NCBI RefSeq assembly: GCF_900188005.1
Contig: NZ_FZNR01000004.1
Coordinates: 124,001 to 188,000, forward strand
Direction: 5' to 3'
DNA length: 64,000 nucleotides
Origin: Actinoplanes regularis
GTDB taxonomy: Bacteria; Actinomycetota; Actinomycetes; Mycobacteriales; Micromonosporaceae
Shown: one piece after another, positions 1-64,000 of the stretch
Layout: each line of letters begins with the position of its first letter
Numbering within the stretch: position 1 is the stretch's first letter
The notes under the pieces: model-generated
What the model saw: the letters and a program-made list of their open reading frames with translations, nothing else
What the model was told of the DNA's origin: nothing
Databases searched by the model: none
Position numbers and translations under genes: made by a program

Positions 1-2
1 TC

Positions 3-617
3 TGGGCGGACCTGAGCGCCGCGTACGCCGAACAGGCCCGCCGGGTCCACGCCCTCGGCTGCCGCTACCTGCAACTCGACGACACCAGCCTGGCCTACCT
101 GAACGATCCGGACCAGCGGCGCCTGCTCACCGAGCGCGGCGACGACGCCGAGCACCAGCATCTGCGCTACATCCGGCAGATCAACGCCGCGATCGCCGAC
201 CGGCCCGCCGACCTGAGGGTCACCACCCACATGTGCCGGGGTAACTTCCGCTCCTCGTGGGCCGCCGAGGGCGGTTACGACTTCGTGGCCGAGGCCCTCT
301 TCAGCGAGCTCGCGGTGGACGGCTTCTTCCTGGAGTTCGACGATGAACGCTCCGGCGGTTTCGCCCCGTTGCGCTTCGTCCCGGCAGGCAAGACCGTCGT
401 CCTCGGCCTGGTCACCACCAAACGTGGCGAGCTCGAGTCGAAGGACACGCTGAAGCGCCGCATCGACGAGGCCGCCAAGTACGTACCGCTCGACCAGATC
501 AGTCTCTCTCCACAGTGCGGCTTCTCCTCGACGGTCGAGGGCAACGTCCTCACCTACGACGAGCAGGTCGCCAAGCTTCGCCTGATCGTGGAGACCGCCG
601 CCGAGATCTGGGGCTGA
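3..617 (+). CDS. MetE C-terminal-domain-like methyltransferase, 5'-truncated by window edge
   Basis: The reading frame enters from the left edge and ends at a TGA at 617, leaving 204 codons. It matches the C-terminal barrel of cobalamin-independent methionine synthase and its stand-alone relatives. All four zinc ligands of the family are present: His (228-230) and Cys (234-236) in a THMCRGN motif, Glu (333-335) in FLEFDDE, and Cys (516-518) in SPQCGF. A thiol methyl or alkyl transfer is therefore chemically plausible. The acceptor is unknown; stand-alone homologues include proteins other than methionine synthase, such as the coenzyme M-dependent epoxyalkane transferase family. A paralogue at 17923-18936 has lost these ligands. 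Confidence 0.85.
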   Translation, partial: WADLSAAYAEQARRVHALGCRYLQLDDTSLAYLNDPDQRRLLTERGDDAEHQHLRYIRQINAAIADRPADLRVTTHMCRGNFRSSWAAEGGYDFVAEALFSELAVDGFFLEFDDERSGGFAPLRFVPAGKTVVLGLVTTKRGELESKDTLKRRIDEAAKYVPLDQISLSPQCGFSSTVEGNVLTYDEQVAKLRLIVETAAEIWG

Positions 618-732
618 GATCGGCGTCCGCCGTGCTGTCGCCATCGACCCCTGCCGGTGGAAAGTCACATGCCGCCAAACATGAAGATCTGTTAGGTTCT
701 CCCCGCAAAATTCGCTGAATGTAAGGAACGCA

Positions 733-1206
733 GTGCGAAACATTTACGGGGTAGTCCTTTCGTCCGCTCTGGCCCTCGCGGCGCTCACCGCCTGTGATCC
801 GGCCTCCGAACCCGCGGCCGCGCCCGCTCCGAAGGTGGGTGCGGGCTCCGCGGCCGTCCCCACCGCGACCTCCGCGGCGGCCCCCGCCATGGACGCCACC
901 ACCAAGAAGGCCTGCGGCGAGCTGCTCAACGCCGTCGCTGAGACCGCCAAGAACGCCGCCGACGCCGAGAAGATCGGCCCGCCGGTCGGCTACGTCGCGG
1001 TCTCGACCCAGTACATCGCCGGCTCCGCCGCCATGAGCGCCTACTCGATCGGCGCCAACGAGACGGTGGCCGCGGCGGCGGACAAGGTGAACGCGGCCAT
1101 GGAGGATCTGGACAAGGCCTGGAACGCGAACCCCAAGAAGGCGCCGAGCAAGGCCGACCTGGACGCCGCGGTCAAGGAGCTCAAGGCCGCCTGCGCAGCC
1201 GGCTGA
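733..1206 (+). CDS. Small secreted lipoprotein of unknown function
   Basis: This 157-residue protein starts at a GTG preceded by a TAAGGAACG ribosome-binding region. A short N-terminal hydrophobic stretch ends in an LTAC lipobox (Cys21), so it should be a membrane-anchored lipoprotein. An Ala/Pro/Thr-rich linker (about residues 22-55) leads to an Ala/Lys-rich, probably helical domain with two cysteines (about 60 and 154) that could form a disulfide. I do not recognise a family. A strong hairpin follows the stop, and neighbouring genes do not suggest a role. Confidence 0.75.
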   Translation: MRNIYGVVLSSALALAALTACDPASEPAAAPAPKVGAGSAAVPTATSAAAPAMDATTKKACGELLNAVAETAKNAADAEKIGPPVGYVAVSTQYIAGSAAMSAYSIGANETVAAAADKVNAAMEDLDKAWNANPKKAPSKADLDAAVKELKAACAAG

Positions 1207-1211
1207 TCCGG

Positions 1212-1241
1212 CCCCGGCGGCCCTCGCCCGGGGCCGCCGGG
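1212..1241 (+). terminator. Hairpin terminator after the lipoprotein gene
   Basis: An 11-bp perfect stem (CCCGGCGGCCC / GGGCCGCCGGG) with a 7-base loop begins just after the stop codon at 1206. There is no T-tract, which is common for actinobacterial terminators. Confidence 0.6.
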
Positions 1242-1244
1242 CCC

Positions 1245-1313
1245 GCTTCGGTGTCTCGCCGGAGTTGGCGCTGTAACCGAAGACCGGAGACCCGTTCCGC
1301 TTCGGTGTCTCGC
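1245..1313. repeat. Intergenic 54-bp-spaced direct repeat with hairpin potential
   Basis: The 15-base sequence GCTTCGGTGTCTCGC occurs at 1245 and again at 1299. The first copy continues into a hairpin: CTTCGGT (1246-1252) pairs with ACCGAAG (1276-1282). The second copy is degraded after the shared core. This looks like a REP-type intergenic element rather than part of either flanking gene. Confidence 0.5.
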
Positions 1314-1386
1314 TGTAGTCGGTGTCACCGCCCGAAAACCGGGGGAGGTGGGAGACCCACTCCGGCGGGGAGGGCAGAATCGGGGC

Positions 1387-2004
1387 ATGCGACGGGCACG
1401 GGTGGATCACGGTGTGGTCAGCGGAACGTTCAGCCTCGACGGGCAGACCTTCGACGTCGACAACAACATCTGGGTGGTCGGCGACGACTCCGAGTGCGTG
1501 GTGATCGACGCACCGCACGACGTGGACGCGATCCTGGCGGTCGTCGGCGATCGCCGGGTCACCGCGATCGTCTGCACCCACGCACACGACGACCACGTCC
1601 GGGTCGCGCCGGCGCTGCGGGAGCGGACCGGGGCGCCGATCCTGCTGCACCCGGCCGAGTCGCCGCTCTGGGAACTCACCCACGGCACGGGCATCACCTG
1701 GGACAAGGACCTCTCCGGCGGCGACCGGATCGAGGTGGCCGGCACCATCCTGACCGTCCTGCACACCCCGGGTCACGCCCCCGGCGCGGTCTGCCTCCAC
1801 GCCCCCGACCTCGGCTGTGTCTTCACCGGGGACACCCTGTTCCAAGGCGGCCCCGGTGCGACCGGCCGCTCCTACTCCGACGCCGACCTGATCGTCGCGT
1901 CGATCCGCGCCGAGCTGTTCGCGCTCCCCGGCGAGACGATCGTCCACACCGGCCACGGCGACGACACCACGATCGAGGCGGAGCGCGGCGCCCTCGGCGC
2001 CTGA
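1387..2004 (+). CDS. Metallo-beta-lactamase-fold hydrolase (glyoxalase II-like)
   Basis: This 205-residue protein carries the full metal-site set of the MBL fold: THAHDDH, HTPGH, the GDTLF aspartate and HTGHGD. Single-domain proteins like this hydrolyse thioesters such as acylated low-molecular-weight thiols; in actinomycetes the cofactor thiol would be mycothiol, which is inference here. The ATG at 1387 was chosen because a GGGG sequence lies just upstream; an in-frame ATG at 1348 is possible but lacks support. It ends one base before the convergent LCP gene. Confidence 0.85.
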   Translation: MRRARVDHGVVSGTFSLDGQTFDVDNNIWVVGDDSECVVIDAPHDVDAILAVVGDRRVTAIVCTHAHDDHVRVAPALRERTGAPILLHPAESPLWELTHGTGITWDKDLSGGDRIEVAGTILTVLHTPGHAPGAVCLHAPDLGCVFTGDTLFQGGPGATGRSYSDADLIVASIRAELFALPGETIVHTGHGDDTTIEAERGALGA

Positions 2005-2005
2005 G

Positions 2006-3127
2006 TCAGCCGAGGTCGACCACGCCCGGGTTCGCCACCAGGAACGGCTTCACCCTGTCCTGCACGACGGCCGCGAAGAACGGGCTGACCGTCGCGGGTA
2101 GCTGTTCCCCCCGGTACAGGCCGTTCTCGAAGAGCGCGTGCCCGGGCAGGCCGACCGAGATCATCTCCCTGATCCGCAGGATCCTCAGCATTTGCGCCCA
2201 GCCGGCCAGGTCACGGCCGTTGCCGATGAACGTCAGTGACCTACCGACCTCCATCGTCACCTGGACCAGCCGGCCCGGTTCGGTGAGGATCTTCCGCTTC
2301 ATCTTCTTCGCCAGCGCCTGGACGAACTGCCGCTGGTGCCGCTGGCGGTCGTAGTCGGAGCGCGGCAGCCCATACCGCTGCCGGGTGTAGTCGAGCGCTT
2401 CCCACCCGCGGAAGTGCACCGGCCCGGTGCTCTTCGGATAGCTCTTCTGCGCCCCGACGTACGGCCGGTGGCAGTTGTCGTGCCCGGGGCACTGCGGCAG
2501 CCGGTCCCGGGGCTCGCCGTCCGGTTTGCGGTGCTCGGAGACCACGTTCTGGTCGACGACCACGCTGATGCCGTCCATCGCGTCGACCAGTTTCCGGAAT
2601 CCGCCGAAGTTGAGCACCGCCCCGGCGTCGAAGCTCCTGATCCCGGTCACGTTGCCGACCGTCTGAGCGAGCAGTTCGAACCCCTGGGCGACGCTGTACG
2701 AACGCTCACCGATCCGGCTTCCCAGCGCCATCGCGGCATTGATCTTCGTCCGCTGCGCGCCGCTGCCGGACTTCGGGAACGCCGGAATCCGTACCACCAG
2801 ATCTCGGGGGATCGAGAAGAGCACGGTGCCGCTGCGGTCCGCCGGCACGTGCGCCACGATGATCGAGTCCGCCAGCGGGGCGGTGTGGGTGTCCCGCGGG
2901 TCGATCCCGACCAGCAGGATGTTCAGTGGCCTGGGCGCCACCGCCGGGATCCCTGGCAGGGACACGCCGGCCACCGCTGTTCCGGCGACGAGAGCACCCC
3001 CGGCGGGAACCGTCACCAGACATCCGAGGGCGACCCCGAACCGCGCCCATCGCGGCATCCGCCGCCTCGCCGACCTGGCCACCGCAACCACCATCTCCCA
3101 TTTCGACCGATATGTGGATAGTTGCAC
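2006..3127 (-). CDS. LytR-CpsA-Psr (LCP) family cell-wall glycopolymer ligase
   Basis: The 373-residue protein has a basic N-terminus, one membrane segment (about residues 28-52) and an extracytoplasmic LCP domain. Conserved acidic and arginine residues appear in LLVGIDPRDTH, DSIIV and SIPRDL, followed by KINAAMA. LCP enzymes attach teichoic-acid-like or arabinogalactan-type polymers to peptidoglycan outside the membrane. A GTG at 3127 gives the longest form; an ATG 11 codons later (3094) also precedes the membrane segment. Four cysteines near residues 208-215 (PQCPGHDNC region) may form a disulfide. Confidence 0.9.
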   Translation of the reverse strand: MQLSTYRSKWEMVVAVARSARRRMPRWARFGVALGCLVTVPAGGALVAGTAVAGVSLPGIPAVAPRPLNILLVGIDPRDTHTAPLADSIIVAHVPADRSGTVLFSIPRDLVVRIPAFPKSGSGAQRTKINAAMALGSRIGERSYSVAQGFELLAQTVGNVTGIRSFDAGAVLNFGGFRKLVDAMDGISVVVDQNVVSEHRKPDGEPRDRLPQCPGHDNCHRPYVGAQKSYPKSTGPVHFRGWEALDYTRQRYGLPRSDYDRQRHQRQFVQALAKKMKRKILTEPGRLVQVTMEVGRSLTFIGNGRDLAGWAQMLRILRIREMISVGLPGHALFENGLYRGEQLPATVSPFFAAVVQDRVKPFLVANPGVVDLG

Positions 3128-3295
3128 GATTCTCGGTGGTGCGACGGCTTCTTAGAGAACACTTACGCTTCCCATGGGCCGGGTCTTAATCAGCGACCCG
3201 AATCTTGAGACATGACCGCGACAGCCATCCCGCACCGGTGCGCTGACGCCGGTGCGCCCGCCTGACCTCCGGCGCGGGCTGGCAGGGTGGAGGGC

Positions 3296-4003
3296 ATGCG
3301 GATCCTGGTGGTGGAGGACGACGCGGCGGTGCGCGACTCGCTCGCCCGAACGCTGCGTTTCGAGGGGTATCAGGTGGCTATCGCCGGTGACGGCCTGCAG
3401 GCCCTCGACGCGGTCCGCTCCGGCGAGCCGGACGCGCTGATCCTCGACGTCAGCATGCCCCGGATGGACGGTCTGGAGACCTGCCGGCGGCTGCGCGCCG
3501 ACGGCGTGCTGCTGCCGGTGCTGATGCTCACCGCCCGCGACAGCGTCGGCGACCGGGTCGCCGGCTTGGACGCCGGCGCCGACGACTACCTGGTCAAGCC
3601 GTTCGCCTTGCAGGAACTGCTGGCGCGGATCCGGGCGCTGCTGCGCCGCTCCGCGCTGACCGCGCCGGGCGGCGCGCCCGCGGAGGCCCCGGCCGGGGAG
3701 TGGCTGACCTTCGCCGACGTACGACTCGATCCCCGCACCCGCGAGGTCCACCGCGGGACGCGGCAACTGCGCCTGACCCGTACGGAGTTCGACATCCTCG
3801 AGGCGTTCCTGCGCCACCCGCGCCGGGTGCTCACCCGGGCGGCGCTGTTCGAGCAGGTCTGGGGCTACGACTTCGGCGAGGGCTCGAACAGCCTGCACGT
3901 CTACCTGGGCTACCTGCGCCGCAAACTGGAGGCCGAGGGCGAGCCGCGGTTGCTGCACACCGTGCGCGGCGTCGGTTTCGTCCTGCGTGAGGAGCCGTTG
4001 TGA
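3296..4003 (+). CDS. OmpR/PhoB-family response regulator
   Basis: This 235-residue protein has a receiver domain with acidic pocket Asp8/Asp9, phospho-acceptor Asp51 in [12 protein letters not shown] and a KPF lysine switch. A winged-helix DNA-binding domain fills the C-terminal 100 residues (ending [11 protein letters not shown]). ATG 3296 is preceded by GGTGGAGGG at ideal distance. Its stop overlaps the kinase start as GTGA, so the pair is translationally coupled. It resembles MprA/TcrA-type regulators of envelope stress, but the regulon cannot be read from sequence. Confidence 0.95.
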
Positions 4004-5427
4004 AGCCCGGCCGGTGGTGGGGTGCGCGGTCGCTGCACGCACGGCTCTCCCTGCTGGTCACCGGCGCGGTCGGCGCCGCCGTGGTGCTGGTGGCCGCCGG
4101 CGCGTGGATCGCGGTCCGGGAGATCCAGCGGCACCAGGTCGCTCTCGAGCTGAGCAGCGATGCCGCGTCGATCGCGGCCAATCCCGCGCAGTGGCTGGCG
4201 ACCGAGTCGTCGCGCACCCGCGGCCCCGGCGAGCGTCCACCGTTCGACCGGGGCTGGGGCCCGGGCCGCCGGGAGCGGGAGATCGGCCCGTGCTGGCAGA
4301 TCCTCGACTCCAGCGGTGCGGCCGCCGGCGGCAGCCGTACCACGCTGCCGGTCACCGACACCGCCAGGGAGATCGCCACCGGCTCCCGGCGGCAGTCCGT
4401 GCAGGAGAAGATCGCGCTCGGCCCGGACGACTACGTGATGCTCACCCTCCCGCTGGCCGGCGGCGGAGCGGTCCAGGTCGGCATGGACGAGAACGCCGGC
4501 GAGCGGGTGCTTACCGCGTTCGGGGCGCTGCTCGCGCTGGGCTGCGCCGCCGGTATCGCGGGTGCGGCCCTGCTGGGGCGCGCGGTCGCCCGCGCCGGGC
4601 TGGCTCCCGTCGATCGGCTCACCTCGGCCGTCGAGGACGTCGCGGTCACCCAGGACCTGGACCATCCGATCGACGTGCACGGGAGCGACGAGATCGCCCG
4701 GCTGGGCAGGTCGGTGAACGCGATGCTGGCCGCCATCGAGGCGTCCCGGCGCGCCCAGCGCACCCTGGTCGAGGACGCCGGGCACGAGCTGCGAACCCCG
4801 CTCACCAGCATCCGTACCAATGTGGAACTGCTTCTCGAGCTGGAGCGGCGGCCCGAGCTGGCGCACCGGCTGCCGCCGGAGGAGCGCGCCGAACTGCTCG
4901 CCGACCTGGACGCCCAGGTGCGCGAGCTCGCCACGCTCACCACCGAACTGGTCGAGCTCGCCCGGGAGGAGGCCACCCGGGGGGCGGTCGAACCGGTCGA
5001 CCTCGCCGACGTGGTGTCGGCGGCGGTGGCCCGGGTCCGGATCCGGGTGCCGGGGCTCACCTACGACACGGTGCTGGAGCCGGTGACCGTCCCCGGCCGG
5101 CCCGGTGAACTGGAGCGAATGGTGGTGAACGTGCTGGACAACGCGGCGAAGTGGAGCCCGCCGGGCGGCACGGTCAAGATCCGGCTGAGCGCCGAGGAGC
5201 CGGACTGGACGGTCCTGACGGTGACGGACGGCGGTCCCGGCATCGCCGAGGAGGATCTGCCGTACGTCTTCGACCGCTTCTATCGCGCGACGGCGGCGAG
5301 GTCCATGCCCGGCTCGGGTCTGGGCCTGGCGATCGTCGCCCAGACCGCCACCCAGCACGGCGGCACCGCCACCGCGGCCCGGGCCACGGACACCGGCACC
5401 GTGATCACCATTCGCCTGCCGGTCTGA
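4000..5427 (+). CDS. Sensor histidine kinase partnered with the OmpR-type regulator
   Basis: The 475-residue protein has two membrane segments (about 14-36 and 168-192) around a roughly 130-residue extracytoplasmic sensor, then HAMP, a DHp domain with phospho-acceptor His262 ([11 protein letters not shown]) and an ATPase domain with N box [11 protein letters not shown]1 DGGPGIA and G2 GSGLGLAI. It would autophosphorylate and phosphorylate the upstream regulator at Asp51. The GTG start at 4000 overlaps the regulator stop. The signal is unknown. Confidence 0.95.
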
Positions 5428-5443
5428 CCCGGTCCGCCGCGGG

Positions 5444-6133
5444 TCAGGCCGGCCCGAGGTAGTCCATGGAACGCAGGGCCTCGATGACGCTGGCGATGTG
5501 CTCGCGCATCGCCGCCTCGGCAACCTTGGCGTCGTGGTCGCGGATCGCGGCGATGATCCGTTCGTGCTGGGGCAGCGACATCTGCGGGCGGCCGGGCAGC
5601 AGCGACAGCATGTACTGGTGGCGGACCAGCTGGCCACGGAGCGTCTCGACGATCCGGTCGGCGGTCTGGTGGCCGGCGATCTCGCGGACCAGGGCGTGCA
5701 GGCGGACGTTGAGGTCGCTGTAACGCCGGTACTCGCCGGCCTCGACCGCGCGGCGCATCAGCACCGCGATCTCGTCGAGCTCGGTGGCCTGGTCGGGGGT
5801 GACCCGCTCGGCGGCGCGCGCGGCGATCAGGCCCTCCACCACCATGCGGACCTCGGTGATCTCGACCGCCTCGGCCATCGAGACCTTGCGGACCTGGGCG
5901 CCGCGGTTGCGCTGTACCTCGACCAGGCCCTCGGCCGCCAGGTCCTGCAGGGCCGCGCGGACGTTGAACCGGCTCGCTTGCAGTCGCTCGCAGAGCTGCG
6001 CCTCGACGAGGCGCTCGCCGGGAAGATATTCACCGCGAAGGATGGCATCGCGCAGGGTGTCGCGGGCCTGGGACGCCGTGCTGGGGGCGCTGATCCGTGC
6101 CGTGCGCCGATCGGTGTCGTGCTCAGACGCCAT
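5444..6133 (-). CDS. GntR-family (FadR/FCD subgroup) transcriptional regulator
   Basis: The 229-residue protein has an N-terminal winged helix-turn-helix (about 20-85) and a helical FCD domain. The FCD metal-site pattern is visible: Asp/His in DLNVRLHALV, His in PQHERI and His in MREHIAS. FCD regulators typically bind carboxylate ligands and release DNA. It is divergent from the tautomerase gene at 6335, with a matching palindromic site at 6249-6260, so it probably represses that gene and itself. The ligand is likely a pathway acid of the catabolic island (inference). Confidence 0.9.
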   Translation of the reverse strand: MASEHDTDRRTARISAPSTASQARDTLRDAILRGEYLPGERLVEAQLCERLQASRFNVRAALQDLAAEGLVEVQRNRGAQVRKVSMAEAVEITEVRMVVEGLIAARAAERVTPDQATELDEIAVLMRRAVEAGEYRRYSDLNVRLHALVREIAGHQTADRIVETLRGQLVRHQYMLSLLPGRPQMSLPQHERIIAAIRDHDAKVAEAAMREHIASVIEALRSMDYLGPA

Positions 6134-6248
6134 CTGTACTCGTCGTCTTCCTGTCGATGCCGGTGCCGACCCCTCATCATGCCTGAGCGGTGCCGATCCG
6201 CGCAGCTCCGGGGGATCGATGTCAGAAAGTCTTCCCAGCGCTTACAAG

Positions 6249-6260
6249 ATTGTCAACAAT
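6249..6260. promoter_or_regulatory. Candidate FCD-GntR operator
   Basis: ATTGT-CA-ACAAT is an inverted repeat with a 2-bp centre, the TTGTNNACAA form common for FCD-type GntR repressors. It lies in the 201-bp gap between the divergent GntR gene and the tautomerase gene. Confidence 0.5.
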
Positions 6261-6334
6261 TACCTCCACCGGTAACACTCATCGAAGGTTCCGGCGGAGA
6301 CGCGCCCGCGCCGGTTCGTCGGAGGGGAGACGAC

Positions 6335-7360
6335 ATGCTGGTCCGGTCCGGGATCCCGGTGCTGGTGATGCGCGGTGGGACGGCGAAGGCCGGGTACTTC
6401 CTGGCCGGCGACCTGCCCGCCGACCCGGTCGAGCGGGACCGGCTGCTGGGCACGCTGCTCGGCGCGGCCCCGGTCGACGGGATCGGCACGGCGCGGGCGG
6501 TCGTGGTGGGGCCGTCCACCGATCCGGACGCGGACGTGGACTGCCGGTTCCCGGGGGAGCCGCCCGACTGGTCACAGCTGCTGGCGGGGGTGGGGCCGTT
6601 CGCGGTGGAACGAAAGCTGGTCCGGGCCGGGCCGGGGGTCGTGCCGGTGCGGGTACGGATACCCGCGACCGGGACCGTCGCCACGGTCCACGTGCCGACG
6701 CGGGAGGGGCGGCCGGAGTACGCGGGCGACACCGCGATCAGCGGGGTGCCGGGGACCGCCGCGCGCGTCCTGATCGAGTTCGCGCCCGCCGCCGGATCGA
6801 CCCTGCTGCCGACCGGCCGGGTGGTCGAGGAGGTGGCCGGGTTGCCGGTCACGCTGATCGGCAACGGGGCGCCGGTGGCGCTGGTCGCGGCGGCCGCGCT
6901 CGGCGTGACCGGGTACGAGACACCGGCCCGCCTGGAGTACGACGAACGGCTCCGCGCCGGCCTCGAGACGCTGCGACTGCGAGCGGGCGAGCGGCTCGGG
7001 CTCGGCGACGTCTCGGCCCGTCCCGAACCGGAGATCTGCCTGATCGCCCCGCCCGGCGCCGGTGGCGGGCTGTGCGTCCGGCTGTTCGCGCCGCGCCGCG
7101 TGCACCCGTCGATCAGCATCGGCGCCGCGCTGGCGGTCGCCGCCGCCGCTGCCCTGCCGGGGAGCGCGGCGGCCTGGTCACGACGGCCCGCGGCCGCCGG
7201 GGTGCCACGCGACGTGCTGCGCCTGGAACTGCCGGACGGCTACCTCGACGTACGGGCCGAGGTGTCCGGCCGGGCCGGTGCCGCTCGGATCGGCGGTTGC
7301 GCCGTCGTCAGCACGGCCCGCCTGCTGCTCGACGGCCACGTCTTCGCCCCGTCGTCCTGA
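6335..7360 (+). CDS. PrpF-family isomerase, 4-oxalomesaconate tautomerase-like
   Basis: This 341-residue protein begins with the family hallmark RGGTAKAGYF near residue 13 and shows the repeated diaminopimelate-epimerase-like fold, with a second-half motif HPSISIGAALAVA. PrpF relatives isomerise carbon-carbon double bonds in tricarboxylic acids: AcnD partner protein, or GalD/LigU in gallate and protocatechuate 4,5-cleavage. The LigI-like amidohydrolase at 22162 favours the latter, which is inference. ATG 6335 has an excellent GGAGGGGAG ribosome-binding site. Some family members have a cysteine where this protein does not. Confidence 0.75.
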   Translation: MLVRSGIPVLVMRGGTAKAGYFLAGDLPADPVERDRLLGTLLGAAPVDGIGTARAVVVGPSTDPDADVDCRFPGEPPDWSQLLAGVGPFAVERKLVRAGPGVVPVRVRIPATGTVATVHVPTREGRPEYAGDTAISGVPGTAARVLIEFAPAAGSTLLPTGRVVEEVAGLPVTLIGNGAPVALVAAAALGVTGYETPARLEYDERLRAGLETLRLRAGERLGLGDVSARPEPEICLIAPPGAGGGLCVRLFAPRRVHPSISIGAALAVAAAAALPGSAAAWSRRPAAAGVPRDVLRLELPDGYLDVRAEVSGRAGAARIGGCAVVSTARLLLDGHVFAPSS

Positions 7361-7400
7361 TCCCCTGGTGGAACCGATGGTCGCAAGCACGTCACCGACT

Positions 7401-7419
7401 TTGTTGACATTAATGACAA
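7401..7419. promoter_or_regulatory. Second GntR-like box after the tautomerase gene
   Basis: TTGTTGACA (7401-7409) is identical to nine bases of the reverse complement of the 6249-6260 site and is followed by a reversed half (TGACAA). It lies in the 163-bp gap between convergent genes, so it may be an accessory site rather than a promoter operator. Confidence 0.25.
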
Positions 7420-7523
7420 CCGTTCGTAACGTGCCGGATACGCCCGTCGGACGGCACCCCGGCCGGGTCTCGGCTGGATCGGCGCTGTCCCGGGTCACCG
7501 GGCGGGAGTGGGGTGCGGGGATG

Positions 7524-7934
7524 TCAGTCCTTGACCATCTGGTCCTCGGCGGACAGGTGCTCGACCGTGACCCCGGTCTCCGTGAACGTCCGGGTCACGT
7601 GCCCGGAGGTGTAGACCCACAGGATCCGCAGCGGGGTGTCGCCGACATTGCGGAACAGGTGCGGGATCGGCGACGGGATGTACGTCGTGTCGTACCGGCT
7701 CAGCCGGGTCACCGAACCCGCCACGACCACCTCGGCCGATCCGTCCAGGATCGTCACGTGCTCGTCGCAGTTGTGCGAGTGCATCGGTGCGCCCGTGCCG
7801 GCCGGGTAGACGCTGATCCCGCTCGTGATCCGGTTCTCGCCGCCGGCCGACGTGGTGGTGATCAACGGGGTGGTGACGACGGCGCCACCACGGTCCAAGG
7901 TGGGCACGAGCGAGGCCTTGATGATCACGGTCAT
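7524..7934 (-). CDS. Small cupin-domain protein
   Basis: A 136-residue single-domain cupin. The metal-binding motif 1 is recognisable ([14 protein letters not shown]) and motif 2 appears as [11 protein letters not shown], so the usual two-His/Glu plus His centre is nearly intact. Such proteins act as small dioxygenases, isomerases or sensors. It is transcribed away from the CMD gene at 8085 and towards the tautomerase. Its reaction is not predictable from sequence. Confidence 0.75.
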
Positions 7935-8084
7935 CAGGCGACTGTAGGTCCGCCGAAGCGACGTGAGATGCAGCCTTACCTTGCACTCGACGATGTGTGA
8001 GGCCCTGACACCACGTTGTTACGTTCTTGCGAACACCCAGCCCGAGTGTGCGGGATCACACGCAACAAGAGGGGTCAGTCGTCG

Positions 8085-8657
8085 ATGAGACTTCCCGTTA
8101 TCTCCCCGGATGAGATGTCCCCGCGGCAGCGCGAGGTGGCCGAGCGCATCGCCGGCCGCCGGGGTGCCGTGCGCGGGCCGTTCCGCGTCTGGTTGCGCAG
8201 CCCCGAGCTCTGTGACCGGGTGGAGTCGCTCGGCGCGTTCCTCCGTTTCGACTCCAGCCTGCCGCTGCGGCTGCGCGAGCTGTCGCTGCTGATCGCGGCC
8301 CGCCACTTCGACGCCCAGTACTCGTGGAACGCGCACTTCGAGAAGGCGGTCGCCGAGGGGATTCCGTACGAGGCGGTCCGCGCGATCGCCGAGCGCCGCG
8401 AGCCGTCCTTCGACCGCGACGAGGACGCCGCCTTCCACCGGTTCTGTGTGGAGCTGCTGGAGAGCCACTTCGTCTCCACGGAGACCTTCGAGAACGCCCG
8501 GAAGTACTTCGGCGATCAGGGCCTGGTCGACACGGTCGGCTCGCTCGGCAACTTCAGCATGCTGGCGATGTGCCTCAACGCCTTCGAGGTGGACCTGCAG
8601 GCCGACCGGGAGCCGCCGTTCCCGGACATCCGCGGCTACGCCCGGGTCGAGGCATGA
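8085..8657 (+). CDS. Carboxymuconolactone decarboxylase (CMD) family protein
   Basis: The 190-residue protein has the CMD-type helical core around AARHFDAQYSWNAHFEKA. The Cys pair of AhpD-type peroxidases is replaced by Tyr/Trp with a conserved His, as in the gamma-carboxymuconolactone decarboxylase branch, so a decarboxylase or lactonase-like role is more likely than peroxidase. ATG 8085 follows an AGAGGGG ribosome-binding site. Its stop overlaps the ABC ATPase start (ATGA), making it first gene of the transporter operon. Confidence 0.8.
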   Translation: MRLPVISPDEMSPRQREVAERIAGRRGAVRGPFRVWLRSPELCDRVESLGAFLRFDSSLPLRLRELSLLIAARHFDAQYSWNAHFEKAVAEGIPYEAVRAIAERREPSFDRDEDAAFHRFCVELLESHFVSTETFENARKYFGDQGLVDTVGSLGNFSMLAMCLNAFEVDLQADREPPFPDIRGYARVEA

Positions 8658-10177
8658 GCCTCCCGATGATGGAGCGGACAGCCGGGATGCGTGCGGAAGA
8701 GGCGGTACTCCGGGTACGGGACGTGACCAAGAGCTTCGGCGGCGCCGCCGCCCTCAAGGGCGTCTCGGCCGACTTCCTCCCCGGCGAGGTGCACGCTCTG
8801 ATGGGGATGAACGGCGCCGGCAAGTCCACCCTGGTGCAGATCCTCAGCGGGGTCCTGAGCCCGGACTCGGGACACCTCGAGATCGGCGGCCACACTCCGA
8901 GGAATCCCCGGCAGGCCCGCAGACTGGGCGTCTCCGTCGTCCCGCAGCGCCGTGAACTGGTGATGACGCTGACCGTCGCGGAGAACATCATGCTCGGCGA
9001 CCTGCCCACCAGCGGGCCGGTGGTGCGCTGGCGGTCGATCCGGCAGACCGCCCGCGACGCCCTGCACGCCCTCGGCCTGGAGATCGACGTCGACGCGGTC
9101 GCCGGTGACCTGACCGTGGCCGAGCAGACCATGGTCGAGGTGGCCCGCGAGGTCCGCCGGGGCGGCCGGGTGCTGATCCTGGACGAGCCGACCGCCTGCC
9201 TCGGCCCGGAGGCCGCGACCCAGATCCGTGAACTGGTGACCCGCCTGCGCGACAGCGGCGTGGCCGTCGTCTTCATCTCGCACCACATCTCCGAGGTGCT
9301 CGGCCTCGCCGACCGGATCACCGTGCTCCGCGACGGCCGGGTCACCTGGAGCGGCCTGGCCAAGGAGACCGACGAGCGCGGCCTGGTCCGCGACATGGTC
9401 GGCCGCGACGTGGTGTCCCGGCGACCGGCACGCACGGCCGAACCGTCGGAGGTCGGCCTGAGCATCCGCCGGCTCTGCCAGGGCCGCTTCATCGAGGACT
9501 TCGACATCGAGGTCCGCCGTGGCGAGATCGTCGCGGTGCTCGGCCCGGCCGGTGACGCCCAGTCCCGCCTCTTCGACCTGCTCTCCGGGCGCCGCCGCCC
9601 GGAGAGTGGCACGGTCTCGATCGCCGGCCGGGCGATCCGGAGCGGCAGCATCGACCGGTCGCTGGCGGGCGGCCTGCGCTGCGTGACCGGCGACCGCCGG
9701 CGACTGGGCCTGATCCCCGGCCTGACCGTCGACGAGAACCTGCTGCTCGCCCAGGACCGCCTGGACCGCCGCAAGCTGCACCGATGGGGCCGGCTGGCCG
9801 AGCGGGCCGCCCCGCTGCGGGACGACTACCGGGTCGTCTCGCTGGTCCGCAACCCGCCGGTGGAGCAGCTCTCCGGCGGCAACCAGCAGAAGGTGCTGCT
9901 GGCGAAGTGGCTGGGCACCGGGCCGGCCGCGGTCCTGCTCGAGGACCCGACCAACGGGGTCGACGTGGCCGCCATGGCCGAGATCCACACCCTGGTCGAC
10001 GCGCTCGCCGCCGAGGGTGTCGCCGTCCTTCTCGCATCCTCGTCCGCCGAGGAGGTGATGCGCCTCGCCGACCGGGTCGTGGTGGTCCGTGACGGGCGCC
10101 GCGTCGCCGAGCACCGGGTCGACGACATCACCCGCGACGAGCTGATCGCCACCACCCTGGGAGGAGCACTGCGATGA
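8654..10177 (+). CDS. Ribose/sugar-type ABC importer ATP-binding protein (two NBDs)
   Basis: This 507-residue RbsA-type protein has two fused nucleotide-binding domains. Domain 1 has Walker A GMNGAGKST and Walker B LILDEPT. In domain 2 Walker A is degenerate (GPAGDAQSRLF) while the signature LSGGNQQKVLLAKWL is intact, as usual in this family. It powers import with the permease and binding protein that follow. The ATGA overlaps at both ends indicate translational coupling. Relatives import sugars, but also other small polar compounds; the cargo here is probably the island's substrate. Confidence 0.92.
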   Translation: MSLPMMERTAGMRAEEAVLRVRDVTKSFGGAAALKGVSADFLPGEVHALMGMNGAGKSTLVQILSGVLSPDSGHLEIGGHTPRNPRQARRLGVSVVPQRRELVMTLTVAENIMLGDLPTSGPVVRWRSIRQTARDALHALGLEIDVDAVAGDLTVAEQTMVEVAREVRRGGRVLILDEPTACLGPEAATQIRELVTRLRDSGVAVVFISHHISEVLGLADRITVLRDGRVTWSGLAKETDERGLVRDMVGRDVVSRRPARTAEPSEVGLSIRRLCQGRFIEDFDIEVRRGEIVAVLGPAGDAQSRLFDLLSGRRRPESGTVSIAGRAIRSGSIDRSLAGGLRCVTGDRRRLGLIPGLTVDENLLLAQDRLDRRKLHRWGRLAERAAPLRDDYRVVSLVRNPPVEQLSGGNQQKVLLAKWLGTGPAAVLLEDPTNGVDVAAMAEIHTLVDALAAEGVAVLLASSSAEEVMRLADRVVVVRDGRRVAEHRVDDITRDELIATTLGGALR

Positions 10178-11139
10178 CGACCGAGACCGCGGCCCGGACG
10201 CTGCCGAGAGTGACTCCGCGATCCTTCCAGCACGCCGGCCTGCTGGTCGTGCTCGTGCTGATCGTGGCCTACGCCGGCGTGGCGACCGACTCGTTCCTCA
10301 GCTCCAACAACCTGATCAACGTGCTGCGCCAGGTCAGCGTGGTCGCGGTGATCGCCGCCGGGCTGACCCTGCTGATGACCGCCGGCGGGATGGACTTCTC
10401 GATGGGCGGCAACGTCGCGGTGACCACCGCGGTGGCCGCGCAACTGCTCGCGCACGGGCGGCCCGCCTGGCTGACCCTTCTCGTCTCGATCGCCCTGGCC
10501 ATCGTGATCGGCCTGGTCAACGGGGCGGTGGTGACGTTCACCGGAGTGGCCCCGTTCGTCGCGACGCTGGCCACCGCCACCCTGCTGGACGGCGTGGCGC
10601 TGCTGGTGATCGACGGGATGAGCGTCTCGATCGGCGAGCACCTGTCCACCCTCGGCAACGGCCGCACCCTCGGCCTGCCCAATCTGGTCTTCGTGGCGGT
10701 GCTGGTGCTGGGGCTGACCGCGCTCGTCATGCGGTACACCACGTTCGGCCGGGACGCGTTCGCGATCGGCGGCAACGAGGACGTGGCGCGGCTGTCCGGC
10801 ATCAACGTCGTACGCGACAAGCTCCTGCTCTATGGCCTGGCCGGCGCCCTCGCCGGCCTCGCCGGGATCATGCTGCTCTCCCGGCTGGCGGCCAGCAGCC
10901 CCGGCACCGGCGGCCTGCAACTGCAGTTGACCGCGGTGGCCGCGGTGGTCATCGGCGGCACCTCGCTGGCCGGCGGCCGCGGCACGGTCGGCGGCACCGT
11001 GCTCGGCGTGCTGCTGCTCGGCGTGGTCGCCAACGTCCTGAACCTGCTCCAGATCTCGTCGTACTACCAGCAGATCTCGGTCGGCGCGGTGCTGCTCATC
11101 GCGGCGATCGCGAACCTGGTCCGGCGACGCCGGCACTGA
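10174..11139 (+). CDS. Ribose-type ABC importer permease
   Basis: A 321-residue RbsC-type membrane protein with about eight to ten hydrophobic segments and the family signature regions SMGGNVAVTTAVAA, FAIGGNEDVARLSGI and GGTSLAGGRGTVGGT. It forms the membrane channel for the importer encoded by its neighbours. The start overlaps the ATPase stop by four bases. Confidence 0.92.
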   Translation: MTTETAARTLPRVTPRSFQHAGLLVVLVLIVAYAGVATDSFLSSNNLINVLRQVSVVAVIAAGLTLLMTAGGMDFSMGGNVAVTTAVAAQLLAHGRPAWLTLLVSIALAIVIGLVNGAVVTFTGVAPFVATLATATLLDGVALLVIDGMSVSIGEHLSTLGNGRTLGLPNLVFVAVLVLGLTALVMRYTTFGRDAFAIGGNEDVARLSGINVVRDKLLLYGLAGALAGLAGIMLLSRLAASSPGTGGLQLQLTAVAAVVIGGTSLAGGRGTVGGTVLGVLLLGVVANVLNLLQISSYYQQISVGAVLLIAAIANLVRRRRH

Positions 11140-11192
11140 ACTTCCTCTCCTCTTCCAATAACCCCGCACACCCTCCGGAAGGCGGATATCTC

Positions 11193-12137
11193 ATGAGAAA
11201 ACAATTTTTGGGTACGTTGTTCGCCGCGTCCCTCTGCGTCGTGTCCGTCGCGGCCTGCGACAGCGGCAGCGCCGCCGACGAGAGCGACGGCGTCACGCTC
11301 GGCTTCGTCAACGGCGCCACCACCGAGTTCCACACCTGTCTGGAGAAGGCCGTCAACAGCGAGGCCGCGGCGAACAACACCGAGGTCGTCTCGGCCAACT
11401 CGAAGCAGGACCCGGGTACCGAGCTCAGCAACATCGAGGACATGATCTCGCGGAACGTGGACGCGATGATCGTGCAGACGGTCAACGTGGACGCGCTCAA
11501 GAACGACATCGCCAAGGCGAAGAGCGCGAACATTCCGATCTTCCTGACCTCGGTGGTCACCGACGACACCAGCGACATCCTCGGCGCCGTGGTGGTCGAC
11601 CTGAAGGGGGTCGGCAAGCTCGACGCCGAATGGGTCGGCAGGGACGCGGGCACCACGACCGCCGAGGCGGGCATCATCGCCGGTGCCCCCGGCGCCGCCT
11701 CCGACCTGCTGGTCAGCGGCTTCTCCGACGCGCTGCCGCCGAACATCACGGTGGTGGCGAACCAGCCGGGCATGTTCAACCGGCAGAAGGCCCAGGACGT
11801 CGCGGAGAACCTGATCCAGGCGCACCCGGACCTGAAGTACGCGTTCGTCGCCAACGAGGACATGGCCTTCGGTGCCTACCAGGCGTTCCAGGCGGCCGGC
11901 AAGAGCGTCAAGATCGTGACGGTGAACGGCACCGACGACGGCCTGGCCGCGGTGCGGGACGGCCGGTTCGCGGCGACGGTGGCGAACTCCGCGACGGTCA
12001 CCGGTCAGCTGGCCGTGAAGAACACACTCGCCCTGCTGAAGCCGGGCAGCGGCACCGAGAAGATCGCGCACACCCCCATCTCGCTGATCACCAAGGACAA
12101 CCTGGACACCGCGCCGCAGTACTGCCTGAAGGGCTGA
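11193..12137 (+). CDS. Ribose-type ABC importer substrate-binding lipoprotein
   Basis: The 314-residue protein has a lipoprotein signal ending in VAAC (Cys near residue 23) and a periplasmic-binding-protein type I fold: LGFVNGATTEFHTC, a MISRNVDAMIVQTVNVDAL segment and GTDDGLAAVRDGRFAATV near the end. It would capture the solute for the upstream permease/ATPase. The extra cysteines (THFHTC-like region and C-terminal QYCLKG) may pair. The ATG follows GGAAGGCGG. Ligand is unknown. Confidence 0.9.
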   Translation: MRKQFLGTLFAASLCVVSVAACDSGSAADESDGVTLGFVNGATTEFHTCLEKAVNSEAAANNTEVVSANSKQDPGTELSNIEDMISRNVDAMIVQTVNVDALKNDIAKAKSANIPIFLTSVVTDDTSDILGAVVVDLKGVGKLDAEWVGRDAGTTTAEAGIIAGAPGAASDLLVSGFSDALPPNITVVANQPGMFNRQKAQDVAENLIQAHPDLKYAFVANEDMAFGAYQAFQAAGKSVKIVTVNGTDDGLAAVRDGRFAATVANSATVTGQLAVKNTLALLKPGSGTEKIAHTPISLITKDNLDTAPQYCLKG

Positions 12138-12163
12138 GGAGCCGGGAACGCGCTGGAGGACCC

Positions 12164-13084
12164 ATGGATCGCATTCTGGTCATGCGCAGCTTCGTCACGG
12201 TCGCGAAGGTCGGCAGTTTCAGCGGCGCCGCCAAACAGCTCGGCACCTCGGGCTCGCTGATCTCCCGGCACGTCGCCGACCTGGAGAAGCAGCTCGGCGT
12301 CCACCTGGTCAACCGCACCGCGCGGTCGGTCAGCCTGACCGAGCCGGGCGTCCGCTACAGCGAGTTCGCCCAGCGGATCCTGGACGAGATCGACGCCGAG
12401 GACGCCCGGATCGCCGAGGCCCACGACCGCCCCGAGGGCCCGCTCTCGATCATCTGTCCCAAGTGGATCGGCGGACTGGACCTGGGCGACGCGATCGCCG
12501 AGTTCGCCGTCGCCCACCCCAGGATCGCCGTCCGGTACGAGCTCGGCGGCATGTCCGACCGCACCTACGACTTCCTGGACTCGGGCTTCGACGTCGCGTT
12601 CCACACCCGTGACCTGCGGGACTCCAGCGTCCGGCTGAAACGCGTCGCCTCGCTGCCGTTCGCGCTCTGCGCGTCGGACGGGTACATCGAGCGGCACGGA
12701 CTGCTCACCGACCCGAACGACCTGGCCGACCACGACTGCCTGGTGCATGTCAACGACCCGGTCTGGCGGATCGGGCACGGCCACGCCAGCACGCTGCACA
12801 AGATCCGGAACATCGCGTTCCAGTCCAACTCGTACATCGCGCTTCTGAAGGCGGCCGTGCACGGGCGCGGGATCGCCCTGCTGCCCAGCCGATCGGCCTA
12901 CGACGACCTGGTCGACGGCCGGCTGCGGGTGCTGCTGCCCGGGCTGCCGGTGCCCAGCCGCTCGCTCTACGCCATCTACGGCCCGTCCGCACAGGTGCCC
13001 CGCAAGGTCGAGGTCTTCCTGGGCTTCCTCACCAGATGGTTCGCCGAGAATCCGCTCCCGGTATTCGAACAGAATCCGCAATGA
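12164..13084 (+). CDS. LysR-family transcriptional regulator
   Basis: The 306-residue protein has an N-terminal winged helix (residues 1-60, GSFSGAAKQLGTSGSLISRHVADLEKQLG, written here in part) and a substrate-binding effector domain. It lies between the transporter and the dioxygenase genes in the same direction, so it probably controls the downstream catabolic genes in response to a pathway intermediate. ATG 12164 follows GGAGGACCC. The 81-bp gap after it, before the dioxygenase, may carry its target promoter. Confidence 0.88.
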   Translation: MDRILVMRSFVTVAKVGSFSGAAKQLGTSGSLISRHVADLEKQLGVHLVNRTARSVSLTEPGVRYSEFAQRILDEIDAEDARIAEAHDRPEGPLSIICPKWIGGLDLGDAIAEFAVAHPRIAVRYELGGMSDRTYDFLDSGFDVAFHTRDLRDSSVRLKRVASLPFALCASDGYIERHGLLTDPNDLADHDCLVHVNDPVWRIGHGHASTLHKIRNIAFQSNSYIALLKAAVHGRGIALLPSRSAYDDLVDGRLRVLLPGLPVPSRSLYAIYGPSAQVPRKVEVFLGFLTRWFAENPLPVFEQNPQ

Positions 13085-13165
13085 ACGATTGCGGATCTCA
13101 CGGGGGTCGACCGGGCGAAATCGCTCCTACGATCGGAAACGACTGACCGGAAAGGCGGGCGAGGA

Positions 13166-14077
13166 GTGGGAGTACAGCGCATCGAGTCGGTGATTTACAC
13201 CGTCGGCGATCTGGCCGTGAACATTCGATTCTTCTCCGATTTCGGCCTCACCCTGGAATCGGCCGGCGAGGCGGTGGCGGTGTTCCGCACCAGGATCGGC
13301 CAGACCCTGCGGATCGAGACCGGGGACCGGCCCGGCCTGCCGCCACCGGTGGAGAGCGGCCCGACCGTGCGGGAGATCGTCTGGGGTGTCGACACCCCGG
13401 CTGAGCTGGCCCGGCTGGTGGCGAGGGCCGGGGTGGACCGCGAGGTCCGCGAGGACGCCGGAGGTGTCTTCCACACCGTCGACGAGACCGGGTTCGGCGT
13501 GGGCCTGACGCTCGCGGGGGTTTCCGCGTACGAACCCGCGCCGCCCCGCAGGTCGAACACCATGGGCGCGGTGCACCGGATCAACGAGGCGCTCGCCCCG
13601 GCCGGCCGGGTCCACCCGCTACGGATGTGTCACGTGGCGCTGAACATCCCCAAGGCCGGGCAGGAGCGGGCGGTCGCCTTCTACGTCGAGCGCCTCGAGT
13701 TCATCCCGACCGACGTGGTCAAGCCGATGGGCACGTTCCTGCGCGTCGAGGGTGACGCCGACCAGCACAACTTCCTGCTCTGCCACCGGCCCGACCGGGC
13801 CGGGATCAACCACGTCTCGTACGAGGTGGCCGGCTTCGACGAGGTGATCGAGGGCGGCAACCACATGATCGAGAAGGGCTGGCAGGAGGCGCGCCGGCTC
13901 GGCCGGCACACCGTCGGCTCGAACGTCTTCCGGTTCGTGCACGCCCCGTGCGGTGGCCGGGTGGAACTCGCCGCCGACATGGACCGGGTCGACGACTCGT
14001 ACGGCACCCGCGTGCACGAGACGACGCCACCGCACCACATCTGGACCCTCCGCTCCTCCCGGGAGAGCAACTCATGA
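13166..14077 (+). CDS. Extradiol-type (VOC fold) ring-cleavage dioxygenase
   Basis: This 303-residue protein has two VOC modules like type I extradiol dioxygenases. The catalytic C-terminal module (from about 145) shows the three iron ligands in order: His in MCHVALN, His in INHVSYEV and Glu in GGRVELAADMD, with the GRHTVGSN active-site loop between them. It would open a catechol-type ring next to a hydroxyl. The N-terminal module lacks ligands, as is normal. GTG start at 13166 follows GAGGAG. The stop overlaps the aldehyde dehydrogenase start. Confidence 0.8.
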   Translation: MGVQRIESVIYTVGDLAVNIRFFSDFGLTLESAGEAVAVFRTRIGQTLRIETGDRPGLPPPVESGPTVREIVWGVDTPAELARLVARAGVDREVREDAGGVFHTVDETGFGVGLTLAGVSAYEPAPPRRSNTMGAVHRINEALAPAGRVHPLRMCHVALNIPKAGQERAVAFYVERLEFIPTDVVKPMGTFLRVEGDADQHNFLLCHRPDRAGINHVSYEVAGFDEVIEGGNHMIEKGWQEARRLGRHTVGSNVFRFVHAPCGGRVELAADMDRVDDSYGTRVHETTPPHHIWTLRSSRESNS

Positions 14078-15504
14078 CCTATCCGGACCTGTCGCTGCTC
14101 ATCGACGGCGAATGGTGCTCGACCGGAAGCGGCGCACCGGTGCTGAACCCGGCGACCGAGGAGGTCCTCGGCCGGGTGCCGCTGGCCTCCGGAGCCGACC
14201 TCGACCGCGCGATCGCGGCCGCCGTGCGGGGCTTCGCCCTCTGGCGGGCCACCCCGGTCGCGCGGCGCACCGCGATCCTGCTGAACGCCGCGGACCTGCT
14301 GGCCTCCCGGGCGGACCGGGTCGCCCGGGTGATGACCCTGGAGCAGGGCAAACCGCTGCCGGAGGCCCGCGGCGAGGTGCTGCGGGTGGCCGGCGCGCTG
14401 CGCTGGGACGCCGAGGACGCCCGCCGGGCGTACGGCCGGATCATCCCGTCCGCCGACGACACCGTGCTGAGCGTGCGGCGGGAGCCGATCGGCCCGGTCG
14501 CCGCGTTCACCCCGTGGAACTTCCCGGCCGGCTCGCCGATGCGCAAGATGGCCGGGGCGATCGCGGCCGGCTGCTCGATCGTCATCAAGGCGTCCGAGGA
14601 GACCCCGGGCACCGCGGTCGAGCTGGCCCGCTGCTTCCAGGACGCCGGGCTGCCGCCGGGCGTGCTCAACCTGGTCTTCGGTGACCCGGCGGCGGTGTCC
14701 CGGCACCTGATCGCCGACGAGCGGATCCGCCTGGTCGCGTTCACCGGCTCGATCCCGGTCGGCAAGCTGCTCGCCGCGCAGGCCGGCGCCGCGATGAAAC
14801 CGTCGCTGATGGAGCTCGGCGGCCACGCCCCGGTGATCGTCGCCGCGGACGCCGACCCGGTGCGGGCCGCCGGCCGGGCCGCCGTCGCCAAGTTCGTCAA
14901 CGCCGGTCAGGTCTGCACCTCGCCCAGCCGCTTCCTGGTCCACGAGAGCGTCCACGACCGGTTCGTCGAAGCGTTCCTCGCCGTTACCGCCCGGATCGTG
15001 GTCGGCGACGGCCTCGACGAGGGCGTCACGATGGGACCGCTGGCCAACCCGCGCCGGCTCAAGGCCCTGGAGGAGCTGGTCACCGACGCGGTCAGCCGTG
15101 GCGCGAAGATCGAGACCGGTGGGGAGCGCCTTGACCGGCCCGGGTTCTTCTTCCCGCCGACGGTGCTGACCGGGGTCCCGCTGGACGCCCGCGTGATGCG
15201 GGACGAGCCGTTCGGCCCGATCGCTCCGATCATCGGATTCGACGACCTCGACGAGGCCCTGCGGATCGCGAACTCCCTGCCGTACGGGCTCGCGGCCTAC
15301 GGTTTCACCAGGTCGTCGAGGACGGCCGAGCGGCTGGTCCGTGGCTTCGAGGCGGGCATCCTGTCGATCAACCACTGTGGCGGCTCGGTGCACGAGGCCC
15401 CCTCCGGCGGCGTCAAGTCCAGCGGCTACGGCCGCGAGGGCGGTCCCGAGGGCCTGGACGCGTACCTGGTCACCAAGCGCGTCTCGCACCTGCTGGTGGA
15501 CTGA
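14074..15504 (+). CDS. NAD(P)-dependent aldehyde dehydrogenase
   Basis: A 476-residue enzyme of the ALDH superfamily with general base Glu247 (LMELGGHAP) and nucleophile Cys281 (GQVCTSPSRF). The length and motifs fit the succinate- or hydroxymuconic-semialdehyde dehydrogenase group. Directly after an extradiol dioxygenase and before a FAH-family gene, oxidation of a ring-cleavage semialdehyde is the natural role (inference, as in the homoprotocatechuate pathway). Confidence 0.9.
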   Translation: MTYPDLSLLIDGEWCSTGSGAPVLNPATEEVLGRVPLASGADLDRAIAAAVRGFALWRATPVARRTAILLNAADLLASRADRVARVMTLEQGKPLPEARGEVLRVAGALRWDAEDARRAYGRIIPSADDTVLSVRREPIGPVAAFTPWNFPAGSPMRKMAGAIAAGCSIVIKASEETPGTAVELARCFQDAGLPPGVLNLVFGDPAAVSRHLIADERIRLVAFTGSIPVGKLLAAQAGAAMKPSLMELGGHAPVIVAADADPVRAAGRAAVAKFVNAGQVCTSPSRFLVHESVHDRFVEAFLAVTARIVVGDGLDEGVTMGPLANPRRLKALEELVTDAVSRGAKIETGGERLDRPGFFFPPTVLTGVPLDARVMRDEPFGPIAPIIGFDDLDEALRIANSLPYGLAAYGFTRSSRTAERLVRGFEAGILSINHCGGSVHEAPSGGVKSSGYGREGGPEGLDAYLVTKRVSHLLVD

Positions 15505-15505
15505 C

Positions 15506-16267
15506 GTGCGGTACAGCCGGATCCAGCTGCGTGGACGCCCGGTCTTCGCCGAGGTCGCCGACGGTCTCGCGCACGTCCTGGACGCGGATCCGATCACCGG
15601 GCGGGCCGGCCGGACCGGGGAACGCGTCCCGCTGGCGGGCGTGGACTTCCTCCCGCCGGTGATCCCGGGCGTCTTCTACGCGGTCGGCTTCAACTACCGC
15701 GGCCACGTCGAACGTCACCGGGCCGAGGCGCCCGCGCGGCCCGAGGTCGGCTACCGGGCGAACAACGCGCTGACCGGTCACCGGACGCCGATCGTCCGGC
15801 CGGCCGGGGTGAGCGGCCGGTTCGAGGCGGAGGGCGAGGTGGTCGCGGTCATCGGCCGTACCCTCAAGCGGGCTTCCTATCAGGAGGCGCAAGCCTCCGT
15901 CTTCGGCTGGACCATCGGCAACGACGTCTCCGCCCGCGAGTGGCAGCACGCCGACCGCTCGTTCTGGCGCAGCAAGAACAGCGACACGTTCAAGCCGATG
16001 GGCCCCTGGATCGAGACCGGTGTCGACCCGCTGGCGCAGACCACCACGGTCCGCGTGGACGGTGGGATCCGGGCCGGGTTCGCCACCGGCGACATGATCT
16101 TCGATCCGTTCGACTTCATCGTCGAGACCACGAAGTACCTCACCATGCACCCCGGCGACGTGCTCTGGATGGGCGCGGACAGCACCGTCCAGCTGGAACC
16201 GGGCAATGTCGTGGAGATCGAGATCAGCGGCATAGGCACGCTGTCGAACCCCGTCGTCGCGGAGTAG
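15506..16267 (+). CDS. Fumarylacetoacetate hydrolase (FAH) family protein
   Basis: This 253-residue protein has the FAH C-terminal catalytic fold: GFNYRGHVE near residue 60, metal-binding acidic residues in FEAEGEVVAVIG and GNDVSAREWQ, and the terminal GDVLWMGAD / PGNVVEIEI pattern. Family members include hydratases, decarboxylase/isomerases of meta-cleavage pathways and acylpyruvases. Position after the ALDH supports a decarboxylase/isomerase of a ring-cleavage acid. The start is a GTG one base after the ALDH stop, so coupling is likely. Confidence 0.85.
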   Translation: MRYSRIQLRGRPVFAEVADGLAHVLDADPITGRAGRTGERVPLAGVDFLPPVIPGVFYAVGFNYRGHVERHRAEAPARPEVGYRANNALTGHRTPIVRPAGVSGRFEAEGEVVAVIGRTLKRASYQEAQASVFGWTIGNDVSAREWQHADRSFWRSKNSDTFKPMGPWIETGVDPLAQTTTVRVDGGIRAGFATGDMIFDPFDFIVETTKYLTMHPGDVLWMGADSTVQLEPGNVVEIEISGIGTLSNPVVAE

Positions 16268-16283
16268 AGAAAGGCATCCCCCG

Positions 16284-16655
16284 ATGAGCAACGCTCCGAA
16301 GTACATCCACCACGTGAACTTCCCGACCACCGACCCGGAACGCACCAAACAGTGGTACGCCAAGGTCTTCGGCCTCAAGGCGATCACCCCGAAGAGCAAC
16401 ACCCGGGTGGTGCTGATGACCCGGGGCAACTTCGATCTGCACTTCACCCCGGTCGAGGAGATGGACCGGATGGCGCCCTACCACTTCGCCATCGAGGTGG
16501 AGGACTGGGACGGGTTCCTCGCACACCTGAAGGAGCTCGGGATCCGGCACACCCGGCCGATCGAGCGCCCGGAGAACCAGTCGAAGTTCTGCTACATCCA
16601 CGACCCCGACCACACCATGATCGAGCTCGTCCACCACGGAAAGCGGCCCGCCTGA
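16284..16655 (+). CDS. Single-domain VOC (glyoxalase-fold) protein
   Basis: A 123-residue VOC protein with a putative metal-site His in IHHVNFPT, a Glu in FAIEVEDWD and a C-terminal DPDHTMIELVHHG. It is too small for a two-module extradiol enzyme. It could be a lyase, isomerase or helper that handles a pathway intermediate. Its stop shares a base with the next start (TGATG). Confidence 0.8.
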   Translation: MSNAPKYIHHVNFPTTDPERTKQWYAKVFGLKAITPKSNTRVVLMTRGNFDLHFTPVEEMDRMAPYHFAIEVEDWDGFLAHLKELGIRHTRPIERPENQSKFCYIHDPDHTMIELVHHGKRPA

Positions 16656-17425
16656 TGCCCATCACCACCGCCGCGGACGGGGCCGGAATCTACTACGAGC
16701 GGCACGGCTCCGGGCCCGCGATCGTGTTCGTGCACGGCTCGGGCGGGCACCACGCCGCCTGGTGGCAGCAGGTGGCCGCGCTGCGTGGCCGGTACACCGT
16801 GGTCACCGTGGACCTGCGCGGCTTCGGCCGGTCCGATTCGTCCATGCCGGAGTTCGACGGCCAGGACTTCCCCGGCGACCTGATCGCCGTCCTGGACGCC
16901 GAGGATCTGCGGGACGTGCTGCTGGTCGGCCAGTCGATCGGCTCGGTCGCCGCGCTGCGGGCCGCCCTGAGCCGCTCCGACCGGGTCGCCGGCGTCGCGC
17001 TCGGCCACTCCCTCGGCGGTATCGACCACCCGGAGCTCTCCGAGCTGGTCGCCGCCGATCGGGCCGAGGCGGTCAAGCTGCCCGTCCTCGACCGGCTGAT
17101 GAGCGGCGAGTTCCAGCGGGAGGAGCCCGCCAAGACGTTCCTCTTCCAGCAGATGGGCACGTTCAACGTGGCCAGGATGGCCGATCTGCGGAACCTGTCG
17201 ACCGGCGGGCCGACGATCGACGAGGTCGTCGCGTCCGGCGTGCGGGTCTGGTTCCTGGCGGGGGAGAGCGACGCGGTGCTCAGGGCCGCCACCGTCCGCC
17301 GGGCGCACGACCTGGTGAAGGGCTCGCGGCTGGAGATCGTGCCGGGCGCCCCGCACTCGATGTACTGGGAGTCGCCCGACCTCTACAACGCCGCCGTGGC
17401 GAGGATCCGGGAGGAGCTCTCATGA
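16655..17425 (+). CDS. Alpha/beta-hydrolase
   Basis: The 256-residue protein has the oxyanion motif HGSGG (27-31), nucleophile Ser94 in GQSIGS, a probable acid Asp in AGESDAV and His in GAPHSM. This is the pattern of meta-cleavage C-C hydrolases (MhpC/BphD type) and related esterases, which fits hydrolysis of a ring-fission product. The stop overlaps the start of a leader repeat as ATGA. Confidence 0.85.
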   Translation: MPITTAADGAGIYYERHGSGPAIVFVHGSGGHHAAWWQQVAALRGRYTVVTVDLRGFGRSDSSMPEFDGQDFPGDLIAVLDAEDLRDVLLVGQSIGSVAALRAALSRSDRVAGVALGHSLGGIDHPELSELVAADRAEAVKLPVLDRLMSGEFQREEPAKTFLFQQMGTFNVARMADLRNLSTGGPTIDEVVASGVRVWFLAGESDAVLRAATVRRAHDLVKGSRLEIVPGAPHSMYWESPDLYNAAVARIREELS

Positions 17426-17486
17426 GCGAATCGGCAAGCTCAGTTGTCGGCTCATGCCGACGCCGGAGCGCAGCGGAGGTGGCGGC
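17422..17486 (+). repeat. Leader-ORF repeat, short copy (65 bp)
   Basis: This element encodes a 22-residue peptide (starting MSESASSVV, ending AAEVAA). Its ATG overlaps the alpha/beta-hydrolase stop (ATGA at 17422-17425), and its own TGA overlaps the next gene's ATG (ATGA at 17487-17490). The last 26 bases nearly match the three tandem copies at 39636-39866, including GCGGAGGTGGC just before the next start. It lacks 12 bases found after ATGAGC in those copies. It appears to be an insertion that kept the coupling of the two flanking genes. Confidence 0.8.
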
Positions 17487-17930
17487 ATGAGGTTGACCTT
17501 GGTCGAGGCCGAGGAGATCCTGGCCGGCGCCCTGCAGCGGGGCGCGGAGCTGGGCAAGGCGTTGAGCGTCGCGATTGTCGACGCGGGCGGACACCTGATC
17601 GCGGTGAAGCGCTCCGACGGCGCCCGGGCGCTCACCCCGGAGATCGCGATCGCCAAGGCGTACAGCTCGGCGATCATGGAGCGGCCCACCAACATGCTCT
17701 ACGACTGGGCCGACAGCAACCCGGGCTTCTTCGCGCAACTGTCGAACCTGGCCGCCCGCCCGATCGTGGCCACCGAGGGCGGCGTGACGATCAAGCGGGA
17801 CGGGGAGATTCTCGGCGGGCTCGGCGTCTCCGGCGGCACCCCGGCGGAGGATCAGAAGGTCTGCGAAGAGGTGCTGACCGGGCTGGGATACGAGCTCACC
17901 TTCGCGGCGTGGGGGAAGAACCGTGGCTGA
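17487..17930 (+). CDS. GlcG/HbpS-family protein
   Basis: A 147-residue protein of the GlcG/HbpS (DUF336) fold: VAIVDAGGHLIAVKRSDGA near the N-terminus and the glycine-rich GGLGVSGGTPAEDQKVCE near the end. Some members bind haem or corrinoids; others are accessory proteins in glycolate, diol or aromatic catabolism. Its start is placed by the leader repeat's GGAGGT. It overlaps the next gene by eight bases. Confidence 0.85.
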   Translation: MRLTLVEAEEILAGALQRGAELGKALSVAIVDAGGHLIAVKRSDGARALTPEIAIAKAYSSAIMERPTNMLYDWADSNPGFFAQLSNLAARPIVATEGGVTIKRDGEILGGLGVSGGTPAEDQKVCEEVLTGLGYELTFAAWGKNRG

Positions 17931-18936
17931 CACCTTCAAGTTCCGGATCGACCACCACGGGAGCCTGGTCCGGCCGCCCGAGCTGCTCGCCGCCCGCGCG
18001 TCGTTCGCGGTGGGACGGCTCGACGCCGCCGGGCTGCGCGCGGTCGAGGACGCCTCGATCGCCGAGGCGGTCCGTAAACAGCGCAGACTCGGCCTCACCG
18101 CGGTCACCGACGGCGAGTTCCGGCGGGCCGACCTCCGCGGCGCGGTGTTCGACGCGGTGCGTGGCTTCCGGTACGTCGAGGCGGATCGATGGGCCGCCGA
18201 GGGCGAGCTGAAGCCGGAGCGGTCGCTGGTCGCCGACGACGTGGCGGCGCTGACCGAGCTGACCCGGATCCCGGCCAAGGCGACGCTGCCCTCGCCGGCC
18301 TGGCTCGCGGCGCGGACGTACGTTCCCGGGGGTGTCTGGGGCAGCGTCCGTGAGCTGGGCCTGGCGCTCGCGGCGATCGTGCGGGACGAGATCGGGGCGG
18401 TGGTCGCGGCCGGCGTGCGGTACGTCCAGATCGACAATCCCGGCTACGCCGGCCCGCTCACCGGCGCGGGCGGCGGCATCGACCTGGAGGAGGCGATCGA
18501 GATCGATTCGCTCGCGGTCGCTCTCGGGGACAAGCCTTCCGACGTACGGATCGGGCTCTGTCCGCTCTTCCGTGCGACCGGAGCGGACCGCGCCGTCGCC
18601 GAGAAGCTGTTCGCGAGCGTGCCCGTCGACCGCTGGAACCTGCCGTTCGACAAGGGCACCGAGGCCGAGGTCACCCTGCTCCGGGCCGTCCCGGCGGAGA
18701 AGGACGTCTGTCTCGGCATCGTCGACCCGGCCGTCGCGGAGCTCGAGGAGATCGACCTGATCATGGACCGGATGGATGTGGCCGGCGCCGTGCGTGACCT
18801 CGAGGACGTGGCGGTCAGCCCGAGCGCCGGCTTCTCCCCGGTCGCCGGTGGCAACCTGATCGGGGCCGAGGAGCAGTGGCGCAAGCTGATCCACGTCGAG
18901 ACGATCGCCCGGATGTGCTGGGGCAACGAGCTGTGA
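17923..18936 (+). CDS. MetE-barrel-like protein lacking the zinc site
   Basis: A 337-residue protein with the fold landmarks of the MetE C-terminal barrel (DHHGSLVRP near residue 10, TDGEF, VQIDNPGYA, SPSAGFSP). The zinc ligands kept in the paralogue at 3-617 are absent: His becomes Gly211 (with Cys213 kept), Glu becomes Pro241 and the last Cys becomes Ala302. A zinc-thiolate methyl transfer is therefore unlikely. Its place at the end of the catabolic operon suggests another reaction on a pathway compound. GTG start lies inside the GlcG-like gene. Confidence 0.8.
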   Translation: MADTFKFRIDHHGSLVRPPELLAARASFAVGRLDAAGLRAVEDASIAEAVRKQRRLGLTAVTDGEFRRADLRGAVFDAVRGFRYVEADRWAAEGELKPERSLVADDVAALTELTRIPAKATLPSPAWLAARTYVPGGVWGSVRELGLALAAIVRDEIGAVVAAGVRYVQIDNPGYAGPLTGAGGGIDLEEAIEIDSLAVALGDKPSDVRIGLCPLFRATGADRAVAEKLFASVPVDRWNLPFDKGTEAEVTLLRAVPAEKDVCLGIVDPAVAELEEIDLIMDRMDVAGAVRDLEDVAVSPSAGFSPVAGGNLIGAEEQWRKLIHVETIARMCWGNEL

Positions 18937-18937
18937 C

Positions 18938-18969
18938 GCCGGAGCCGGCCGGTTCGGGCCGGCCCCGGC
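18938..18969. terminator. Bidirectional terminator hairpin
   Basis: A 13-bp stem with one mismatch and a 6-base loop lies between the stop codons of convergent genes at 18936 and 18975, well placed to stop both. Confidence 0.6.
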
Positions 18970-18974
18970 ACGGT

Positions 18975-19262
18975 TCACAGCACCTCGGCGAAGGTGACCC
19001 GCCGGTCGACCAGCCGTGGCCGCACCGTGTTCACGATGCACTCGGCGAAGTGCGCGCTCGCGGCGTGCGCCTCGAAACCGGCCCGGTCCACGTACACCTC
19101 GTAGAGCACGAATCCGCCCTCCTCCCCGGTCTCCGCGTGCACCACGTAAGCCAGGTTCCCGGGCTCCTCCCGGGTGTGCTCGCGCATCTTCAGCAGTGAA
19201 TCCCTGACGAGACCGGCGTCCGATGGGGAACACCGGTAGTGCGCGATGACGGCGTACGCCAT
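18975..19262 (-). CDS. Antibiotic-biosynthesis-monooxygenase (ABM/YgiN) family protein
   Basis: A 95-residue ferredoxin-like ABM protein (MAYAVIAHYR, VLYEVYVDRAGFEAH, conserved His in the HAASAHF segment). Members include quinol monooxygenases and small accessory oxygenases. ATG at 19262 follows GGGAGGA. It stands alone on the minus strand inside the catabolic island, so a role with a quinol or hydroxylated intermediate is possible but unproven. Confidence 0.85.
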   Translation of the reverse strand: MAYAVIAHYRCSPSDAGLVRDSLLKMREHTREEPGNLAYVVHAETGEEGGFVLYEVYVDRAGFEAHAASAHFAECIVNTVRPRLVDRRVTFAEVL

Positions 19263-19416
19263 GAAAGTCCTCCCGGGCGTGAAAGTCGGTGCCGGGATTT
19301 CAACAGAGAAATGGGTGCGCCGGATGCAATCAATGCTTCCTCGGAAACGCATGGTCCGGCCCATTCCACGGTTCCTAACATTCGCGATACGCCAAGTCGG
19401 TCCAGAAGGAGTAGCG

Positions 19417-20826
19417 ATGCCCGTTCGCACGATGCAGACCCTGGCGGGCGGACACTGGGTCGGCGCCGAGACTTGGGTCGACGTGTTCGACCCGGCCGAT
19501 GTGCGGGCGCCCTTCGTCCGGGTCCCGGCGCTCACCGCCGCCCAGGTCACCGACGTCTACCGGGCCGCGCGGGAGGGCTTCGAGACCTGGCGGGCCACCC
19601 CCGCGATCGAGCGGTCCAGGATCCTCGCGAAGGCCGCGGTGCTGCTGCGGGCCCGGGCCGCCGAGATCGCCGGGGCCATCTCCAGGGAGAACGGCAAGAC
19701 CGCCGCAGAGGCCGCCGGCGAGGCGGAGAAGGTCGCCGACTTCTTCGAGTACTACGCGGCGGCCGGCCGCGCGGAGTACGGCTCGCTGATCCACGACGCC
19801 CGTCCGGACACCCGGACCGGCTACCAGCGTGAACCGCTCGGCGTGGTCCTCGCGATCACCCCGTGGAACGACCCGATGATCACCCCGGCGCGCAAGCTGG
19901 CCCCGGCCCTCTCGGCCGGCAACGCGGTGGTCCTCAAACCGGCCACCGAGACCCCCACCTCGGCGCTGCACCTGGCCCGGGCCCTGCACGACGCGGGCCT
20001 GCCGGCCGGCGTGCTCAACGTGGTCACCGGCCGTACCGTGGAGATCTCCGCCGCCCTGCTGGACGATCCACGGATCGCCGCGGTCACCTTCACCGGCGGC
20101 AACGAGGCCGGTGAGGCGCTGCGGGTACGGCTGGCCGCGCGGGGCGTCCGCTTCCAATCCGAGCTCGGCGGCAAGAACGCCTCGGTGGTCCTCGCCGACG
20201 CGAACCTGGAGAAGGCCGCGACGGCGATCGTCGCCGCGTCGTTCGGCCAGGCCGGCCAGCGTTGCACCGCGACCAGCCGGGTGCTGGCCGACCGCGCGAT
20301 CCACGACGAGCTCCTGGCCCTGCTCCGGGCGAAGGTCGCCGGCCTGCGGACCGGCCCGCTGGTCAGCCGGGCCCATCGCGGCAGCGTGCTGGCGTACATC
20401 GCGGGGGCGGTCGAGCGGGGCGCCCGGGTCGAGACCGGCGGCGCGGCGGTGCCCGGACCCGGCTGCCACGTCGAGCCGACCCTCCTGACCGGCGTCACCC
20501 CGGACATGGCCGTGTGGCGGGAGGAGGTCTTCGGCCCGGTCGTGGCGGTCCGCCCGATCGACGGCCTGGACGAGGCGATCGCCGCGGTGAACGACACCCG
20601 GTTCGGCCTGGCCGCCGCGGTCTTCACCGACAGCCTTTCCGCCGCACACCGGTTCCTCACCGAGGTGGACTGTGGACAGATCGCCGTCAACACCACGACG
20701 AGCGGCTGGGACGTGCATCAGCCGTTCGGCGGCTTCCGTGACTCCGGTTCGGCCTTCAAGGAGCAGGGCGCCGAGGCGTTGCGGTTCTATACCAAGGTCA
20801 AGACGTTCGCCGTCCACTTCGGGTGA
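19417..20826 (+). CDS. NAD(P)-dependent aldehyde dehydrogenase (second)
   Basis: This 469-residue ALDH has general base Glu249 (SELGGKNAS) and nucleophile Cys283 (GQRCTATSRV). ATG 19417 follows AGAAGGAG. It is clearly diverged from the ALDH at 14074. The type resembles alpha-ketoglutaric- or vanillin-semialdehyde-type dehydrogenases; the substrate is not assigned. It starts the second plus-strand run of the island, with an L-2-hydroxyglutarate oxidase next. Confidence 0.9.
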   Translation: MPVRTMQTLAGGHWVGAETWVDVFDPADVRAPFVRVPALTAAQVTDVYRAAREGFETWRATPAIERSRILAKAAVLLRARAAEIAGAISRENGKTAAEAAGEAEKVADFFEYYAAAGRAEYGSLIHDARPDTRTGYQREPLGVVLAITPWNDPMITPARKLAPALSAGNAVVLKPATETPTSALHLARALHDAGLPAGVLNVVTGRTVEISAALLDDPRIAAVTFTGGNEAGEALRVRLAARGVRFQSELGGKNASVVLADANLEKAATAIVAASFGQAGQRCTATSRVLADRAIHDELLALLRAKVAGLRTGPLVSRAHRGSVLAYIAGAVERGARVETGGAAVPGPGCHVEPTLLTGVTPDMAVWREEVFGPVVAVRPIDGLDEAIAAVNDTRFGLAAAVFTDSLSAAHRFLTEVDCGQIAVNTTTSGWDVHQPFGGFRDSGSAFKEQGAEALRFYTKVKTFAVHFG

Positions 20827-20854
20827 ACGCGTCGACCTATCGAAAGAGGCGGAA

Positions 20855-22051
20855 ATGATGGCTGACGAGACCATCGGGATCGTCGGGGCCGGCATCGTCG
20901 GGCTGGCGATCGGCCGGGAGATCACGCTGCGGCGGCCGGGCACCCGGGTCGTAGTGCTGGAGAAGGAGAACGACGTCGCCCTGCACCAGACCGGGCACAA
21001 CTCCGGGGTGGTGCACGCCGGCATCTACTACACCCCGGGCAGCCTCAAAGCCCAGCTGTGCACCCGGGGGCGGCTGCTGCTCAAGGCGTACTGCCAGGAG
21101 CGCTCGATCGCGTACGACGAATGCGGCAAGCTCGTCGTCGCGGTCCGGCCGGACGAGCTGGGGCGCCTGGACGACCTGGAGAAGCGGGCGCGCGAGAACA
21201 ACGTGCCGGGCCTGCGCCGCGTCGACCCGGCCGGGATCCGCGAGATCGAACCGCACGCCGCCGGCCTCGCCGCGCTGCACTCCCCGGAGACGGCGATCAC
21301 CGACTTCCCCGGCGTCGCGAAGGCGTTCGCGCGGGACATCGTCGCGGCCGGGGGCGAGGTACGCCTCGGCTGGCCGGTCGACCGGATCACCGAGCGCGGG
21401 GGCCGGATCGAGGTCGCCTCGGGGGAGCGCCACCTCGTCGCCGACCGGCTGATCGTCTGCGCCGGCCTGCAGAGCGACCGGGTGGCCGGGCTCGCCGGCG
21501 ACGCGCCCGAACCGGTCATCATCCCGTTCCGCGGCGAGTACATGCGGGTCCGGCCGGAGAAGGCGGACCTGGTCCGCGGCATGATCTACCCGGTCCCGGA
21601 CCCGCGGTACCCGTTCCTCGGTGTGCACTTCACCCGCCGGGTCACCGGGGTCGTCGAGGTCGGCCCGAACGCGGTGCTGGCCACCGCGCGGGAGGGCTAC
21701 CGGCGCTCCGATCTCTCGCTGCGGGACCTGGCCGCCCTGGCCGCCTGGCCGGGCAGTTGGCGGATGGCGGGCCGGCACTGGCGTACCGGCGTCAAGGAGG
21801 TCCGCGGCTCGCTCTCCAAGCGTCGTTACATGGCCGAGGCGCGGCAGTACGTCCCGGAGATCGGCGCGACGGACGTGTACCGGTGCGGAGCCGGCGTTCG
21901 GGCCCAGGCGCTGGACCGCGACGGCAGCCTCGTCGACGACTTCCGGATCCACCGCGTCGGTGCCGTCACAGCCCTTCGCAACGCGCCCTCACCTGCGGCG
22001 ACGTCGTCCCTGGCGATCGCCGAGCACATCGTGGACGCGATTTTCGACTGA
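20855..22051 (+). CDS. lhgO: L-2-hydroxyglutarate oxidase-like FAD protein
   Basis: A 398-residue FAD enzyme with the dinucleotide motif GIVGAGIVGLAIG and the family landmark HQTGHNSGVVHAGIYY. The C-terminal region ends in the RCGAGVRAQA pattern of LhgO. It oxidises L-2-hydroxyglutarate to 2-oxoglutarate at the membrane or in the cytosol. Beside an ALDH, it may drain a hydroxyacid from the pathway. Two adjacent ATG codons (20855, 20858) share one ribosome-binding site. Confidence 0.85.
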   Translation: MMADETIGIVGAGIVGLAIGREITLRRPGTRVVVLEKENDVALHQTGHNSGVVHAGIYYTPGSLKAQLCTRGRLLLKAYCQERSIAYDECGKLVVAVRPDELGRLDDLEKRARENNVPGLRRVDPAGIREIEPHAAGLAALHSPETAITDFPGVAKAFARDIVAAGGEVRLGWPVDRITERGGRIEVASGERHLVADRLIVCAGLQSDRVAGLAGDAPEPVIIPFRGEYMRVRPEKADLVRGMIYPVPDPRYPFLGVHFTRRVTGVVEVGPNAVLATAREGYRRSDLSLRDLAALAAWPGSWRMAGRHWRTGVKEVRGSLSKRRYMAEARQYVPEIGATDVYRCGAGVRAQALDRDGSLVDDFRIHRVGAVTALRNAPSPAATSSLAIAEHIVDAIFD

Positions 22052-22124
22052 CGTGTTCCTGCAAGAACCGATTGCACGGCGCGCACTCCGCACCGCGGTT
22101 TTTCCCACATAGCGTTCAGCACAT

Positions 22125-22139
22125 CTTCTCGGCGAGAAG
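22125..22139. promoter_or_regulatory. Short palindrome before the amidohydrolase gene
   Basis: CTTCTC-GGC-GAGAAG lies in the 110-bp gap before the amidohydrolase, about 20 bases upstream of its start. It could be an operator or a 5'-leader hairpin; nothing decides between them. Confidence 0.3.
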
Positions 22140-22161
22140 CCCGGATCGAAAGGAAGCTCCT

Positions 22162-23028
22162 ATGTTCGTCGTCGACTCCCAGGTGCACGTCTGGAAGGAA
22201 GAGACCCCGGACCGGCCCTGGGTTCCGGGCGCTCGCGAGCGGATCCGGCTCAACGGTCACCGGGAGGACCCCTTCTCGTACGAGGAGTGCCTCGCGCTGA
22301 TGGACGAGGCCGGCGTCAACCGGGCCCTGATCCTCCCGCCGTCCTGGGAGGGCGACCGCATCGATTACGCCCTGCAGGCGTGCGAGGCGCACCCGGACCG
22401 GTTCGGGGTGATGGCCCGGATCCCGCAGAACAAGCCGGCCGAGGGCGCGGCCATGCTGCGGGACTTCGCGCAGAACCCGTACGTCAAGGGCACCCGGTTG
22501 ACCTTCCACCGCCCGGTCGACCGCAACTGGATGATCGACGGCACCAACGACTGGTACTGGCCGCTCGCCGAGGAGTTGAGCATCCCGACCATGGTGCACG
22601 CCCCGATCTGGAAGGCCGAGCTGGGCGCGATCGCCGCCCGGCACCCCGGTCTGAAGATCATCATCGATCACATGGGCATCATGGCCCGGTGCGTGGACGA
22701 CGCCATCGGCTACTGGGTCTCGGAGACCGCGGACCTGGCGAAGCACCCGAACATCTACGTCAAGGTGTCGGCCCTGCCCGGCTACTCGACGCATCCGTTC
22801 CCGAACCTGAACATCGAGAAGTACGTCCGCGAGATGGTGGACAAGATGGGCCCGGAGCGCTGCTTCTGGGGCACCGACATCACCCGGCTGCTCGGCCATG
22901 GGCTGACCTATGTGGAGACCATCGAGCAGTTCACCAAGCACTTCGACCTCACCGCCGAGGAGCTTGAGTGGATCATGGGCCGGGGGATCTGCGAGGTCCT
23001 CGGCTGGCCGATCGAGACCGGGAACTGA
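22162..23028 (+). CDS. Amidohydrolase-family protein, LigI-like
   Basis: A 288-residue TIM-barrel hydrolase resembling 2-pyrone-4,6-dicarboxylate lactonase and related lactonases. The usual His-x-His after strand 1 is Gln7-Val-His9, followed by His in VHAPIW, His in IIDHMG and Asp in WGTDITRL. Hydrolysis of a lactone or pyrone, or hydration of an enol acid, is the likely chemistry. With the PrpF-type tautomerase it suggests a 4-oxalomesaconate-like intermediate (inference). ATG follows AAAGGAAG. Confidence 0.8.
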   Translation: MFVVDSQVHVWKEETPDRPWVPGARERIRLNGHREDPFSYEECLALMDEAGVNRALILPPSWEGDRIDYALQACEAHPDRFGVMARIPQNKPAEGAAMLRDFAQNPYVKGTRLTFHRPVDRNWMIDGTNDWYWPLAEELSIPTMVHAPIWKAELGAIAARHPGLKIIIDHMGIMARCVDDAIGYWVSETADLAKHPNIYVKVSALPGYSTHPFPNLNIEKYVREMVDKMGPERCFWGTDITRLLGHGLTYVETIEQFTKHFDLTAEELEWIMGRGICEVLGWPIETGN

Positions 23029-23038
23029 AAGCCCCGAC

Positions 23039-24721
23039 ATGACCTACCAGACCGATGGCGGCGATGCGGTCGTCAGCGCGTTCAACGCGGTCGGGGTGGA
23101 CTACATCTTCTCCTCACCGGGGTCCGAGTGGGCCCCGGTGTGGGAGTCGCTGGCCCGCCACCACCGGGACGGACTGCCCTGCCCCAGATATCTCGACCTG
23201 CTCCACGAAACCGTTGCGGTCGGCATGGCGACCGGATACGCCCTGGTCACCCACCGGACCCAGGCTGTCCTCCTGCACGCCGGGCCGGGCCTGCTGCAGG
23301 GCTCCATGGCGGTGCACGGCGCCCTGCTGGCCGGTGTCCCGATGGTGGTGGCCTCCTCGGAGTCGATCACCTACGGCGACGGTCCGGGACCCGACCCGGG
23401 CAGCCAGTGGTACCGCAACCTCTCGGTGGTCGGCGGCCCGCACACGATCGCGACCCCGTTCACCAAGTGGTCCAACCAGGCGGCGAGCGTCCACACCCTG
23501 ACCACCATGATCACCCGTGGTGCGGAGCTGGCCTCCCGAGCGCCGGCCGGCCCGGTGTACCTCAACATCCCCCTGGAAGTGCTGCTCGACGAGTGGACCG
23601 GCCCCGCGCCCAAACCGGTCGCGGCCCGCGGCGCCACGATCAGCTCGGCCGACGACATGCATGCCGTCCTCGAACTGCTCGCCGACGCCGAGCGTCCGGT
23701 GATCATCACGGAGACGACCGGACGCGAACCGGGCGGCCTGGCGGCGCTCGTCGAGTTCGCCGAGACCCTGCGCATCCCGGTGGTCGAACCGAACTCGGCG
23801 GTCTGCGTGAACTTCCCGCGCGACCACGAGCTGCACTGTGGCGGCGAGATCGAGCCGTTCCTGGACACCGCCGACGTGATCGTGCTGCTCAACTGCCGTG
23901 CGCCGTTCTACCCACCGAGCCGTGAACCGGCCCGCGCCCGGATCGTCGTGATCGACGAGGTGCCGCAGCGGCCGCACATCGCCTACCAGGTGCTCGGCGC
24001 CGACTTCTATCTGGAGGGCGGCGTCGCCGCCACGCTGCGGGAACTCGCGGTCCGCTACACCGAGCAGGGCTTTGCGGTACGACCGGTGGACCCCACCCGG
24101 CACACCGCCGAGCTCATGGCGATCGAGGAGGCCGAGTCCCGGGCCCGCTCGTCCGACCGGATCGACCCGGTGCTGGTCGCCGCCGCGCTGCGCGCCCTCC
24201 TCGAGGAGCGGGACGCGATCGTGGTGGACGAGACCATCACCCACAGCCGGATCGTCCAGCGGCATCTACGGGCCACCACCCCCGACTCGTACTTCTACGT
24301 GCAGGGCGGCCTCGGCCAGGGCCTCGCGGTCGCCCTCGGCGTGAAACTGGCCGCCGCCGACCGGCCGGTGGTCCTCACCATCGGCGACGGGGCGTTCCTC
24401 TACAACCCGATCGTCCAGTCGCTGCAGGCCGCCGCGGTGAACGGCCTGCCACTGCTGATCGTGGTCTTCAACAACGCGGAATACCGCTCGATGAAGCTGA
24501 ACCACCTGCGGTTCTACCCGCACGGCGCGGCGGCCGAAACCGGTGAGTTCCTCGGCAACGACCTCAGCGACCAGCCGGAACTCGCCGCGTTCGCGGAACC
24601 GTTCGGCATGCACGGTGAGACGGTCGAGCGGGCCGCTGAGCTGGCCCCGGCGCTGGACCGGGCGTTCAAGGCCGTCCGCGGCGGCACGACCGCGATCGTC
24701 AACGTCCACGTCACGCGCTAG
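23039..24721 (+). CDS. Thiamine-diphosphate-dependent enzyme (acetolactate synthase/2-oxoacid decarboxylase type)
   Basis: A 560-residue ThDP enzyme with three domains. The cofactor-activating Glu57 is in LLHETVAVGMATG, and the ThDP/Mg motif GDGAFLYNP...NGLPLLIVVFNN is near residue 450. The family includes acetolactate synthases, benzoylformate decarboxylases and lyases. Placement between an amidohydrolase and an Ldh-type dehydrogenase suggests decarboxylation or carboligation of a 2-oxoacid from the pathway. No FAD motif can be asserted by eye. Confidence 0.88.
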   Translation: MTYQTDGGDAVVSAFNAVGVDYIFSSPGSEWAPVWESLARHHRDGLPCPRYLDLLHETVAVGMATGYALVTHRTQAVLLHAGPGLLQGSMAVHGALLAGVPMVVASSESITYGDGPGPDPGSQWYRNLSVVGGPHTIATPFTKWSNQAASVHTLTTMITRGAELASRAPAGPVYLNIPLEVLLDEWTGPAPKPVAARGATISSADDMHAVLELLADAERPVIITETTGREPGGLAALVEFAETLRIPVVEPNSAVCVNFPRDHELHCGGEIEPFLDTADVIVLLNCRAPFYPPSREPARARIVVIDEVPQRPHIAYQVLGADFYLEGGVAATLRELAVRYTEQGFAVRPVDPTRHTAELMAIEEAESRARSSDRIDPVLVAAALRALLEERDAIVVDETITHSRIVQRHLRATTPDSYFYVQGGLGQGLAVALGVKLAAADRPVVLTIGDGAFLYNPIVQSLQAAAVNGLPLLIVVFNNAEYRSMKLNHLRFYPHGAAAETGEFLGNDLSDQPELAAFAEPFGMHGETVERAAELAPALDRAFKAVRGGTTAIVNVHVTR

Positions 24722-24730
24722 GAGCCCGCC

Positions 24731-25777
24731 ATGCCCGCACCCAAGGTAGTCGTCCCCGCCGACCGGCTGCGCTCCTTCGTCACCGCCCTGTTCACCGGGG
24801 CCGGCGTCGGCGCGGACCACGCCGAGACCATCACCGATGTCCTCACCTGGGCCAGCCTGCGCGGGGTCGACTCGCACGGCGCCTCCCGGGTGCCCCGCTA
24901 CCTGGAACTGCTCGACTCCGGCGAGGCGAATCGGGCGCCCGGCCTGCGGATCGAGTCGACCACCGCGGCGGTCGCCGTCGTGGACGCCGACCGCGCGCCC
25001 GGCCCGGTGGCGCTGAGCCTGGCGGCGGGCGAGGCGGTGAACCGGGCCCGCGGCGGCGGTGCCGGCGTCGTCGCGGTACGCCGGACCGTCCACACCGGGG
25101 CGATCGGGTACTACACCTCGAAGATCGCCGAGCAGGGCCTGGTCGGCATCGCGTTCGTGGCCGGGATGCCGAACATGGCGTACCCCGGAATCAAAGGCAT
25201 CGCGGTCGCCACGAGCCCGCTGTCGATCGCGGTCCCGGCCCCCGGCCACGCCCCGGCGCTGCTGGACATGGCCACCGCCGGCATCGCGCTCGGCAGGATC
25301 GCGCAGTTCCGCAACGCCGGCGAACCGCTGCCCGAGGGCACCGCGGCGACCGCGGACGGTGTGCCCACCACCGACCCGAACCTGGCGAAACTGCCGCTGC
25401 CGCTGGGCGGGGTCAAGGGCGCCGGCATGTCGCTGATGTTCGAGCTGCTGACCAGCGTTCTGGTCGGCGCGCCGATCCTGAGCCCGTTCCACTCCGGCGA
25501 CCCGGCGGGCCGGGTGCACCGGCAGAACGCGCTGATCATCGCGCTCGACCCGGCCGCGTTCGGCGGCGGCGCCGAGTTCGGGCCGGCCGTCGCCGAGACC
25601 CTCGACACCCTCAAGGGCCTGACCCGCGCGGACGAGAACGAGGAGATCCACTACCCCGGCGAGCGCAGTGCGGCGGTCGCCGCGCACCGTGCCGCGAACG
25701 GGATCCCGGTGGCCGCCAAGGTCTGGGCCGAACTGAAGGTCGCCGCCGAGAAGCTCGGCGTGCCGGCACCGGCCTGA
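24731..25777 (+). CDS. Ldh-family (malate/L-lactate type) NAD(P)-dependent oxidoreductase
   Basis: This 348-residue protein matches the type-2 malate/lactate dehydrogenase family, which includes ureidoglycolate, sulfolactate and 2,3-diketogulonate reductases. The conserved catalytic His occurs in RGVDSHGASR, and KGAGMSLMFELLTSVL is characteristic. It would interconvert a 2-hydroxyacid and a 2-oxoacid. It is last in the plus-strand run and is followed by a strong hairpin. Confidence 0.88.
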   Translation: MPAPKVVVPADRLRSFVTALFTGAGVGADHAETITDVLTWASLRGVDSHGASRVPRYLELLDSGEANRAPGLRIESTTAAVAVVDADRAPGPVALSLAAGEAVNRARGGGAGVVAVRRTVHTGAIGYYTSKIAEQGLVGIAFVAGMPNMAYPGIKGIAVATSPLSIAVPAPGHAPALLDMATAGIALGRIAQFRNAGEPLPEGTAATADGVPTTDPNLAKLPLPLGGVKGAGMSLMFELLTSVLVGAPILSPFHSGDPAGRVHRQNALIIALDPAAFGGGAEFGPAVAETLDTLKGLTRADENEEIHYPGERSAAVAAHRAANGIPVAAKVWAELKVAAEKLGVPAPA

Positions 25778-25780
25778 GGA

Positions 25781-25822
25781 ACGACGGAACGCCCGGACCG
25801 TACGGCCCGGGCGTTCCGTCGT
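25781..25822. terminator. Bidirectional terminator, 16-bp perfect stem
   Basis: A perfect 16-bp stem with a 10-base loop stands between the convergent Ldh gene and siderophore ATPase gene. It marks the end of the catabolic island. Confidence 0.75.
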
Positions 25823-25836
25823 ACCGTCTCCGGCTC

Positions 25837-26649
25837 TCAGACCTCGGCCTTCGCCGCCTCCGCGGCCCGCCGGCGCGCGGCCGGGACCACCAGCGGGGTG
25901 CCGGTCTCCGGGTCGTCGATCACCCGGCAGGGCAGCCCGAACACCTCCTCGACCAGGGCGGCGGTCAGCACGTCGCCCGGCCGCCCGGCCTTGACGATCC
26001 GGCCGCCGCGCATGGCGATCAGGTGGGTGGCGTAGCGTGCCGCGTGGTTCAGGTCGTGCAGCACCGCGACCAGCGTCCGGCCCTGCCGCTCGTGCAGCTC
26101 GGCGCAGAGGTCCAGCACCTCGATCTGGTGCGCGATGTCCAGGAACGTGGTCGGCTCGTCGAGCAGCAGCAGCGGGGTCTGCTGGGCCAGCGCCATCGCG
26201 ATCCAGACCCGCTGGCGCTGCCCGCCGGAGAGCTCGTCGACGTTGCGGTCGGCCAGGTCCCCGACGCCGGTGGCGGCCATCGACTCGGTGACCACCAGCT
26301 CGTCCTGGGCCGACCAGCGGCGCAGCAGGCCCTGGTGCGGGTATCGCCCGCGGGCCACCAGCTCGGCCACGGTGATCCCGTCCGGCGCGGTCGACGACTG
26401 CGGCAGCAGGCCGAGCGTCTTGGCGACGGTACGGGTGGGCAGCGAGTGCACGTCGGCACCGTCCAGCAGGACCGTGCCGGCGGTCGGCTTCAGCAGCCGG
26501 GACAGCGCTCGCAGCAGGGTCGACTTGCCGCACGCGTTCGGGCCGATGATCACGGTGAACGAGCCGTCCGGGATCTCGACGCTCAGCTCCTCCGCGATGA
26601 CCCGCTTGTCGTACGCCAGGGTCATCCCGGTACCGCTCAGTCGGCTCAT
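25837..26649 (-). CDS. Iron-siderophore ABC transporter ATP-binding protein
   Basis: A 270-residue FecE/FepC-type ATPase with Walker A GPNACGKST, signature LSGGQRQRVWIAMAL, Walker B LLLLDEPTTFLD and switch His in AVLHDLNHA. It drives ferric-siderophore import with the two upstream FecCD permeases. It is 28 bp behind the second permease, probably in the iron-box-controlled operon. Confidence 0.93.
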   Translation of the reverse strand: MSRLSGTGMTLAYDKRVIAEELSVEIPDGSFTVIIGPNACGKSTLLRALSRLLKPTAGTVLLDGADVHSLPTRTVAKTLGLLPQSSTAPDGITVAELVARGRYPHQGLLRRWSAQDELVVTESMAATGVGDLADRNVDELSGGQRQRVWIAMALAQQTPLLLLDEPTTFLDIAHQIEVLDLCAELHERQGRTLVAVLHDLNHAARYATHLIAMRGGRIVKAGRPGDVLTAALVEEVFGLPCRVIDDPETGTPLVVPAARRRAAEAAKAEV

Positions 26650-26677
26650 TCTCCTGCTCCCGCACTCTTCGCAATCA

Positions 26678-27670
26678 TCAGATCCGGCCCGCCTTGCGTT
26701 CGCTCACCAGCAGCCAGATCAGGTAGCCGCCACCCAGCGCGCCGGTCACCACGCCCACCGGCAGGGGGTACCCCGAGTGCACGGCCAGCCAGTCCGCGCC
26801 GACGGTCAGCAGCGCGCCGATCGCCATCGAGGGCAGCAGGTTCGGCCCCGGCGCCCGGGTCAGCCGCCGGGCGATATTCGGCGCGATCAGGGCGACGAAC
26901 TGAACCGGCCCGGCCGCGGCCGCCGCGCACGCCACCACCAGGGAGGCGGTCAGCAGCGCGCCGTTGCGCAGCCGCTTGACCGGGACGCCCAGACCGGCCG
27001 CGATGTCGTCACCCATCTCCAGCATCCGCAGGCCGGGCCCGCAGGCCACGGCCAGGATCGGGATGGTGACGACCAGCACGCCGAGCAGCGGCAGCGCCTC
27101 CTCCCAGCCCCGGCCGTCGAAGCTGCCGGTGAGCCAGAGCATCGCCCGGGCGTTCTCCATCTGCACACCCTTGGTCAGCAGCCAGCCCATGATTCCGTTG
27201 AGGATCGCGGTCATGCCGACACCGATCAGGATGAACCGGTACCCCTGCAGGCCGCGGCGGCCGCCGATCAGCTGGATCAGCAGGGCCACCGCGATGCCGC
27301 CGGCCACCGCCGCGAGGGAGAGCTGGGTGCTGCTGCCACCGACGATCACGACGGCCAGCGCCGCGGTGCCCGCGCCGCTGGTGATGCCGAGGATGTCCGG
27401 GCTGCCCAGCGGGTTGCGGGTGATCGACTGGAAGACCGCGCCACCGGCGGCCAGCGCCATGCCGACCAGGATCGCGGTGATCACCCGGGGCAGCCGCAAC
27501 TCGTTGATGATGAACGACTGGGCCGCGTTGCCCTGCCCGACCAGGGTTTTGACCACGTCGGCCGGGGCGATCGGGAACTCGCCGGTGCCCAGGGTGAGCA
27601 CGGCAACGGCGGCCATGGCGAGCAGCGCGACGCCGCCGGTGACCACGGCGCGGGAACGGAGGACCATCAT
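26678..27670 (-). CDS. FecCD-family siderophore permease (second)
   Basis: A 330-residue membrane protein with nine or ten hydrophobic segments and FecCD landmarks: LPRVITAILVGMALAAGG, TRNPLGSPDILGI and APNIARRL. It pairs with the permease at 27667 to form the channel. Its start overlaps that gene's stop by four bases (ATGA). Confidence 0.92.
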   Translation of the reverse strand: MMVLRSRAVVTGGVALLAMAAVAVLTLGTGEFPIAPADVVKTLVGQGNAAQSFIINELRLPRVITAILVGMALAAGGAVFQSITRNPLGSPDILGITSGAGTAALAVVIVGGSSTQLSLAAVAGGIAVALLIQLIGGRRGLQGYRFILIGVGMTAILNGIMGWLLTKGVQMENARAMLWLTGSFDGRGWEEALPLLGVLVVTIPILAVACGPGLRMLEMGDDIAAGLGVPVKRLRNGALLTASLVVACAAAAAGPVQFVALIAPNIARRLTRAPGPNLLPSMAIGALLTVGADWLAVHSGYPLPVGVVTGALGGGYLIWLLVSERKAGRI

Positions 27671-28599
27671 TTCGCCGCTCGCACGAGGTAGAGGAAGAGG
27701 GGACCGCCGAGGACCGCGGTGACCACGCCGACCTGCAGCTCACCGGGGCTGCCCAGGACCCGGCCGAGCACGTCCGCGCCGACCAGCAGCACCGGCGCGA
27801 GCACCGCCGTGTAGGGCAGCATCCAGCGCAGGTCGGGGCCGGTGAACGGGCGCACCAAATGCGGGATCAGCAGGCCGACGAAGACGATCGGGCCGCAGGC
27901 CGCGGTGGCCGCACCGCAGAGCAGGGTGACCGCCACGATCACCACGGCCCGGATCAGTCCCGGGCGGGCGCCGAGGGCGCGGGCCGCGTCGTCGCCGAGC
28001 GACAGCGCGTTCAGCGGGCGGGCCATGGCGACGGCGAGCAGCACGCCGATCGCGACGAACGGGGTCAGCCGCCGCAGCGTGTCGAAGTCCGCACTGGCCA
28101 GCGAGCCGACCGTCCAGAACCGGACGGCCTGGATGGACTCGGTGTTCGCCAGCAGGACGGCGCTCACGTACGAGTAGAGCGCGGCGTTCAGCGCGGCGCC
28201 GGCCAGGGCCAGCCGGGCCGGGGTGGCCGCGCGTCCGCCGCCGACCGCGTAGACCAGCGCGGTGACGATCGCCGCGCCGAGCAGGGCGAACCAGACGTAC
28301 CCGGAGAAGGTGGTGATGCCCAGGAACGCGGCGGCGCTGGCGACGGCGGCCGAGGCGCCGGCGTTGATGCCGAGCAGGCCGGGATCGGCGAGCGGATTGC
28401 GGGTCAGGGCCTGCATGATCGCGCCGGCCAGGCCCAGGGCCAGGCCGACGAGCAGGCCCAGCAGCGTCCGGGGAAGCCGCATCTCGTGGACGATCCGGTA
28501 GTACGGCGAATCGGGGTCGACCAGGCCGGCCCAGACCTCGCCGGGGGAGAGGAAACGCGCCCCGAAACCGATGCCGAGGACCAGCACGACGGCGAGCAC
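27667..28599 (-). CDS. FecCD-family siderophore permease (first), start uncertain
   Basis: The 310-residue part from GTG 28599 carries FecCD landmarks LPRTLLGLLVGLALGLAG, TRNPLADPGLLGI and IPHLVRP. Starting there removes about half of the first membrane segment and has no ribosome-binding sequence. The open frame continues upstream to a stop at 28762-28764 with no ATG, GTG or TTG, yet that extension encodes a charged N-terminus and the rest of the segment (RLAGLLVALAVLA). A CTG at 28704, six to eight bases after GGGAG, is the best candidate start. Confidence 0.85.
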   Translation of the reverse strand: MLAVVLVLGIGFGARFLSPGEVWAGLVDPDSPYYRIVHEMRLPRTLLGLLVGLALGLAGAIMQALTRNPLADPGLLGINAGASAAVASAAAFLGITTFSGYVWFALLGAAIVTALVYAVGGGRAATPARLALAGAALNAALYSYVSAVLLANTESIQAVRFWTVGSLASADFDTLRRLTPFVAIGVLLAVAMARPLNALSLGDDAARALGARPGLIRAVVIVAVTLLCGAATAACGPIVFVGLLIPHLVRPFTGPDLRWMLPYTAVLAPVLLVGADVLGRVLGSPGELQVGVVTAVLGGPLFLYLVRAAK

Positions 28600-28756
28600 C
28601 GCCAGCGCGACCAGGAGCCCGGCCAGACGAACGGACGCGCGCCGCGCCGCCGGTGGTGGCTCGGTGCGAACCCGCTGGTCAGAGAGGGTGTCGATGGTGG
28701 ACAGTTGCGGGCTCCCGTCAGCTTTCGGCGGATCCTGTTGACGCGCGTTCGGTTCG

Positions 28757-28772
28757 TTAGGTTAGCCTAACC
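28757..28772. promoter_or_regulatory. Iron box (IdeR/DmdR-type operator)
   Basis: TTAGGTTAGCCTAACC is a 16-base palindrome identical to the core of the actinobacterial DtxR/IdeR/DmdR consensus. It sits between the divergent permease operon and the binding-protein gene, so iron-loaded repressor would shut both. Confidence 0.88.
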
Positions 28773-28821
28773 ATCCAGTCGGTCGAGTGACCGGCCTGTT
28801 TGTCCCGCGAAAGATGTGACG

Positions 28822-29856
28822 ATGTCTGCTTCCTCCCTTCCCCTGTCCCGTCGTGGCCTGCTCGCAGCGGGCGGTGCCGCTGCTCTCGGTGCGATGCTGA
28901 CCGCGTGTGGCGGCAAGGAGGACGACAAGTCCTCGCCGGCCACCACGACCGCCGCTGCCGCCGGCCCCTGGGCCTTCACCGACGACCAGCCCAAGGAGCT
29001 GAAGGCCGACAAGGCCCCGTCGAAGATCGTCGCCTTCACCGGCACCGCCGCCGCCCTGGTCGACCTGGGTCTCCAGGACAAGATCGTCGGTGTCTTCGGT
29101 GAGACCAAGAAGGCCGACGGTACGGCCGAGGACCAGGCCGGCGACCTGGACATCAACAAGGTTCAGATCATCGGCAACGCGTGGGGCGAGTTCTCCGTCG
29201 AGAAGTACGCCGCGCTTACCCCGGACCTGCTGGTCACCCACCAGTTCGACGCGGGCGCCTACTGGTACGTGCCGGACGAGTCGAAGGACAAGATCCTCGC
29301 CGTGGCCCCGTCGGCCCTGGTCACCGTCGGCCGGGTGCCGTTGAACAAGCCGATCGAGCGGTACGCCGAGCTGGCCAAGTCCCTCGGCGCCGACCTGAAC
29401 GCCCCCAAGGTCACCGAGGCCAAGGCCCGCTTCGAGAAGGCCGCCGCCGACCTGAGCGCCGCCGCGAAGGCGTCCGGCGGCATCAAGGTCCTGTTCGGCT
29501 CCGGCGCCGCCGACGTCTTCTACGTCTCGAGCGCCGCGGTCAGCTCCGACCTCATGTACTTCAAGGAGCTCGGCGTCGACCTGATCATGCCCGAGGTCAA
29601 GGGTCAGGACTACTACGAGTCGCTGAGCTGGGAGAACGCCGACAAGTACAAGGCTGACATCATCTTCCTGGACGCCCGGACCGGCACCCTGCAGCCGAAG
29701 GACCTGGCCGCCAAGCCGACCTGGAACGCGCTGCCCGCCGTCAAGGCCAACCAGGTCTTCCCGTGGCAGGCCGTGCCGATCTACTCCTGGAACGGCGCCG
29801 CCCCGCTGATCGAGGCCATCACCGCGGCGATCACGAAGTCCAAGAAGCTCGCCTGA
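28822..29856 (+). CDS. Iron-siderophore-binding lipoprotein, Tat-exported
   Basis: A 344-residue FepB/FecB-type binding protein. The signal has twin arginines (SRRGLLAAGG) and an LTAC lipobox, so it is probably exported folded and lipidated. The helical-backbone fold is recognisable from IVAFTGTAAALVDLGLQDKIVGVFG and the tail PWQAVPIYSWNG. It hands ferric siderophore to the divergent permease/ATPase set. ATG 28822 was preferred over GTG 28816, two codons earlier. Confidence 0.9.
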   Translation: MSASSLPLSRRGLLAAGGAAALGAMLTACGGKEDDKSSPATTTAAAAGPWAFTDDQPKELKADKAPSKIVAFTGTAAALVDLGLQDKIVGVFGETKKADGTAEDQAGDLDINKVQIIGNAWGEFSVEKYAALTPDLLVTHQFDAGAYWYVPDESKDKILAVAPSALVTVGRVPLNKPIERYAELAKSLGADLNAPKVTEAKARFEKAAADLSAAAKASGGIKVLFGSGAADVFYVSSAAVSSDLMYFKELGVDLIMPEVKGQDYYESLSWENADKYKADIIFLDARTGTLQPKDLAAKPTWNALPAVKANQVFPWQAVPIYSWNGAAPLIEAITAAITKSKKLA

Positions 29857-29864
29857 TGCTCCGG

Positions 29865-29894
29865 CCGGCCCGCCGCTAACCGGCGGCGGGCCGG
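29865..29894. terminator. Bidirectional terminator overlapping a stop codon
   Basis: A 12-bp perfect stem with a 6-base loop lies just after the binding-protein gene, and includes the last codons of the convergent MBL gene. Confidence 0.55.
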
Positions 29895-30910
29895 GTCACC
29901 ACCGCGCCCGACCAGCGCAGAGCGCCACGATCGGCCAGATAGCGGACGTGCGCCATGGTCTCCGCGACCGCGCCGACCCGCATCGGCCCGATCTCCTCCC
30001 ACGGCCGCGACCAGGTCAGCTCGGCGGCCAGCTGCCAGACCGTCGGCGCCCCCAGTCGCTCGACCGCCGCCACGATCTCCTCGCACCGCAGGTCATGATG
30101 GACCCGCAACTGCCGGGCGCGCGCGCCGATGCCGCGGAACCGGTACTCATGAGCGGGCAACGCGTCCAGCTCGTCGTACGCTGCCACCTTGTCGAGCGAG
30201 TCCAGGAACGATCCCAGCGGCGAGGAGCCGGGCCGCTGCAGCCCGATGTTCGGACTGATCCGGGGCAGCAGATGATCCCCGGTCAGCAGCACCCCCGCCT
30301 CCGCCTCGAGCAGGCAGATGTGCCCCGGTGTGTGCCCCGGGGTCCAGACCGTCGTCAGCTTCCGCCCCCGCAGCGGCACCCGGTCCCCGTCCTCGAGCAG
30401 CACGTCGGGCTCGGCCGGCCCGGCCAGCCGGTGCTGCCCGATCATCCCGGCCAGCACCGCGATCTCGCCCTCGGGAACGTGGTGCGCCCGCAGCCAGTCC
30501 GCGGGCGACCCGCTCGGCACCAGCGCGTCCTGCTCCTGCGGATGCATGGCGACCCAGGCCCCGCCCTCCTGGAGCCGCTTGGAGAGCCCGTGATGATCCG
30601 AGTGCACGTGCGTGACGACCACGCCGAGCACGTCCTGCCGGGTCGCGCCGGCGGTCCGCAGCCCGCGCTCCAGGGCGGCCCAGCCGTCCTCGCTGTCCCA
30701 GCCCGGGTCAACGACGACAAGCCCGTCGTCCCCGGGAACCAGATAGCACAACGTGTATCGCAAGGGGCTGTCCGGGATCGGCACCGGCACCGACCAGATC
30801 CCGCCGGCGAGCCGCTCCACCGGCGGCAGCACGCGCGCCTTCCAGGCCTCACGCTGCGTGACACCGGTCACGACGATCTCGTCGCCGCTCGCGCGGGTCA
30901 TCGGTGCCAT
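29876..30910 (-). CDS. Metallo-beta-lactamase-fold hydrolase
   Basis: A 344-residue MBL protein with THVHSDHHG, TPGHTPGH, a GDHLLPR aspartate region and ALPAHEYRF, plus a C-terminal helical extension that often binds nucleic acid or thioester in LACTB2-like proteins. ATG 30910 starts the conserved part; a longer frame reaches 31009 but would cross the operator and the regulator's promoter. It is divergent from a TetR gene with a perfect palindrome between them, so it is probably that repressor's target. Confidence 0.85.
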   Translation of the reverse strand: MAPMTRASGDEIVVTGVTQREAWKARVLPPVERLAGGIWSVPVPIPDSPLRYTLCYLVPGDDGLVVVDPGWDSEDGWAALERGLRTAGATRQDVLGVVVTHVHSDHHGLSKRLQEGGAWVAMHPQEQDALVPSGSPADWLRAHHVPEGEIAVLAGMIGQHRLAGPAEPDVLLEDGDRVPLRGRKLTTVWTPGHTPGHICLLEAEAGVLLTGDHLLPRISPNIGLQRPGSSPLGSFLDSLDKVAAYDELDALPAHEYRFRGIGARARQLRVHHDLRCEEIVAAVERLGAPTVWQLAAELTWSRPWEEIGPMRVGAVAETMAHVRYLADRGALRWSGAVVTRPAAG

Positions 30911-30921
30911 CCGAACCCCAT

Positions 30922-30946
30922 TTCCTAGACGAGTCTCGTCTAGGAA
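30922..30946. promoter_or_regulatory. TetR operator: perfect 25-bp palindrome
   Basis: Two 12-bp arms (TTCCTAGACGAG and its exact reverse complement) flank a single T. It lies in the gap between the divergent MBL and TetR genes and should bind the TetR dimer. Confidence 0.8.
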
Positions 30947-30993
30947 GCCGACCCTATAGTGGGCATGATCAGCCAGCAATGGGAGGCCGCTCG

Positions 30994-31659
30994 ATGTCAC
31001 CAACCCCACAGAGTGCCAGTTCGGAGCCCCCTACCGCCCCGCCTTCAGCGCCCGCCGTTCGCCCCGCGCCGGCGGGCCCGCAGGGCCGGCCTCGCGATCC
31101 CGAGGTCGACGACCGCATCACCCGCGCCGCCGCCGAGGTCTTCGGCGAGAACGGCTGGCACCGGTTCACCGTCGACTCGGTCGCCCGCCGGGCCGGTGTC
31201 GGCAAAGCCTCCATCTATCTCCGCTGGCCCAACAAGGAGGCGCTGCTGGCCGCCGCTCTGACCGCGCGCCTCAACGGCATCGAGGACATCGACACCGGCT
31301 CGGTCCGCGACGACCTGATCAGCCTCGCCCGCCAGATCCAGCGCTCGTACCTGGGCGAATCCGGGCGCGCGGCTCTGCAGTTACGCGTGGACGCGCAGCG
31401 GGTGCCCGAGGTCCGGGACCACTTCCACCGGCTCCAGGAATCCCAGGTCCTGGCCGCCCGGGCCGTCGTCCGCCGGGCCATCGACCGAGGCGAGCTGCGG
31501 CCCGACACCAGCGTCACCCTCCTCCTCGACTGCGTCTGTGGCGGTGTCATGAACCATGTGCTGGCCACGCCCCCGCACCTGCGGGACCAGGTGGCCGCCG
31601 GTGCCGACCAGTACGCGACCGCTCTGGTCGACTTCGTCCTCACCTCCACCCGGGCCTAG
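30994..31659 (+). CDS. TetR-family transcriptional regulator
   Basis: The 221-residue protein has a Pro/Ala-rich leader (about 30 residues), a TetR helix-turn-helix (TVDSVARRAGVGKASIYLRWPNKEALL, shown in landmark form) and a ligand-binding helical domain. ATG 30994 has GGGAGG eight bases upstream. It probably represses itself and the divergent hydrolase through the palindrome at 30922-30946. The inducer is unknown. Confidence 0.9.
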   Translation: MSPTPQSASSEPPTAPPSAPAVRPAPAGPQGRPRDPEVDDRITRAAAEVFGENGWHRFTVDSVARRAGVGKASIYLRWPNKEALLAAALTARLNGIEDIDTGSVRDDLISLARQIQRSYLGESGRAALQLRVDAQRVPEVRDHFHRLQESQVLAARAVVRRAIDRGELRPDTSVTLLLDCVCGGVMNHVLATPPHLRDQVAAGADQYATALVDFVLTSTRA

Positions 31660-31720
31660 GCACGCGGCCGTCACGGACGGCGGCCCCCGCTCGGGCCGGC
31701 CGCGGGGTACGGCACGAAGG

Positions 31721-32059
31721 TCAGGGGCGGTCCTTCTTGGGGAGGGCGGCGACGATGGCGTCGTACGAGGTGTCGACGGCCTCGAGGATCTCGTCGTCCG
31801 GGATGGCGCCGCCCAGGCGAAGCGTGTTCCAGCCGTGCCGGCCGATGTAGGCGCTGGCCGTGGCGTCCTGCGGGTAGCGGACCAGCCACTCGTCGGCGGC
31901 GTCGCGGCCCTTGCCGCACTTGACGCCCACGGCCTCGCCGGTGCCGAGGAACGCGAAGATCTTCGGGCCGACCTTGACGACGACGTCGCCCTCCCAGGGC
32001 TCGTCCTGCCAGGCGCCGGGTTTGGCAAGGCAGTACCGCAACAGCTTCTCCGGGTCCAT
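31721..32059 (-). CDS. MmcQ/YjbR-family DNA-binding-like protein
   Basis: This 112-residue protein (starting MDPEKLLRYC) has the double-wing YjbR fold: KPGAWQDEPWEGDVVVKVG, then IFAFLGTGEAVGVKC and HGWNTLRLGGAIPDDEI. The family is widespread and small, with no agreed function. An in-frame longer start at 32104 is possible, but the conserved region begins at 32059. No operon partner is evident. Confidence 0.8.
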   Translation of the reverse strand: MDPEKLLRYCLAKPGAWQDEPWEGDVVVKVGPKIFAFLGTGEAVGVKCGKGRDAADEWLVRYPQDATASAYIGRHGWNTLRLGGAIPDDEILEAVDTSYDAIVAALPKKDRP

Positions 32060-32224
32060 GGAGCCCGGCATACGGCATCCGGCCGATGGAGGCAAGCCTG
32101 ACACGGCGTCAACCTCGCGGGGAGGCCCGTGAAAGTAGGGCGCGTCCTTCGCTCCGCGGAGTGCACGGTCGCTGGAGAGCGGGGCGAACGACGCGCTGAA
32201 CGACGTACGGGGAAGAAAAGCGGA

Positions 32225-32857
32225 TCACTCGGCGCCGGTGTAGGCCGCGTAAGTGGCCGCGGCCTGCTTTGCGGCGGTCTCCGGATCGGCGCCGGAGGCG
32301 ACGTCCGCGGCCGCCCACGCGTCGCCGCTGAGCTTCATGAACCTCTTGCCGTCCTCGGACGCCAGCCAGGCCATGATGGCGTCGGTGTCGCGCGGCGCGT
32401 TGGGCGCGCTGACGTGCATGGCGAGGCCGAGCAGGCCGGAGTCCCAGCCGATGCCGACCGCGCCGGGTCCGAACTGTCCCCAGTGCTCGTCGACGAGGGC
32501 GGTGTGCTCCAGTTCGAAGCGGGTGCGGGTGTCGCCCTCCGGGGTCAGCCGAACCTCGATCCAGCTGACCTGGCCGCCGAACTCCCAGGTGGCGGCGTAC
32601 GAACGGGGCTTGTCGCAACGGGTGATCGTGCCGCCGGCGTTGCCCTCGAGCTGGTACTTCCCGCCCTCGCGCAGGTCGCCGGAGACCGGCAGGAACCAGC
32701 GCGCGATGCGCTCCGGGTCGGTCACCACGTCCCACAGGTCGTCGAGGTCGGTGTCGTAGGCCTGGCTGATGGTCAGCACCCGGGCCTGCCCGGCCTCCAG
32801 GACCCGGTCGCCGAGGGTGCGCCGGACGCTGTTGATCTGCTCGGTCACGTCAATCAT
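32225..32857 (-). CDS. SRPBCC (AHSA1-like) domain protein
   Basis: A 210-residue START/AHSA1-fold protein: ISQAYDTDLDDLWDVVTDPERIARWFLPVSGDLREGGKY is the family's opening pattern (landmarks only), followed by a long C-terminal helix region. These proteins bind hydrophobic ligands. Its start overlaps the ArsR gene's stop by eight bases, so they are co-translated. ArsR-SRPBCC pairs are common in actinomycetes; the ligand is unknown. Confidence 0.88.
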   Translation of the reverse strand: MIDVTEQINSVRRTLGDRVLEAGQARVLTISQAYDTDLDDLWDVVTDPERIARWFLPVSGDLREGGKYQLEGNAGGTITRCDKPRSYAATWEFGGQVSWIEVRLTPEGDTRTRFELEHTALVDEHWGQFGPGAVGIGWDSGLLGLAMHVSAPNAPRDTDAIMAWLASEDGKRFMKLSGDAWAAADVASGADPETAAKQAAATYAAYTGAE

Positions 32858-33221
32858 CGATGCTCCTGATGTCGTCGGTCGCGGTCAGGCGCCGAATCCG
32901 CCGGCCGCGGGCGACCTCGGTGGCCATCGCGGCGAGGTGTGGCGTCCAGAACCGCCGGAACCGGCCGAGCCACTCGTCGGCCTGGCGCAGCGCGGTGTCG
33001 TCGACCGCGTAGAGCCGGCGGGCGCCGGACGGGCGGACGGTGGCGAAACCGTTGTCGCGTAGCACTTTCAGGTGCTGCGACACGGCCGGCTGGGAGATGC
33101 CGAACTCGGCGCGGATGACGGTGGTCACCGCGCCGGAGGACTGCTCGCCGTCGGCGAGCAGCTCCAGGATCCGGCGCCGGACCGGGTCGCCCAGCACGTC
33201 GAACGCATGCACGGGGCCCAC
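32850..33221 (-). CDS. ArsR-family winged-helix regulator
   Basis: A 123-residue ArsR-type regulator: DPVRRRILELLADGEQ, GISQPAVSQHLKVLRDNGF recognition helix and a basic wing. No CxC-type metal motif is present, so it is not a classic metal sensor. GTG 33221 gives the longest form; GTG 33212 is better spaced from AAGGTGGG. A perfect palindrome upstream is its likely operator. Confidence 0.88.
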   Translation of the reverse strand: MGPVHAFDVLGDPVRRRILELLADGEQSSGAVTTVIRAEFGISQPAVSQHLKVLRDNGFATVRPSGARRLYAVDDTALRQADEWLGRFRRFWTPHLAAMATEVARGRRIRRLTATDDIRSIDD

Positions 33222-33233
33222 CTTATCAGGAGT

Positions 33234-33247
33234 CGCTTATATAAGCG
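33234..33247. promoter_or_regulatory. ArsR operator candidate
   Basis: CGCTTATATAAGCG is a perfect 14-base palindrome, A/T-rich for this genome, just upstream of the ArsR start. It suits autoregulation of the ArsR-SRPBCC pair. Confidence 0.6.
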
Positions 33248-33264
33248 TGGCCTTGAGGAAAATC

Positions 33265-33296
33265 GTGCGGGCCGGGAGTAGGGTCCCGGCCCGCAC
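33265..33296. terminator. Hairpin terminator, 13-bp stem
   Basis: A 13-bp perfect stem with a 6-base loop, followed on the plus strand by CTTTTG. It separates the ArsR promoter from DNA further right. Confidence 0.6.
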
Positions 33297-33325
33297 GCAG
33301 GGGAAACTTTTGAGAAGGGCGCATC

Positions 33326-33339
33326 TGGGAGCGCTCCCA
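33326..33339. promoter_or_regulatory. CebR-type (LacI-family) palindrome without an adjacent target gene
   Basis: TGGGAGCGCTCCCA equals the 14-base operator of CebR, the cello-oligosaccharide-responsive LacI repressor of actinomycetes. It lies between a terminator and the 3' end of a minus-strand gene. No plus-strand gene begins within 700 bases. Confidence 0.6.
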
Positions 33340-33387
33340 CTTCAGGGTGACGACTCTAACCCCGCCCTCGGGCCCGTGTAAAGACAG

Positions 33388-33840
33388 TCAGTCGCATCGC
33401 CACGGCCGGCGCGGCCGAAGCTGATGCGGGGAGGCGGGAACGGCGGCGGCCGCGGCGGCGAGTGCGGCGGCGGCGACCTCGGCGTCCCTCAGGTCGGCGG
33501 CGTCGCGCGTCACCTGGTGGCGCAGCAGCAGCGCCTGCCACTGCCGGCGGCAGGCACGCACGGCCAGCTCGGTGCCGGGCTCGGCGACCAGGACCATGCG
33601 GCCGGCCGCGTCCACCAGCGCGTCCCAGTCGCCGAGGTCGCCGGAGCGCTCGGCCCGCTCCTGGAGCAGATCGAAGAGGACTCCCCACCCGATGACGAGA
33701 TCAGGATGGCCCGCCGGGGCCTCGTGCAACAGCCGGTAGATCTCGTCAATGGCGTGCTGGAGACCGCGGGGGTGTCCCGCGTCAGCCGTGAACGCCACGA
33801 CGAGGGCCGTGTGGATGAACTCCTCGCCGTCCATAACCAA
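33388..33840 (-). CDS. Hypothetical protein, helical
   Basis: A 150-residue acidic, Ala-rich helical protein (HPDLVIGWGVLFDLLQERAERSGD, DWDALVDAAGRMVLV landmarks). The pattern suggests TPR-like helices, but I do not recognise a family. Two ATG codons (33840, 33834) are close together. It is a stand-alone minus-strand gene with no suggestive neighbour. Confidence 0.6.
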   Translation of the reverse strand: MVMDGEEFIHTALVVAFTADAGHPRGLQHAIDEIYRLLHEAPAGHPDLVIGWGVLFDLLQERAERSGDLGDWDALVDAAGRMVLVAEPGTELAVRACRRQWQALLLRHQVTRDAADLRDAEVAAAALAAAAAAVPASPHQLRPRRPWRCD

Positions 33841-33971
33841 ACGGTAGACGTGGATGCGCGCTGGTCAAGCCCTCCGTAAATTTCCCTCCAGATCAACCGG
33901 AACCGGACCCGGCGCGAGGTCGCCGGCGGTCCGGCGTCGTCGGCCGTCGAGCTGATGATCGAAAGCGGTCT

Positions 33972-33983
33972 TCTGTTAACAGA
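33972..33983. promoter_or_regulatory. Short perfect palindrome upstream of a membrane-protein gene
   Basis: TCTGTTAACAGA lies about 57 bases upstream of the GTG at 34040, in an otherwise empty 199-base gap. It is a possible operator. Confidence 0.35.
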
Positions 33984-34039
33984 GAGGAGCGTCCATACTG
34001 TGGCGGCATTGATCTACGTGTGACACGGGGAACGCAATA

Positions 34040-34972
34040 GTGAGCCAGCATGACGACCTCGATCCGATCGTCAACCTCCAGGATTGGGCGCGCAGGACCG
34101 AGCGGAAGGTCAAGCGGCAGCGCCGATTCGGCGGGGTCGTATCGAAACTGCGGTATGTCGTCGCGGCGGTCACGCTCGGAGCCCTGATCTGGGCGAGCGT
34201 TCCGCTCGTGCGCGAGGTGTGGCCCCGCGAGTCCGCCGCGCCGGCGCCCACCCCGAGCGGGATCACCGCGACCACCGCGACCCGTGCCGAGACCACCAGC
34301 CCGTTCGAGGGGACGGCCGCCGCGACGTACCCCGTCGGGGAGAAGGGGATCACGCTGCCGCCGGCCAGAGCGGTGACCGGTTTCAGCGCGGCGCAGGTGA
34401 AGGCCGACCTGGAGTTGGTGCGCAAGGCGATGGTGGCCGGCCGCCTCGACCCGGACATGACCGTCGGTCATCGGCCGGACGACTTCCTCCTCATGCTCGC
34501 GCCGAGCGCGCGCGCCCAGATCGCGAAATGGTTCGAGGGCGACACGTTCGTCAGCCTCGCCACCTGGATCGACCCGGCGGTCAGGCTGGACCCGAAGAAC
34601 GAGCCGCGGGTCAGCGGGCGGGTGACCTACCGGTCGGTGGTCGAGGACGGCATCCGCACCCTCCGGATCACCACCAACTTCGTCTGGGTGTACGCGTTCG
34701 AGGGCGAGTTCCTGAGCGGGCCGCTCGCCGTGCGGCACGATCAGATCGACTGGGACTTCCCGCAGACCAGGAACCTGCGCGACGCGGACCGGGGGATGTG
34801 GGTCCACAACGCCACGTCGTACGGCGCCTGGCTGGACTGCGCCGCGGCTGACAAGGGGCTGCTCGCGCCGACCCCGAAGGACGCGACCGGGACCGGCCTG
34901 GCCGGCACCGAGGATCAGGAGTCACTGGCGAAGCCCGATCACCCCTTGGAGATCGGCGACAACTGCCACTGA
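34040..34972 (+). CDS. Hypothetical single-pass membrane protein
   Basis: This 310-residue protein has a charged cytoplasmic N-terminus (about 38 residues), one membrane segment (YVVAAVTLGALIWASVPLV), a Thr/Pro/Ala linker and a roughly 200-residue outside domain rich in Trp and Asp (WVYAFEGEF, DWDFPQTRNLRDADRGMW). Two cysteines near the end may pair. Family not recognised. Start is GTG after GGGGA. Confidence 0.7.
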   Translation: MSQHDDLDPIVNLQDWARRTERKVKRQRRFGGVVSKLRYVVAAVTLGALIWASVPLVREVWPRESAAPAPTPSGITATTATRAETTSPFEGTAAATYPVGEKGITLPPARAVTGFSAAQVKADLELVRKAMVAGRLDPDMTVGHRPDDFLLMLAPSARAQIAKWFEGDTFVSLATWIDPAVRLDPKNEPRVSGRVTYRSVVEDGIRTLRITTNFVWVYAFEGEFLSGPLAVRHDQIDWDFPQTRNLRDADRGMWVHNATSYGAWLDCAAADKGLLAPTPKDATGTGLAGTEDQESLAKPDHPLEIGDNCH

Positions 34973-34997
34973 CGGTCGCTGCGGCACAATGGGGCAG

Positions 34998-35531
34998 ATG
35001 GGCGACAGTGCAGAGTGGACGGACATCCGGCAGGGTGACACGGACGACGTCCCGGCTGTGATGGCGCTGCTCGACGGCGCGGTGCGGTGGCTGACCGCGC
35101 GTGACCGGCCGGGCCAGTGGGGCACCGAACCGCTCTCCGGGAGCCGGCGGCTGACCACCCTCATCTCCGGGATCGCCGCCGACCGCGGCCTCCACCTGGC
35201 GGTTCGCGGTGACGAGGTCGTCGGCGCGCTCGGCATCGGCCGGCCCCCGGCCTGGGTCACCCCGGCGGTCGAGCCCGAGCTGTACATCATGCTGTTGGTG
35301 ACCGATCGGGACCATGCCGGCGAGGGTGTCGGCGGGCGGCTCCTGGCGTACGCCCGGAGCCTCGCGCTGGCCGCCGGGGTGAGCCTGCTGCGGGTCGACT
35401 GCTATGCCGGGGACGATCAGGCGCTGGTGCGGTACTACGAGGGCCAGGGCTTCACCGCGACCCAGCGGTTCACGGTCCCCCAGGGCGACGCCCGCTGGCC
35501 CGGCCAGGTTCTGGAGCAACGGCTGGGATGA
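34998..35531 (+). CDS. GNAT-family N-acetyltransferase
   Basis: A 177-residue GNAT protein. The acetyl-CoA motif A is LLVTDRDHAGEGVGGRLLAYA, followed by ALAAGVSLLRVDCYAGD and YYEGQGFT. ATG 34998 has GGGG just upstream; ATG 34989 is three codons earlier. The acceptor is unknown. Confidence 0.88.
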   Translation: MGDSAEWTDIRQGDTDDVPAVMALLDGAVRWLTARDRPGQWGTEPLSGSRRLTTLISGIAADRGLHLAVRGDEVVGALGIGRPPAWVTPAVEPELYIMLLVTDRDHAGEGVGGRLLAYARSLALAAGVSLLRVDCYAGDDQALVRYYEGQGFTATQRFTVPQGDARWPGQVLEQRLG

Positions 35532-35550
35532 CCCCGGCGCCTGAAGGGGG

Positions 35551-35955
35551 TCAGCGGGGCCGGGTCTCCAGGATCTCCTTGAGCAGGGCCAGGTCGGCGG
35601 CGACGGCGGCGGCGTCGCGGTCGAACTCGGCGTCGGTCATGCCGGGCATGCGGCGGACCGTGAACACCACCTCGGACTGCTCGCCGTCGGCGAGCACCCG
35701 GAACGGGACGTGGACGATCCCGCCGCCGGGGAGGTGCACCTCGTGGTCGAGGACGCCGAGGTCGTTGTGCGGGACGAAGACCACCTCGGCGCTGCCGCCC
35801 GGCACGTCGACGAGCCACCGGCCGGCCTCCAGCCGGACCGAGGCGCCCAGGCCGGGTGCCCAGTGGGCGAGGTTGGCCGGGTCGGCGGCGTATTCGTAGA
35901 CGAGCTGGGCCGGGCGGTCGATGTGCTCGCTCAGATGCCGGGATTCGGTGCCCAC
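35551..35955 (-). CDS. SRPBCC-family protein
   Basis: A 134-residue START-like protein (HIDRPAQLVYEYAADPANLAHWAPG opening, in landmark form, and MPGMTDAEFDRDAAAVAADLALLKEIL C-terminal helix). It probably binds a small hydrophobic ligand. It converges with the acetyltransferase gene. No more specific function can be supported. Confidence 0.82.
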   Translation of the reverse strand: MGTESRHLSEHIDRPAQLVYEYAADPANLAHWAPGLGASVRLEAGRWLVDVPGGSAEVVFVPHNDLGVLDHEVHLPGGGIVHVPFRVLADGEQSEVVFTVRRMPGMTDAEFDRDAAAVAADLALLKEILETRPR

Positions 35956-36080
35956 GTTCGCATCATCGCACGCTGCCCGGATCGTGGCCGGTCACCGGCC
36001 CGATGCCGCTGGAGGATCTCGTGATCGATCGATGGAACGGCTCTTGACGGGGCCCGCCCCTGAGGACATAGTCCGTATCC

Positions 36081-37007
36081 ATGAATGTGACACTGTTTCG
36101 TTCTTGGAAACGACTGGTGTCGGTGGCCGCGGTCGCCGCACTCGCCGGGTCGCTTCTCGCGCCCGTCTCCGCACAGGCCGCCGGCGCGGCCGTGGCCAGT
36201 TACCCCACGACGATCAACGGCGACGCCGCCGAGGTCTACCACCCGGTCCAGGGCAAGCGGCTGCCGGTGGCGCTGCTGCTGCAGGGCGCGAACGTCGACA
36301 AGTCCTACTACTCGGTGTACGCGTCGACGCTCGCCTCCTACGGCTTCGTCGTCGTGGTCCCGAACCACAGCCGTTCCCTGTTCGGCACGAGCGGCCTCTA
36401 CCCGGAGGGCGCCCAGGCCGGCTGGACCGTCGACTGGGCGGACGCCGAGGACTCCCGGGCGGACTCGCCGCTGTACCACCGGATCGACGAGCACACCCTG
36501 GTCCTCGCCGGGCACTCGTTCGGCGCGGCCACCGCGCTCAGCCTGAGCACCGGCCTCTGCGTCATCCCGTTCTGCACCGTCGCGAACGCGGCACCCAGCG
36601 AGCTGGAGGCGGTGGTGACCTACGGCGGCAACAACACGCTGTACGGCACGTCCCTGGTCCTGCCGGTGCTCAACACCGTGCCGGTCGGCTACCTCCAGGG
36701 CACCGCCGACGGGGTTGCCGCCCCGGCCGAGGGCCGGTCCACCTACAACCTCACCAGCGGTACCCCGAAGGCGTTCATCGAGGTGTCCGGAGCCAACCAC
36801 TACGGCATCACCGACGTGCAGAACCCGGCCGGGGCGGCCCCGGACGGATCGGCGCAGACCCTCGGCCAGGCGACCGGCGTCGAGACCATCGCGCGCTGGT
36901 CGGCGCAGTGGCTGCTGGCCCAGCTCGGCGACTCCGCCGCGAAGGATTACGTCTACAGCACCGGCGACGCGGCCGATGCGAACGTCGCCGTCACCTATGT
37001 GAAGTAG
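36081..37007 (+). CDS. Secreted alpha/beta-hydrolase
   Basis: A 308-residue protein with a Sec signal (cleavage near AQAAG, about 35) and an alpha/beta-hydrolase fold: LLLQGANVDKSYY oxyanion region, nucleophile in AGHSFGAAT and a His in GANHYGIT. The topology resembles chlorophyllase/dienelactone-hydrolase-like secreted esterases. The two cysteines in LCVIPFC could pair. Substrate unknown. Confidence 0.85.
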   Translation: MNVTLFRSWKRLVSVAAVAALAGSLLAPVSAQAAGAAVASYPTTINGDAAEVYHPVQGKRLPVALLLQGANVDKSYYSVYASTLASYGFVVVVPNHSRSLFGTSGLYPEGAQAGWTVDWADAEDSRADSPLYHRIDEHTLVLAGHSFGAATALSLSTGLCVIPFCTVANAAPSELEAVVTYGGNNTLYGTSLVLPVLNTVPVGYLQGTADGVAAPAEGRSTYNLTSGTPKAFIEVSGANHYGITDVQNPAGAAPDGSAQTLGQATGVETIARWSAQWLLAQLGDSAAKDYVYSTGDAADANVAVTYVK

Positions 37008-37030
37008 CGGCAGCCGGGCCGCCCCGCGCC

Positions 37031-37834
37031 TCAGCCGAGCGGGGCGGTCCCGACGGCGAGCAGGTGGGCGCTCGCGCTCAGCAGGTCGGGCTCGCTGCTG
37101 TAGACACGGGCCAGGTGCAGCGCGGCGTCGAAGATCGTCTCGGCGTTCGGGCCGGTCCCCGCCGCCTCCGTCGCGGGCCAGGCCGGGCCTTCGATCCCAT
37201 GGATGACGACGTCCGCCAGGCCGGCCTCGCGGCACTCCGCGAGGAGCTCGGCGACCCGGTGGAAGTAGGCCACGGTGAAGCCGATCGAGGAGTCGTTGAC
37301 CCCGTCCGTGATCAGGCGCCGCGACTCGGCGAGCATCCGCTCGTCGAACCGCGCGGTCGCCGCGAAGTCGACCGGCCCGGCGAACCGGCTGATCGCCGCC
37401 GCCGCGATCGGGCCGCCCGGGCGGGTGACCCGGATCGCCTCCCGGATCGCACGCACGCGATCGGCGCGTTCGTGCAGGTGGTAGAGGGGGCCGAGGAGCA
37501 GGGTGGCGTCCTGTGAGGCGTCCGGCTCGGGCAGGTCACGGGCGTCACCGACGACGGCGTCGATCGGCGGCTCGCCGGAGCGGGCCTGCGCGACGTGCGC
37601 CGGCACGAGATCGACCAGCCGGATCCGGTAACCGTCGGCGAGTAGCTCCCGGGCGTAGGCGCCGGGGCCACCGCCGACGTCCAGGATCCTGGCGGGCGCG
37701 GCGGGCAACACCTCGCGAAGCAGTTCGAGGGTGCGGATCCGCTCCAGCCGGCTCTGCGGGCGTCTCTCCAGCCGGGCGGCTTCGTCGTAGCGGTTCTCGT
37801 AGAAGGTAATGATCTCGGAGCTCACCTGATCCAT
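37031..37834 (-). CDS. Class I SAM-dependent methyltransferase
   Basis: A 267-residue Rossmann-fold methyltransferase with SAM motif I ILDVGGGPGAYA, acidic motif RLVDLVP and post-motif DASQDATLLLGPLYHL. The N-terminal helix region (SSEIITFYENRYDEAARLERRP) is a small-molecule methyltransferase type. Acceptor unknown. It stands between convergent and co-directional genes without an operon. Confidence 0.88.
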   Translation of the reverse strand: MDQVSSEIITFYENRYDEAARLERRPQSRLERIRTLELLREVLPAAPARILDVGGGPGAYARELLADGYRIRLVDLVPAHVAQARSGEPPIDAVVGDARDLPEPDASQDATLLLGPLYHLHERADRVRAIREAIRVTRPGGPIAAAAISRFAGPVDFAATARFDERMLAESRRLITDGVNDSSIGFTVAYFHRVAELLAECREAGLADVVIHGIEGPAWPATEAAGTGPNAETIFDAALHLARVYSSEPDLLSASAHLLAVGTAPLG

Positions 37835-37890
37835 CTGGCGAATCCTCGCGGGCGGTGCCGCCGCCGGCGAGCGATTTTCGATCAGGGTGA

Positions 37891-37920
37891 CCGGCCCCCG
37901 CCGGGTGGGACGGGGGCCGG
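37891..37920 (-). terminator. Hairpin terminator after the M28 peptidase gene
   Basis: A 10-bp stem (CCGGCCCCCG / CGGGGGCCGG) with a 10-base loop, directly downstream of the minus-strand peptidase gene. Confidence 0.6.
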
Positions 37921-37934
37921 AATCATTGGTGGGG

Positions 37935-39461
37935 TCAGCGGGCGAGGTGGTCGCCCTGGTAGGGAAGCTTCGGCGCGGCGGCGCGGGCCGAGGCCCGGAG
38001 GCTGCCGTCGGGGTAGAAGCCGGACTTGGTGAGGGCCAGGGTCAGCACCGCGTGCGCGGCGCCGTCACCCAGCTCGGCCAGGGCCTTGGTGTTCAGATTG
38101 TTGATGTCGTCGCAGGCCTGGTGGTAACAGGCGTCGTAGGGCGCGTCGGCGGTGCCGCCGTAGACCGCGGCCTGTTCCGCGGTCTTGACACCCTCGGCGC
38201 CGCTGAACAGTCCGCCGGCCGGGATGCCGGCGTCGATGAACGGGCCGTAGTCGCTACGGCCGTCGAACGCGGTCGGGTCGGTGGCCAGGCCCTGCGCGGC
38301 GAAGTACTTGTTGAACAGCGCCTCGATCTGGTCGGAGCCGTACGGGCCGGACGCGCCGGTGGCCGAGCCGTCACCGTCGTAGACGAAGCGGACATAGTTC
38401 GGCGAGCCGAGCATGTCGAAGTTCAGGTTCGCGTAGATCTGGGTGAGCTCGGTGTCGCTCAGGTTGGCGACGTAGTGCTCGGAGCCGAGCAGGCCGGCCT
38501 CCTCGGCGCCCCAGAAGGCGAAACGGACCTTCTGCCGGGGCTTGATCTTCAGCTTGGCCAGCTGGACGGCGATCTCCAGGTCGGTGGCGGTGCCGCTGCC
38601 GTCGTCGTTGATGCCCGGCCCGTCGACCACCGAGTCGAGGTGCGAGCCGACCACCAGCACCCGGTCCGGGTTGCCGCCGGGGGTGTCCGCGATGATGTTG
38701 CTGGTCTGCGCGTCCAGGTTGATCTCGGTGCTGGTCTGCACCCGCACGCTGACGGTGCCGGCGGACGCCGCTCCGGCGAGCGCGCTGCCGTCGGCGAAGC
38801 TCAGCCCGACCACCGGGATCCCGACCGGCCCGCCCAGCGTGCCCTGGAACAGCTCGGTCCGCCCGGGCTGGCCCTCGTTGAAGATGATGGCCGCGTCGTA
38901 TCCGGCGGTCACCGCGTTGGCGGCCTTCACCGAGAAGTTGCAGCCGCCCCGCTGGATCAGGGCGATCTCGGGCGCGGTCGCCGAGGCCGGCGCGAAGTCG
39001 GTGACCGCGCAACCGGCCGTGGAGCTCGGCGCGGGGGTGGGTGGCAGGACGTTGTTCAGGGCGGGCACCACCCGGCCGGTGACGTCGCCGCTACCCGAGT
39101 AGTCGTAGGTGACCGTCTCGTAGGCGGGCCCGGCCGGCGAGACCGGGGTGAGCGCCGCGGGTGTCAGCTCCCGGTAGAACGGGAACGTGAACTTCTGCTC
39201 CTTGACCTGGTAACCGGCCTTCCGGAGGACATCCTTGACGTACGCGGCGCTGGCCGTGAAGCCCGACGTGCCCGAGGCCCGGGTCCCGCCGTTCTGAGTC
39301 GCGATCCGCTGCAGCACGCGCTCGTGCCCCAGGATCCCGGAGACCGTGACCGCGTCACGCAGCTTCTTGGTGTTGATCTCATCCACCGCGGACGCCGGCT
39401 GCGCGGCCAGCGTCACGATCAGGGCGGCGGTGAGCGGAACGGCGAGAATGCGTTTACGCAA
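37935..39461 (-). CDS. Secreted M28-family aminopeptidase with PA domain
   Basis: A 508-residue Sec-exported zinc aminopeptidase. After a signal (about 26 residues) and a pro-region comes the catalytic domain, interrupted by a PA domain. Zinc ligands are visible: His/Asp in GSHLDSVVDGPGINDDGSG, Glu in WGAEEAGLLG, Asp in NFDMLGSPN and His in CYHQACDD. It would trim N-terminal residues from extracellular peptides for nutrition. Close relatives include Streptomyces-type and vacuolar aminopeptidase Y-type enzymes. Confidence 0.92.
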   Translation of the reverse strand: MRKRILAVPLTAALIVTLAAQPASAVDEINTKKLRDAVTVSGILGHERVLQRIATQNGGTRASGTSGFTASAAYVKDVLRKAGYQVKEQKFTFPFYRELTPAALTPVSPAGPAYETVTYDYSGSGDVTGRVVPALNNVLPPTPAPSSTAGCAVTDFAPASATAPEIALIQRGGCNFSVKAANAVTAGYDAAIIFNEGQPGRTELFQGTLGGPVGIPVVGLSFADGSALAGAASAGTVSVRVQTSTEINLDAQTSNIIADTPGGNPDRVLVVGSHLDSVVDGPGINDDGSGTATDLEIAVQLAKLKIKPRQKVRFAFWGAEEAGLLGSEHYVANLSDTELTQIYANLNFDMLGSPNYVRFVYDGDGSATGASGPYGSDQIEALFNKYFAAQGLATDPTAFDGRSDYGPFIDAGIPAGGLFSGAEGVKTAEQAAVYGGTADAPYDACYHQACDDINNLNTKALAELGDGAAHAVLTLALTKSGFYPDGSLRASARAAAPKLPYQGDHLAR

Positions 39462-39635
39462 CGTGGTTCCTCCACATTCGACGGACGCGACGACCGCGTG
39501 CCGCCGCCGGGGTCGCCGGCCGCGCCCACGGCATCGAGGGTGATCAGCGTCCGAAGATTAACTGACCTGAATGTGACGGGGAAGCGCCACCGTGTCACTC
39601 TGGGGAAAGTTGGAAAGCGGAGGAAAAGCGCCCCC

Positions 39636-39712
39636 ATGAGCGAGCTTGCGAGCGAATCGGTCAGCTCAGTCAAAAGGTCGTGGCGACGCCGGAGCGAAGC
39701 GGAGGTGGCCCC
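39636..39712 (+). repeat. Leader-ORF repeat, tandem copy A (77 bp)
   Basis: The unit is an ORF of 26 codons (MSELASESVSSVKRS, then WRRRSEAEVAP). It starts with ATGAGC and its TGA (39714-39716) overlaps the ATG of copy B as ATGA. It ends with GCGGAGGTGGC, a strong ribosome-binding sequence for the next start. It is visibly less G/C-rich than its surroundings. Confidence 0.85.
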
Positions 39713-39789
39713 ATGAGCGAGCTTGCGAGCGAATCGGTTGGCACAGTTGTTGGCTCATGTCGACGCCGGAGCGAAGCGGAGGTGGCGGT
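39713..39789 (+). repeat. Leader-ORF repeat, tandem copy B (77 bp)
   Basis: Same architecture as copy A, peptide MSELASESVGTVVGS then CRRRSEAEVAV. Its stop overlaps copy C's ATG. The middle differs from copy A but is shared with copy C, so B and C are the more recent duplicates. Confidence 0.85.
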
Positions 39790-39866
39790 ATGAGCGAGCT
39801 TGCGAGTGAATCGGTTGGCACAGTTGTTGGTTCGTGTCGACGCCGGAGCGAAGCGGAGGTGGCGCC
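39790..39866 (+). repeat. Leader-ORF repeat, tandem copy C (77 bp)
   Basis: Differs from copy B at only a few bases in its coding part and in the spacer before the next start. Its TGA (39868-39870) overlaps the AAA ATPase ATG at 39867, and its GGAGGT provides that gene's ribosome-binding site. Confidence 0.85.
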
Positions 39867-41312
39867 ATGAACCGGGAGATCTTCGAGTACTTTGGCGCAG
39901 CTGTCGAACTGGTCGACGCGTCCACGATTTTGGCGGCCGCCCGGGTTAATCCGGTCGAACTGGTGCACCACGCCGAATGGCCGGCTCCGGTTCAACGCGT
40001 CGAGCTCACCGTGTCGAGCACAGCCGACGCGGCCGACCCGGCGCACGTGTTCGTCGCGCGGCTCCACGCCGGTGCGGAGCCGATGACCACCGAGCGGATG
40101 CGGGGGATGGTGCTGGGCCACGACCCGATCGGCCTGCTGCTGTCCAAGCGGATCGCCGAGGGGGATCCGGTCGCCACCCGGCTCGTCGACGGGGTGGGTG
40201 CGGCGGCGGCCGCGGCGTACCGGAAATTGGGTTTCGACAAGGCGAACGGCCCGGCGCCGGACCGCTCACCGGGAGTCTTCGCGGACGCCGCCGTCGGGCT
40301 GCGGGCCGAAGTGGATCACGAGGCGGACGGCGACGTCATCCGGTTGCGGGCCGAAGTGCCGCGCGACGAGGTGACCGCGAACCACCTGCGCGCCTTCGTC
40401 ACCCTCACCCTGCAGGCGGTGGTCGAGCTGGCCGAACCGGACGCGCTGCGCGGACGCCGCTATGTGTTCAGCCGGGAGGCCGTCCCGCCGCCGGCCCCGG
40501 TCACCACCCAGCAGGTCACCCTGGACATGGTCGGCGGTCTGGTGGACGTGGTCGCCGAGCTTCGGCAGATCGCGGTGTCGTTCCGGCATCCGGAGGCGAT
40601 GGCGCGCTGGGGCGCGCGCCGCCCGCAGGGGCTGCTGATGTACGGGCCGCCCGGCACCGGCAAGACCATGCTGTCGCGCGCCCTCGCGAACGAGATCGGC
40701 GCGGATTTCCGGGAGATCCGCACCCCGGAGATCCTGGACAAGTGGCTCGGCGGCTCGGAGCGCAACATCAAGCAGATCTTCCGCGACGCCCGCCGCTACC
40801 GGGTTCCGACGCTGATGCTGTTCGACGAGTTCGACTCGATCGTGAGCTATGCCGGTGCCGGTGGGGACGCCGCCAGCCAGGCGCTCAACGCGGTGGCCGG
40901 GATCTTCAAGCAGGAGATGAACGATCTGATCGAGGCGAACCCGGACGTGATCGTGGTGGCCACCACCAACTTCCCGGAGCGGGTCGACGAGTCGCTGATC
41001 CGTTCCGGACGCTTCGACGTCAAGATCAGCGTGCCGAAGCCCGACGAGGCGAGCCGCGCGGAGATCTTCCGGAAGATGATCGAGGGCCTCGTCGCGGCGC
41101 ACGAGCGGGGCGGGTTCCGGATGTTCGCCGACGAGCTGGACCTGACCGCGCTCGGGGTGGCCAGCACCGGGATGACCGGCGCCGACATCAAGGAGGCGCT
41201 GCGCCGGGTGCAGATGACCAAGGCGATGCAGGAGGCCCGGACGGGACGGGCCGAGCCGATCTCCCAGGCGGAGCTCCTGGCGGCGGTGCGGGACCTGCGC
41301 GGCAACGTCTGA
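39867..41312 (+). CDS. AAA-family ATPase (FtsH/Cdc48-like AAA module) with unknown N-terminal domain
   Basis: A 481-residue protein. The AAA module (about 220-440) has Walker A GPPGTGKT, Walker B LMLFDEFDS, sensor 1 VATTNFPE and an arginine-finger region RSGRFD. The first 210 residues do not match a family I know, and there is no membrane segment or protease domain. It would remodel or disassemble a protein partner in an ATP-dependent ring (inference). It is preceded by three tandem leader-ORF repeats and has no obvious partner gene. Confidence 0.88.
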   Translation: MNREIFEYFGAAVELVDASTILAAARVNPVELVHHAEWPAPVQRVELTVSSTADAADPAHVFVARLHAGAEPMTTERMRGMVLGHDPIGLLLSKRIAEGDPVATRLVDGVGAAAAAAYRKLGFDKANGPAPDRSPGVFADAAVGLRAEVDHEADGDVIRLRAEVPRDEVTANHLRAFVTLTLQAVVELAEPDALRGRRYVFSREAVPPPAPVTTQQVTLDMVGGLVDVVAELRQIAVSFRHPEAMARWGARRPQGLLMYGPPGTGKTMLSRALANEIGADFREIRTPEILDKWLGGSERNIKQIFRDARRYRVPTLMLFDEFDSIVSYAGAGGDAASQALNAVAGIFKQEMNDLIEANPDVIVVATTNFPERVDESLIRSGRFDVKISVPKPDEASRAEIFRKMIEGLVAAHERGGFRMFADELDLTALGVASTGMTGADIKEALRRVQMTKAMQEARTGRAEPISQAELLAAVRDLRGNV

Positions 41313-41342
41313 CCGAGCCGTCCCGCCCGCCGGGGTCCGGGG

Positions 41343-42965
41343 TCAGGCGGGTGCGGCGCGCTCCACGATGCTCGCGGTGTCCACTCCGGCGGGCAGCGTG
41401 CCGAACGTGTGGCCCCAGTCCCCGCCCAGCCGGCTCGCGCAGAACGCGTCGGCGACCTCGGCCGGTGCGTGCCGGACGAGCAGGGAACCCTGCAGCACCA
41501 GGGCCATCCGCTCGACGATCCGCCGCGCCCGTACCTCCGGATCGCTCTTCTCCGCGAGCTGGGCCCGGAGGTCGCGGACCGCCTCGTCGAGGCGCCGGTC
41601 GGCGCCGCCCGCGGCGGCGACCTCGGTGAAGAAAGCCTCCAGGCTCTCCGGTTCGCGGTGGATCGCCCGGAGCACGTCCAGCGCCTGTACGTTCCCGGAA
41701 CCCTCCCAGATCGAGTTGAGCGGCGCGTCCCGGTAGAGCCGGGGCAGCCCGGAGTCCTCGACGTAGCCGTTGCCGCCCAGACACTCCAGGGCCTCGCCGA
41801 CCACGGCCGGCTGCCGCTTGCAGACCCAGAACTTGCCGACCGGGATGGCCAGCCGGCGGAACGCCTGCTCGGCCCGGTCGCCGCGGACCGCCCGGTCGAC
41901 CGCGCCGGCCAGTCGCATGGTCAGCACGGTCGCCGCCTCCGACTCGATCGCCAGGTCGGCGAGGACGTTGCGCATGGCCGGCTTGCCGATCAGCGGGCCG
42001 CCGAACGCGGAGCGGTGCGTCGCGTGGTGGATGGCCTGGACGAGCGCCGCGCGCATCCCGGAGGCGGAGCCGATCACGCAGTCCAGCCGGGTCATCGACA
42101 CCATCTCGATGATGGTGCGGACGCCCTGGCCCTCGCCGCCGACCAGCCAGGCGACCGTGCGGTCGAACTCCGGCTCGCTGGAGGCGTTGCTGCGGTTGCC
42201 GAGCTTGTCCTTGAGCCGCTGGATCCGGAACGTGTTGCGGGTGCCGTCCGGCAGGATCCGGGGGACCAGGAAGCAGGAGAGGCCGCCCGGGGCCTGCGCG
42301 AGGACCAGGAACAGGTCGCACATCGGGGCGCTGGTGAACCACTTGTGGCCGGTCAGGAGCCAGGTGCCGTCCGCCGAGGCCACGGCCGTCGTGGTGTTCG
42401 CCCGGACGTCCGAGCCGCCCTGCTTCTCGGTCATGCCCATGCCCGCGAGCAGGCCGCCCTTCGACGCGGGGGTGCGCAGGCCGGGGTCGTAGGAGCGGCT
42501 GGTCAGCAGCGGCTCGTAGCGGGCGGCGAGCTCAGCGTTGTTGCGCAGGGCCGGGACCACGGCGTACGTCATGGAGATCGGGCAGGCGTGCCCGGCCTCG
42601 GGCTGCGACCAGACGTAGAAGCCGGCCGCGCGGGCCACGTGCGCGCCGGGGCGCGGGTCGGCCCACGCGGCGCCGGCCAGGCCCTCGGAGACGGCGACGT
42701 CCATCAAGCGGTGCCAGGACGGGTGGAAGTCGACCTCGTCGAGGCGGTGACCGTACCGGTCGTGGGTGAGCAGGCGCGGCTCGTACCGGTTCGCCTCGTC
42801 GGCCCATCGCGAGGTCTCCGCGGTGCCCGCGCGCAGGCCGAGCTTGTGCAGGTCGCCGGCGGCCCAGCCGGCGCCCTCGCGCTCGAGGGCCGCGACGAGA
42901 GCGGCGTCAGCGGTGACGTCATGTCCAGCGAGCGGGGGAGCCTGGTTGAACACCTCGTGGGTCAC
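41343..42965 (-). CDS. AidB-like acyl-CoA dehydrogenase family protein
   Basis: This 540-residue flavoprotein matches the AidB branch: EANRYEPRLLTHDRYGHRLDEV, TEKQGGSDVRANTT, TGHKWFTSAPMCD and RLYRDAPLNSIWEGSGNVQALD (landmarks). AidB is induced by alkylating damage in E. coli and binds DNA there; whether this one is a DNA-protection protein or an isovaleryl-type dehydrogenase is not decided. It converges with the AAA ATPase gene. Confidence 0.88.
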   Translation of the reverse strand: MTHEVFNQAPPLAGHDVTADAALVAALEREGAGWAAGDLHKLGLRAGTAETSRWADEANRYEPRLLTHDRYGHRLDEVDFHPSWHRLMDVAVSEGLAGAAWADPRPGAHVARAAGFYVWSQPEAGHACPISMTYAVVPALRNNAELAARYEPLLTSRSYDPGLRTPASKGGLLAGMGMTEKQGGSDVRANTTTAVASADGTWLLTGHKWFTSAPMCDLFLVLAQAPGGLSCFLVPRILPDGTRNTFRIQRLKDKLGNRSNASSEPEFDRTVAWLVGGEGQGVRTIIEMVSMTRLDCVIGSASGMRAALVQAIHHATHRSAFGGPLIGKPAMRNVLADLAIESEAATVLTMRLAGAVDRAVRGDRAEQAFRRLAIPVGKFWVCKRQPAVVGEALECLGGNGYVEDSGLPRLYRDAPLNSIWEGSGNVQALDVLRAIHREPESLEAFFTEVAAAGGADRRLDEAVRDLRAQLAEKSDPEVRARRIVERMALVLQGSLLVRHAPAEVADAFCASRLGGDWGHTFGTLPAGVDTASIVERAAPA

Positions 42966-43019
42966 GCCCGCACCTTACTCCCCGGTAACCAACAGTGGGG
43001 TGGCCGGATCGGGGCTCTT

Positions 43020-43511
43020 CTAACAACCGTTCCCGTTGCCGGGGCAGGGCTCGTGACCGATGGCGTCGTTGACCCGCTCGCTGATCTGGCGCAGCTGTTT
43101 GTACTGCGTCTTGGTGAGTGCGTCGATCAGCAGCCGGCGGACCTCGGCGACGTGGCCGGGCGCGGTGGCCACCACCTTCTCCCAGCCGGCGTCGGTGAGC
43201 ACGGCGAGGGTGTAGCGGCCGTCGGTGGGGTCGGGGATCCGGTAGAGCCAGCCCTTGGACTCCAGACGGCGGGCGGTGTGCGAGAGCCGGGAGAGCGAGC
43301 AGGCGCTGAACTCGGCCAGCGTGCTCATCCGCAGGGTGCGGTCGGGCCTCATCGAGAGGCCGGCGAGCACCTGGTACTCGAAGAGCGACACGCCGGCGTG
43401 GTGTTGCAGGTCGGCGTCGAGGGCGGCCGGGAACCGGGTGATCATCTTGATCATGGCGAGCCAGGTGGCCTGCTCCTCGGCGTCGAGCCAGCGTGGCTCC
43501 TCGGTGCTCAT
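43020..43511 (-). CDS. MarR-family transcriptional regulator
   Basis: The 163-residue protein (starting MSTEEPRWL) has a winged-helix MarR core: VSLFEYQVLAGLS, TLAEFSACSLSRLSHTARRLESKGWL and wing DPTDGRYTLAVLT. Longer GTG/ATG forms to 43538 would run into an operator copy. It is divergent from the azoreductase-type gene, and three TTGA-N4-TCAA sites stand between them, so it probably represses both. Confidence 0.9.
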   Translation of the reverse strand: MSTEEPRWLDAEEQATWLAMIKMITRFPAALDADLQHHAGVSLFEYQVLAGLSMRPDRTLRMSTLAEFSACSLSRLSHTARRLESKGWLYRIPDPTDGRYTLAVLTDAGWEKVVATAPGHVAEVRRLLIDALTKTQYKQLRQISERVNDAIGHEPCPGNGNGC

Positions 43512-43526
43512 GGGCACCACCTTAGC

Positions 43527-43605
43527 TTGAATCGTCAACCGCGACCGTGACCATTGCGACTTGACGCTTCAACTCATCAGGGCCTACCTTGAGTTGACGG
43601 TTCAA
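43527..43605. promoter_or_regulatory. Three copies of a TTGA-N4-TCAA operator
   Basis: Palindromes occur at 43527-43538 (centre ATCG), 43561-43572 (centre CGCT) and 43594-43605 (centre CGGT). They are spaced 34 and 33 bases apart, about three helical turns. They lie between the divergent MarR and flavin-reductase genes. Confidence 0.75.
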
Positions 43606-43631
43606 GTCCGAAAGCAATGGGAGCAGTACCG

Positions 43632-44264
43632 ATGGCCATTCTTCGTATCGACGCCAGCATCCTCGGCCCGAACTCGGCGAGCAGCGCGCTGGCCGATCTC
43701 GCCGAGGCCGGGTGGCTCGAGACCGCGCCGGACACCAAGATCGTCCGCCGGCACATCGGCAACGAGCCGCTGCCGTCGAACGCCTGGCAGCTCGCCGTCT
43801 CGGCCGCCTACGTCCCCGAGGCCGACCGCAGCGACGCCCAGAACCAGGCGGTCGCCCTCGCCGGCGAGCTCGCCGCCGAGCTGCGCGACGCCGAGGGTGG
43901 CATCTTCGCCCTGCCGTTCTACAACTACGGCGTCTCCCAGCACGTCAAGACCTGGTTCGACCTGGCCATGGCCGGCGGCACCATGGGCGAGAAGTTCCTC
44001 GAGGGCAAGCCGGTCATCGTCGTGACCAGCCGTGGCGGCGCGTACGGCCCGGGCACCCCGCGCGACGGCTGGGACCACAACACCGACTACCTGCGCCGCG
44101 TCGTCGCCGACATCTGGGGCGCCGACCTCACCCTGGTCGAGCGCGAGTTCACCCTGGTCGGCGTGAACCCGGCGCTGGACGCCTTCACCGAGACCGCGGC
44201 CGCGATGAAGGAGGCCGCGCACGCGGCCGCCACCGAGGCCGGCCGCGCCCTCGCCGCCCGCTGA
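43632..44264 (+). CDS. FMN-dependent NAD(P)H azoreductase/quinone reductase
   Basis: A 210-residue flavodoxin-fold reductase of the AzoR type. The FMN-binding start LRIDASILGPNSAS and the LPFYNYGVSQHVKTWFD motif are typical, with SRGGAYGPGT near the FMN edge. It would reduce azo dyes or quinones by two-electron transfer, protecting against electrophiles. Control by the divergent MarR protein fits a quinone or electrophile response. ATG 43632 follows GGGAG. Confidence 0.9.
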   Translation: MAILRIDASILGPNSASSALADLAEAGWLETAPDTKIVRRHIGNEPLPSNAWQLAVSAAYVPEADRSDAQNQAVALAGELAAELRDAEGGIFALPFYNYGVSQHVKTWFDLAMAGGTMGEKFLEGKPVIVVTSRGGAYGPGTPRDGWDHNTDYLRRVVADIWGADLTLVEREFTLVGVNPALDAFTETAAAMKEAAHAAATEAGRALAAR

Positions 44265-44324
44265 TCCCGGGTCCGGCTCGTCCCCGCCGCGCATCGCGGC
44301 GGGGACGCTGGGTATAAGCCGCGA

Positions 44325-45014
44325 ATGCGGCATACGCGGGAGATCGACCTAGGGGTACGAACGGCCCAGGCGACCGTGGCCGCCGTCGCGCTGCTGGTGC
44401 CGTTCGGCGTGATCGCCGCGCTCGTGGCCGCGAACGCTACCGTCCCGCGCGACCTGGACGTCCGGATCGCCGACCGGATGCACGAGGTGGCCCTCGCGCA
44501 ACCCGGCCTGGTCGACGCCATGTACTGGTGGAGCCTGCTGCTGCACCCGAACACCTGGCGGATCGCGGCGGTGGTGCTCGCGATCGGGCTGGCCCGGCGC
44601 GGGAAGAAGGCGCTCGCCTGGTGGGTGGTGGCGACCATGGCAGCCGGGGGAATCCTCGGTGGCGTGCTGAAGCTGCTCTTCGGCCGCCACCGGCCGGACC
44701 TGCTCGACCCGGTGGCCCAGGCGACCGGGTATTCGTTCCCCTCCGGGCACGCGCTCAACGCCGCCCTCGGCGCGGTGGTGTTTCTGCTGGTCCTGCTGCC
44801 CCGCACGCGGGGGCGCCGGAAACGGGCGGCGCTCGTCGCGGGGGCGGTCATCCTGCCGCTGATCACCGCGTACGCCCGGGTGCTGCTCGGCGTGCACTGG
44901 ACCAGTGACGTGGTGGCCGGGCTGCTGCTCGGCTCGGCGGTGCCGGCGATCACCGTCTCCGTGTTCCAAGGACGCCGCGCCGGGGTAGAAGGCGGCCGTG
45001 TCCACATTCATTGA
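44325..45014 (+). CDS. PAP2-family membrane phosphatase (first)
   Basis: A 229-residue multi-pass protein with all PAP2 motifs: KLLFGRHRPD, SFPSGHALN and RVLLGVHWTSDV. It should act on lipid pyrophosphates or phosphatidate at the outer face of the membrane. It overlaps a second PAP2 gene by 17 bases. Confidence 0.92.
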   Translation: MRHTREIDLGVRTAQATVAAVALLVPFGVIAALVAANATVPRDLDVRIADRMHEVALAQPGLVDAMYWWSLLLHPNTWRIAAVVLAIGLARRGKKALAWWVVATMAAGGILGGVLKLLFGRHRPDLLDPVAQATGYSFPSGHALNAALGAVVFLLVLLPRTRGRRKRAALVAGAVILPLITAYARVLLGVHWTSDVVAGLLLGSAVPAITVSVFQGRRAGVEGGRVHIH

Positions 45015-45702
45015 TCAGGTCCTCCGCCGGATCGTCCTGCCGGTCGCCGCGATCCTCGTGCTGATGATCGGTCTCGGGCTGCTGCTCACCCACGTGCTGC
45101 CGCACACCTGGCCGTTCACCGTGGAGGACGGGGTCAACCGGTACCTCGAGAGCCACCGCACCGGGACCGGCGTCCGTGTCTCGGTATTCCTCAGCGGGAT
45201 CGGCAACACCTCCTCGGTGATCGCGGTCACCGCGCTGATGGCCGCGGTTCTCCGGCTCACCCTGCACCGCTGGCGGGAGGCGGCCTTCCTGTGCCTCTCG
45301 GTCACCGCGCAGGCGGTTGTCTTCTTCTTCACCACGCTCGCCATCGATCGGCCGCGCCCGGACGTGCACCGGCTCGATCCGTCTCCGCCGACCTCGAGCT
45401 TCCCCTCGGGGCATACATCGGCGTCCTTCGCGCTCTACGTCGGCCTCGCCGTCGTGTTCGCCATGCTGGCCCGGCCCGACTGGCTGAAGGCGCTGTGCTG
45501 GCTGCTCGTCCTGGTCCCGATCACGGTCGCCGCGGCTCGGCTGTACCGGGGCATGCATCACCCGAGCGACGTGCTCTCCGCCTTCCTGAACGCTTCCCTC
45601 TGCCTGGTGGTGATGGCCCGGGGTGTGCTGGCTCCCCGCGAACCGTGGAGGATCACCAGGGGGCGCACTGTCATGAGCCACTCTGGTCGAGCAGCCGGAT
45701 GA
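44998..45702 (+). CDS. PAP2-family membrane phosphatase (second)
   Basis: A 234-residue PAP2 protein with AIDRPRPDVHRLD, SSFPSGHTSA and ARLYRGMHHPSDV. It starts with GTG 44998 inside the end of the first phosphatase gene. Two unlike phosphatases in tandem suggest sequential or paired lipid-phosphate handling. Its 3' end overlaps the convergent membrane-protein gene by 32 bases. Confidence 0.92.
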   Translation: MSTFIDQVLRRIVLPVAAILVLMIGLGLLLTHVLPHTWPFTVEDGVNRYLESHRTGTGVRVSVFLSGIGNTSSVIAVTALMAAVLRLTLHRWREAAFLCLSVTAQAVVFFFTTLAIDRPRPDVHRLDPSPPTSSFPSGHTSASFALYVGLAVVFAMLARPDWLKALCWLLVLVPITVAAARLYRGMHHPSDVLSAFLNASLCLVVMARGVLAPREPWRITRGRTVMSHSGRAAG

Positions 45703-46762
45703 TGTCGTCGGCAAGCAGTCTCGGCTGAACGCCGTGCGACATCGATGGGCGGATCCCGTCGATGTAGGCGCGGATCCGCTCCCGGTCCTGGCCGCGCAGG
45801 TGCGGGATCAGGTTTCTGATCACCCGCAACGCCAGATACTGCTCGTTGGCCGACCGGGGCGCGGCGAGCACGGACCTGACCGTCTCCAGATCCGCGATGT
45901 CCGTCTGGACCTCCATGATCGCGAGTGCGGCGATCCGCTCACCGTCGCTGCCGTCGGTCAGCGCCGCCTTCACGCCGGCCGCGTCGTAGTGTCCGAACCT
46001 CGCGATTCTCCGCGCCTGCTCGGCCAGGCGGTCGAACGCTCCGGTCCGGCCCAGGCCGACCGGCATCGAGCGGCGCGCGTCCTCATAGGCGGCACCGATG
46101 TCGGTCATGCCGTGCAGGACGTCGCGGGCCCGGTTACGGAGCTGGACCGCGCCCTGACTGTCGCCGTCCTTCTCGGCCTGGACCGCTTCCTGCTCATACA
46201 TGGCCGCCACGTAGCCGCGCTGGTCGGCCCGGGCCATCGCCTCCCCGAGCAGCAGCCGCGAGTAGAGCCAGCCGGTGACGAAGCCGAACGCCGCCGCGAA
46301 CACGGTCAACCCGCCCGCGAAGATCGTTCCGGTGGGCCGGCCACCGAAGGACGGCGCGAGCGCTTCGAAGAGGTCGTGTGCCGCGTCGCCGATGGCCTGG
46401 AACTGGGTCAGCCCGATGCCGACGAGAATCTTGGTGAGCCAGTCACTGACCTGCTCCAGGTTGGTGTTCGCGACGACCTCCCGCGGGGGCAGCGGCCGGT
46501 GCCCCGAACCGTCGGACGAGAACACCTTCGGCACGCCGAAGATGAACCCGACCAGGCCGCCCACCAGCATCGCGGCCGCGGCGACGATCAATCCGGTGGC
46601 GAAGGTGTCCCAGGTTCCGCACGGCTGAACCGTCCCTTTGCAGTGGAAGGCGAAGATCGCGATCACGGCCACCGTCACCAGGACGCCGATGCAGATCCAG
46701 ATGATCATGGCGGCCCAGGCGCTGACCTCCCGGCCTCTTCGGGCCCACACGTGAAAGCCCAC
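45671..46762 (-). CDS. Hypothetical membrane protein with C-terminal helical repeats
   Basis: A 363-residue protein with about three membrane segments (WICIGVLVTVAVIAIFAF, LIVAAAAMLVGGLVGFIFGV and AGGLTVFAAAFGFVTGWLYS) and a long cytoplasmic tail. The tail has helix pairs such as AALAIMEVQTDIADLETVRSVL that look like HEAT/ARM-type repeats. A degenerate P-loop is not visible. Function unknown. GTG start. Confidence 0.75.
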   Translation of the reverse strand: MGFHVWARRGREVSAWAAMIIWICIGVLVTVAVIAIFAFHCKGTVQPCGTWDTFATGLIVAAAAMLVGGLVGFIFGVPKVFSSDGSGHRPLPPREVVANTNLEQVSDWLTKILVGIGLTQFQAIGDAAHDLFEALAPSFGGRPTGTIFAGGLTVFAAAFGFVTGWLYSRLLLGEAMARADQRGYVAAMYEQEAVQAEKDGDSQGAVQLRNRARDVLHGMTDIGAAYEDARRSMPVGLGRTGAFDRLAEQARRIARFGHYDAAGVKAALTDGSDGERIAALAIMEVQTDIADLETVRSVLAAPRSANEQYLALRVIRNLIPHLRGQDRERIRAYIDGIRPSMSHGVQPRLLADDIIRLLDQSGS

Positions 46763-46894
46763 ACCGCACCCCTCAGGTTCGCGCCAGGGGGAAGGTCACC
46801 TCATCATCCTCACGTTCGAGCATCGTGGTGGGCCAATGGAGGAACTTCGAGTGGCGGGGTGCCGACGGGCGCGGGCCGCGACAGCATGGGGGGC

Positions 46895-47548
46895 ATGACG
46901 AAGCTGAGTGGGCGGGAGATCGCGGAGCAGGCACCCGAAGGGTGGGTCTACCTGCTGGAGAGGTTGCAGACCCGGCTGCGGACCGGGGACTTCGCGACCG
47001 GGCTGGCGCTGGTCAACGCGATCGGGGCGGCGGCCGAGGAGATGGACCACCATCCGGACCTGGATCTGCGTTACGGGCATCTGGACGTGCGGACCAGCAG
47101 CCATGACGTGGGCGCGGTGACCGAGCGGGACCTGCGGCTGGCCCGGACGATCTCGGAGCTGGCGGCGAAGGCCGGAGTCGCACTGGACAAGGCCGCTGTC
47201 GCCGTGCTTGAGCTGGGCCTGGACGCGCCGGCGGGGGAGCGGCTCGGCGGGTTCTGGGCAGCGGTGCTCGGCGGGGAGCACCGGGATCACAACGGGTCCG
47301 ACGACGAGGTACGGGACCCGGCCGGGGCGGTGCCCACGATCTGGTTTCAGCGGTCCGGGAGCGAGGAGCCGCGGCAGCGCTGGCATCCGGACCTGTGGGT
47401 GGATCCGTCCGAGGTGCGGCCGCGGATCGACGCGGCGGTCGCGGCCGGGGGAACCCTGGTCACCGACGAGTTCGCGCCGAGTTTCTGGGTGCTGGCCGAC
47501 CCGGACGGCAACCGGGTCTGTCTGTGTACCTGGCAGGAGCGTGATTAG
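46895..47548 (+). CDS. Pterin-4a-carbinolamine-dehydratase / VOC fusion protein
   Basis: A 217-residue fusion. Residues 1-95 match PCD/DCoH, with the catalytic EMDHHPDLDLRYGHLDVRT pattern (His-His and a later His). Residues 110-217 are a VOC domain ending WVLADPDGNRVCLCTW. The first half would dehydrate 4a-hydroxytetrahydropterin; the second half has no complete metal site by eye. ATG 46895 follows GGGGGGC. Confidence 0.85.
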   Translation: MTKLSGREIAEQAPEGWVYLLERLQTRLRTGDFATGLALVNAIGAAAEEMDHHPDLDLRYGHLDVRTSSHDVGAVTERDLRLARTISELAAKAGVALDKAAVAVLELGLDAPAGERLGGFWAAVLGGEHRDHNGSDDEVRDPAGAVPTIWFQRSGSEEPRQRWHPDLWVDPSEVRPRIDAAVAAGGTLVTDEFAPSFWVLADPDGNRVCLCTWQERD

Positions 47549-47556
47549 ACGGACGC

Positions 47557-47599
47557 GATGAAGCCCGGGGCAGGTCGGAGGGCTGCCCCGGGCTTCATC
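47557..47599. terminator. Bidirectional terminator, 17-bp stem
   Basis: A perfect 17-bp stem with a 9-base loop between the convergent fusion gene and malate synthase gene. Confidence 0.75.
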
Positions 47600-47606
47600 T
47601 CACCTT

Positions 47607-49229
47607 TCAGGCCGCGACAGGAGCCTGAGCGGTGACCGGAATCGACCCGCCCGACAGGTGCCGTAGGTATGCCGGCAGGGTCAGGAACTCCGGGCACGTT
47701 CTTTCCGTGAGCAGGACGGTCAGCAGGGTCCGGGCCTGGCCGAAGAGCCGGGCCGCTTCCTCGTCCAGCGCACCGGTCTCGCTGAGCACGTCCAGTTCCT
47801 CGCGCAACATCCGGGTGACCATGGCGGCCGTCACCGGCACGCCGTAGTCGGTGAGTGTCCCCGAGGAGATCCACTGCCAGAGCTGGGCCCGGCAGATCTC
47901 GGCGGTCGCGGCGTCCTCCATGAGCCCGCCGAGCGCGACGGCGCCGCGCCCGCCCAGCCAGGAGGCGATGTACCGGAGCGCGACGCTGACGTTGGTACGC
48001 AACGCCACCTCGCTCACCGACACGCCGAGCGACTTGACGTCGAGCAGTTCGGCGGCGCCGATCCGCACGTCGTCGCGCTTGCGCACGATCTGGTGCGGCT
48101 CGTCGGCGAGCCACTGGTCGAACACCTCACGGCAGGTCTCGACCAGGCCCGGGTGTGCCACCCAGGAGCCGTCGAAGCCGTCGCCGACCTCGCGCCGCTT
48201 GTCCTGGCGGACCTGGTTGAGCGCCCGCTTCGCGGCGACCGGGTCACGGCTGGGCACGACCGCGGCCATCCCGCCGATCGCGTGGGCGCCGCGCCGGTGG
48301 CACGTCTTGACCAGCAGCTCGGTGTAGGCCCGCATGAACGGCGTGGTCATGGTGACCTGGGACCGCTCAGGCAGGACCGCGTCCGGCCGGTTCTTGATCA
48401 TGCTGAACAGGTAGTCCCACCGGCCGGCGTTGAGGCCGGCCGAGTGCTCACGCAGTTCGTACAGGATCTCGTCCATCTCGAACGCCGCGTTGATCGTCTC
48501 GATCAGGACCGTGGCCCGGATCGTGCCGCGCGGGATGCCGAGCAGTTCCTGGGCGAAGATGAAGACGTCGTTCCAGAGGCGGGCCTCCAGGTGCGACTCC
48601 AGCTTCGGCAGGTAGAAGTACGGTCCGCTGCCCCGGTCGATCTGCTTCTGCCCGCAGTGGAACAGGTACAGGCCGAAGTCGAACAGCGCCGCGGAGACCG
48701 CGCGGCCGCCGATGCGCAGGTGGCACTCCGGCAGGTGCCAGCCGCGCGGGCGGACCATGATCGTCGGCAGCTGGGCGCCGACCTGGTACAGCCGCCCGTC
48801 CGGGGCCGTGTAGCCCAGCGTGCCGTCCAGCGCGTCCTTCAGGTTGACCTGCCCGAGGATGACGTTCTCCCAGGTGGGAGACGTGGAGTCCTCGAAGTCC
48901 GCCATCCAGACCTTGGCACCGGAGTTGAGCGCGTTGATGGTCATCTTGCGCTCGGGCGGGCCGGTGATCTCGACGCGCCGGTCGAGCAGGTCCGCGGCCG
49001 GAGCCGCGACCTGCCACGACGCGTCGTCACGCACGTGCTGGGTGGAGGGCAGGAAGTCCAGGTCGGTGGTGCGAGTGGCCCGGCGGCGCCGGCGGCGCTC
49101 CAGCAACTGCACCCGGCGTGCGCCGAACTCCCGGTCCAGCGCCACCACGAATTCGATGGCCTCGGGGGTCAGGATTTCGGAGTATCGGTCTGCGGTGGTT
49201 CCGGTGATGGTGATCTCTTCGGCACCCAT
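47607..49229 (-). CDS. aceB: Malate synthase (glyoxylate shunt)
   Basis: A 540-residue malate synthase of the A type: KVWMADFEDSTSPTWENV, PYFYLPKLESHLEARLWND, TIRATVLIETINAAFEMDEIL and the C-terminal base Asp in LMEDAATAEICR. It condenses glyoxylate with acetyl-CoA to malate. It follows isocitrate lyase after 28 bases, so the two are one operon. The N-terminal RRRRR run is unusual but does not touch the active site. Confidence 0.95.
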   Translation of the reverse strand: MGAEEITITGTTADRYSEILTPEAIEFVVALDREFGARRVQLLERRRRRRATRTTDLDFLPSTQHVRDDASWQVAAPAADLLDRRVEITGPPERKMTINALNSGAKVWMADFEDSTSPTWENVILGQVNLKDALDGTLGYTAPDGRLYQVGAQLPTIMVRPRGWHLPECHLRIGGRAVSAALFDFGLYLFHCGQKQIDRGSGPYFYLPKLESHLEARLWNDVFIFAQELLGIPRGTIRATVLIETINAAFEMDEILYELREHSAGLNAGRWDYLFSMIKNRPDAVLPERSQVTMTTPFMRAYTELLVKTCHRRGAHAIGGMAAVVPSRDPVAAKRALNQVRQDKRREVGDGFDGSWVAHPGLVETCREVFDQWLADEPHQIVRKRDDVRIGAAELLDVKSLGVSVSEVALRTNVSVALRYIASWLGGRGAVALGGLMEDAATAEICRAQLWQWISSGTLTDYGVPVTAAMVTRMLREELDVLSETGALDEEAARLFGQARTLLTVLLTERTCPEFLTLPAYLRHLSGGSIPVTAQAPVAA

Positions 49230-49257
49230 GATCAGATCTCCCTGCCCATCTCTCAGA

Positions 49258-50544
<1,287 letters not shown>

Positions 50545-50571
50545 CAGAAATTCCCTTTCGTGCCCTGTCGC

Positions 50572-50599
50572 GTTCTTCCGCGCTTCTGTTCGGAAGAAC
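50572..50599. promoter_or_regulatory. Inverted repeat between aceA and the RamB-type gene
   Basis: GTTCTTCCG and CGGAAGAAC form 9-bp arms with a 10-base spacer, 28 bases upstream of aceA. It may be an operator or a 5'-leader hairpin. It does not match the RamB half-site that I know. Confidence 0.4.
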
Positions 50600-50680
50600 T
50601 TCACTCTCAGGGATCCCACCAGCCCCATAGAAGGCCCTTGTGAGAAGAAGAAACGCAAAAATTCTGCTAGGTTGAAACAC

Positions 50681-52126
50681 GTGACCGCTTCACCTTCGGA
50701 CTCAGTCGACCTCGTCACCCTTGGGCAGCGTCTGCGGCATTTGCGGCGTACCAAGGGCATGACCCTGGACCAGCTCAGCGAGGCGGTGGGCCGGGCGCCG
50801 TCGCAGCTCTCGCTGATCGAGAACGGGAAACGGGAGCCCAAGCTCTCCGTCCTGCAGGCGATCGCAGCCGCCCTGGGCGTGACGATGCAGGACCTGCTCC
50901 GCGCGGAGGCGCCCTCGCGGCGGGCCGCTCTGGAGATCGAGCTGACGCACTTTCAGAAGAATCCCGCTTATTCCGCGCTCGGTCTGCCCCTGGTCAAGGG
51001 TGGCCGGCGCCTCCCGCCGGACGCGCTGGAGTCCCTGATCGGCCTGCACCGGGAGCTCAACCGCGTGCTCACCGAGCAGAGCGCCACCCCCGAGGTGGCC
51101 CGCCGGGCCAATGCACAGCTCCGGTCTGACATGCGCAAACGCAACAACTACTTCGCCGAGATCGAGTCCGCGGCCAACAAGATCCTGCTCTCCGTACGGC
51201 ACACGACCGGCCCGCTGTCCCAGCGCGGCATCCTGGATGTCGCCGCTCAGGTCGGGTTCACCCTGCACTACGTGAACGACCTGCCCAGCTCCACCCGCTC
51301 GGTCACCGACCTGAAGAATCGCCGAATTTATCTCCCGCAGGTCGCCAGCGGTAAAGGACACGACCCGCGCGGCGTGGTCCTGCAGACCCTCGGGCACTTC
51401 GTGCTCGGGCACAACGACCCCGCCGACTACGGCGACTTCCTGCGGCAGCGGGTCGAGGTGAACTACTTCGCGGCGGCGCTGCTGATGCCGGAGAAGTTCG
51501 CCGTCGACTTCCTCGCCGCAGCGAAAGCCGACCGGGCACTCGCGATCGACGACTTCCGGGACGCGTTCGGGGTGTCGTACGAGACCGCGGCACACCGGTT
51601 CACGAACCTGGCGACGCACCACTTCGGAATCCCGGTGCACTTCGCGCGCGTGCACGAGAGCGGGATCGTCTACAAGGCGTACGAGAACGACAACGTGCGC
51701 TTCCCGTCCGACGTGACCGGGGCGATCGAGGGGCAGCCGGTCTGCCGCAAGTGGGCGTCCCGGACGGTGTTCGAGGCCGAGGACCCGTACTCGTCGTTCT
51801 ACCAGTTCACCGACACGACGGCGGGGACGTACTGGTGCACGGTGCACGTGGAGTCGACCCGATCGGGGGAGTTCTCGGTGACCGTGGGGACGCCGTACGA
51901 GCACGCGCGCTGGTTCCGGGGCGGGGACGTGTCCGGGCGTACCGTCTCGACCTGTCCCGACCCGGACTGCTGCCGGCGGCCGCCGGCGCAGCTCGTCGAC
52001 CGCTGGGCCGGCAACGCCTGGCCCTCGGCCCGGGTGCACTCGCACCTGCTCGCCGCGCTGCCCCCGGGCACCTTCCCCGGCGTCGACAACCGCGACGTCT
52101 ACGACTTCCTGGAGCGCCGCGCCTGA
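50681..52126 (+). CDS. ramB: Short-chain fatty acyl regulator, RamB-type (XRE HTH + IrrE-like domain)
   Basis: A 481-residue protein: N-terminal XRE helix-turn-helix ([24 protein letters not shown], landmark), a middle IrrE/M78-like domain ([23 protein letters not shown]) and a C-terminal DUF2083-type cysteine-rich part ([12 protein letters not shown]). RamB-type regulators in corynebacteria and mycobacteria control acetate and glyoxylate-shunt genes; the divergent aceA-aceB operon fits exactly. The GTG at 50681 has only a weak upstream AGG. Confidence 0.9.
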
Positions 52127-52216
52127 CGATCCTGGCCACGCTGTCGAGCGCCGCATCCTGATCTTCGAAACGGCTGCGGCGCCTACATCGACCGGCAATA
52201 TCTTCAAGATCATTTC

Positions 52217-52638
52217 CGGGTACGACCGATGGAGCGCTGTGGCCAGGCTCGAGGCCAAGTCCCGTGACATCTCGCGCGGGGCTCGCGCCATCCGGCCCTC
52301 AGCCGCGCGTCACGGCCCGCTTTCCGGTCGCGTGTCACGGCCCGCTTCCCGGCCGCGTGTCACGGCCCGCTCCCAGCTGCGGGTTGCGGCTGGTGGCGCC
52401 GCTCGCGGTTGGTGGGCGCGGCCGTTCCGGGATGTGGGCGGGTGCTCCTGGTAGGCGGGCCGCTGCGCCGACGTCGGGGGCTTGCGGGGCCCGGTGCGGC
52501 GCTAGGTGCGCAAGGTTTCCGCGTTCGCGGTGACGGCGGCGACGCGCGGCGGCAACCGGGGGTGGCACGGGCCTCGCGCGGGAAGGTCACGGAACTTGGC
52601 TCGAGCCTGGCGACGGGGCTCCATCGGTCGTACCCGGA
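52217..52638. mobile_element. MITE-like inverted-repeat element in a 541-bp gene-free gap
   Basis: The gap 52127-52668 has no credible gene. It contains two long imperfect inverted arms: 52217-52295 and about 52560-52638. Reading the right arm in reverse complement, both begin TCCGGGTACGACCGATGGAG and continue with CCAGGCTCGAG and CCAAGT in register, with few mismatches and one indel. Between them lie three 25-bp tandem repeats. No transposase and no clear target duplication were seen, so a non-autonomous element is inferred. Confidence 0.55.
52305..52379. repeat. Three tandem 25-bp repeats inside the inverted-repeat element
   Basis: Units starting at 52305, 52330 and 52355 share GTCACGGCCCGCT. 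Copies differ by a few bases. They are not spaced by unique sequence, so this is not a CRISPR array. Confidence 0.7.
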
Positions 52639-52668
52639 GGTAGGGATCGGCCGCTTTAAACTTCGCTG

Positions 52669-53283
52669 ATGACGGTGGTGACCTCGGCCTGGGAACGCGT
52701 CGAGCGGTGGATGGGGCGGAACGCGCCCATGAGCGCGGCCAAGCTCGCGGGACCGGCGACCACCGAGGCGATCGCCGCGGCGCAGGGCCGGACCGGGCTC
52801 ACCTTTCCCGAGGAACTCGTCGAGTCGCTGCTGCGGCACAACGGGCTCACCGAGTGGGCGAGCCTGCTCCCGGAGGCCGATCCGCAGAGCCTCGACGAGA
52901 TCGTCGAGTGGTACGAGATCCGGATGGACATCGCCCCGGACGTCGACGGTTTCGACACGCACTCGCCGAACGATGAGCCCTGGTGGCACGAGCTCTGGGT
53001 CCCGTTCGGCGCGTTTGCGAGCAATCTGCAGGTCATCGACCTGCGGCCGGGGCCGGAGCGGGGGCGGCTGGGACTCGCGCCGAACAGCGACGGCGGAGAC
53101 TTCTCCAATGCGTACCCGTCGCTGGGCGGGTATCTGACGCTGGTCGCGGAAGCACTCGAGACCGGTGGCCGGGTCGGCTGCTGGCATCCGTACCTCACGG
53201 TCACGGGCGAGATCTGGTGGGGTCAGGCCGGCGAGACGGAACTCGCCGGGCAGCCGCTGCATCCGGTTCCCGGAGGCCGGTGA
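52669..53283 (+). CDS. SMI1/KNR4-family protein
   Basis: A 204-residue SMI1/KNR4-fold protein: RTGLTFPEELVESLLRHNGLTEWASLLPE is the family's helix-strand start (landmark), then WVPFGAFASNLQVIDLRPG and FSNAYPSLGGYLTLVAEALE. The family includes immunity proteins of polymorphic toxins and other scaffolds. No toxin is adjacent. Its upstream edge is the inverted-repeat element, and the ATG has no clear ribosome-binding site. Confidence 0.85.
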   Translation: MTVVTSAWERVERWMGRNAPMSAAKLAGPATTEAIAAAQGRTGLTFPEELVESLLRHNGLTEWASLLPEADPQSLDEIVEWYEIRMDIAPDVDGFDTHSPNDEPWWHELWVPFGAFASNLQVIDLRPGPERGRLGLAPNSDGGDFSNAYPSLGGYLTLVAEALETGGRVGCWHPYLTVTGEIWWGQAGETELAGQPLHPVPGGR

Positions 53284-53295
53284 GGGGCGACGGGC

Positions 53296-54042
53296 TCAGC
53301 GGCCCGTGGTGCGTGCCCGCAGCGCGAGCAGCCGGTAGGTGGGGTCGGGGCGTGGCGAGTCCTGCTCGGGCAGGGCGGTGAGCGCGGCCCGAACCGCTTC
53401 CAGCTCCGCCGGCGGTGCCCACTTCAGGCGGTTCGCCTCGGCGGCGGCCAGCCAGCGGGCGGGGGTGCGGCCCTGGCCGACACCGCGGAAGGCGGATTCG
53501 CCGGCCGGGTGCAGGCCGTGTTCGGCGGCCAGCGCCAGAACTCGATCAGCGTTGTCGGCGCGGCGTGCGGCGTGCCTGGTGCGGAACGGTTCGGTCGCCA
53601 CCGCGAGGTCGCCGCCGGGCCGCGCGAACGGGGCCTCGTCCTTGTCCACGGTGGTGATCAGGACGCCGCCGGGGCGCAGGACGCGCGCGGCTTCGGCGAT
53701 CACCGGGGCGGCGTCGGGGAGCAGGTGCAGCAGCCAGATCACGACCACGGCGTCGACCGACGCCGCTTTCAGCGGCAGTGCGGTGGCGTCGGCCCTTGCG
53801 ACGCCGCCGGGCAGGCGCGTGGCGGCCCGCGAGAGCATTGCCGGCGTACGGTCGATGCCCAGTACCGTCCGCCGACTCCCCGCCAGCCGGGTCGTGACTA
53901 TGCCGGTTCCGCAGGCGACGTCGACAACCGTTCGTACCGAAGCGGGAAACAGCGCGGTGACCGCCCGCGCCGCGGCAGCGGCCCGGGGCTCCCCGCCTCG
54001 AGTGCGATCGTAGTCCGCGGCCTCCGCGTCGTAGTCGATCAT
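53296..54042 (-). CDS. Class I SAM-dependent methyltransferase
   Basis: A 248-residue methyltransferase with motif I VVDVACGTGIVTTRLAG and motif IV region VDAVVVIWLLHLLPDA. It has the ubiquinone/sterol-methyltransferase-like layout. ATG 54042 begins MIDYDAEAADYDRTRGG, the usual family start. Acceptor unknown. Confidence 0.88.
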   Translation of the reverse strand: MIDYDAEAADYDRTRGGEPRAAAAARAVTALFPASVRTVVDVACGTGIVTTRLAGSRRTVLGIDRTPAMLSRAATRLPGGVARADATALPLKAASVDAVVVIWLLHLLPDAAPVIAEAARVLRPGGVLITTVDKDEAPFARPGGDLAVATEPFRTRHAARRADNADRVLALAAEHGLHPAGESAFRGVGQGRTPARWLAAAEANRLKWAPPAELEAVRAALTALPEQDSPRPDPTYRLLALRARTTGR

Positions 54043-54229
54043 GTCGCCGAGGGTAGGGGGCGCCCCCCGTCCGCCGCGAGCGACTAATGTTGCGGCCATG
54101 ACTGCCGGGTCGGCCTCGCGCCGTGCACAGAGCGGCTTCCCGGCCGCGCGTTGATCCTCCGGCGGGCCCGTGGCCCGCCCGCTCTCCCCGGTGTTGCGAA
54201 ATCCACTGTGGGGAGAAGAGAGGAAACGC

Positions 54230-54436
54230 ATGTCCAGCTTCGAGGAACTGTCCGTCGGTGACGTGGTCGACGGCGAGGTGACGGCGGTCGTGCCGTTCGG
54301 TGTGTTCGTCCGGATCGCCGACGACGCCGACGGGTTGTTGCCGCAGGCCACCGGTCCGGAGGTCGGTACGCCGGTCCGGGTCCGGCTGATCGCGATCGAC
54401 GTCGAGCGGCATCGTGCCGCGCTCGCGCGCGTGTAG
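54230..54436 (+). CDS. Small S1 RNA-binding-domain protein
   Basis: A 68-residue protein that is essentially one S1 domain: VGDVVDGEVTAVVPFGVFVRI and a final VRVRLIAIDVERHRAALA strand pair. ATG 54230 has AGAGAGGA just upstream. Stand-alone S1 proteins bind RNA; the role here is unknown. Confidence 0.82.
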   Translation: MSSFEELSVGDVVDGEVTAVVPFGVFVRIADDADGLLPQATGPEVGTPVRVRLIAIDVERHRAALARV

Positions 54437-54485
54437 GAACAGCCGAGGCCCGGTGGGTTGAGCGGGACAGCTCGGTCCACCGGGC

Positions 54486-54705
54486 CTGGCGGGTAGGTGA
54501 TCGGGTCCGCGCGCCGCCATCGTCGCCAGGTCGACCAGCCAATGCCGGGGCTCCTCGGTGCCGACCACAGCGGCGTCATGCCGTCGACCGGATCCAGCAC
54601 GAGCCACCGCTCGTCGACCTCGTCCGGACCGGCCCCGTCCGCCGTTTGTTCCCGGACATGGGCCCAGAGCAGCTTGCCGTGGAGAACGCCGATGATTGTA
54701 CGAAA
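54486..54705 (-). pseudogene. Frameshifted gene remnant
   Basis: On the minus strand, one frame reads IIGVLHGKLLWAHVREQ, then ERWLVLDPVDG. Near 54580 the coding-like signal moves to the next frame as VVGTEEPRHWLVDLATMAA. Both stretches have G/C-rich third positions typical of real genes here, and there is no good start codon. I do not recognise the family. A decayed gene is inferred; the signal is short. Confidence 0.35.
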
Positions 54706-54736
54706 TATGTGGGTTTGGGTGTTGCCCTAAAGATTC

Positions 54737-54758
54737 CTTAACAGTGTTTACTGTTAAG
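54737..54758. promoter_or_regulatory. Inverted repeat upstream of the AA10 monooxygenase gene
   Basis: Arms CTTAACAGT and ACTGTTAAG flank GTTT, about 58 bases before the ATG at 54817. It is A/T-rich and well placed to be an operator for the secreted enzyme. Confidence 0.5.
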
Positions 54759-54816
54759 AACATTTCATTTACGTTGGTGAACACGTCGTCCCCTCATCCT
54801 CACCAAGGAGTACCTG

Positions 54817-55563
54817 ATGAGACGCCGATTCACCCTGCCCCTGCTGACCGTCGCGGCGGTCGTCGGATCGCTGTTCGTGGCCGTCAGTCCGGCGTCCGCG
54901 CACGGCTACATCTCATCCCCGCCCAGCCGTCAGGCCAACTGCGCCAGCGGTGCGGTCGCCAACTGCGGCGACATCATCTACGAACCGCAGAGCGTCGAGG
55001 CCCCGAAGGGTTCCACGCAGTGCAACGGCGGCGGCAGCCGCTTCGCGGTGCTCAACGACAACAGCAAGAACTGGCCGGCCGCCACGGTCGGGCAGTCGGT
55101 CACCTTCAACTGGGTGCTCACCGCGCGGCACTCGACCGCGACCTGGGAGTACTTCATCGGCGGCACCCTGCTGGCGTCGTTCAACGACGGCGGGGCGCAG
55201 CCGGGCGCGACCAAGTCGCACACCGTCAACATGAAGGGGTTCACCGGACGGCAGACCGTGCTGGCCCGGTGGAACATCGCGGACACGGTCAACGCGTTCT
55301 ACTCCTGCGTGGACCTGAACATCGGTGGCGGGGGCGGCACCACCCCGCCGACCACTCCGCCCACCACCTCGCCGACCACTCCGCCGACCACGTCCCCGAC
55401 GACGCCGCCCACCTCCGGCACCACGACGTGGGCGGCCGGAACCACCTACAAGGTGGGGGACCGGGTCACCTACGCCGGCAAGTCGTACCAGTGCCGGCAG
55501 GCGCACACCGCGATCAACGGCTGGGAGCCGCCGAACGTGCCGGCTCTCTGGACCGCGCTGTAA
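54817..55563 (+). CDS. AA10 lytic polysaccharide monooxygenase with carbohydrate-binding module
   Basis: A 248-residue secreted enzyme. The signal ends at ASA, exposing His29 (HGYISSPPSRQ), the first ligand of the copper histidine brace; the second is His in TARHSTATWEYF. The catalytic domain ends near 170, followed by a Thr/Pro linker with several PTTPPTTS units and a C-terminal CBM5/12-like module (TTYKVGDRVTYAGKSYQCRQAHTA landmark). It should oxidatively cleave chitin or cellulose. An inverted repeat lies in its promoter. Confidence 0.93.
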   Translation: MRRRFTLPLLTVAAVVGSLFVAVSPASAHGYISSPPSRQANCASGAVANCGDIIYEPQSVEAPKGSTQCNGGGSRFAVLNDNSKNWPAATVGQSVTFNWVLTARHSTATWEYFIGGTLLASFNDGGAQPGATKSHTVNMKGFTGRQTVLARWNIADTVNAFYSCVDLNIGGGGGTTPPTTPPTTSPTTPPTTSPTTPPTSGTTTWAAGTTYKVGDRVTYAGKSYQCRQAHTAINGWEPPNVPALWTAL

Positions 55564-55566
55564 GCC

Positions 55567-56259
55567 ATGTCCTCTCCGATGGAACCGAGCGGCCCGGTTC
55601 GCCGGGCCGCCTCGGCCCGCACTCCTTCCCCGGCGCGGGCCCTTTCTCCGGTACGGACCCCGAGTGCCGTGGCCGCGATTGTGCTGTCCGCGGTCGCCTT
55701 CCTGCCGGCCGGTTGCGCCAGCCCACCCGCCGCGTCGTCACCGCCCACGGCAGTCGTCCCGGCCGAATCCGCGGCAGCCGCACCGGCCGCGTCCGCGGCG
55801 GTCAACGAGGTCGACGTGATGTTCCTGCAGATGGGCCTGGCGCAGATCGGCGAGGGCGAGCAGATCGCCGCCCTCGCCGAGGAGCGCGCCGGCAACAGCG
55901 AGGTCCGGGCCGTCGCGGCCGAGCTGCGTGAGCAGTGGAAGACCGAGAGCGGCACCATGGAACGCTGGCTGCTGGGCTGGGCAGAACCGGTCACGGCCGA
56001 TCCGTCGGCGGGCGCGCACGCCGGCCACGGCGACCTGCACGCGCTGCGCCCGTCGGACTTCGGCGAGCTGCGCGCCGTTCAGGGCGCGGACTTCGACCGT
56101 ACGGCGGTCAGCCTGCTGCTCGGGAACCTGCACAACGGCATGGAGACGCTGCGGATGGAGGCCGCCGGGGGCTCCTACCCGCCGGCGCGGGCCCTCGCGA
56201 CGCGGATGGCCACCACTCGCCAGGCCCAGATCCAGCGTCTGCTCAAACTGGCCGCCTGA
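55567..56259 (+). CDS. DUF305-like lipoprotein without the family histidines
   Basis: A 230-residue protein with a long Pro/Arg/Ser-rich leader, a signal ending in PAGC (lipobox) and a DUF305-like helical bundle from about residue 80. Where DUF305 proteins usually have a Met/His-rich pair in the first helix, this one reads FLQMGLAQIGEGEQ. It starts three bases after the monooxygenase stop, so it may be co-transcribed. Metal binding of the usual kind is doubtful. Confidence 0.7.
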   Translation: MSSPMEPSGPVRRAASARTPSPARALSPVRTPSAVAAIVLSAVAFLPAGCASPPAASSPPTAVVPAESAAAAPAASAAVNEVDVMFLQMGLAQIGEGEQIAALAEERAGNSEVRAVAAELREQWKTESGTMERWLLGWAEPVTADPSAGAHAGHGDLHALRPSDFGELRAVQGADFDRTAVSLLLGNLHNGMETLRMEAAGGSYPPARALATRMATTRQAQIQRLLKLAA

Positions 56260-56278
56260 AAGCCGGATCCCCGCCGGC

Positions 56279-56950
56279 TCACCCTCTGATCAGGCCCTCG
56301 TCGTCGACCTCCCACACGCCGGCCGGGGTGCTGGTCCACCGCCAGTCGCCGCCCAGGGCCTGACAGGCGGTCCGGACCTCGGTCAGGAACGCGTTCAGCC
56401 GGGGCGCGTTGCGGGCGGAGACGACACGGTTGTCGATCGGGCCGTCGTGGACGCGGTGCGCCGGATGATTGTGCGGGAACCAGATGTCGGTGGCCGTGGC
56501 GAGGCTGACGGTGAAGCTGTCGTCCTCGTCCCAGAAGCTCGGATCGATGGAGAGCGGCGGATAGACCCGGCCGTGCGGGGGCAGGCCGGCGGCCCCGGCG
56601 AGGTCGGCGACGTTGGTGAACCAGGCCTCGGTCATGCCGTCGCCGGTGGCGTACGCCAAGCGGGCGGCCGGAAGGTAGAGGTCGGGCCGGCCGAGGAGGA
56701 AGCCGGCCGGGAAGGTGCCGAACGGCTCGACGCGGTCGCCGTGGGCCACCAGCCAGTCGGCGATGGAACCGTCGCGGTCCCGGCGGAATTCCCCGTCGAG
56801 GGCCTCGACCACTCGCAGGATGCCGTGCCGCTCACCGGCCCGCAGCACGGTGTCCTGCCATGCGGTCACCCGCTCGCCCGCGGTGACCCGCGGAATGTGC
56901 GAACTCCAGATGAACCCTTCGTCGGTCTTGAACGAGTTCCAGTTGTTCAC
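56279..56950 (-). CDS. Hypothetical protein following the toxin-like membrane protein
   Basis: A 223-residue soluble protein with WFTNVADLAGAAGLPPHG and DSFTVSLATATDIWFPHNHP landmarks and no membrane segment. Family not recognised. Its GTG start (56950) lies next to the stop of the upstream gene, so translation is coupled. This position is where an immunity or partner protein would sit; that is inference only. Confidence 0.65.
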   Translation of the reverse strand: MNNWNSFKTDEGFIWSSHIPRVTAGERVTAWQDTVLRAGERHGILRVVEALDGEFRRDRDGSIADWLVAHGDRVEPFGTFPAGFLLGRPDLYLPAARLAYATGDGMTEAWFTNVADLAGAAGLPPHGRVYPPLSIDPSFWDEDDSFTVSLATATDIWFPHNHPAHRVHDGPIDNRVVSARNAPRLNAFLTEVRTACQALGGDWRWTSTPAGVWEVDDEGLIRG

Positions 56951-56951
56951 G

Positions 56952-59222
56952 TCAGACGCACTGCCCGGAGACGTCGAGGAGGGCATTCATCTGCTCCTTG
57001 GACCATCGATGTGTGCCGAGCTGGTTGACGATGAGCACCTCGTCGGCCTGGGCCGTGCCGTCCACGCACCAGTCTGCCAGCAGGGAACTCCGGCCGCTGC
57101 CGGTGAGCTTGCGCTCCAGGCCGGCCCGGTCGGCGGCCTGTATCCAGCCGGCCGCCGGTTCGAGGTAGATCAGCGCGATCCGTCTGCTGTCCGGCGGCGC
57201 GTGCTCGGCCACCCCGGTCGACGACGCGGCCGGGTTGCGCCCGTTGAGCTGCCGTAACGCGGTTCGCAGGTTGGCGTACAACTTGTCGCTGCTGACCGTC
57301 TTGATCTGGAACGCCTCGGTCTCGGTACGACCCGAGACGGCCCGCTCGACCAGCAGGTCGACCCTGTATCTCCGGCCGCCGACCTCCTTGACGCCGTCGA
57401 GCAGGACCCGCGCCCGGGGATCGGCGCGCAGCGTGGTCACGGCGACCTGGACCTCACGGCGGAAGCCGATCCTGCCCTTGTCCGGCTGGGGCGCCGTGGG
57501 ATCGGGATCGATCTCGAAGTCGAGCTGGCTCAGCTTCTCGGCGAGATCCTGCGGATTCTCCAGGCGCCCGGACTGGGTGAGAGTCTGCAACTCGGGGACG
57601 GCGTTCTGGCGGAACGCGTTCTCGACCGCGGCGAGCACCTTGCCGGGGCGGAAGCCGGCCCGGCCGGACATCACGTCGAGGGCCCGGTAGGCGATGGCTT
57701 TCTGCACCTCGTCGCCGTTGTTCAGGATCGAGGCGTTGGGTATCTCGATGCCGCGCGAGCGGAGCCGGTTGATCACGGCCGCGGAGGCTCCGGCCAGGTC
57801 GGGGCTGAAGATGTCAGCCGTGTAGTCGACCGGGACCTGAGTGGTGCGGCCCGCGACCCGCGGGGCCGGGTTGGCGAAGGTCATCGGCGCGGTGGTGCGG
57901 CTCTCACCTGGCTGGAGCGTGCCGATCGAGATGGTGCGGGTGGGCATGCCGGGACTAACCGTCGCGACGACCGAGGCGCGGCCGGCGGCGGTGCCGGTGT
58001 TGGTCACGGTGACCGTCCACCGGCAGGTGGGGGTGGTGCAGTTGGTGGCGTTCACGGTGGTCTCGAAGTGCGGGAGCTTCGGGAGGACGGACCCCTCGAC
58101 GGGTGGCTCCTCGGGCGCTGGGAGCCCGCCGGACCTGGCGGCCTCCGGAAGAACCTTGGCGACGGCCCGCTGGACGGATTGCGCCGCGCCGTCCGGGGCG
58201 TCGTTGACGGTGACGCTGACGTACGGCGGCTGCGGCACGGCGACCGGAGCGAGCGCGTAACGCGCGGGGCGCGGGCTTCCGGCGTACGCCGATGTGGGGT
58301 GGAAAGCGGTGGGGGTCGCGGACCGTGGGCCGGCCTGCGGTCGTGCCCAGGAGACCGGCTTGATCGGGCCGGATCTGGTGATCGGGCCGCCGAGCCAGAC
58401 GAGAGTCTGCGGCGATTCCGTGGTGACCAGGACCGACCAGCCGTTCCACGTCATGCCGGCGACGCGCCGGCCGCGGAACGGGTCCTCGACGGGCATCACG
58501 GTGCCGTGGTCGCGGACCTGGGCGAGCAGGTGGGCGAGGGATCCCGGGTCGAAATTGCCGGTGAGCTCCACCGGGAACGGGTCGGCGGACGGGGTGGCCC
58601 ACTTCTTCCGCAGCGCGCCGGCCTGGTCGGGGTTGCGCCGCGACCACCAGTCGGCGTCGCCGCGGACGGCCGAGTACGCGGTGTATTCGACCAGGTCGGC
58701 GGTGCCGGCGACCGGGTCGGTGATGGTGCCGGTGGCGTTGAGCTCGTCGTCGAGCGTGAATTTCCCGCTGATCGACTCGCCGTCGGGGTCGGCGTAGGTG
58801 ACCTCGACCGCGGTGGCGGACTGGTCGTGGAGCCGGTCGGCTGCCGCGCCGATCGCATCGGCGCCGGTCTTCTCGCGGGTGAGGAGGAAGAGCGTGGTCG
58901 TGACCGCACAGATCAGGGCGAGACTGACCGCGGGGAGGACGGCCCGCCGACGGGGCCGGACCGGCGCGGCCACCAGGCTCGCATCCGGCGGCATCGCGGG
59001 CGGTTCCTCAACCGGCATCGCGGGCGGTTCCTCAACCGGGGGCGCGGGCGACTCCCCACCCGGGGCGGGTGGGCCCCAGACCGGTTGCGTATCCGGCCGG
59101 TTGGCCGGCGGTGACGACCATGGTCCGGCCGGGGGCGTCCGGTCCGGCTGCTGAGGCCGGTTGGCCGGCGGTGACGACCATGGTCCCGGCGGCGTCCGGT
59201 CCGGCTGTTGGTTCGGATCCAT
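56952..59222 (-). CDS. Large membrane-anchored protein with possible CdiA-type nuclease tail
   Basis: A 756-residue protein. The first 95 residues are Pro-rich with repeats (PWSSPPANRP twice, VEEPPAMP twice). A single membrane segment (AVLPAVSLALICAVTTTLFLL) follows, then an outside region with a CARDB-like beta domain (WTVTVTNTGTAAGRASVVATV). Near the end, YRVDLLVER (Asp622) and FQIKTV (Gln639, Lys641) and the helix LYANLRTALRQLNG match the D-(E/Q)xK layout of CDI-type nucleases, with Gln instead of Glu. Function unproven. Confidence 0.7.
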   Translation of the reverse strand: MDPNQQPDRTPPGPWSSPPANRPQQPDRTPPAGPWSSPPANRPDTQPVWGPPAPGGESPAPPVEEPPAMPVEEPPAMPPDASLVAAPVRPRRRAVLPAVSLALICAVTTTLFLLTREKTGADAIGAAADRLHDQSATAVEVTYADPDGESISGKFTLDDELNATGTITDPVAGTADLVEYTAYSAVRGDADWWSRRNPDQAGALRKKWATPSADPFPVELTGNFDPGSLAHLLAQVRDHGTVMPVEDPFRGRRVAGMTWNGWSVLVTTESPQTLVWLGGPITRSGPIKPVSWARPQAGPRSATPTAFHPTSAYAGSPRPARYALAPVAVPQPPYVSVTVNDAPDGAAQSVQRAVAKVLPEAARSGGLPAPEEPPVEGSVLPKLPHFETTVNATNCTTPTCRWTVTVTNTGTAAGRASVVATVSPGMPTRTISIGTLQPGESRTTAPMTFANPAPRVAGRTTQVPVDYTADIFSPDLAGASAAVINRLRSRGIEIPNASILNNGDEVQKAIAYRALDVMSGRAGFRPGKVLAAVENAFRQNAVPELQTLTQSGRLENPQDLAEKLSQLDFEIDPDPTAPQPDKGRIGFRREVQVAVTTLRADPRARVLLDGVKEVGGRRYRVDLLVERAVSGRTETEAFQIKTVSSDKLYANLRTALRQLNGRNPAASSTGVAEHAPPDSRRIALIYLEPAAGWIQAADRAGLERKLTGSGRSSLLADWCVDGTAQADEVLIVNQLGTHRWSKEQMNALLDVSGQCV
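58989..59036 (-). repeat. 24-bp tandem repeat in the Pro-rich leader
   Basis: Two identical 24-bp units (58989-59012 and 59013-59036) encode VEEPPAMP twice. A further 60-bp repeat lies at 59096-59155 and 59156-59212, encoding the PWSSPPANRP units. Both are inside the membrane-protein gene, so this is repeat expansion of a linker. Confidence 0.8.
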
Positions 59223-59342
59223 TCGTCCCCCATATCCGATGTGGACGGGGCGAGGCTAACGGAGCCCACCGACAAAACCATTTGGCCGGCCTTGAGTTCT
59301 CCGATTGGCATGTTCCCCGGTGGTGCCCGATAGGGTCGCGGG

Positions 59343-59867
59343 ATGCCTGAGTTGATTGTTCCCACCGTCCGGCTGCGGGACAGCTGGCTCGAGTCCCGGG
59401 ACGAGTGGGGGAAGGGCGTGCACCAGGACGGCAGCGGACTGCGGTTCGGGACCGATCTGGACTCTCCGGCGGGGTTCGCCGCCTGGGTGGAGTGGCTGGT
59501 CAGCTGTGCGGACCGGCTGCGGCCGGCGCCCGAGGGCTGGGTGCACTGCACGTTCCGGTGGATCGTCGAGGGGGACCGCTACCTCGGGGCGATCGCGTTG
59601 CGGCACGAGTTGGACGACTTCCTGCTGCGGGCCGGCGGACACATCGGATACGGGGTTCGGCCGTCGGCCCGGCGCCGCGGGCTGGCCTCGTTCGCGCTGG
59701 GGGCGATGCTCGGCGAGGCCCGCGCGCTGGGGCTGGACCGGGTCCTGATCACCTGCAACGTCGCCAACGAGGGGTCGGCGCGCACCATCGAGGGGCGCGG
59801 CGGCGTGCTGGAGGACATCCGGGAGACCGAGATCGGCACCCTCAAGCGTTACTGGATCGCGCTCTGA
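59343..59867 (+). CDS. GNAT-family N-acetyltransferase
   Basis: A 174-residue GNAT protein with acetyl-CoA motif A IGYGVRPSARRRGLASFALG and the VANEGSARTIEGRGGVLE segment. The layout resembles RimJ/RimL-like or small-molecule acetyltransferases. Its 3' end overlaps the convergent LysR gene by 26 bases. Confidence 0.88.
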   Translation: MPELIVPTVRLRDSWLESRDEWGKGVHQDGSGLRFGTDLDSPAGFAAWVEWLVSCADRLRPAPEGWVHCTFRWIVEGDRYLGAIALRHELDDFLLRAGGHIGYGVRPSARRRGLASFALGAMLGEARALGLDRVLITCNVANEGSARTIEGRGGVLEDIRETEIGTLKRYWIAL

Positions 59868-60792
59868 AGGCCTGGACCAACGGGTTCGGCGGAAGCGTGC
59901 CGACCGCCTCCCGCAACGTCCGCAGCAGCGCGGTGGCCAGCGCCGAGGGCCGCCGGCTCGGCATCGCGACCCCGATGTACCGGCACGGGCCCGGTGGCCG
60001 CAACGGCACCGCGACGATGCCCGCCGGGTCGGTGGTCAGCGCCACCTCCGGGATCGTGCTGATCCCCACCCCGGCACGGACGAGCGACTGTGCGAACTGG
60101 TAGTCCGTTCCCCGGCAGGCCGTCCGCATCTCGAACCCGGCCAGCGCCGCGTAGTGCTCCAGCAGGTCGCTCTGGTCCAGGCAACCCTGCACCCACCGCT
60201 CGTCGCCCAGCTCCGCGATCGCCAGCGAGGACGACCCGGCACGGGGGTGGTCGGCGGGCAGGGCGACCCACATCGGGTCCTCCAGCACGGGTGTCCACAC
60301 CAGCCCGGAACGGTCCCCGTCGACGACCGGCGGCGGGCCGGTGAAGTGGTAGGCGAGGGCGAGCTCGGCCGTCCCGGCGCGGACCAGCGGCAGACTCTCC
60401 TGCGGCTCGCTCTCGATCACGGTCAGCTCGACGCCCGGGTGGGCCGCGGTGAACCGGGTCAGCGCGGCCGGCAGCAGCCGCTGGCCGCCACTGGTGAAGG
60501 TGGCGACGGTGAGCCGCTCGGTGCGCGCGGTGGCCAGCCGGTCGATCTCCCGCTGGGCGGTGAGCAGCTCGGCGGAGATCGCCTCGGCGGCGTCGATCAG
60601 GACCAGGCCGGCCTCGGTCAGCTCGACGCCGCGGGTGCTGCGCCGCACGACGGGGGTGCCCAGCCCCCGCTCCAGGGCGCTGATCTGCTGGGACACCGCG
60701 GACGGGGTGAGCCGTAGCTCGGCGGCGGCCCGGTTGAAGCTGCCGTGCCGGGCCACCTCGGAGAGCACCTGCAACCGCCTCGAGTCGATCAT
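59842..60792 (-). CDS. LysR-family transcriptional regulator
   Basis: A 316-residue LysR regulator with winged helix (GSFNRAAAELRLTPSAVSQQI) and effector-binding domain. It is divergent from an EamA transporter gene, with a LysR-type site between them, so it probably controls that exporter and itself. Confidence 0.92.
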   Translation of the reverse strand: MIDSRRLQVLSEVARHGSFNRAAAELRLTPSAVSQQISALERGLGTPVVRRSTRGVELTEAGLVLIDAAEAISAELLTAQREIDRLATARTERLTVATFTSGGQRLLPAALTRFTAAHPGVELTVIESEPQESLPLVRAGTAELALAYHFTGPPPVVDGDRSGLVWTPVLEDPMWVALPADHPRAGSSSLAIAELGDERWVQGCLDQSDLLEHYAALAGFEMRTACRGTDYQFAQSLVRAGVGISTIPEVALTTDPAGIVAVPLRPPGPCRYIGVAMPSRRPSALATALLRTLREAVGTLPPNPLVQAFRARSSNA

Positions 60793-60817
60793 CGGCTCTG
60801 CCCCCTGTTAAGAAACG

Positions 60818-60837
60818 CTTACGACGCCATCAGTAAG
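60818..60837. promoter_or_regulatory. LysR-type operator candidate
   Basis: CTTAC-N10-GTAAG in the 88-bp gap between the divergent LysR and EamA genes. It has the interrupted dyad with T-N-A spacing that LysR proteins use. Confidence 0.5.
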
Positions 60838-60880
60838 TCAGCACTACCGCTTACTACCGTACGGCGGAAGGCTGTTGTCT

Positions 60881-61765
60881 GTGAATCGTCGTGCCTGGCT
60901 CCTCTTCGTTCTGGTCTCCGTGCTCTGGGGCATTCCGTACTTCCTGATCAAAATCGCCATCGACGACCTCTCGCCGATGCTGGTCGTCGCCGGTCGCTGC
61001 GCCATCGGCGCGGCGGCCCTGATCCCGGTCGCCGCGCTGCGCGGCACGCTCACCGCGCTGCGCGGCCGGATGCGGGTGGTCGCCGGGCTCGCGGCGGTCC
61101 ACATCGTCGGGCCGTTCCTGCTGATCACGTACGGCGAGACGCACATCAGCTCGTCCCTGACCGGCATCCTGATCGCCATCGAGCCGGTCGTGATCGCCCT
61201 GCTGATGGCGAACTCCGAGCCGATCACCGGGATCCGGACGGTCGGCCTGGTCACCGGGTTCGCCGGAGTGGTGGTGCTGGTCGGCCTGGACGTCTCCGGC
61301 GACCGGTGGGGCCTGCTCGGTGCCGCCATGGTGCTGCTCGCCGCGCTCAGCTACGCCTACGCCACCCGGATGGTCCAGCAGCGGCTCTCGGACGTCCCGC
61401 CGGACGCGCTGACCGTCGGCACCACCACCGTCAGCACCCTGGTGCTGACCCCGTTCGTCCTGTTCCGGTTGCCGGACGCCGGCGCCGTCGGCGTCGACTC
61501 CTGGCTGGCCCTGGCCGGGCTCGGCCTGCTCTGCACCGCCCTCGCGATGCTCGCGTTCTACCGGCTGATCGCCCTGGCCGGGTCGAACCGGGCCGGCCTG
61601 GTCACCTATGTGAACCCGGTGGTGGCGGTGCTGCTCGGGGTGGTGCTGCTGCGCGAACCGGTCGGCGTCGGCACCGCGGCCGGCTTCCTGCTGATCGTGA
61701 CCGGCTGCTGGCTCTCCACCCGGCCGGTCCGGGCCCGCGCCGAAGAACCGGTACCGGTGGGCTGA
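60881..61765 (+). CDS. EamA/DMT-superfamily transporter
   Basis: A 294-residue protein with ten membrane segments and the duplicated EamA fold (VLWGIPYFLIKIAIDD, then LSYAYATRMVQQRL in the second half). Family members export amino acids, nucleosides or drugs. GTG 60881 is preferred because GGAAGG lies at suitable distance; TTG 60875 is two codons earlier. It is divergent from its probable LysR regulator. Confidence 0.9.
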   Translation: MNRRAWLLFVLVSVLWGIPYFLIKIAIDDLSPMLVVAGRCAIGAAALIPVAALRGTLTALRGRMRVVAGLAAVHIVGPFLLITYGETHISSSLTGILIAIEPVVIALLMANSEPITGIRTVGLVTGFAGVVVLVGLDVSGDRWGLLGAAMVLLAALSYAYATRMVQQRLSDVPPDALTVGTTTVSTLVLTPFVLFRLPDAGAVGVDSWLALAGLGLLCTALAMLAFYRLIALAGSNRAGLVTYVNPVVAVLLGVVLLREPVGVGTAAGFLLIVTGCWLSTRPVRARAEEPVPVG

Positions 61766-62404
61766 TCAGCTGATCAGGCGGCGTTCCCAGACCCAGGCGG
61801 CGATCTCGACCCGGTTGCGGGTCCCCAGCTTCTGATGGACGCTGCCCAGGTGGGTCTTCACGGTGCCCACCGAGATGAACAGGTCCGCGGCGATCTCCGC
61901 GTTGGTCTGGCCGCGGGCGATCAGCCGCACCACCTCGAGCTCCCGTGGCGAGAGGCCGCCGTCGTCGGCGCTCGGCCGCGGGGCGGTCAGGTGCTGCAGC
62001 AGCCGGACCGTGATCGACGGGCTGATCAGCGCGTCCCCGGAGACCGCCGCCCGGACCGCCTCGACCAGCAGGGCCGGCCCGGAGTCCTTGAGCAGGAACC
62101 CGGCCGCGCCGTTGTGCAGCGCCTGGTGCACGTACTCGTCCAGGTCGAAGGTGGTGACCACGACCACCTTGACCGGGTCGGTCACGCCGGGGCCGGCGAG
62201 CAGCCGCAACGCCTGAAGGCCGTCCATCTTCGGCATCCGGATGTCCAGCAGCGCCACGTCCGGCCGCAGCCGGCGGGCCGCCTCGACCGCCTCGACACCG
62301 TCGGCCGCCTCGCCGATCACCTCCATGTCCGGCTGCGCACCGATGATCATGCCGAAGCCGGTGCGGACCATCGCCTGATCGTCCGCGACGAGTACCCGTA
62401 TCAC
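61766..62404 (-). CDS. NarL/FixJ-type response regulator
   Basis: A 212-residue regulator with a receiver domain (LVADDQAMVRTGFGM; phospho-Asp in ALLDIRMPKMDG) and a LuxR-type helix-turn-helix (LSPRELEVVRLIARGQTNAEIA). Its stop codon touches that of the convergent EamA gene with no gap. It partners with the kinase just upstream on the same strand. Confidence 0.94.
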   Translation of the reverse strand: MIRVLVADDQAMVRTGFGMIIGAQPDMEVIGEAADGVEAVEAARRLRPDVALLDIRMPKMDGLQALRLLAGPGVTDPVKVVVVTTFDLDEYVHQALHNGAAGFLLKDSGPALLVEAVRAAVSGDALISPSITVRLLQHLTAPRPSADDGGLSPRELEVVRLIARGQTNAEIAADLFISVGTVKTHLGSVHQKLGTRNRVEIAAWVWERRLIS

Positions 62405-62420
62405 CGTCAGAAACTCCTGT

Positions 62421-63557
62421 TCACAGCGGAAAGACCGCGTCGACGACCCAGCCGCCGTCGACGCCCGGCCCGGCGACGATCCGCCCGCCGGCCGCGCGGA
62501 CCCGCTCGGTCAGGCCGACCAGACCGTATCCCGGCGAGCCGGGCGACGGGCGCGGGACCGGACCGTCGTTGGCGACCCGGACGAGCAGCTGGTCCCGGGT
62601 CCGGCGGACCCGGACGTCGACCGCGGTGGCCTGCGGCGCGTGCTGCCGGGCGTTGGTCAGCGCCTCCATCACCACCCGGTACGCCGACGTCGACACCTCC
62701 ACCGGCAGGCCGTGCACCTCGCCCTCCAGCAGCAGCCGCGCCGGCGGGCCACCGGCCGCGGTGAACTGCTCGGCGAGCGGCACCAGCTCGGGCACCCCGG
62801 CGATCGGGGCGAGCGGCGCGTCCGGTCTCGACTCCGGGTCGCGCAGCACGCCGACCATCCGGCGCATCGACGCCATCGTCTCGGTGCCGGCCTGCTCGAT
62901 CTGCTCCAGGGCGAGCAGCACCCGGTGCGGGTCCTGCTCGGCGATGAACCGGGCGCCCTGGGCCTGCACCACGATCCCGGTCACGTGGTGGGCGATGAAG
63001 TCGTGCAGGTCCCGGGCGAACTCCGCGCGCTGCTCCGACCGGACCGAATCGAGCGCGCGCAGCCGGTTGGTGGCCATCATCCGCAGGGCGACACCCACCC
63101 CGATGGCGCCGGCCGCGCCGAGCGCCTGGATCAGGCAGAACGTGCCGTAGATGGTGGAGTGGCCGGCCCGCAGCGGCATCACGCTGACCGCGGTGCCGGT
63201 CACCATGAGCGCGACCAGCGCCCAGCCGGGGGTGGCGTTGCGGGCCACCACGGCCAGCACGATCAGCAGCGCGGTCGACTCGGCCAGCCCCCACAGCCCG
63301 CCGTACGGGTCGAGGAGGGCCAGCACCCCGGTGACCAGCAGCGAAGCGGCCGAGACCGCGATCGCGCTCAGCGGCAGCCACAGCGATCCGAGCCGGTAAT
63401 GCGGCAGCCAGACCGCGGCGGCCGCCATCGCGAGCAGCACCTGGACCGGGAGGAGCGGGCTGGACTCCCCGCTGCCGCCGGCCACCTCGACGAAGCCGAT
63501 CAGGGCCAGCAGGGCCAGCCCGCCGACCTGCATGAGGCCTACCAGAACACGATTCAT
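62421..63557 (-). CDS. NarL-type sensor histidine kinase
   Basis: A 378-residue kinase with six or so N-terminal membrane segments (short loops, so probably an intramembrane sensor), a HisKA_3 domain with phospho-acceptor His in ARDLHDFIAHH, and an ATPase domain with VVMEALTNARQHAP and GYGLVGLTERV. It precedes the response regulator by 16 bases. The divergent ABC exporter at 63706 is its likely target, as in bacitracin-type systems (inference). Confidence 0.92.
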   Translation of the reverse strand: MNRVLVGLMQVGGLALLALIGFVEVAGGSGESSPLLPVQVLLAMAAAAVWLPHYRLGSLWLPLSAIAVSAASLLVTGVLALLDPYGGLWGLAESTALLIVLAVVARNATPGWALVALMVTGTAVSVMPLRAGHSTIYGTFCLIQALGAAGAIGVGVALRMMATNRLRALDSVRSEQRAEFARDLHDFIAHHVTGIVVQAQGARFIAEQDPHRVLLALEQIEQAGTETMASMRRMVGVLRDPESRPDAPLAPIAGVPELVPLAEQFTAAGGPPARLLLEGEVHGLPVEVSTSAYRVVMEALTNARQHAPQATAVDVRVRRTRDQLLVRVANDGPVPRPSPGSPGYGLVGLTERVRAAGGRIVAGPGVDGGWVVDAVFPL

Positions 63558-63705
63558 CGTGAGCCAGCGTAGGCGGCCGGGGCCCCGGCCCCATCGGCCG
63601 AAAGTTAGAGGCGCCGGACCGCGAACCCCGACCGCGAGCCGATGTGCCACTTGCCGGCGTCGATGAGGATCACTCTGCCCGGTTCACAGCCTTCTTGGAG
63701 CTTTC

Positions 63706-64000
63706 ATGCAGACGCAGTCCTCACCCCCGGTCGGCCACGACGCCCTGGCGGCGGTCGCGGCCGTCGACCTGGTGAAGGTGTACGGCGCCGGCGACACCGC
63801 GGTGCGAGCGCTCGACGGGGTCACGGTCGGGTTCGAGCGTGCCCGGTTCACCGCGATCATGGGCCCGTCCGGGTCCGGCAAGTCCACCCTGATGCACTGT
63901 CTGGCCGGCCTGGACACCGCCACCTCCGGCCAGGTGCTGCTCGGCGGCGCCGACCTGACCAAGCAGTCCGACAAGGTGCTGACGAAGGTGCGCCGGGAAC
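63706..64000 (+). CDS. MacB/LolD-type ABC transporter ATP-binding protein, 3'-truncated by window edge
   Basis: The first 98 codons of an ATPase run off the right edge. Walker A GPSGSGKSTLMHCLAGLD and the GADDTAV-like A-loop region (VYGAGDTAVRALDGV) are those of MacB/LolD-type ATPases that pair with FtsX-like permeases. ATG 63706 follows CTTGGAG. It is divergent from the NarL-type system and is probably regulated by it. Confidence 0.88.
   Translation, partial: MQTQSSPPVGHDALAAVAAVDLVKVYGAGDTAVRALDGVTVGFERARFTAIMGPSGSGKSTLMHCLAGLDTATSGQVLLGGADLTKQSDKVLTKVRRE

Follow-up and report, generated by a model that had tools for sequence, protein, structure and literature searches.

MIRUs, the short repeats of mycobacteria, are the nearest described counterpart of the element analyzed here. 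In passages of a 2025 review (PMC12548453, citing Supply et al. 1997), MIRUs are described as apparently mobile units that insert at start codons and carry an internal ORF coupled at a spacing of −4 nt, and part of another report gives units of 77 bp and 53 bp, in 1 to 7 copies, for the senX3-regX3 locus (PMC2453075). Gene pairs that overlap by ATGA have also been described, in part of PMC6728339, to use termination-reinitiation, with a −4 overlap and the Shine-Dalgarno sequence inside the upstream ORF. Since MIRUs have been described as mobile, inserted at start codons and coupled at −4 nt, the kind of element is already known, and the remark in the preliminary description that no described element of this kind was known is not supported, in view of the MIRUs described in the review (PMC12548453). 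We report here a MIRU-like family in Actinoplanes regularis, found from a tandem array in front of an ATPase gene.

Anatomy of the array and of a second copy in the window

The window, i.e., the whole stretch of 64,000 nt that was analyzed, contains at 39632-39870 a repeat with a period of 77, 3.1 copies and a score of 359 (Tandem Repeats Finder). It consists of unit 1 (39636..39712), unit 2 (39713..39789) and the terminal unit 3 (39790..39866), all on the forward strand. Each unit is 77 bp long and forms a mini-ORF of 26 codons whose TGA overlaps the next ATG, that of unit 3 overlapping the ATG of a gene for an AAA-domain ATPase of 481 aa (39867..41312, forward strand; Pfam AAA domain, E 2.3e-31). 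Coordinates, ORFs and Pfam thus confirm what had been noticed from the letters alone, namely three head-to-tail 26-codon ORFs which are joined by ATGA and lead into an AAA ATPase gene. Every unit has ATGA at its start and GCGGAGGTGGC plus 3 nt at its end, followed by the next ATG. A Shine-Dalgarno-like GGAGG on the forward strand precedes unit 2 (39701..39705), unit 3 (39778-39782) and the ATPase gene (39855-39859), in all three cases 7 nt before the ATG, so that the unit would, as first suggested, supply the ribosome-binding sequence of whatever follows. The unit alignment likewise agrees with the earlier remark that the middle of the peptide is the variable part. The 22-nt motif from the 3′ end has 4 matches within the window, compared with a shuffle mean of 0.00, and no Rfam family matched 39500-40000 in a search up to an E value of 1.

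The first ATGA of this array does not mark the end of a gene, as only 20 open codons lie upstream of it. As no upstream gene is closed there, the array at this locus, judged by its sequence, is a leader, in contrast to most copies of the family. The second copy in the window (17422..17486, forward strand) is a unit of 65 bp with a 12-bp in-frame deletion, which keeps the register of the 77-bp units. Its first TGA (17423-17425) is the stop of the upstream ORF, and at its 3′ end it meets the ATGA start of the next gene, which encodes a 147-aa protein of the HbpS-like haem-degrading family (17487..17930, forward strand). Other repeats of the window are a 25-bp tandem repeat at 52302-52371 (2.8 copies, 91% matches, CGTGTCACGGCCCGCTTCCCGG-like units), whose unit length is no multiple of 3, and 24-bp tandem repeats at 55338-55413 and 58989-59065, which are possibly coding.

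Genome-wide family in A. regularis

A 17-mer from the 3′ part of the unit occurs at 128 sites in the 10.03-Mb genome when up to 2 mismatches are allowed, whereas the reversed pattern occurs at 4. A sequence model made from 50 units gave at least 148 hits at E ≤ 1, of which 140 were kept and eight weak ones (E 0.001-0.4) excluded; C29:92830 (E 0.0014) was retained, as were three weaker hits that lie in or beside other units. The retained hits form 89 arrays, every one of which was read: 52 single, 25 double, 10 triple and 2 quadruple. The 77-bp unit is therefore an interspersed repeat family.

In 87 of the 89 arrays, the chain that starts at the first ATGA reaches a downstream ORF, and all 87 ORFs have at least 60 codons and a GC3 of at least 0.8. 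This was the check put forward in the preliminary description, that dispersed copies should have a start codon in register behind them. According to the rule of the script, 76 of these links are stop-start (NTGA) overlaps and 11 are in-frame fusions. The exceptions are one array without a start codon (L083) and one with a broken chain (L095). The latter (C49:269135) is a diverged array before a gene that begins with MSVDVGDDGSRPRISARQQRILTVIRDSVR and looks LexA-like by eye. On the upstream side, the TGA of the first ATGA closes an ORF of at least 90 codons and GC3 ≥ 0.8 in 70 of the 89 arrays; at that threshold, 19 arrays, the window array among them, have no clear upstream ORF.

The fused copies are mostly 5′ fragments of the unit that make up a new N terminus of the gene (MSELASES...), and the element hence seems, from these reading frames, to donate N termini to host genes. 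In-frame fusions of 5′ fragments were seen at L063, L068, L070, L078, L080, L090 and L111, in genes of 243 to 525 codons; C27:39140 and C36:131406 are example coordinates of such fusions.

Preservation of the reading frame

In 39 of the 89 arrays, the units are not plain 77-mers or have no intact start, and 37 of these 39 are still coupled or fused. When indels of 1 to 33 nt were simulated in intact arrays, coupling or fusion survived in 68% of the deletions and 62% of the insertions, and the binomial probability of 37 of 39 is accordingly 3e-6 to 6e-5, a value that overstates independence, as the 65-bp type recurs. Premature stops were present in none of 45 aligned 77-bp units; the expectation is 26% for random substitutions at the observed divergence, 10% if these are confined to the variable middle, and 0.15% when the observed alignment columns are resampled.

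These results bear on the idea that the repeats act mainly in transcription or as an untranslated leader, as a promoter or spacer, in which the ORF is incidental. The arrays without a clear upstream ORF would suit such a role, and the senX3-regX3 intergenic region, which bears MIRUs, is reported in part of PMC4213456 to be able to drive regX3 alone. However, the frame is kept in 37 of the 39 indel arrays, the 45 units are free of premature stops, and a TGA/ATG overlap is found at nearly every unit end, which together make this explanation very unlikely.

Empty sites and patchy distribution

At eight conserved junctions of A. regularis, the unit was found in 0 of 48 aligned sequences from relatives (2 to 10 per junction); one relative (L219) dropped out of the alignments, and L235 is the genome itself. 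At the empty sites of L006, L017 and L098, the upstream gene runs straight into an NTGA in which the start overlaps the stop, and A. regularis has ATGA, array and NTGA in place of this single NTGA. Some relatives (L257-L260 and L262) carry unrelated extra sequence at the junction, and the upstream tails aligned poorly at L018 and L008. At the window locus, 19 relatives lack the core motif within 600 nt upstream of the gene. The closest of them (L311-L313) have GCGGAGGAA and 3 to 4 nt, followed directly by the ATG, and A. regularis has the array in between. The forward-strand segment 39600..39635 would be the pre-insertion leader; it contains the older GCGGAGGAAA Shine-Dalgarno-like stretch, which in the relatives lies directly 5′ of the start codon of the ATPase gene.

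The distribution among genomes is patchy. The exact core 16-mer has 96 hits in A. regularis and 60 in a second genome (G021), and among the remaining genomes of the genus that were searched it has 1 to 9 hits in 17 and none in the other 17. A stretch of 48 nt is identical between a locus of genome G019 (L274) and a locus of Actinoplanes flavus (L200). In A. regularis (L009) and A. flavus (L156), one insertion site is apparently the same, with the flank CTTCGAGCAGGCGTC, and the copy number there differs between the species, with two units and a fragment in the former and one unit in the latter. A scan of named genomes gave, among the matches listed, at least 54 stretches in Dactylosporangium (6 species), at least 24 in Actinoplanes (10 species), and single stretches in Hamadaea and Sphingomonas that have no start codon in register behind them and look like strays. 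An ATG or GTG stands 1 to 4 nt after the core in 25 of 26 Actinoplanes hits and 66 of 68 Dactylosporangium hits, and in Dactylosporangium 49 of 52 units have ATGA-type overlaps to the neighbouring ORFs, the other 3 reading through. In plasmid and phage records, a search in distant mode found no match to the 234-bp array.

Considering the empty sites together with the in-register chaining at ATGA, we read the unit as a mobile element that enters at start codons of the ATGA type and leaves translational coupling intact. A locus-specific VNTR, produced by slippage within the leader of the gene itself, would account for the fact that units within one array resemble each other more than units of separate arrays do, but it is contradicted by the 89 places at which the genome carries the unit, by the occurrence of the unit in other species and by the clean empty sites of the relatives, and we give it practically no credence.

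A proposed hairpin through the Shine-Dalgarno sequence and the start codon

RNAalifold, applied to the 50 units, predicts a stem directly 5′ of the next ATGA, in which two pairs show changes on both sides. The stem extends through the start codon, with an internal arm, usually GCTCAT, complementary to ATGAGC, so that the 3′ arm of the hairpin holds the Shine-Dalgarno sequence, the downstream start codon and codon 2; the loop reads GCGNAGC, its middle base being free. The internal arm tracks its partner: it is AGTCAT or GGTCAT before ATGACC, GCTCAC before GTGAGC, and GTTCGT before the ATGAAC of the window gene. In the hairpin proposed for the terminal unit of the window (39830..39872, forward strand), GTTCGT (39830-39835) is complementary to ATGAAC (39867-39872), including one G.T.

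Covariation between arm and gene start was evaluated in 68 terminal units of A. regularis with the exact 25-nt core (21 of the 89 arrays fall outside this set), in 45 terminal units among 55 collected from other Actinoplanes, and in Dactylosporangium (37 distinct of 69 units). The null consisted of shuffles that swap the genes and ignores the relatedness of the copies; the host genes are different ones. The base after ATGA forms a Watson-Crick pair in 63 of the 68 terminal units of A. regularis (shuffle mean 49.5), in 38 of 45 in other Actinoplanes (29.4) and, in Dactylosporangium, in 71 of 87 units overall (39.6) and 32 of 37 terminal ones (15.2), with no shuffle as high in any of these sets. 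Covariation at the first base of the start codon is seen in Dactylosporangium (28 of 87 versus 14.7; terminal units, 8 of 37 versus 3.9); it is weak in A. regularis (51 of 68 versus 45.5) and absent in other Actinoplanes (39 of 45 versus 39.2). Dactylosporangium units also have a left hairpin, starting at ATGA, which covaries at 1:35 (37 of 43; shuffle mean, 27.0) and 5:31 (36 of 43; shuffle mean, 20.2), and base 5 of the left and right sides agrees in 23 of 28 terminal units. The corresponding left-hairpin pairing of Actinoplanes, ATGAGCGAGC with GCGAGCGAAT, is nearly constant.

Folding predictions back the pairing of arm and start only in part. The probability of the 4:44 pair exceeds 0.5 in 40 of the 68 terminal units of A. 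regularis, and gene swapping lowers its mean only from 0.57 to 0.46-0.50. The minimum-energy fold of the terminal unit in the window differs from the proposed hairpin.

Proposed mechanism

We consider it highly probable, on sequence grounds, that the unit is a nonautonomous mobile element of the MIRU kind, with a mini-ORF coupled to the host gene and a hairpin matched to the gene start. A ribosome that has completed the upstream gene, or has initiated at the old ribosome-binding site, would translate the mini-ORF and then restart on the host gene, and the insertion would therefore be nearly harmless. Arrays of 2 to 4 units may have grown by tandem duplication. The hairpin would mask the start until it is opened by a ribosome that translates the mini-ORF; such RNA-unfolding coupling, a model described in the review (PMC12548453), is probably the likeliest reading of the structure.

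The hairpin and its matching arms might also be a DNA device, in which single-stranded hairpins at both ends of the element bind the adjacent ATGANN by base pairing and select the target, or keep it in place, while the element transposes; translation coupling would then be only the condition under which an insertion survives. A GCGNAGC-type loop is unusually stable in single-stranded DNA, and the unit has this loop with a free middle base; in Dactylosporangium, the element pairs with the neighbouring ATGANN at its left as well as its right end. On the other hand, near-identical neighbouring units at L001 and L017 have different arms, each fitting its own partner, which fits a change in place better, although such a change is visible in only 2 of about 6 informative arrays. 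The analysis identified no transposase that acts on the ends. We regard the DNA device as possible, if rather doubtful. Both functions could be united in an element that seeks start codons with two guide arms pairing with ATGANN on each side, one of which would later serve in the mRNA as a lock opened by translation of the mini-ORF. This is speculative and, in our opinion, unlikely; if it were true, subfamilies with different arms would enter different starts (ATGAGC, ATGACC, GTGAGC), and target choice and translational coupling would both depend on the same pairing.

The coupled mobile element of the MIRU kind that we prefer would offer a natural set of portable translation-coupling parts, with which a gene stays expressed when its start codon has received an insertion, and new protein N termini would come from the 5′ fragments of the element. 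To our knowledge, how MIRUs move and why they constantly land on start codons has not been worked out. The present family makes movement and start-codon targeting testable in a nonpathogenic system: a genome contains some 140 units, close relatives have next to none, the empty sites are clean, and the hairpin covaries.

Comparison with known systems

REP elements, which are mobilized by RAYT (Y1) transposases, are like the present unit in being short, hairpin-forming, dispersed and nonautonomous. They differ from the Actinoplanes unit, which sits at start codons, contains an ORF and has ATGA at its ends. REP elements have a GTAG tetranucleotide at the foot of the hairpin, and this foot is absent from the unit. 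Y1 transposases (PF01797) are encoded in 7 of 22 genomes of the genus, and at least two elements occur in 5 of the 7 genomes with Y1 versus 2 of the 15 without it, a weak association (one-sided Fisher, 0.014) for which the threshold was chosen afterwards. An intact Y1 transposase of A. regularis was considered as the mobile partner, and the two flanking stretches inspected showed no unit-like end. The ATGA-overlapping gene pairs mentioned above share the −4 overlap and the internal Shine-Dalgarno sequence with our unit, but in them an ordinary gene, instead of a mobile unit, provides the upstream ORF.

As for mycobacterial sequences, a presumed MIRU core is present in 19 of the 397 genomes searched in the order, which all belong to one genus, presumably Mycobacterium. 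Twelve such loci were read; their repeats share GAGCGNAGCG, including the free N, with the Actinoplanes unit, and some have ATGA ends. Of the 297 genomes searched in the presumed Mycobacterium genus, 13 match the ETR-D forward primer (PMC2453075) with one mismatch and none exactly, and the loci contained no repeat arrays of the core but only three single GAGCGNAGC sites. Two loci of presumed Mycobacterium (L208 and L216) have the mycobacterial repeat at the same junction, before a gene that by eye resembles frr; the ends are of the type NTGAT (TTGATT/ATGATC and GTGATT/GTGATT) and point to a target duplication of more than 4 nt.

A search of the literature found no hairpin of the present type described for MIRUs, and in the open-licence literature no report of such elements in Actinoplanes or its relatives was found. 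Like MIRUs, the family consists of short units in tandem and dispersed (89 arrays of 1 to 4 units), each unit being an ORF with ATGA-type overlap (87 of 89 arrays) that is mobile at start codons, which we infer here from empty sites. The host differs, the soil-dwelling relatives Actinoplanes and Dactylosporangium instead of mycobacteria, and the sequences are unlike outside the GAGCGNAGCG core. The likeness thus appears to be one of anatomy and position, with only this short core in common, and the element is best called MIRU-like, not a MIRU. The Actinoplanes/Dactylosporangium element is distinguished by a hairpin through the downstream start whose arms match the host genes, and what appears to be new here, as judged from the sequences, is this lineage together with a hairpin arm that covaries with the start and second codon of the host gene.
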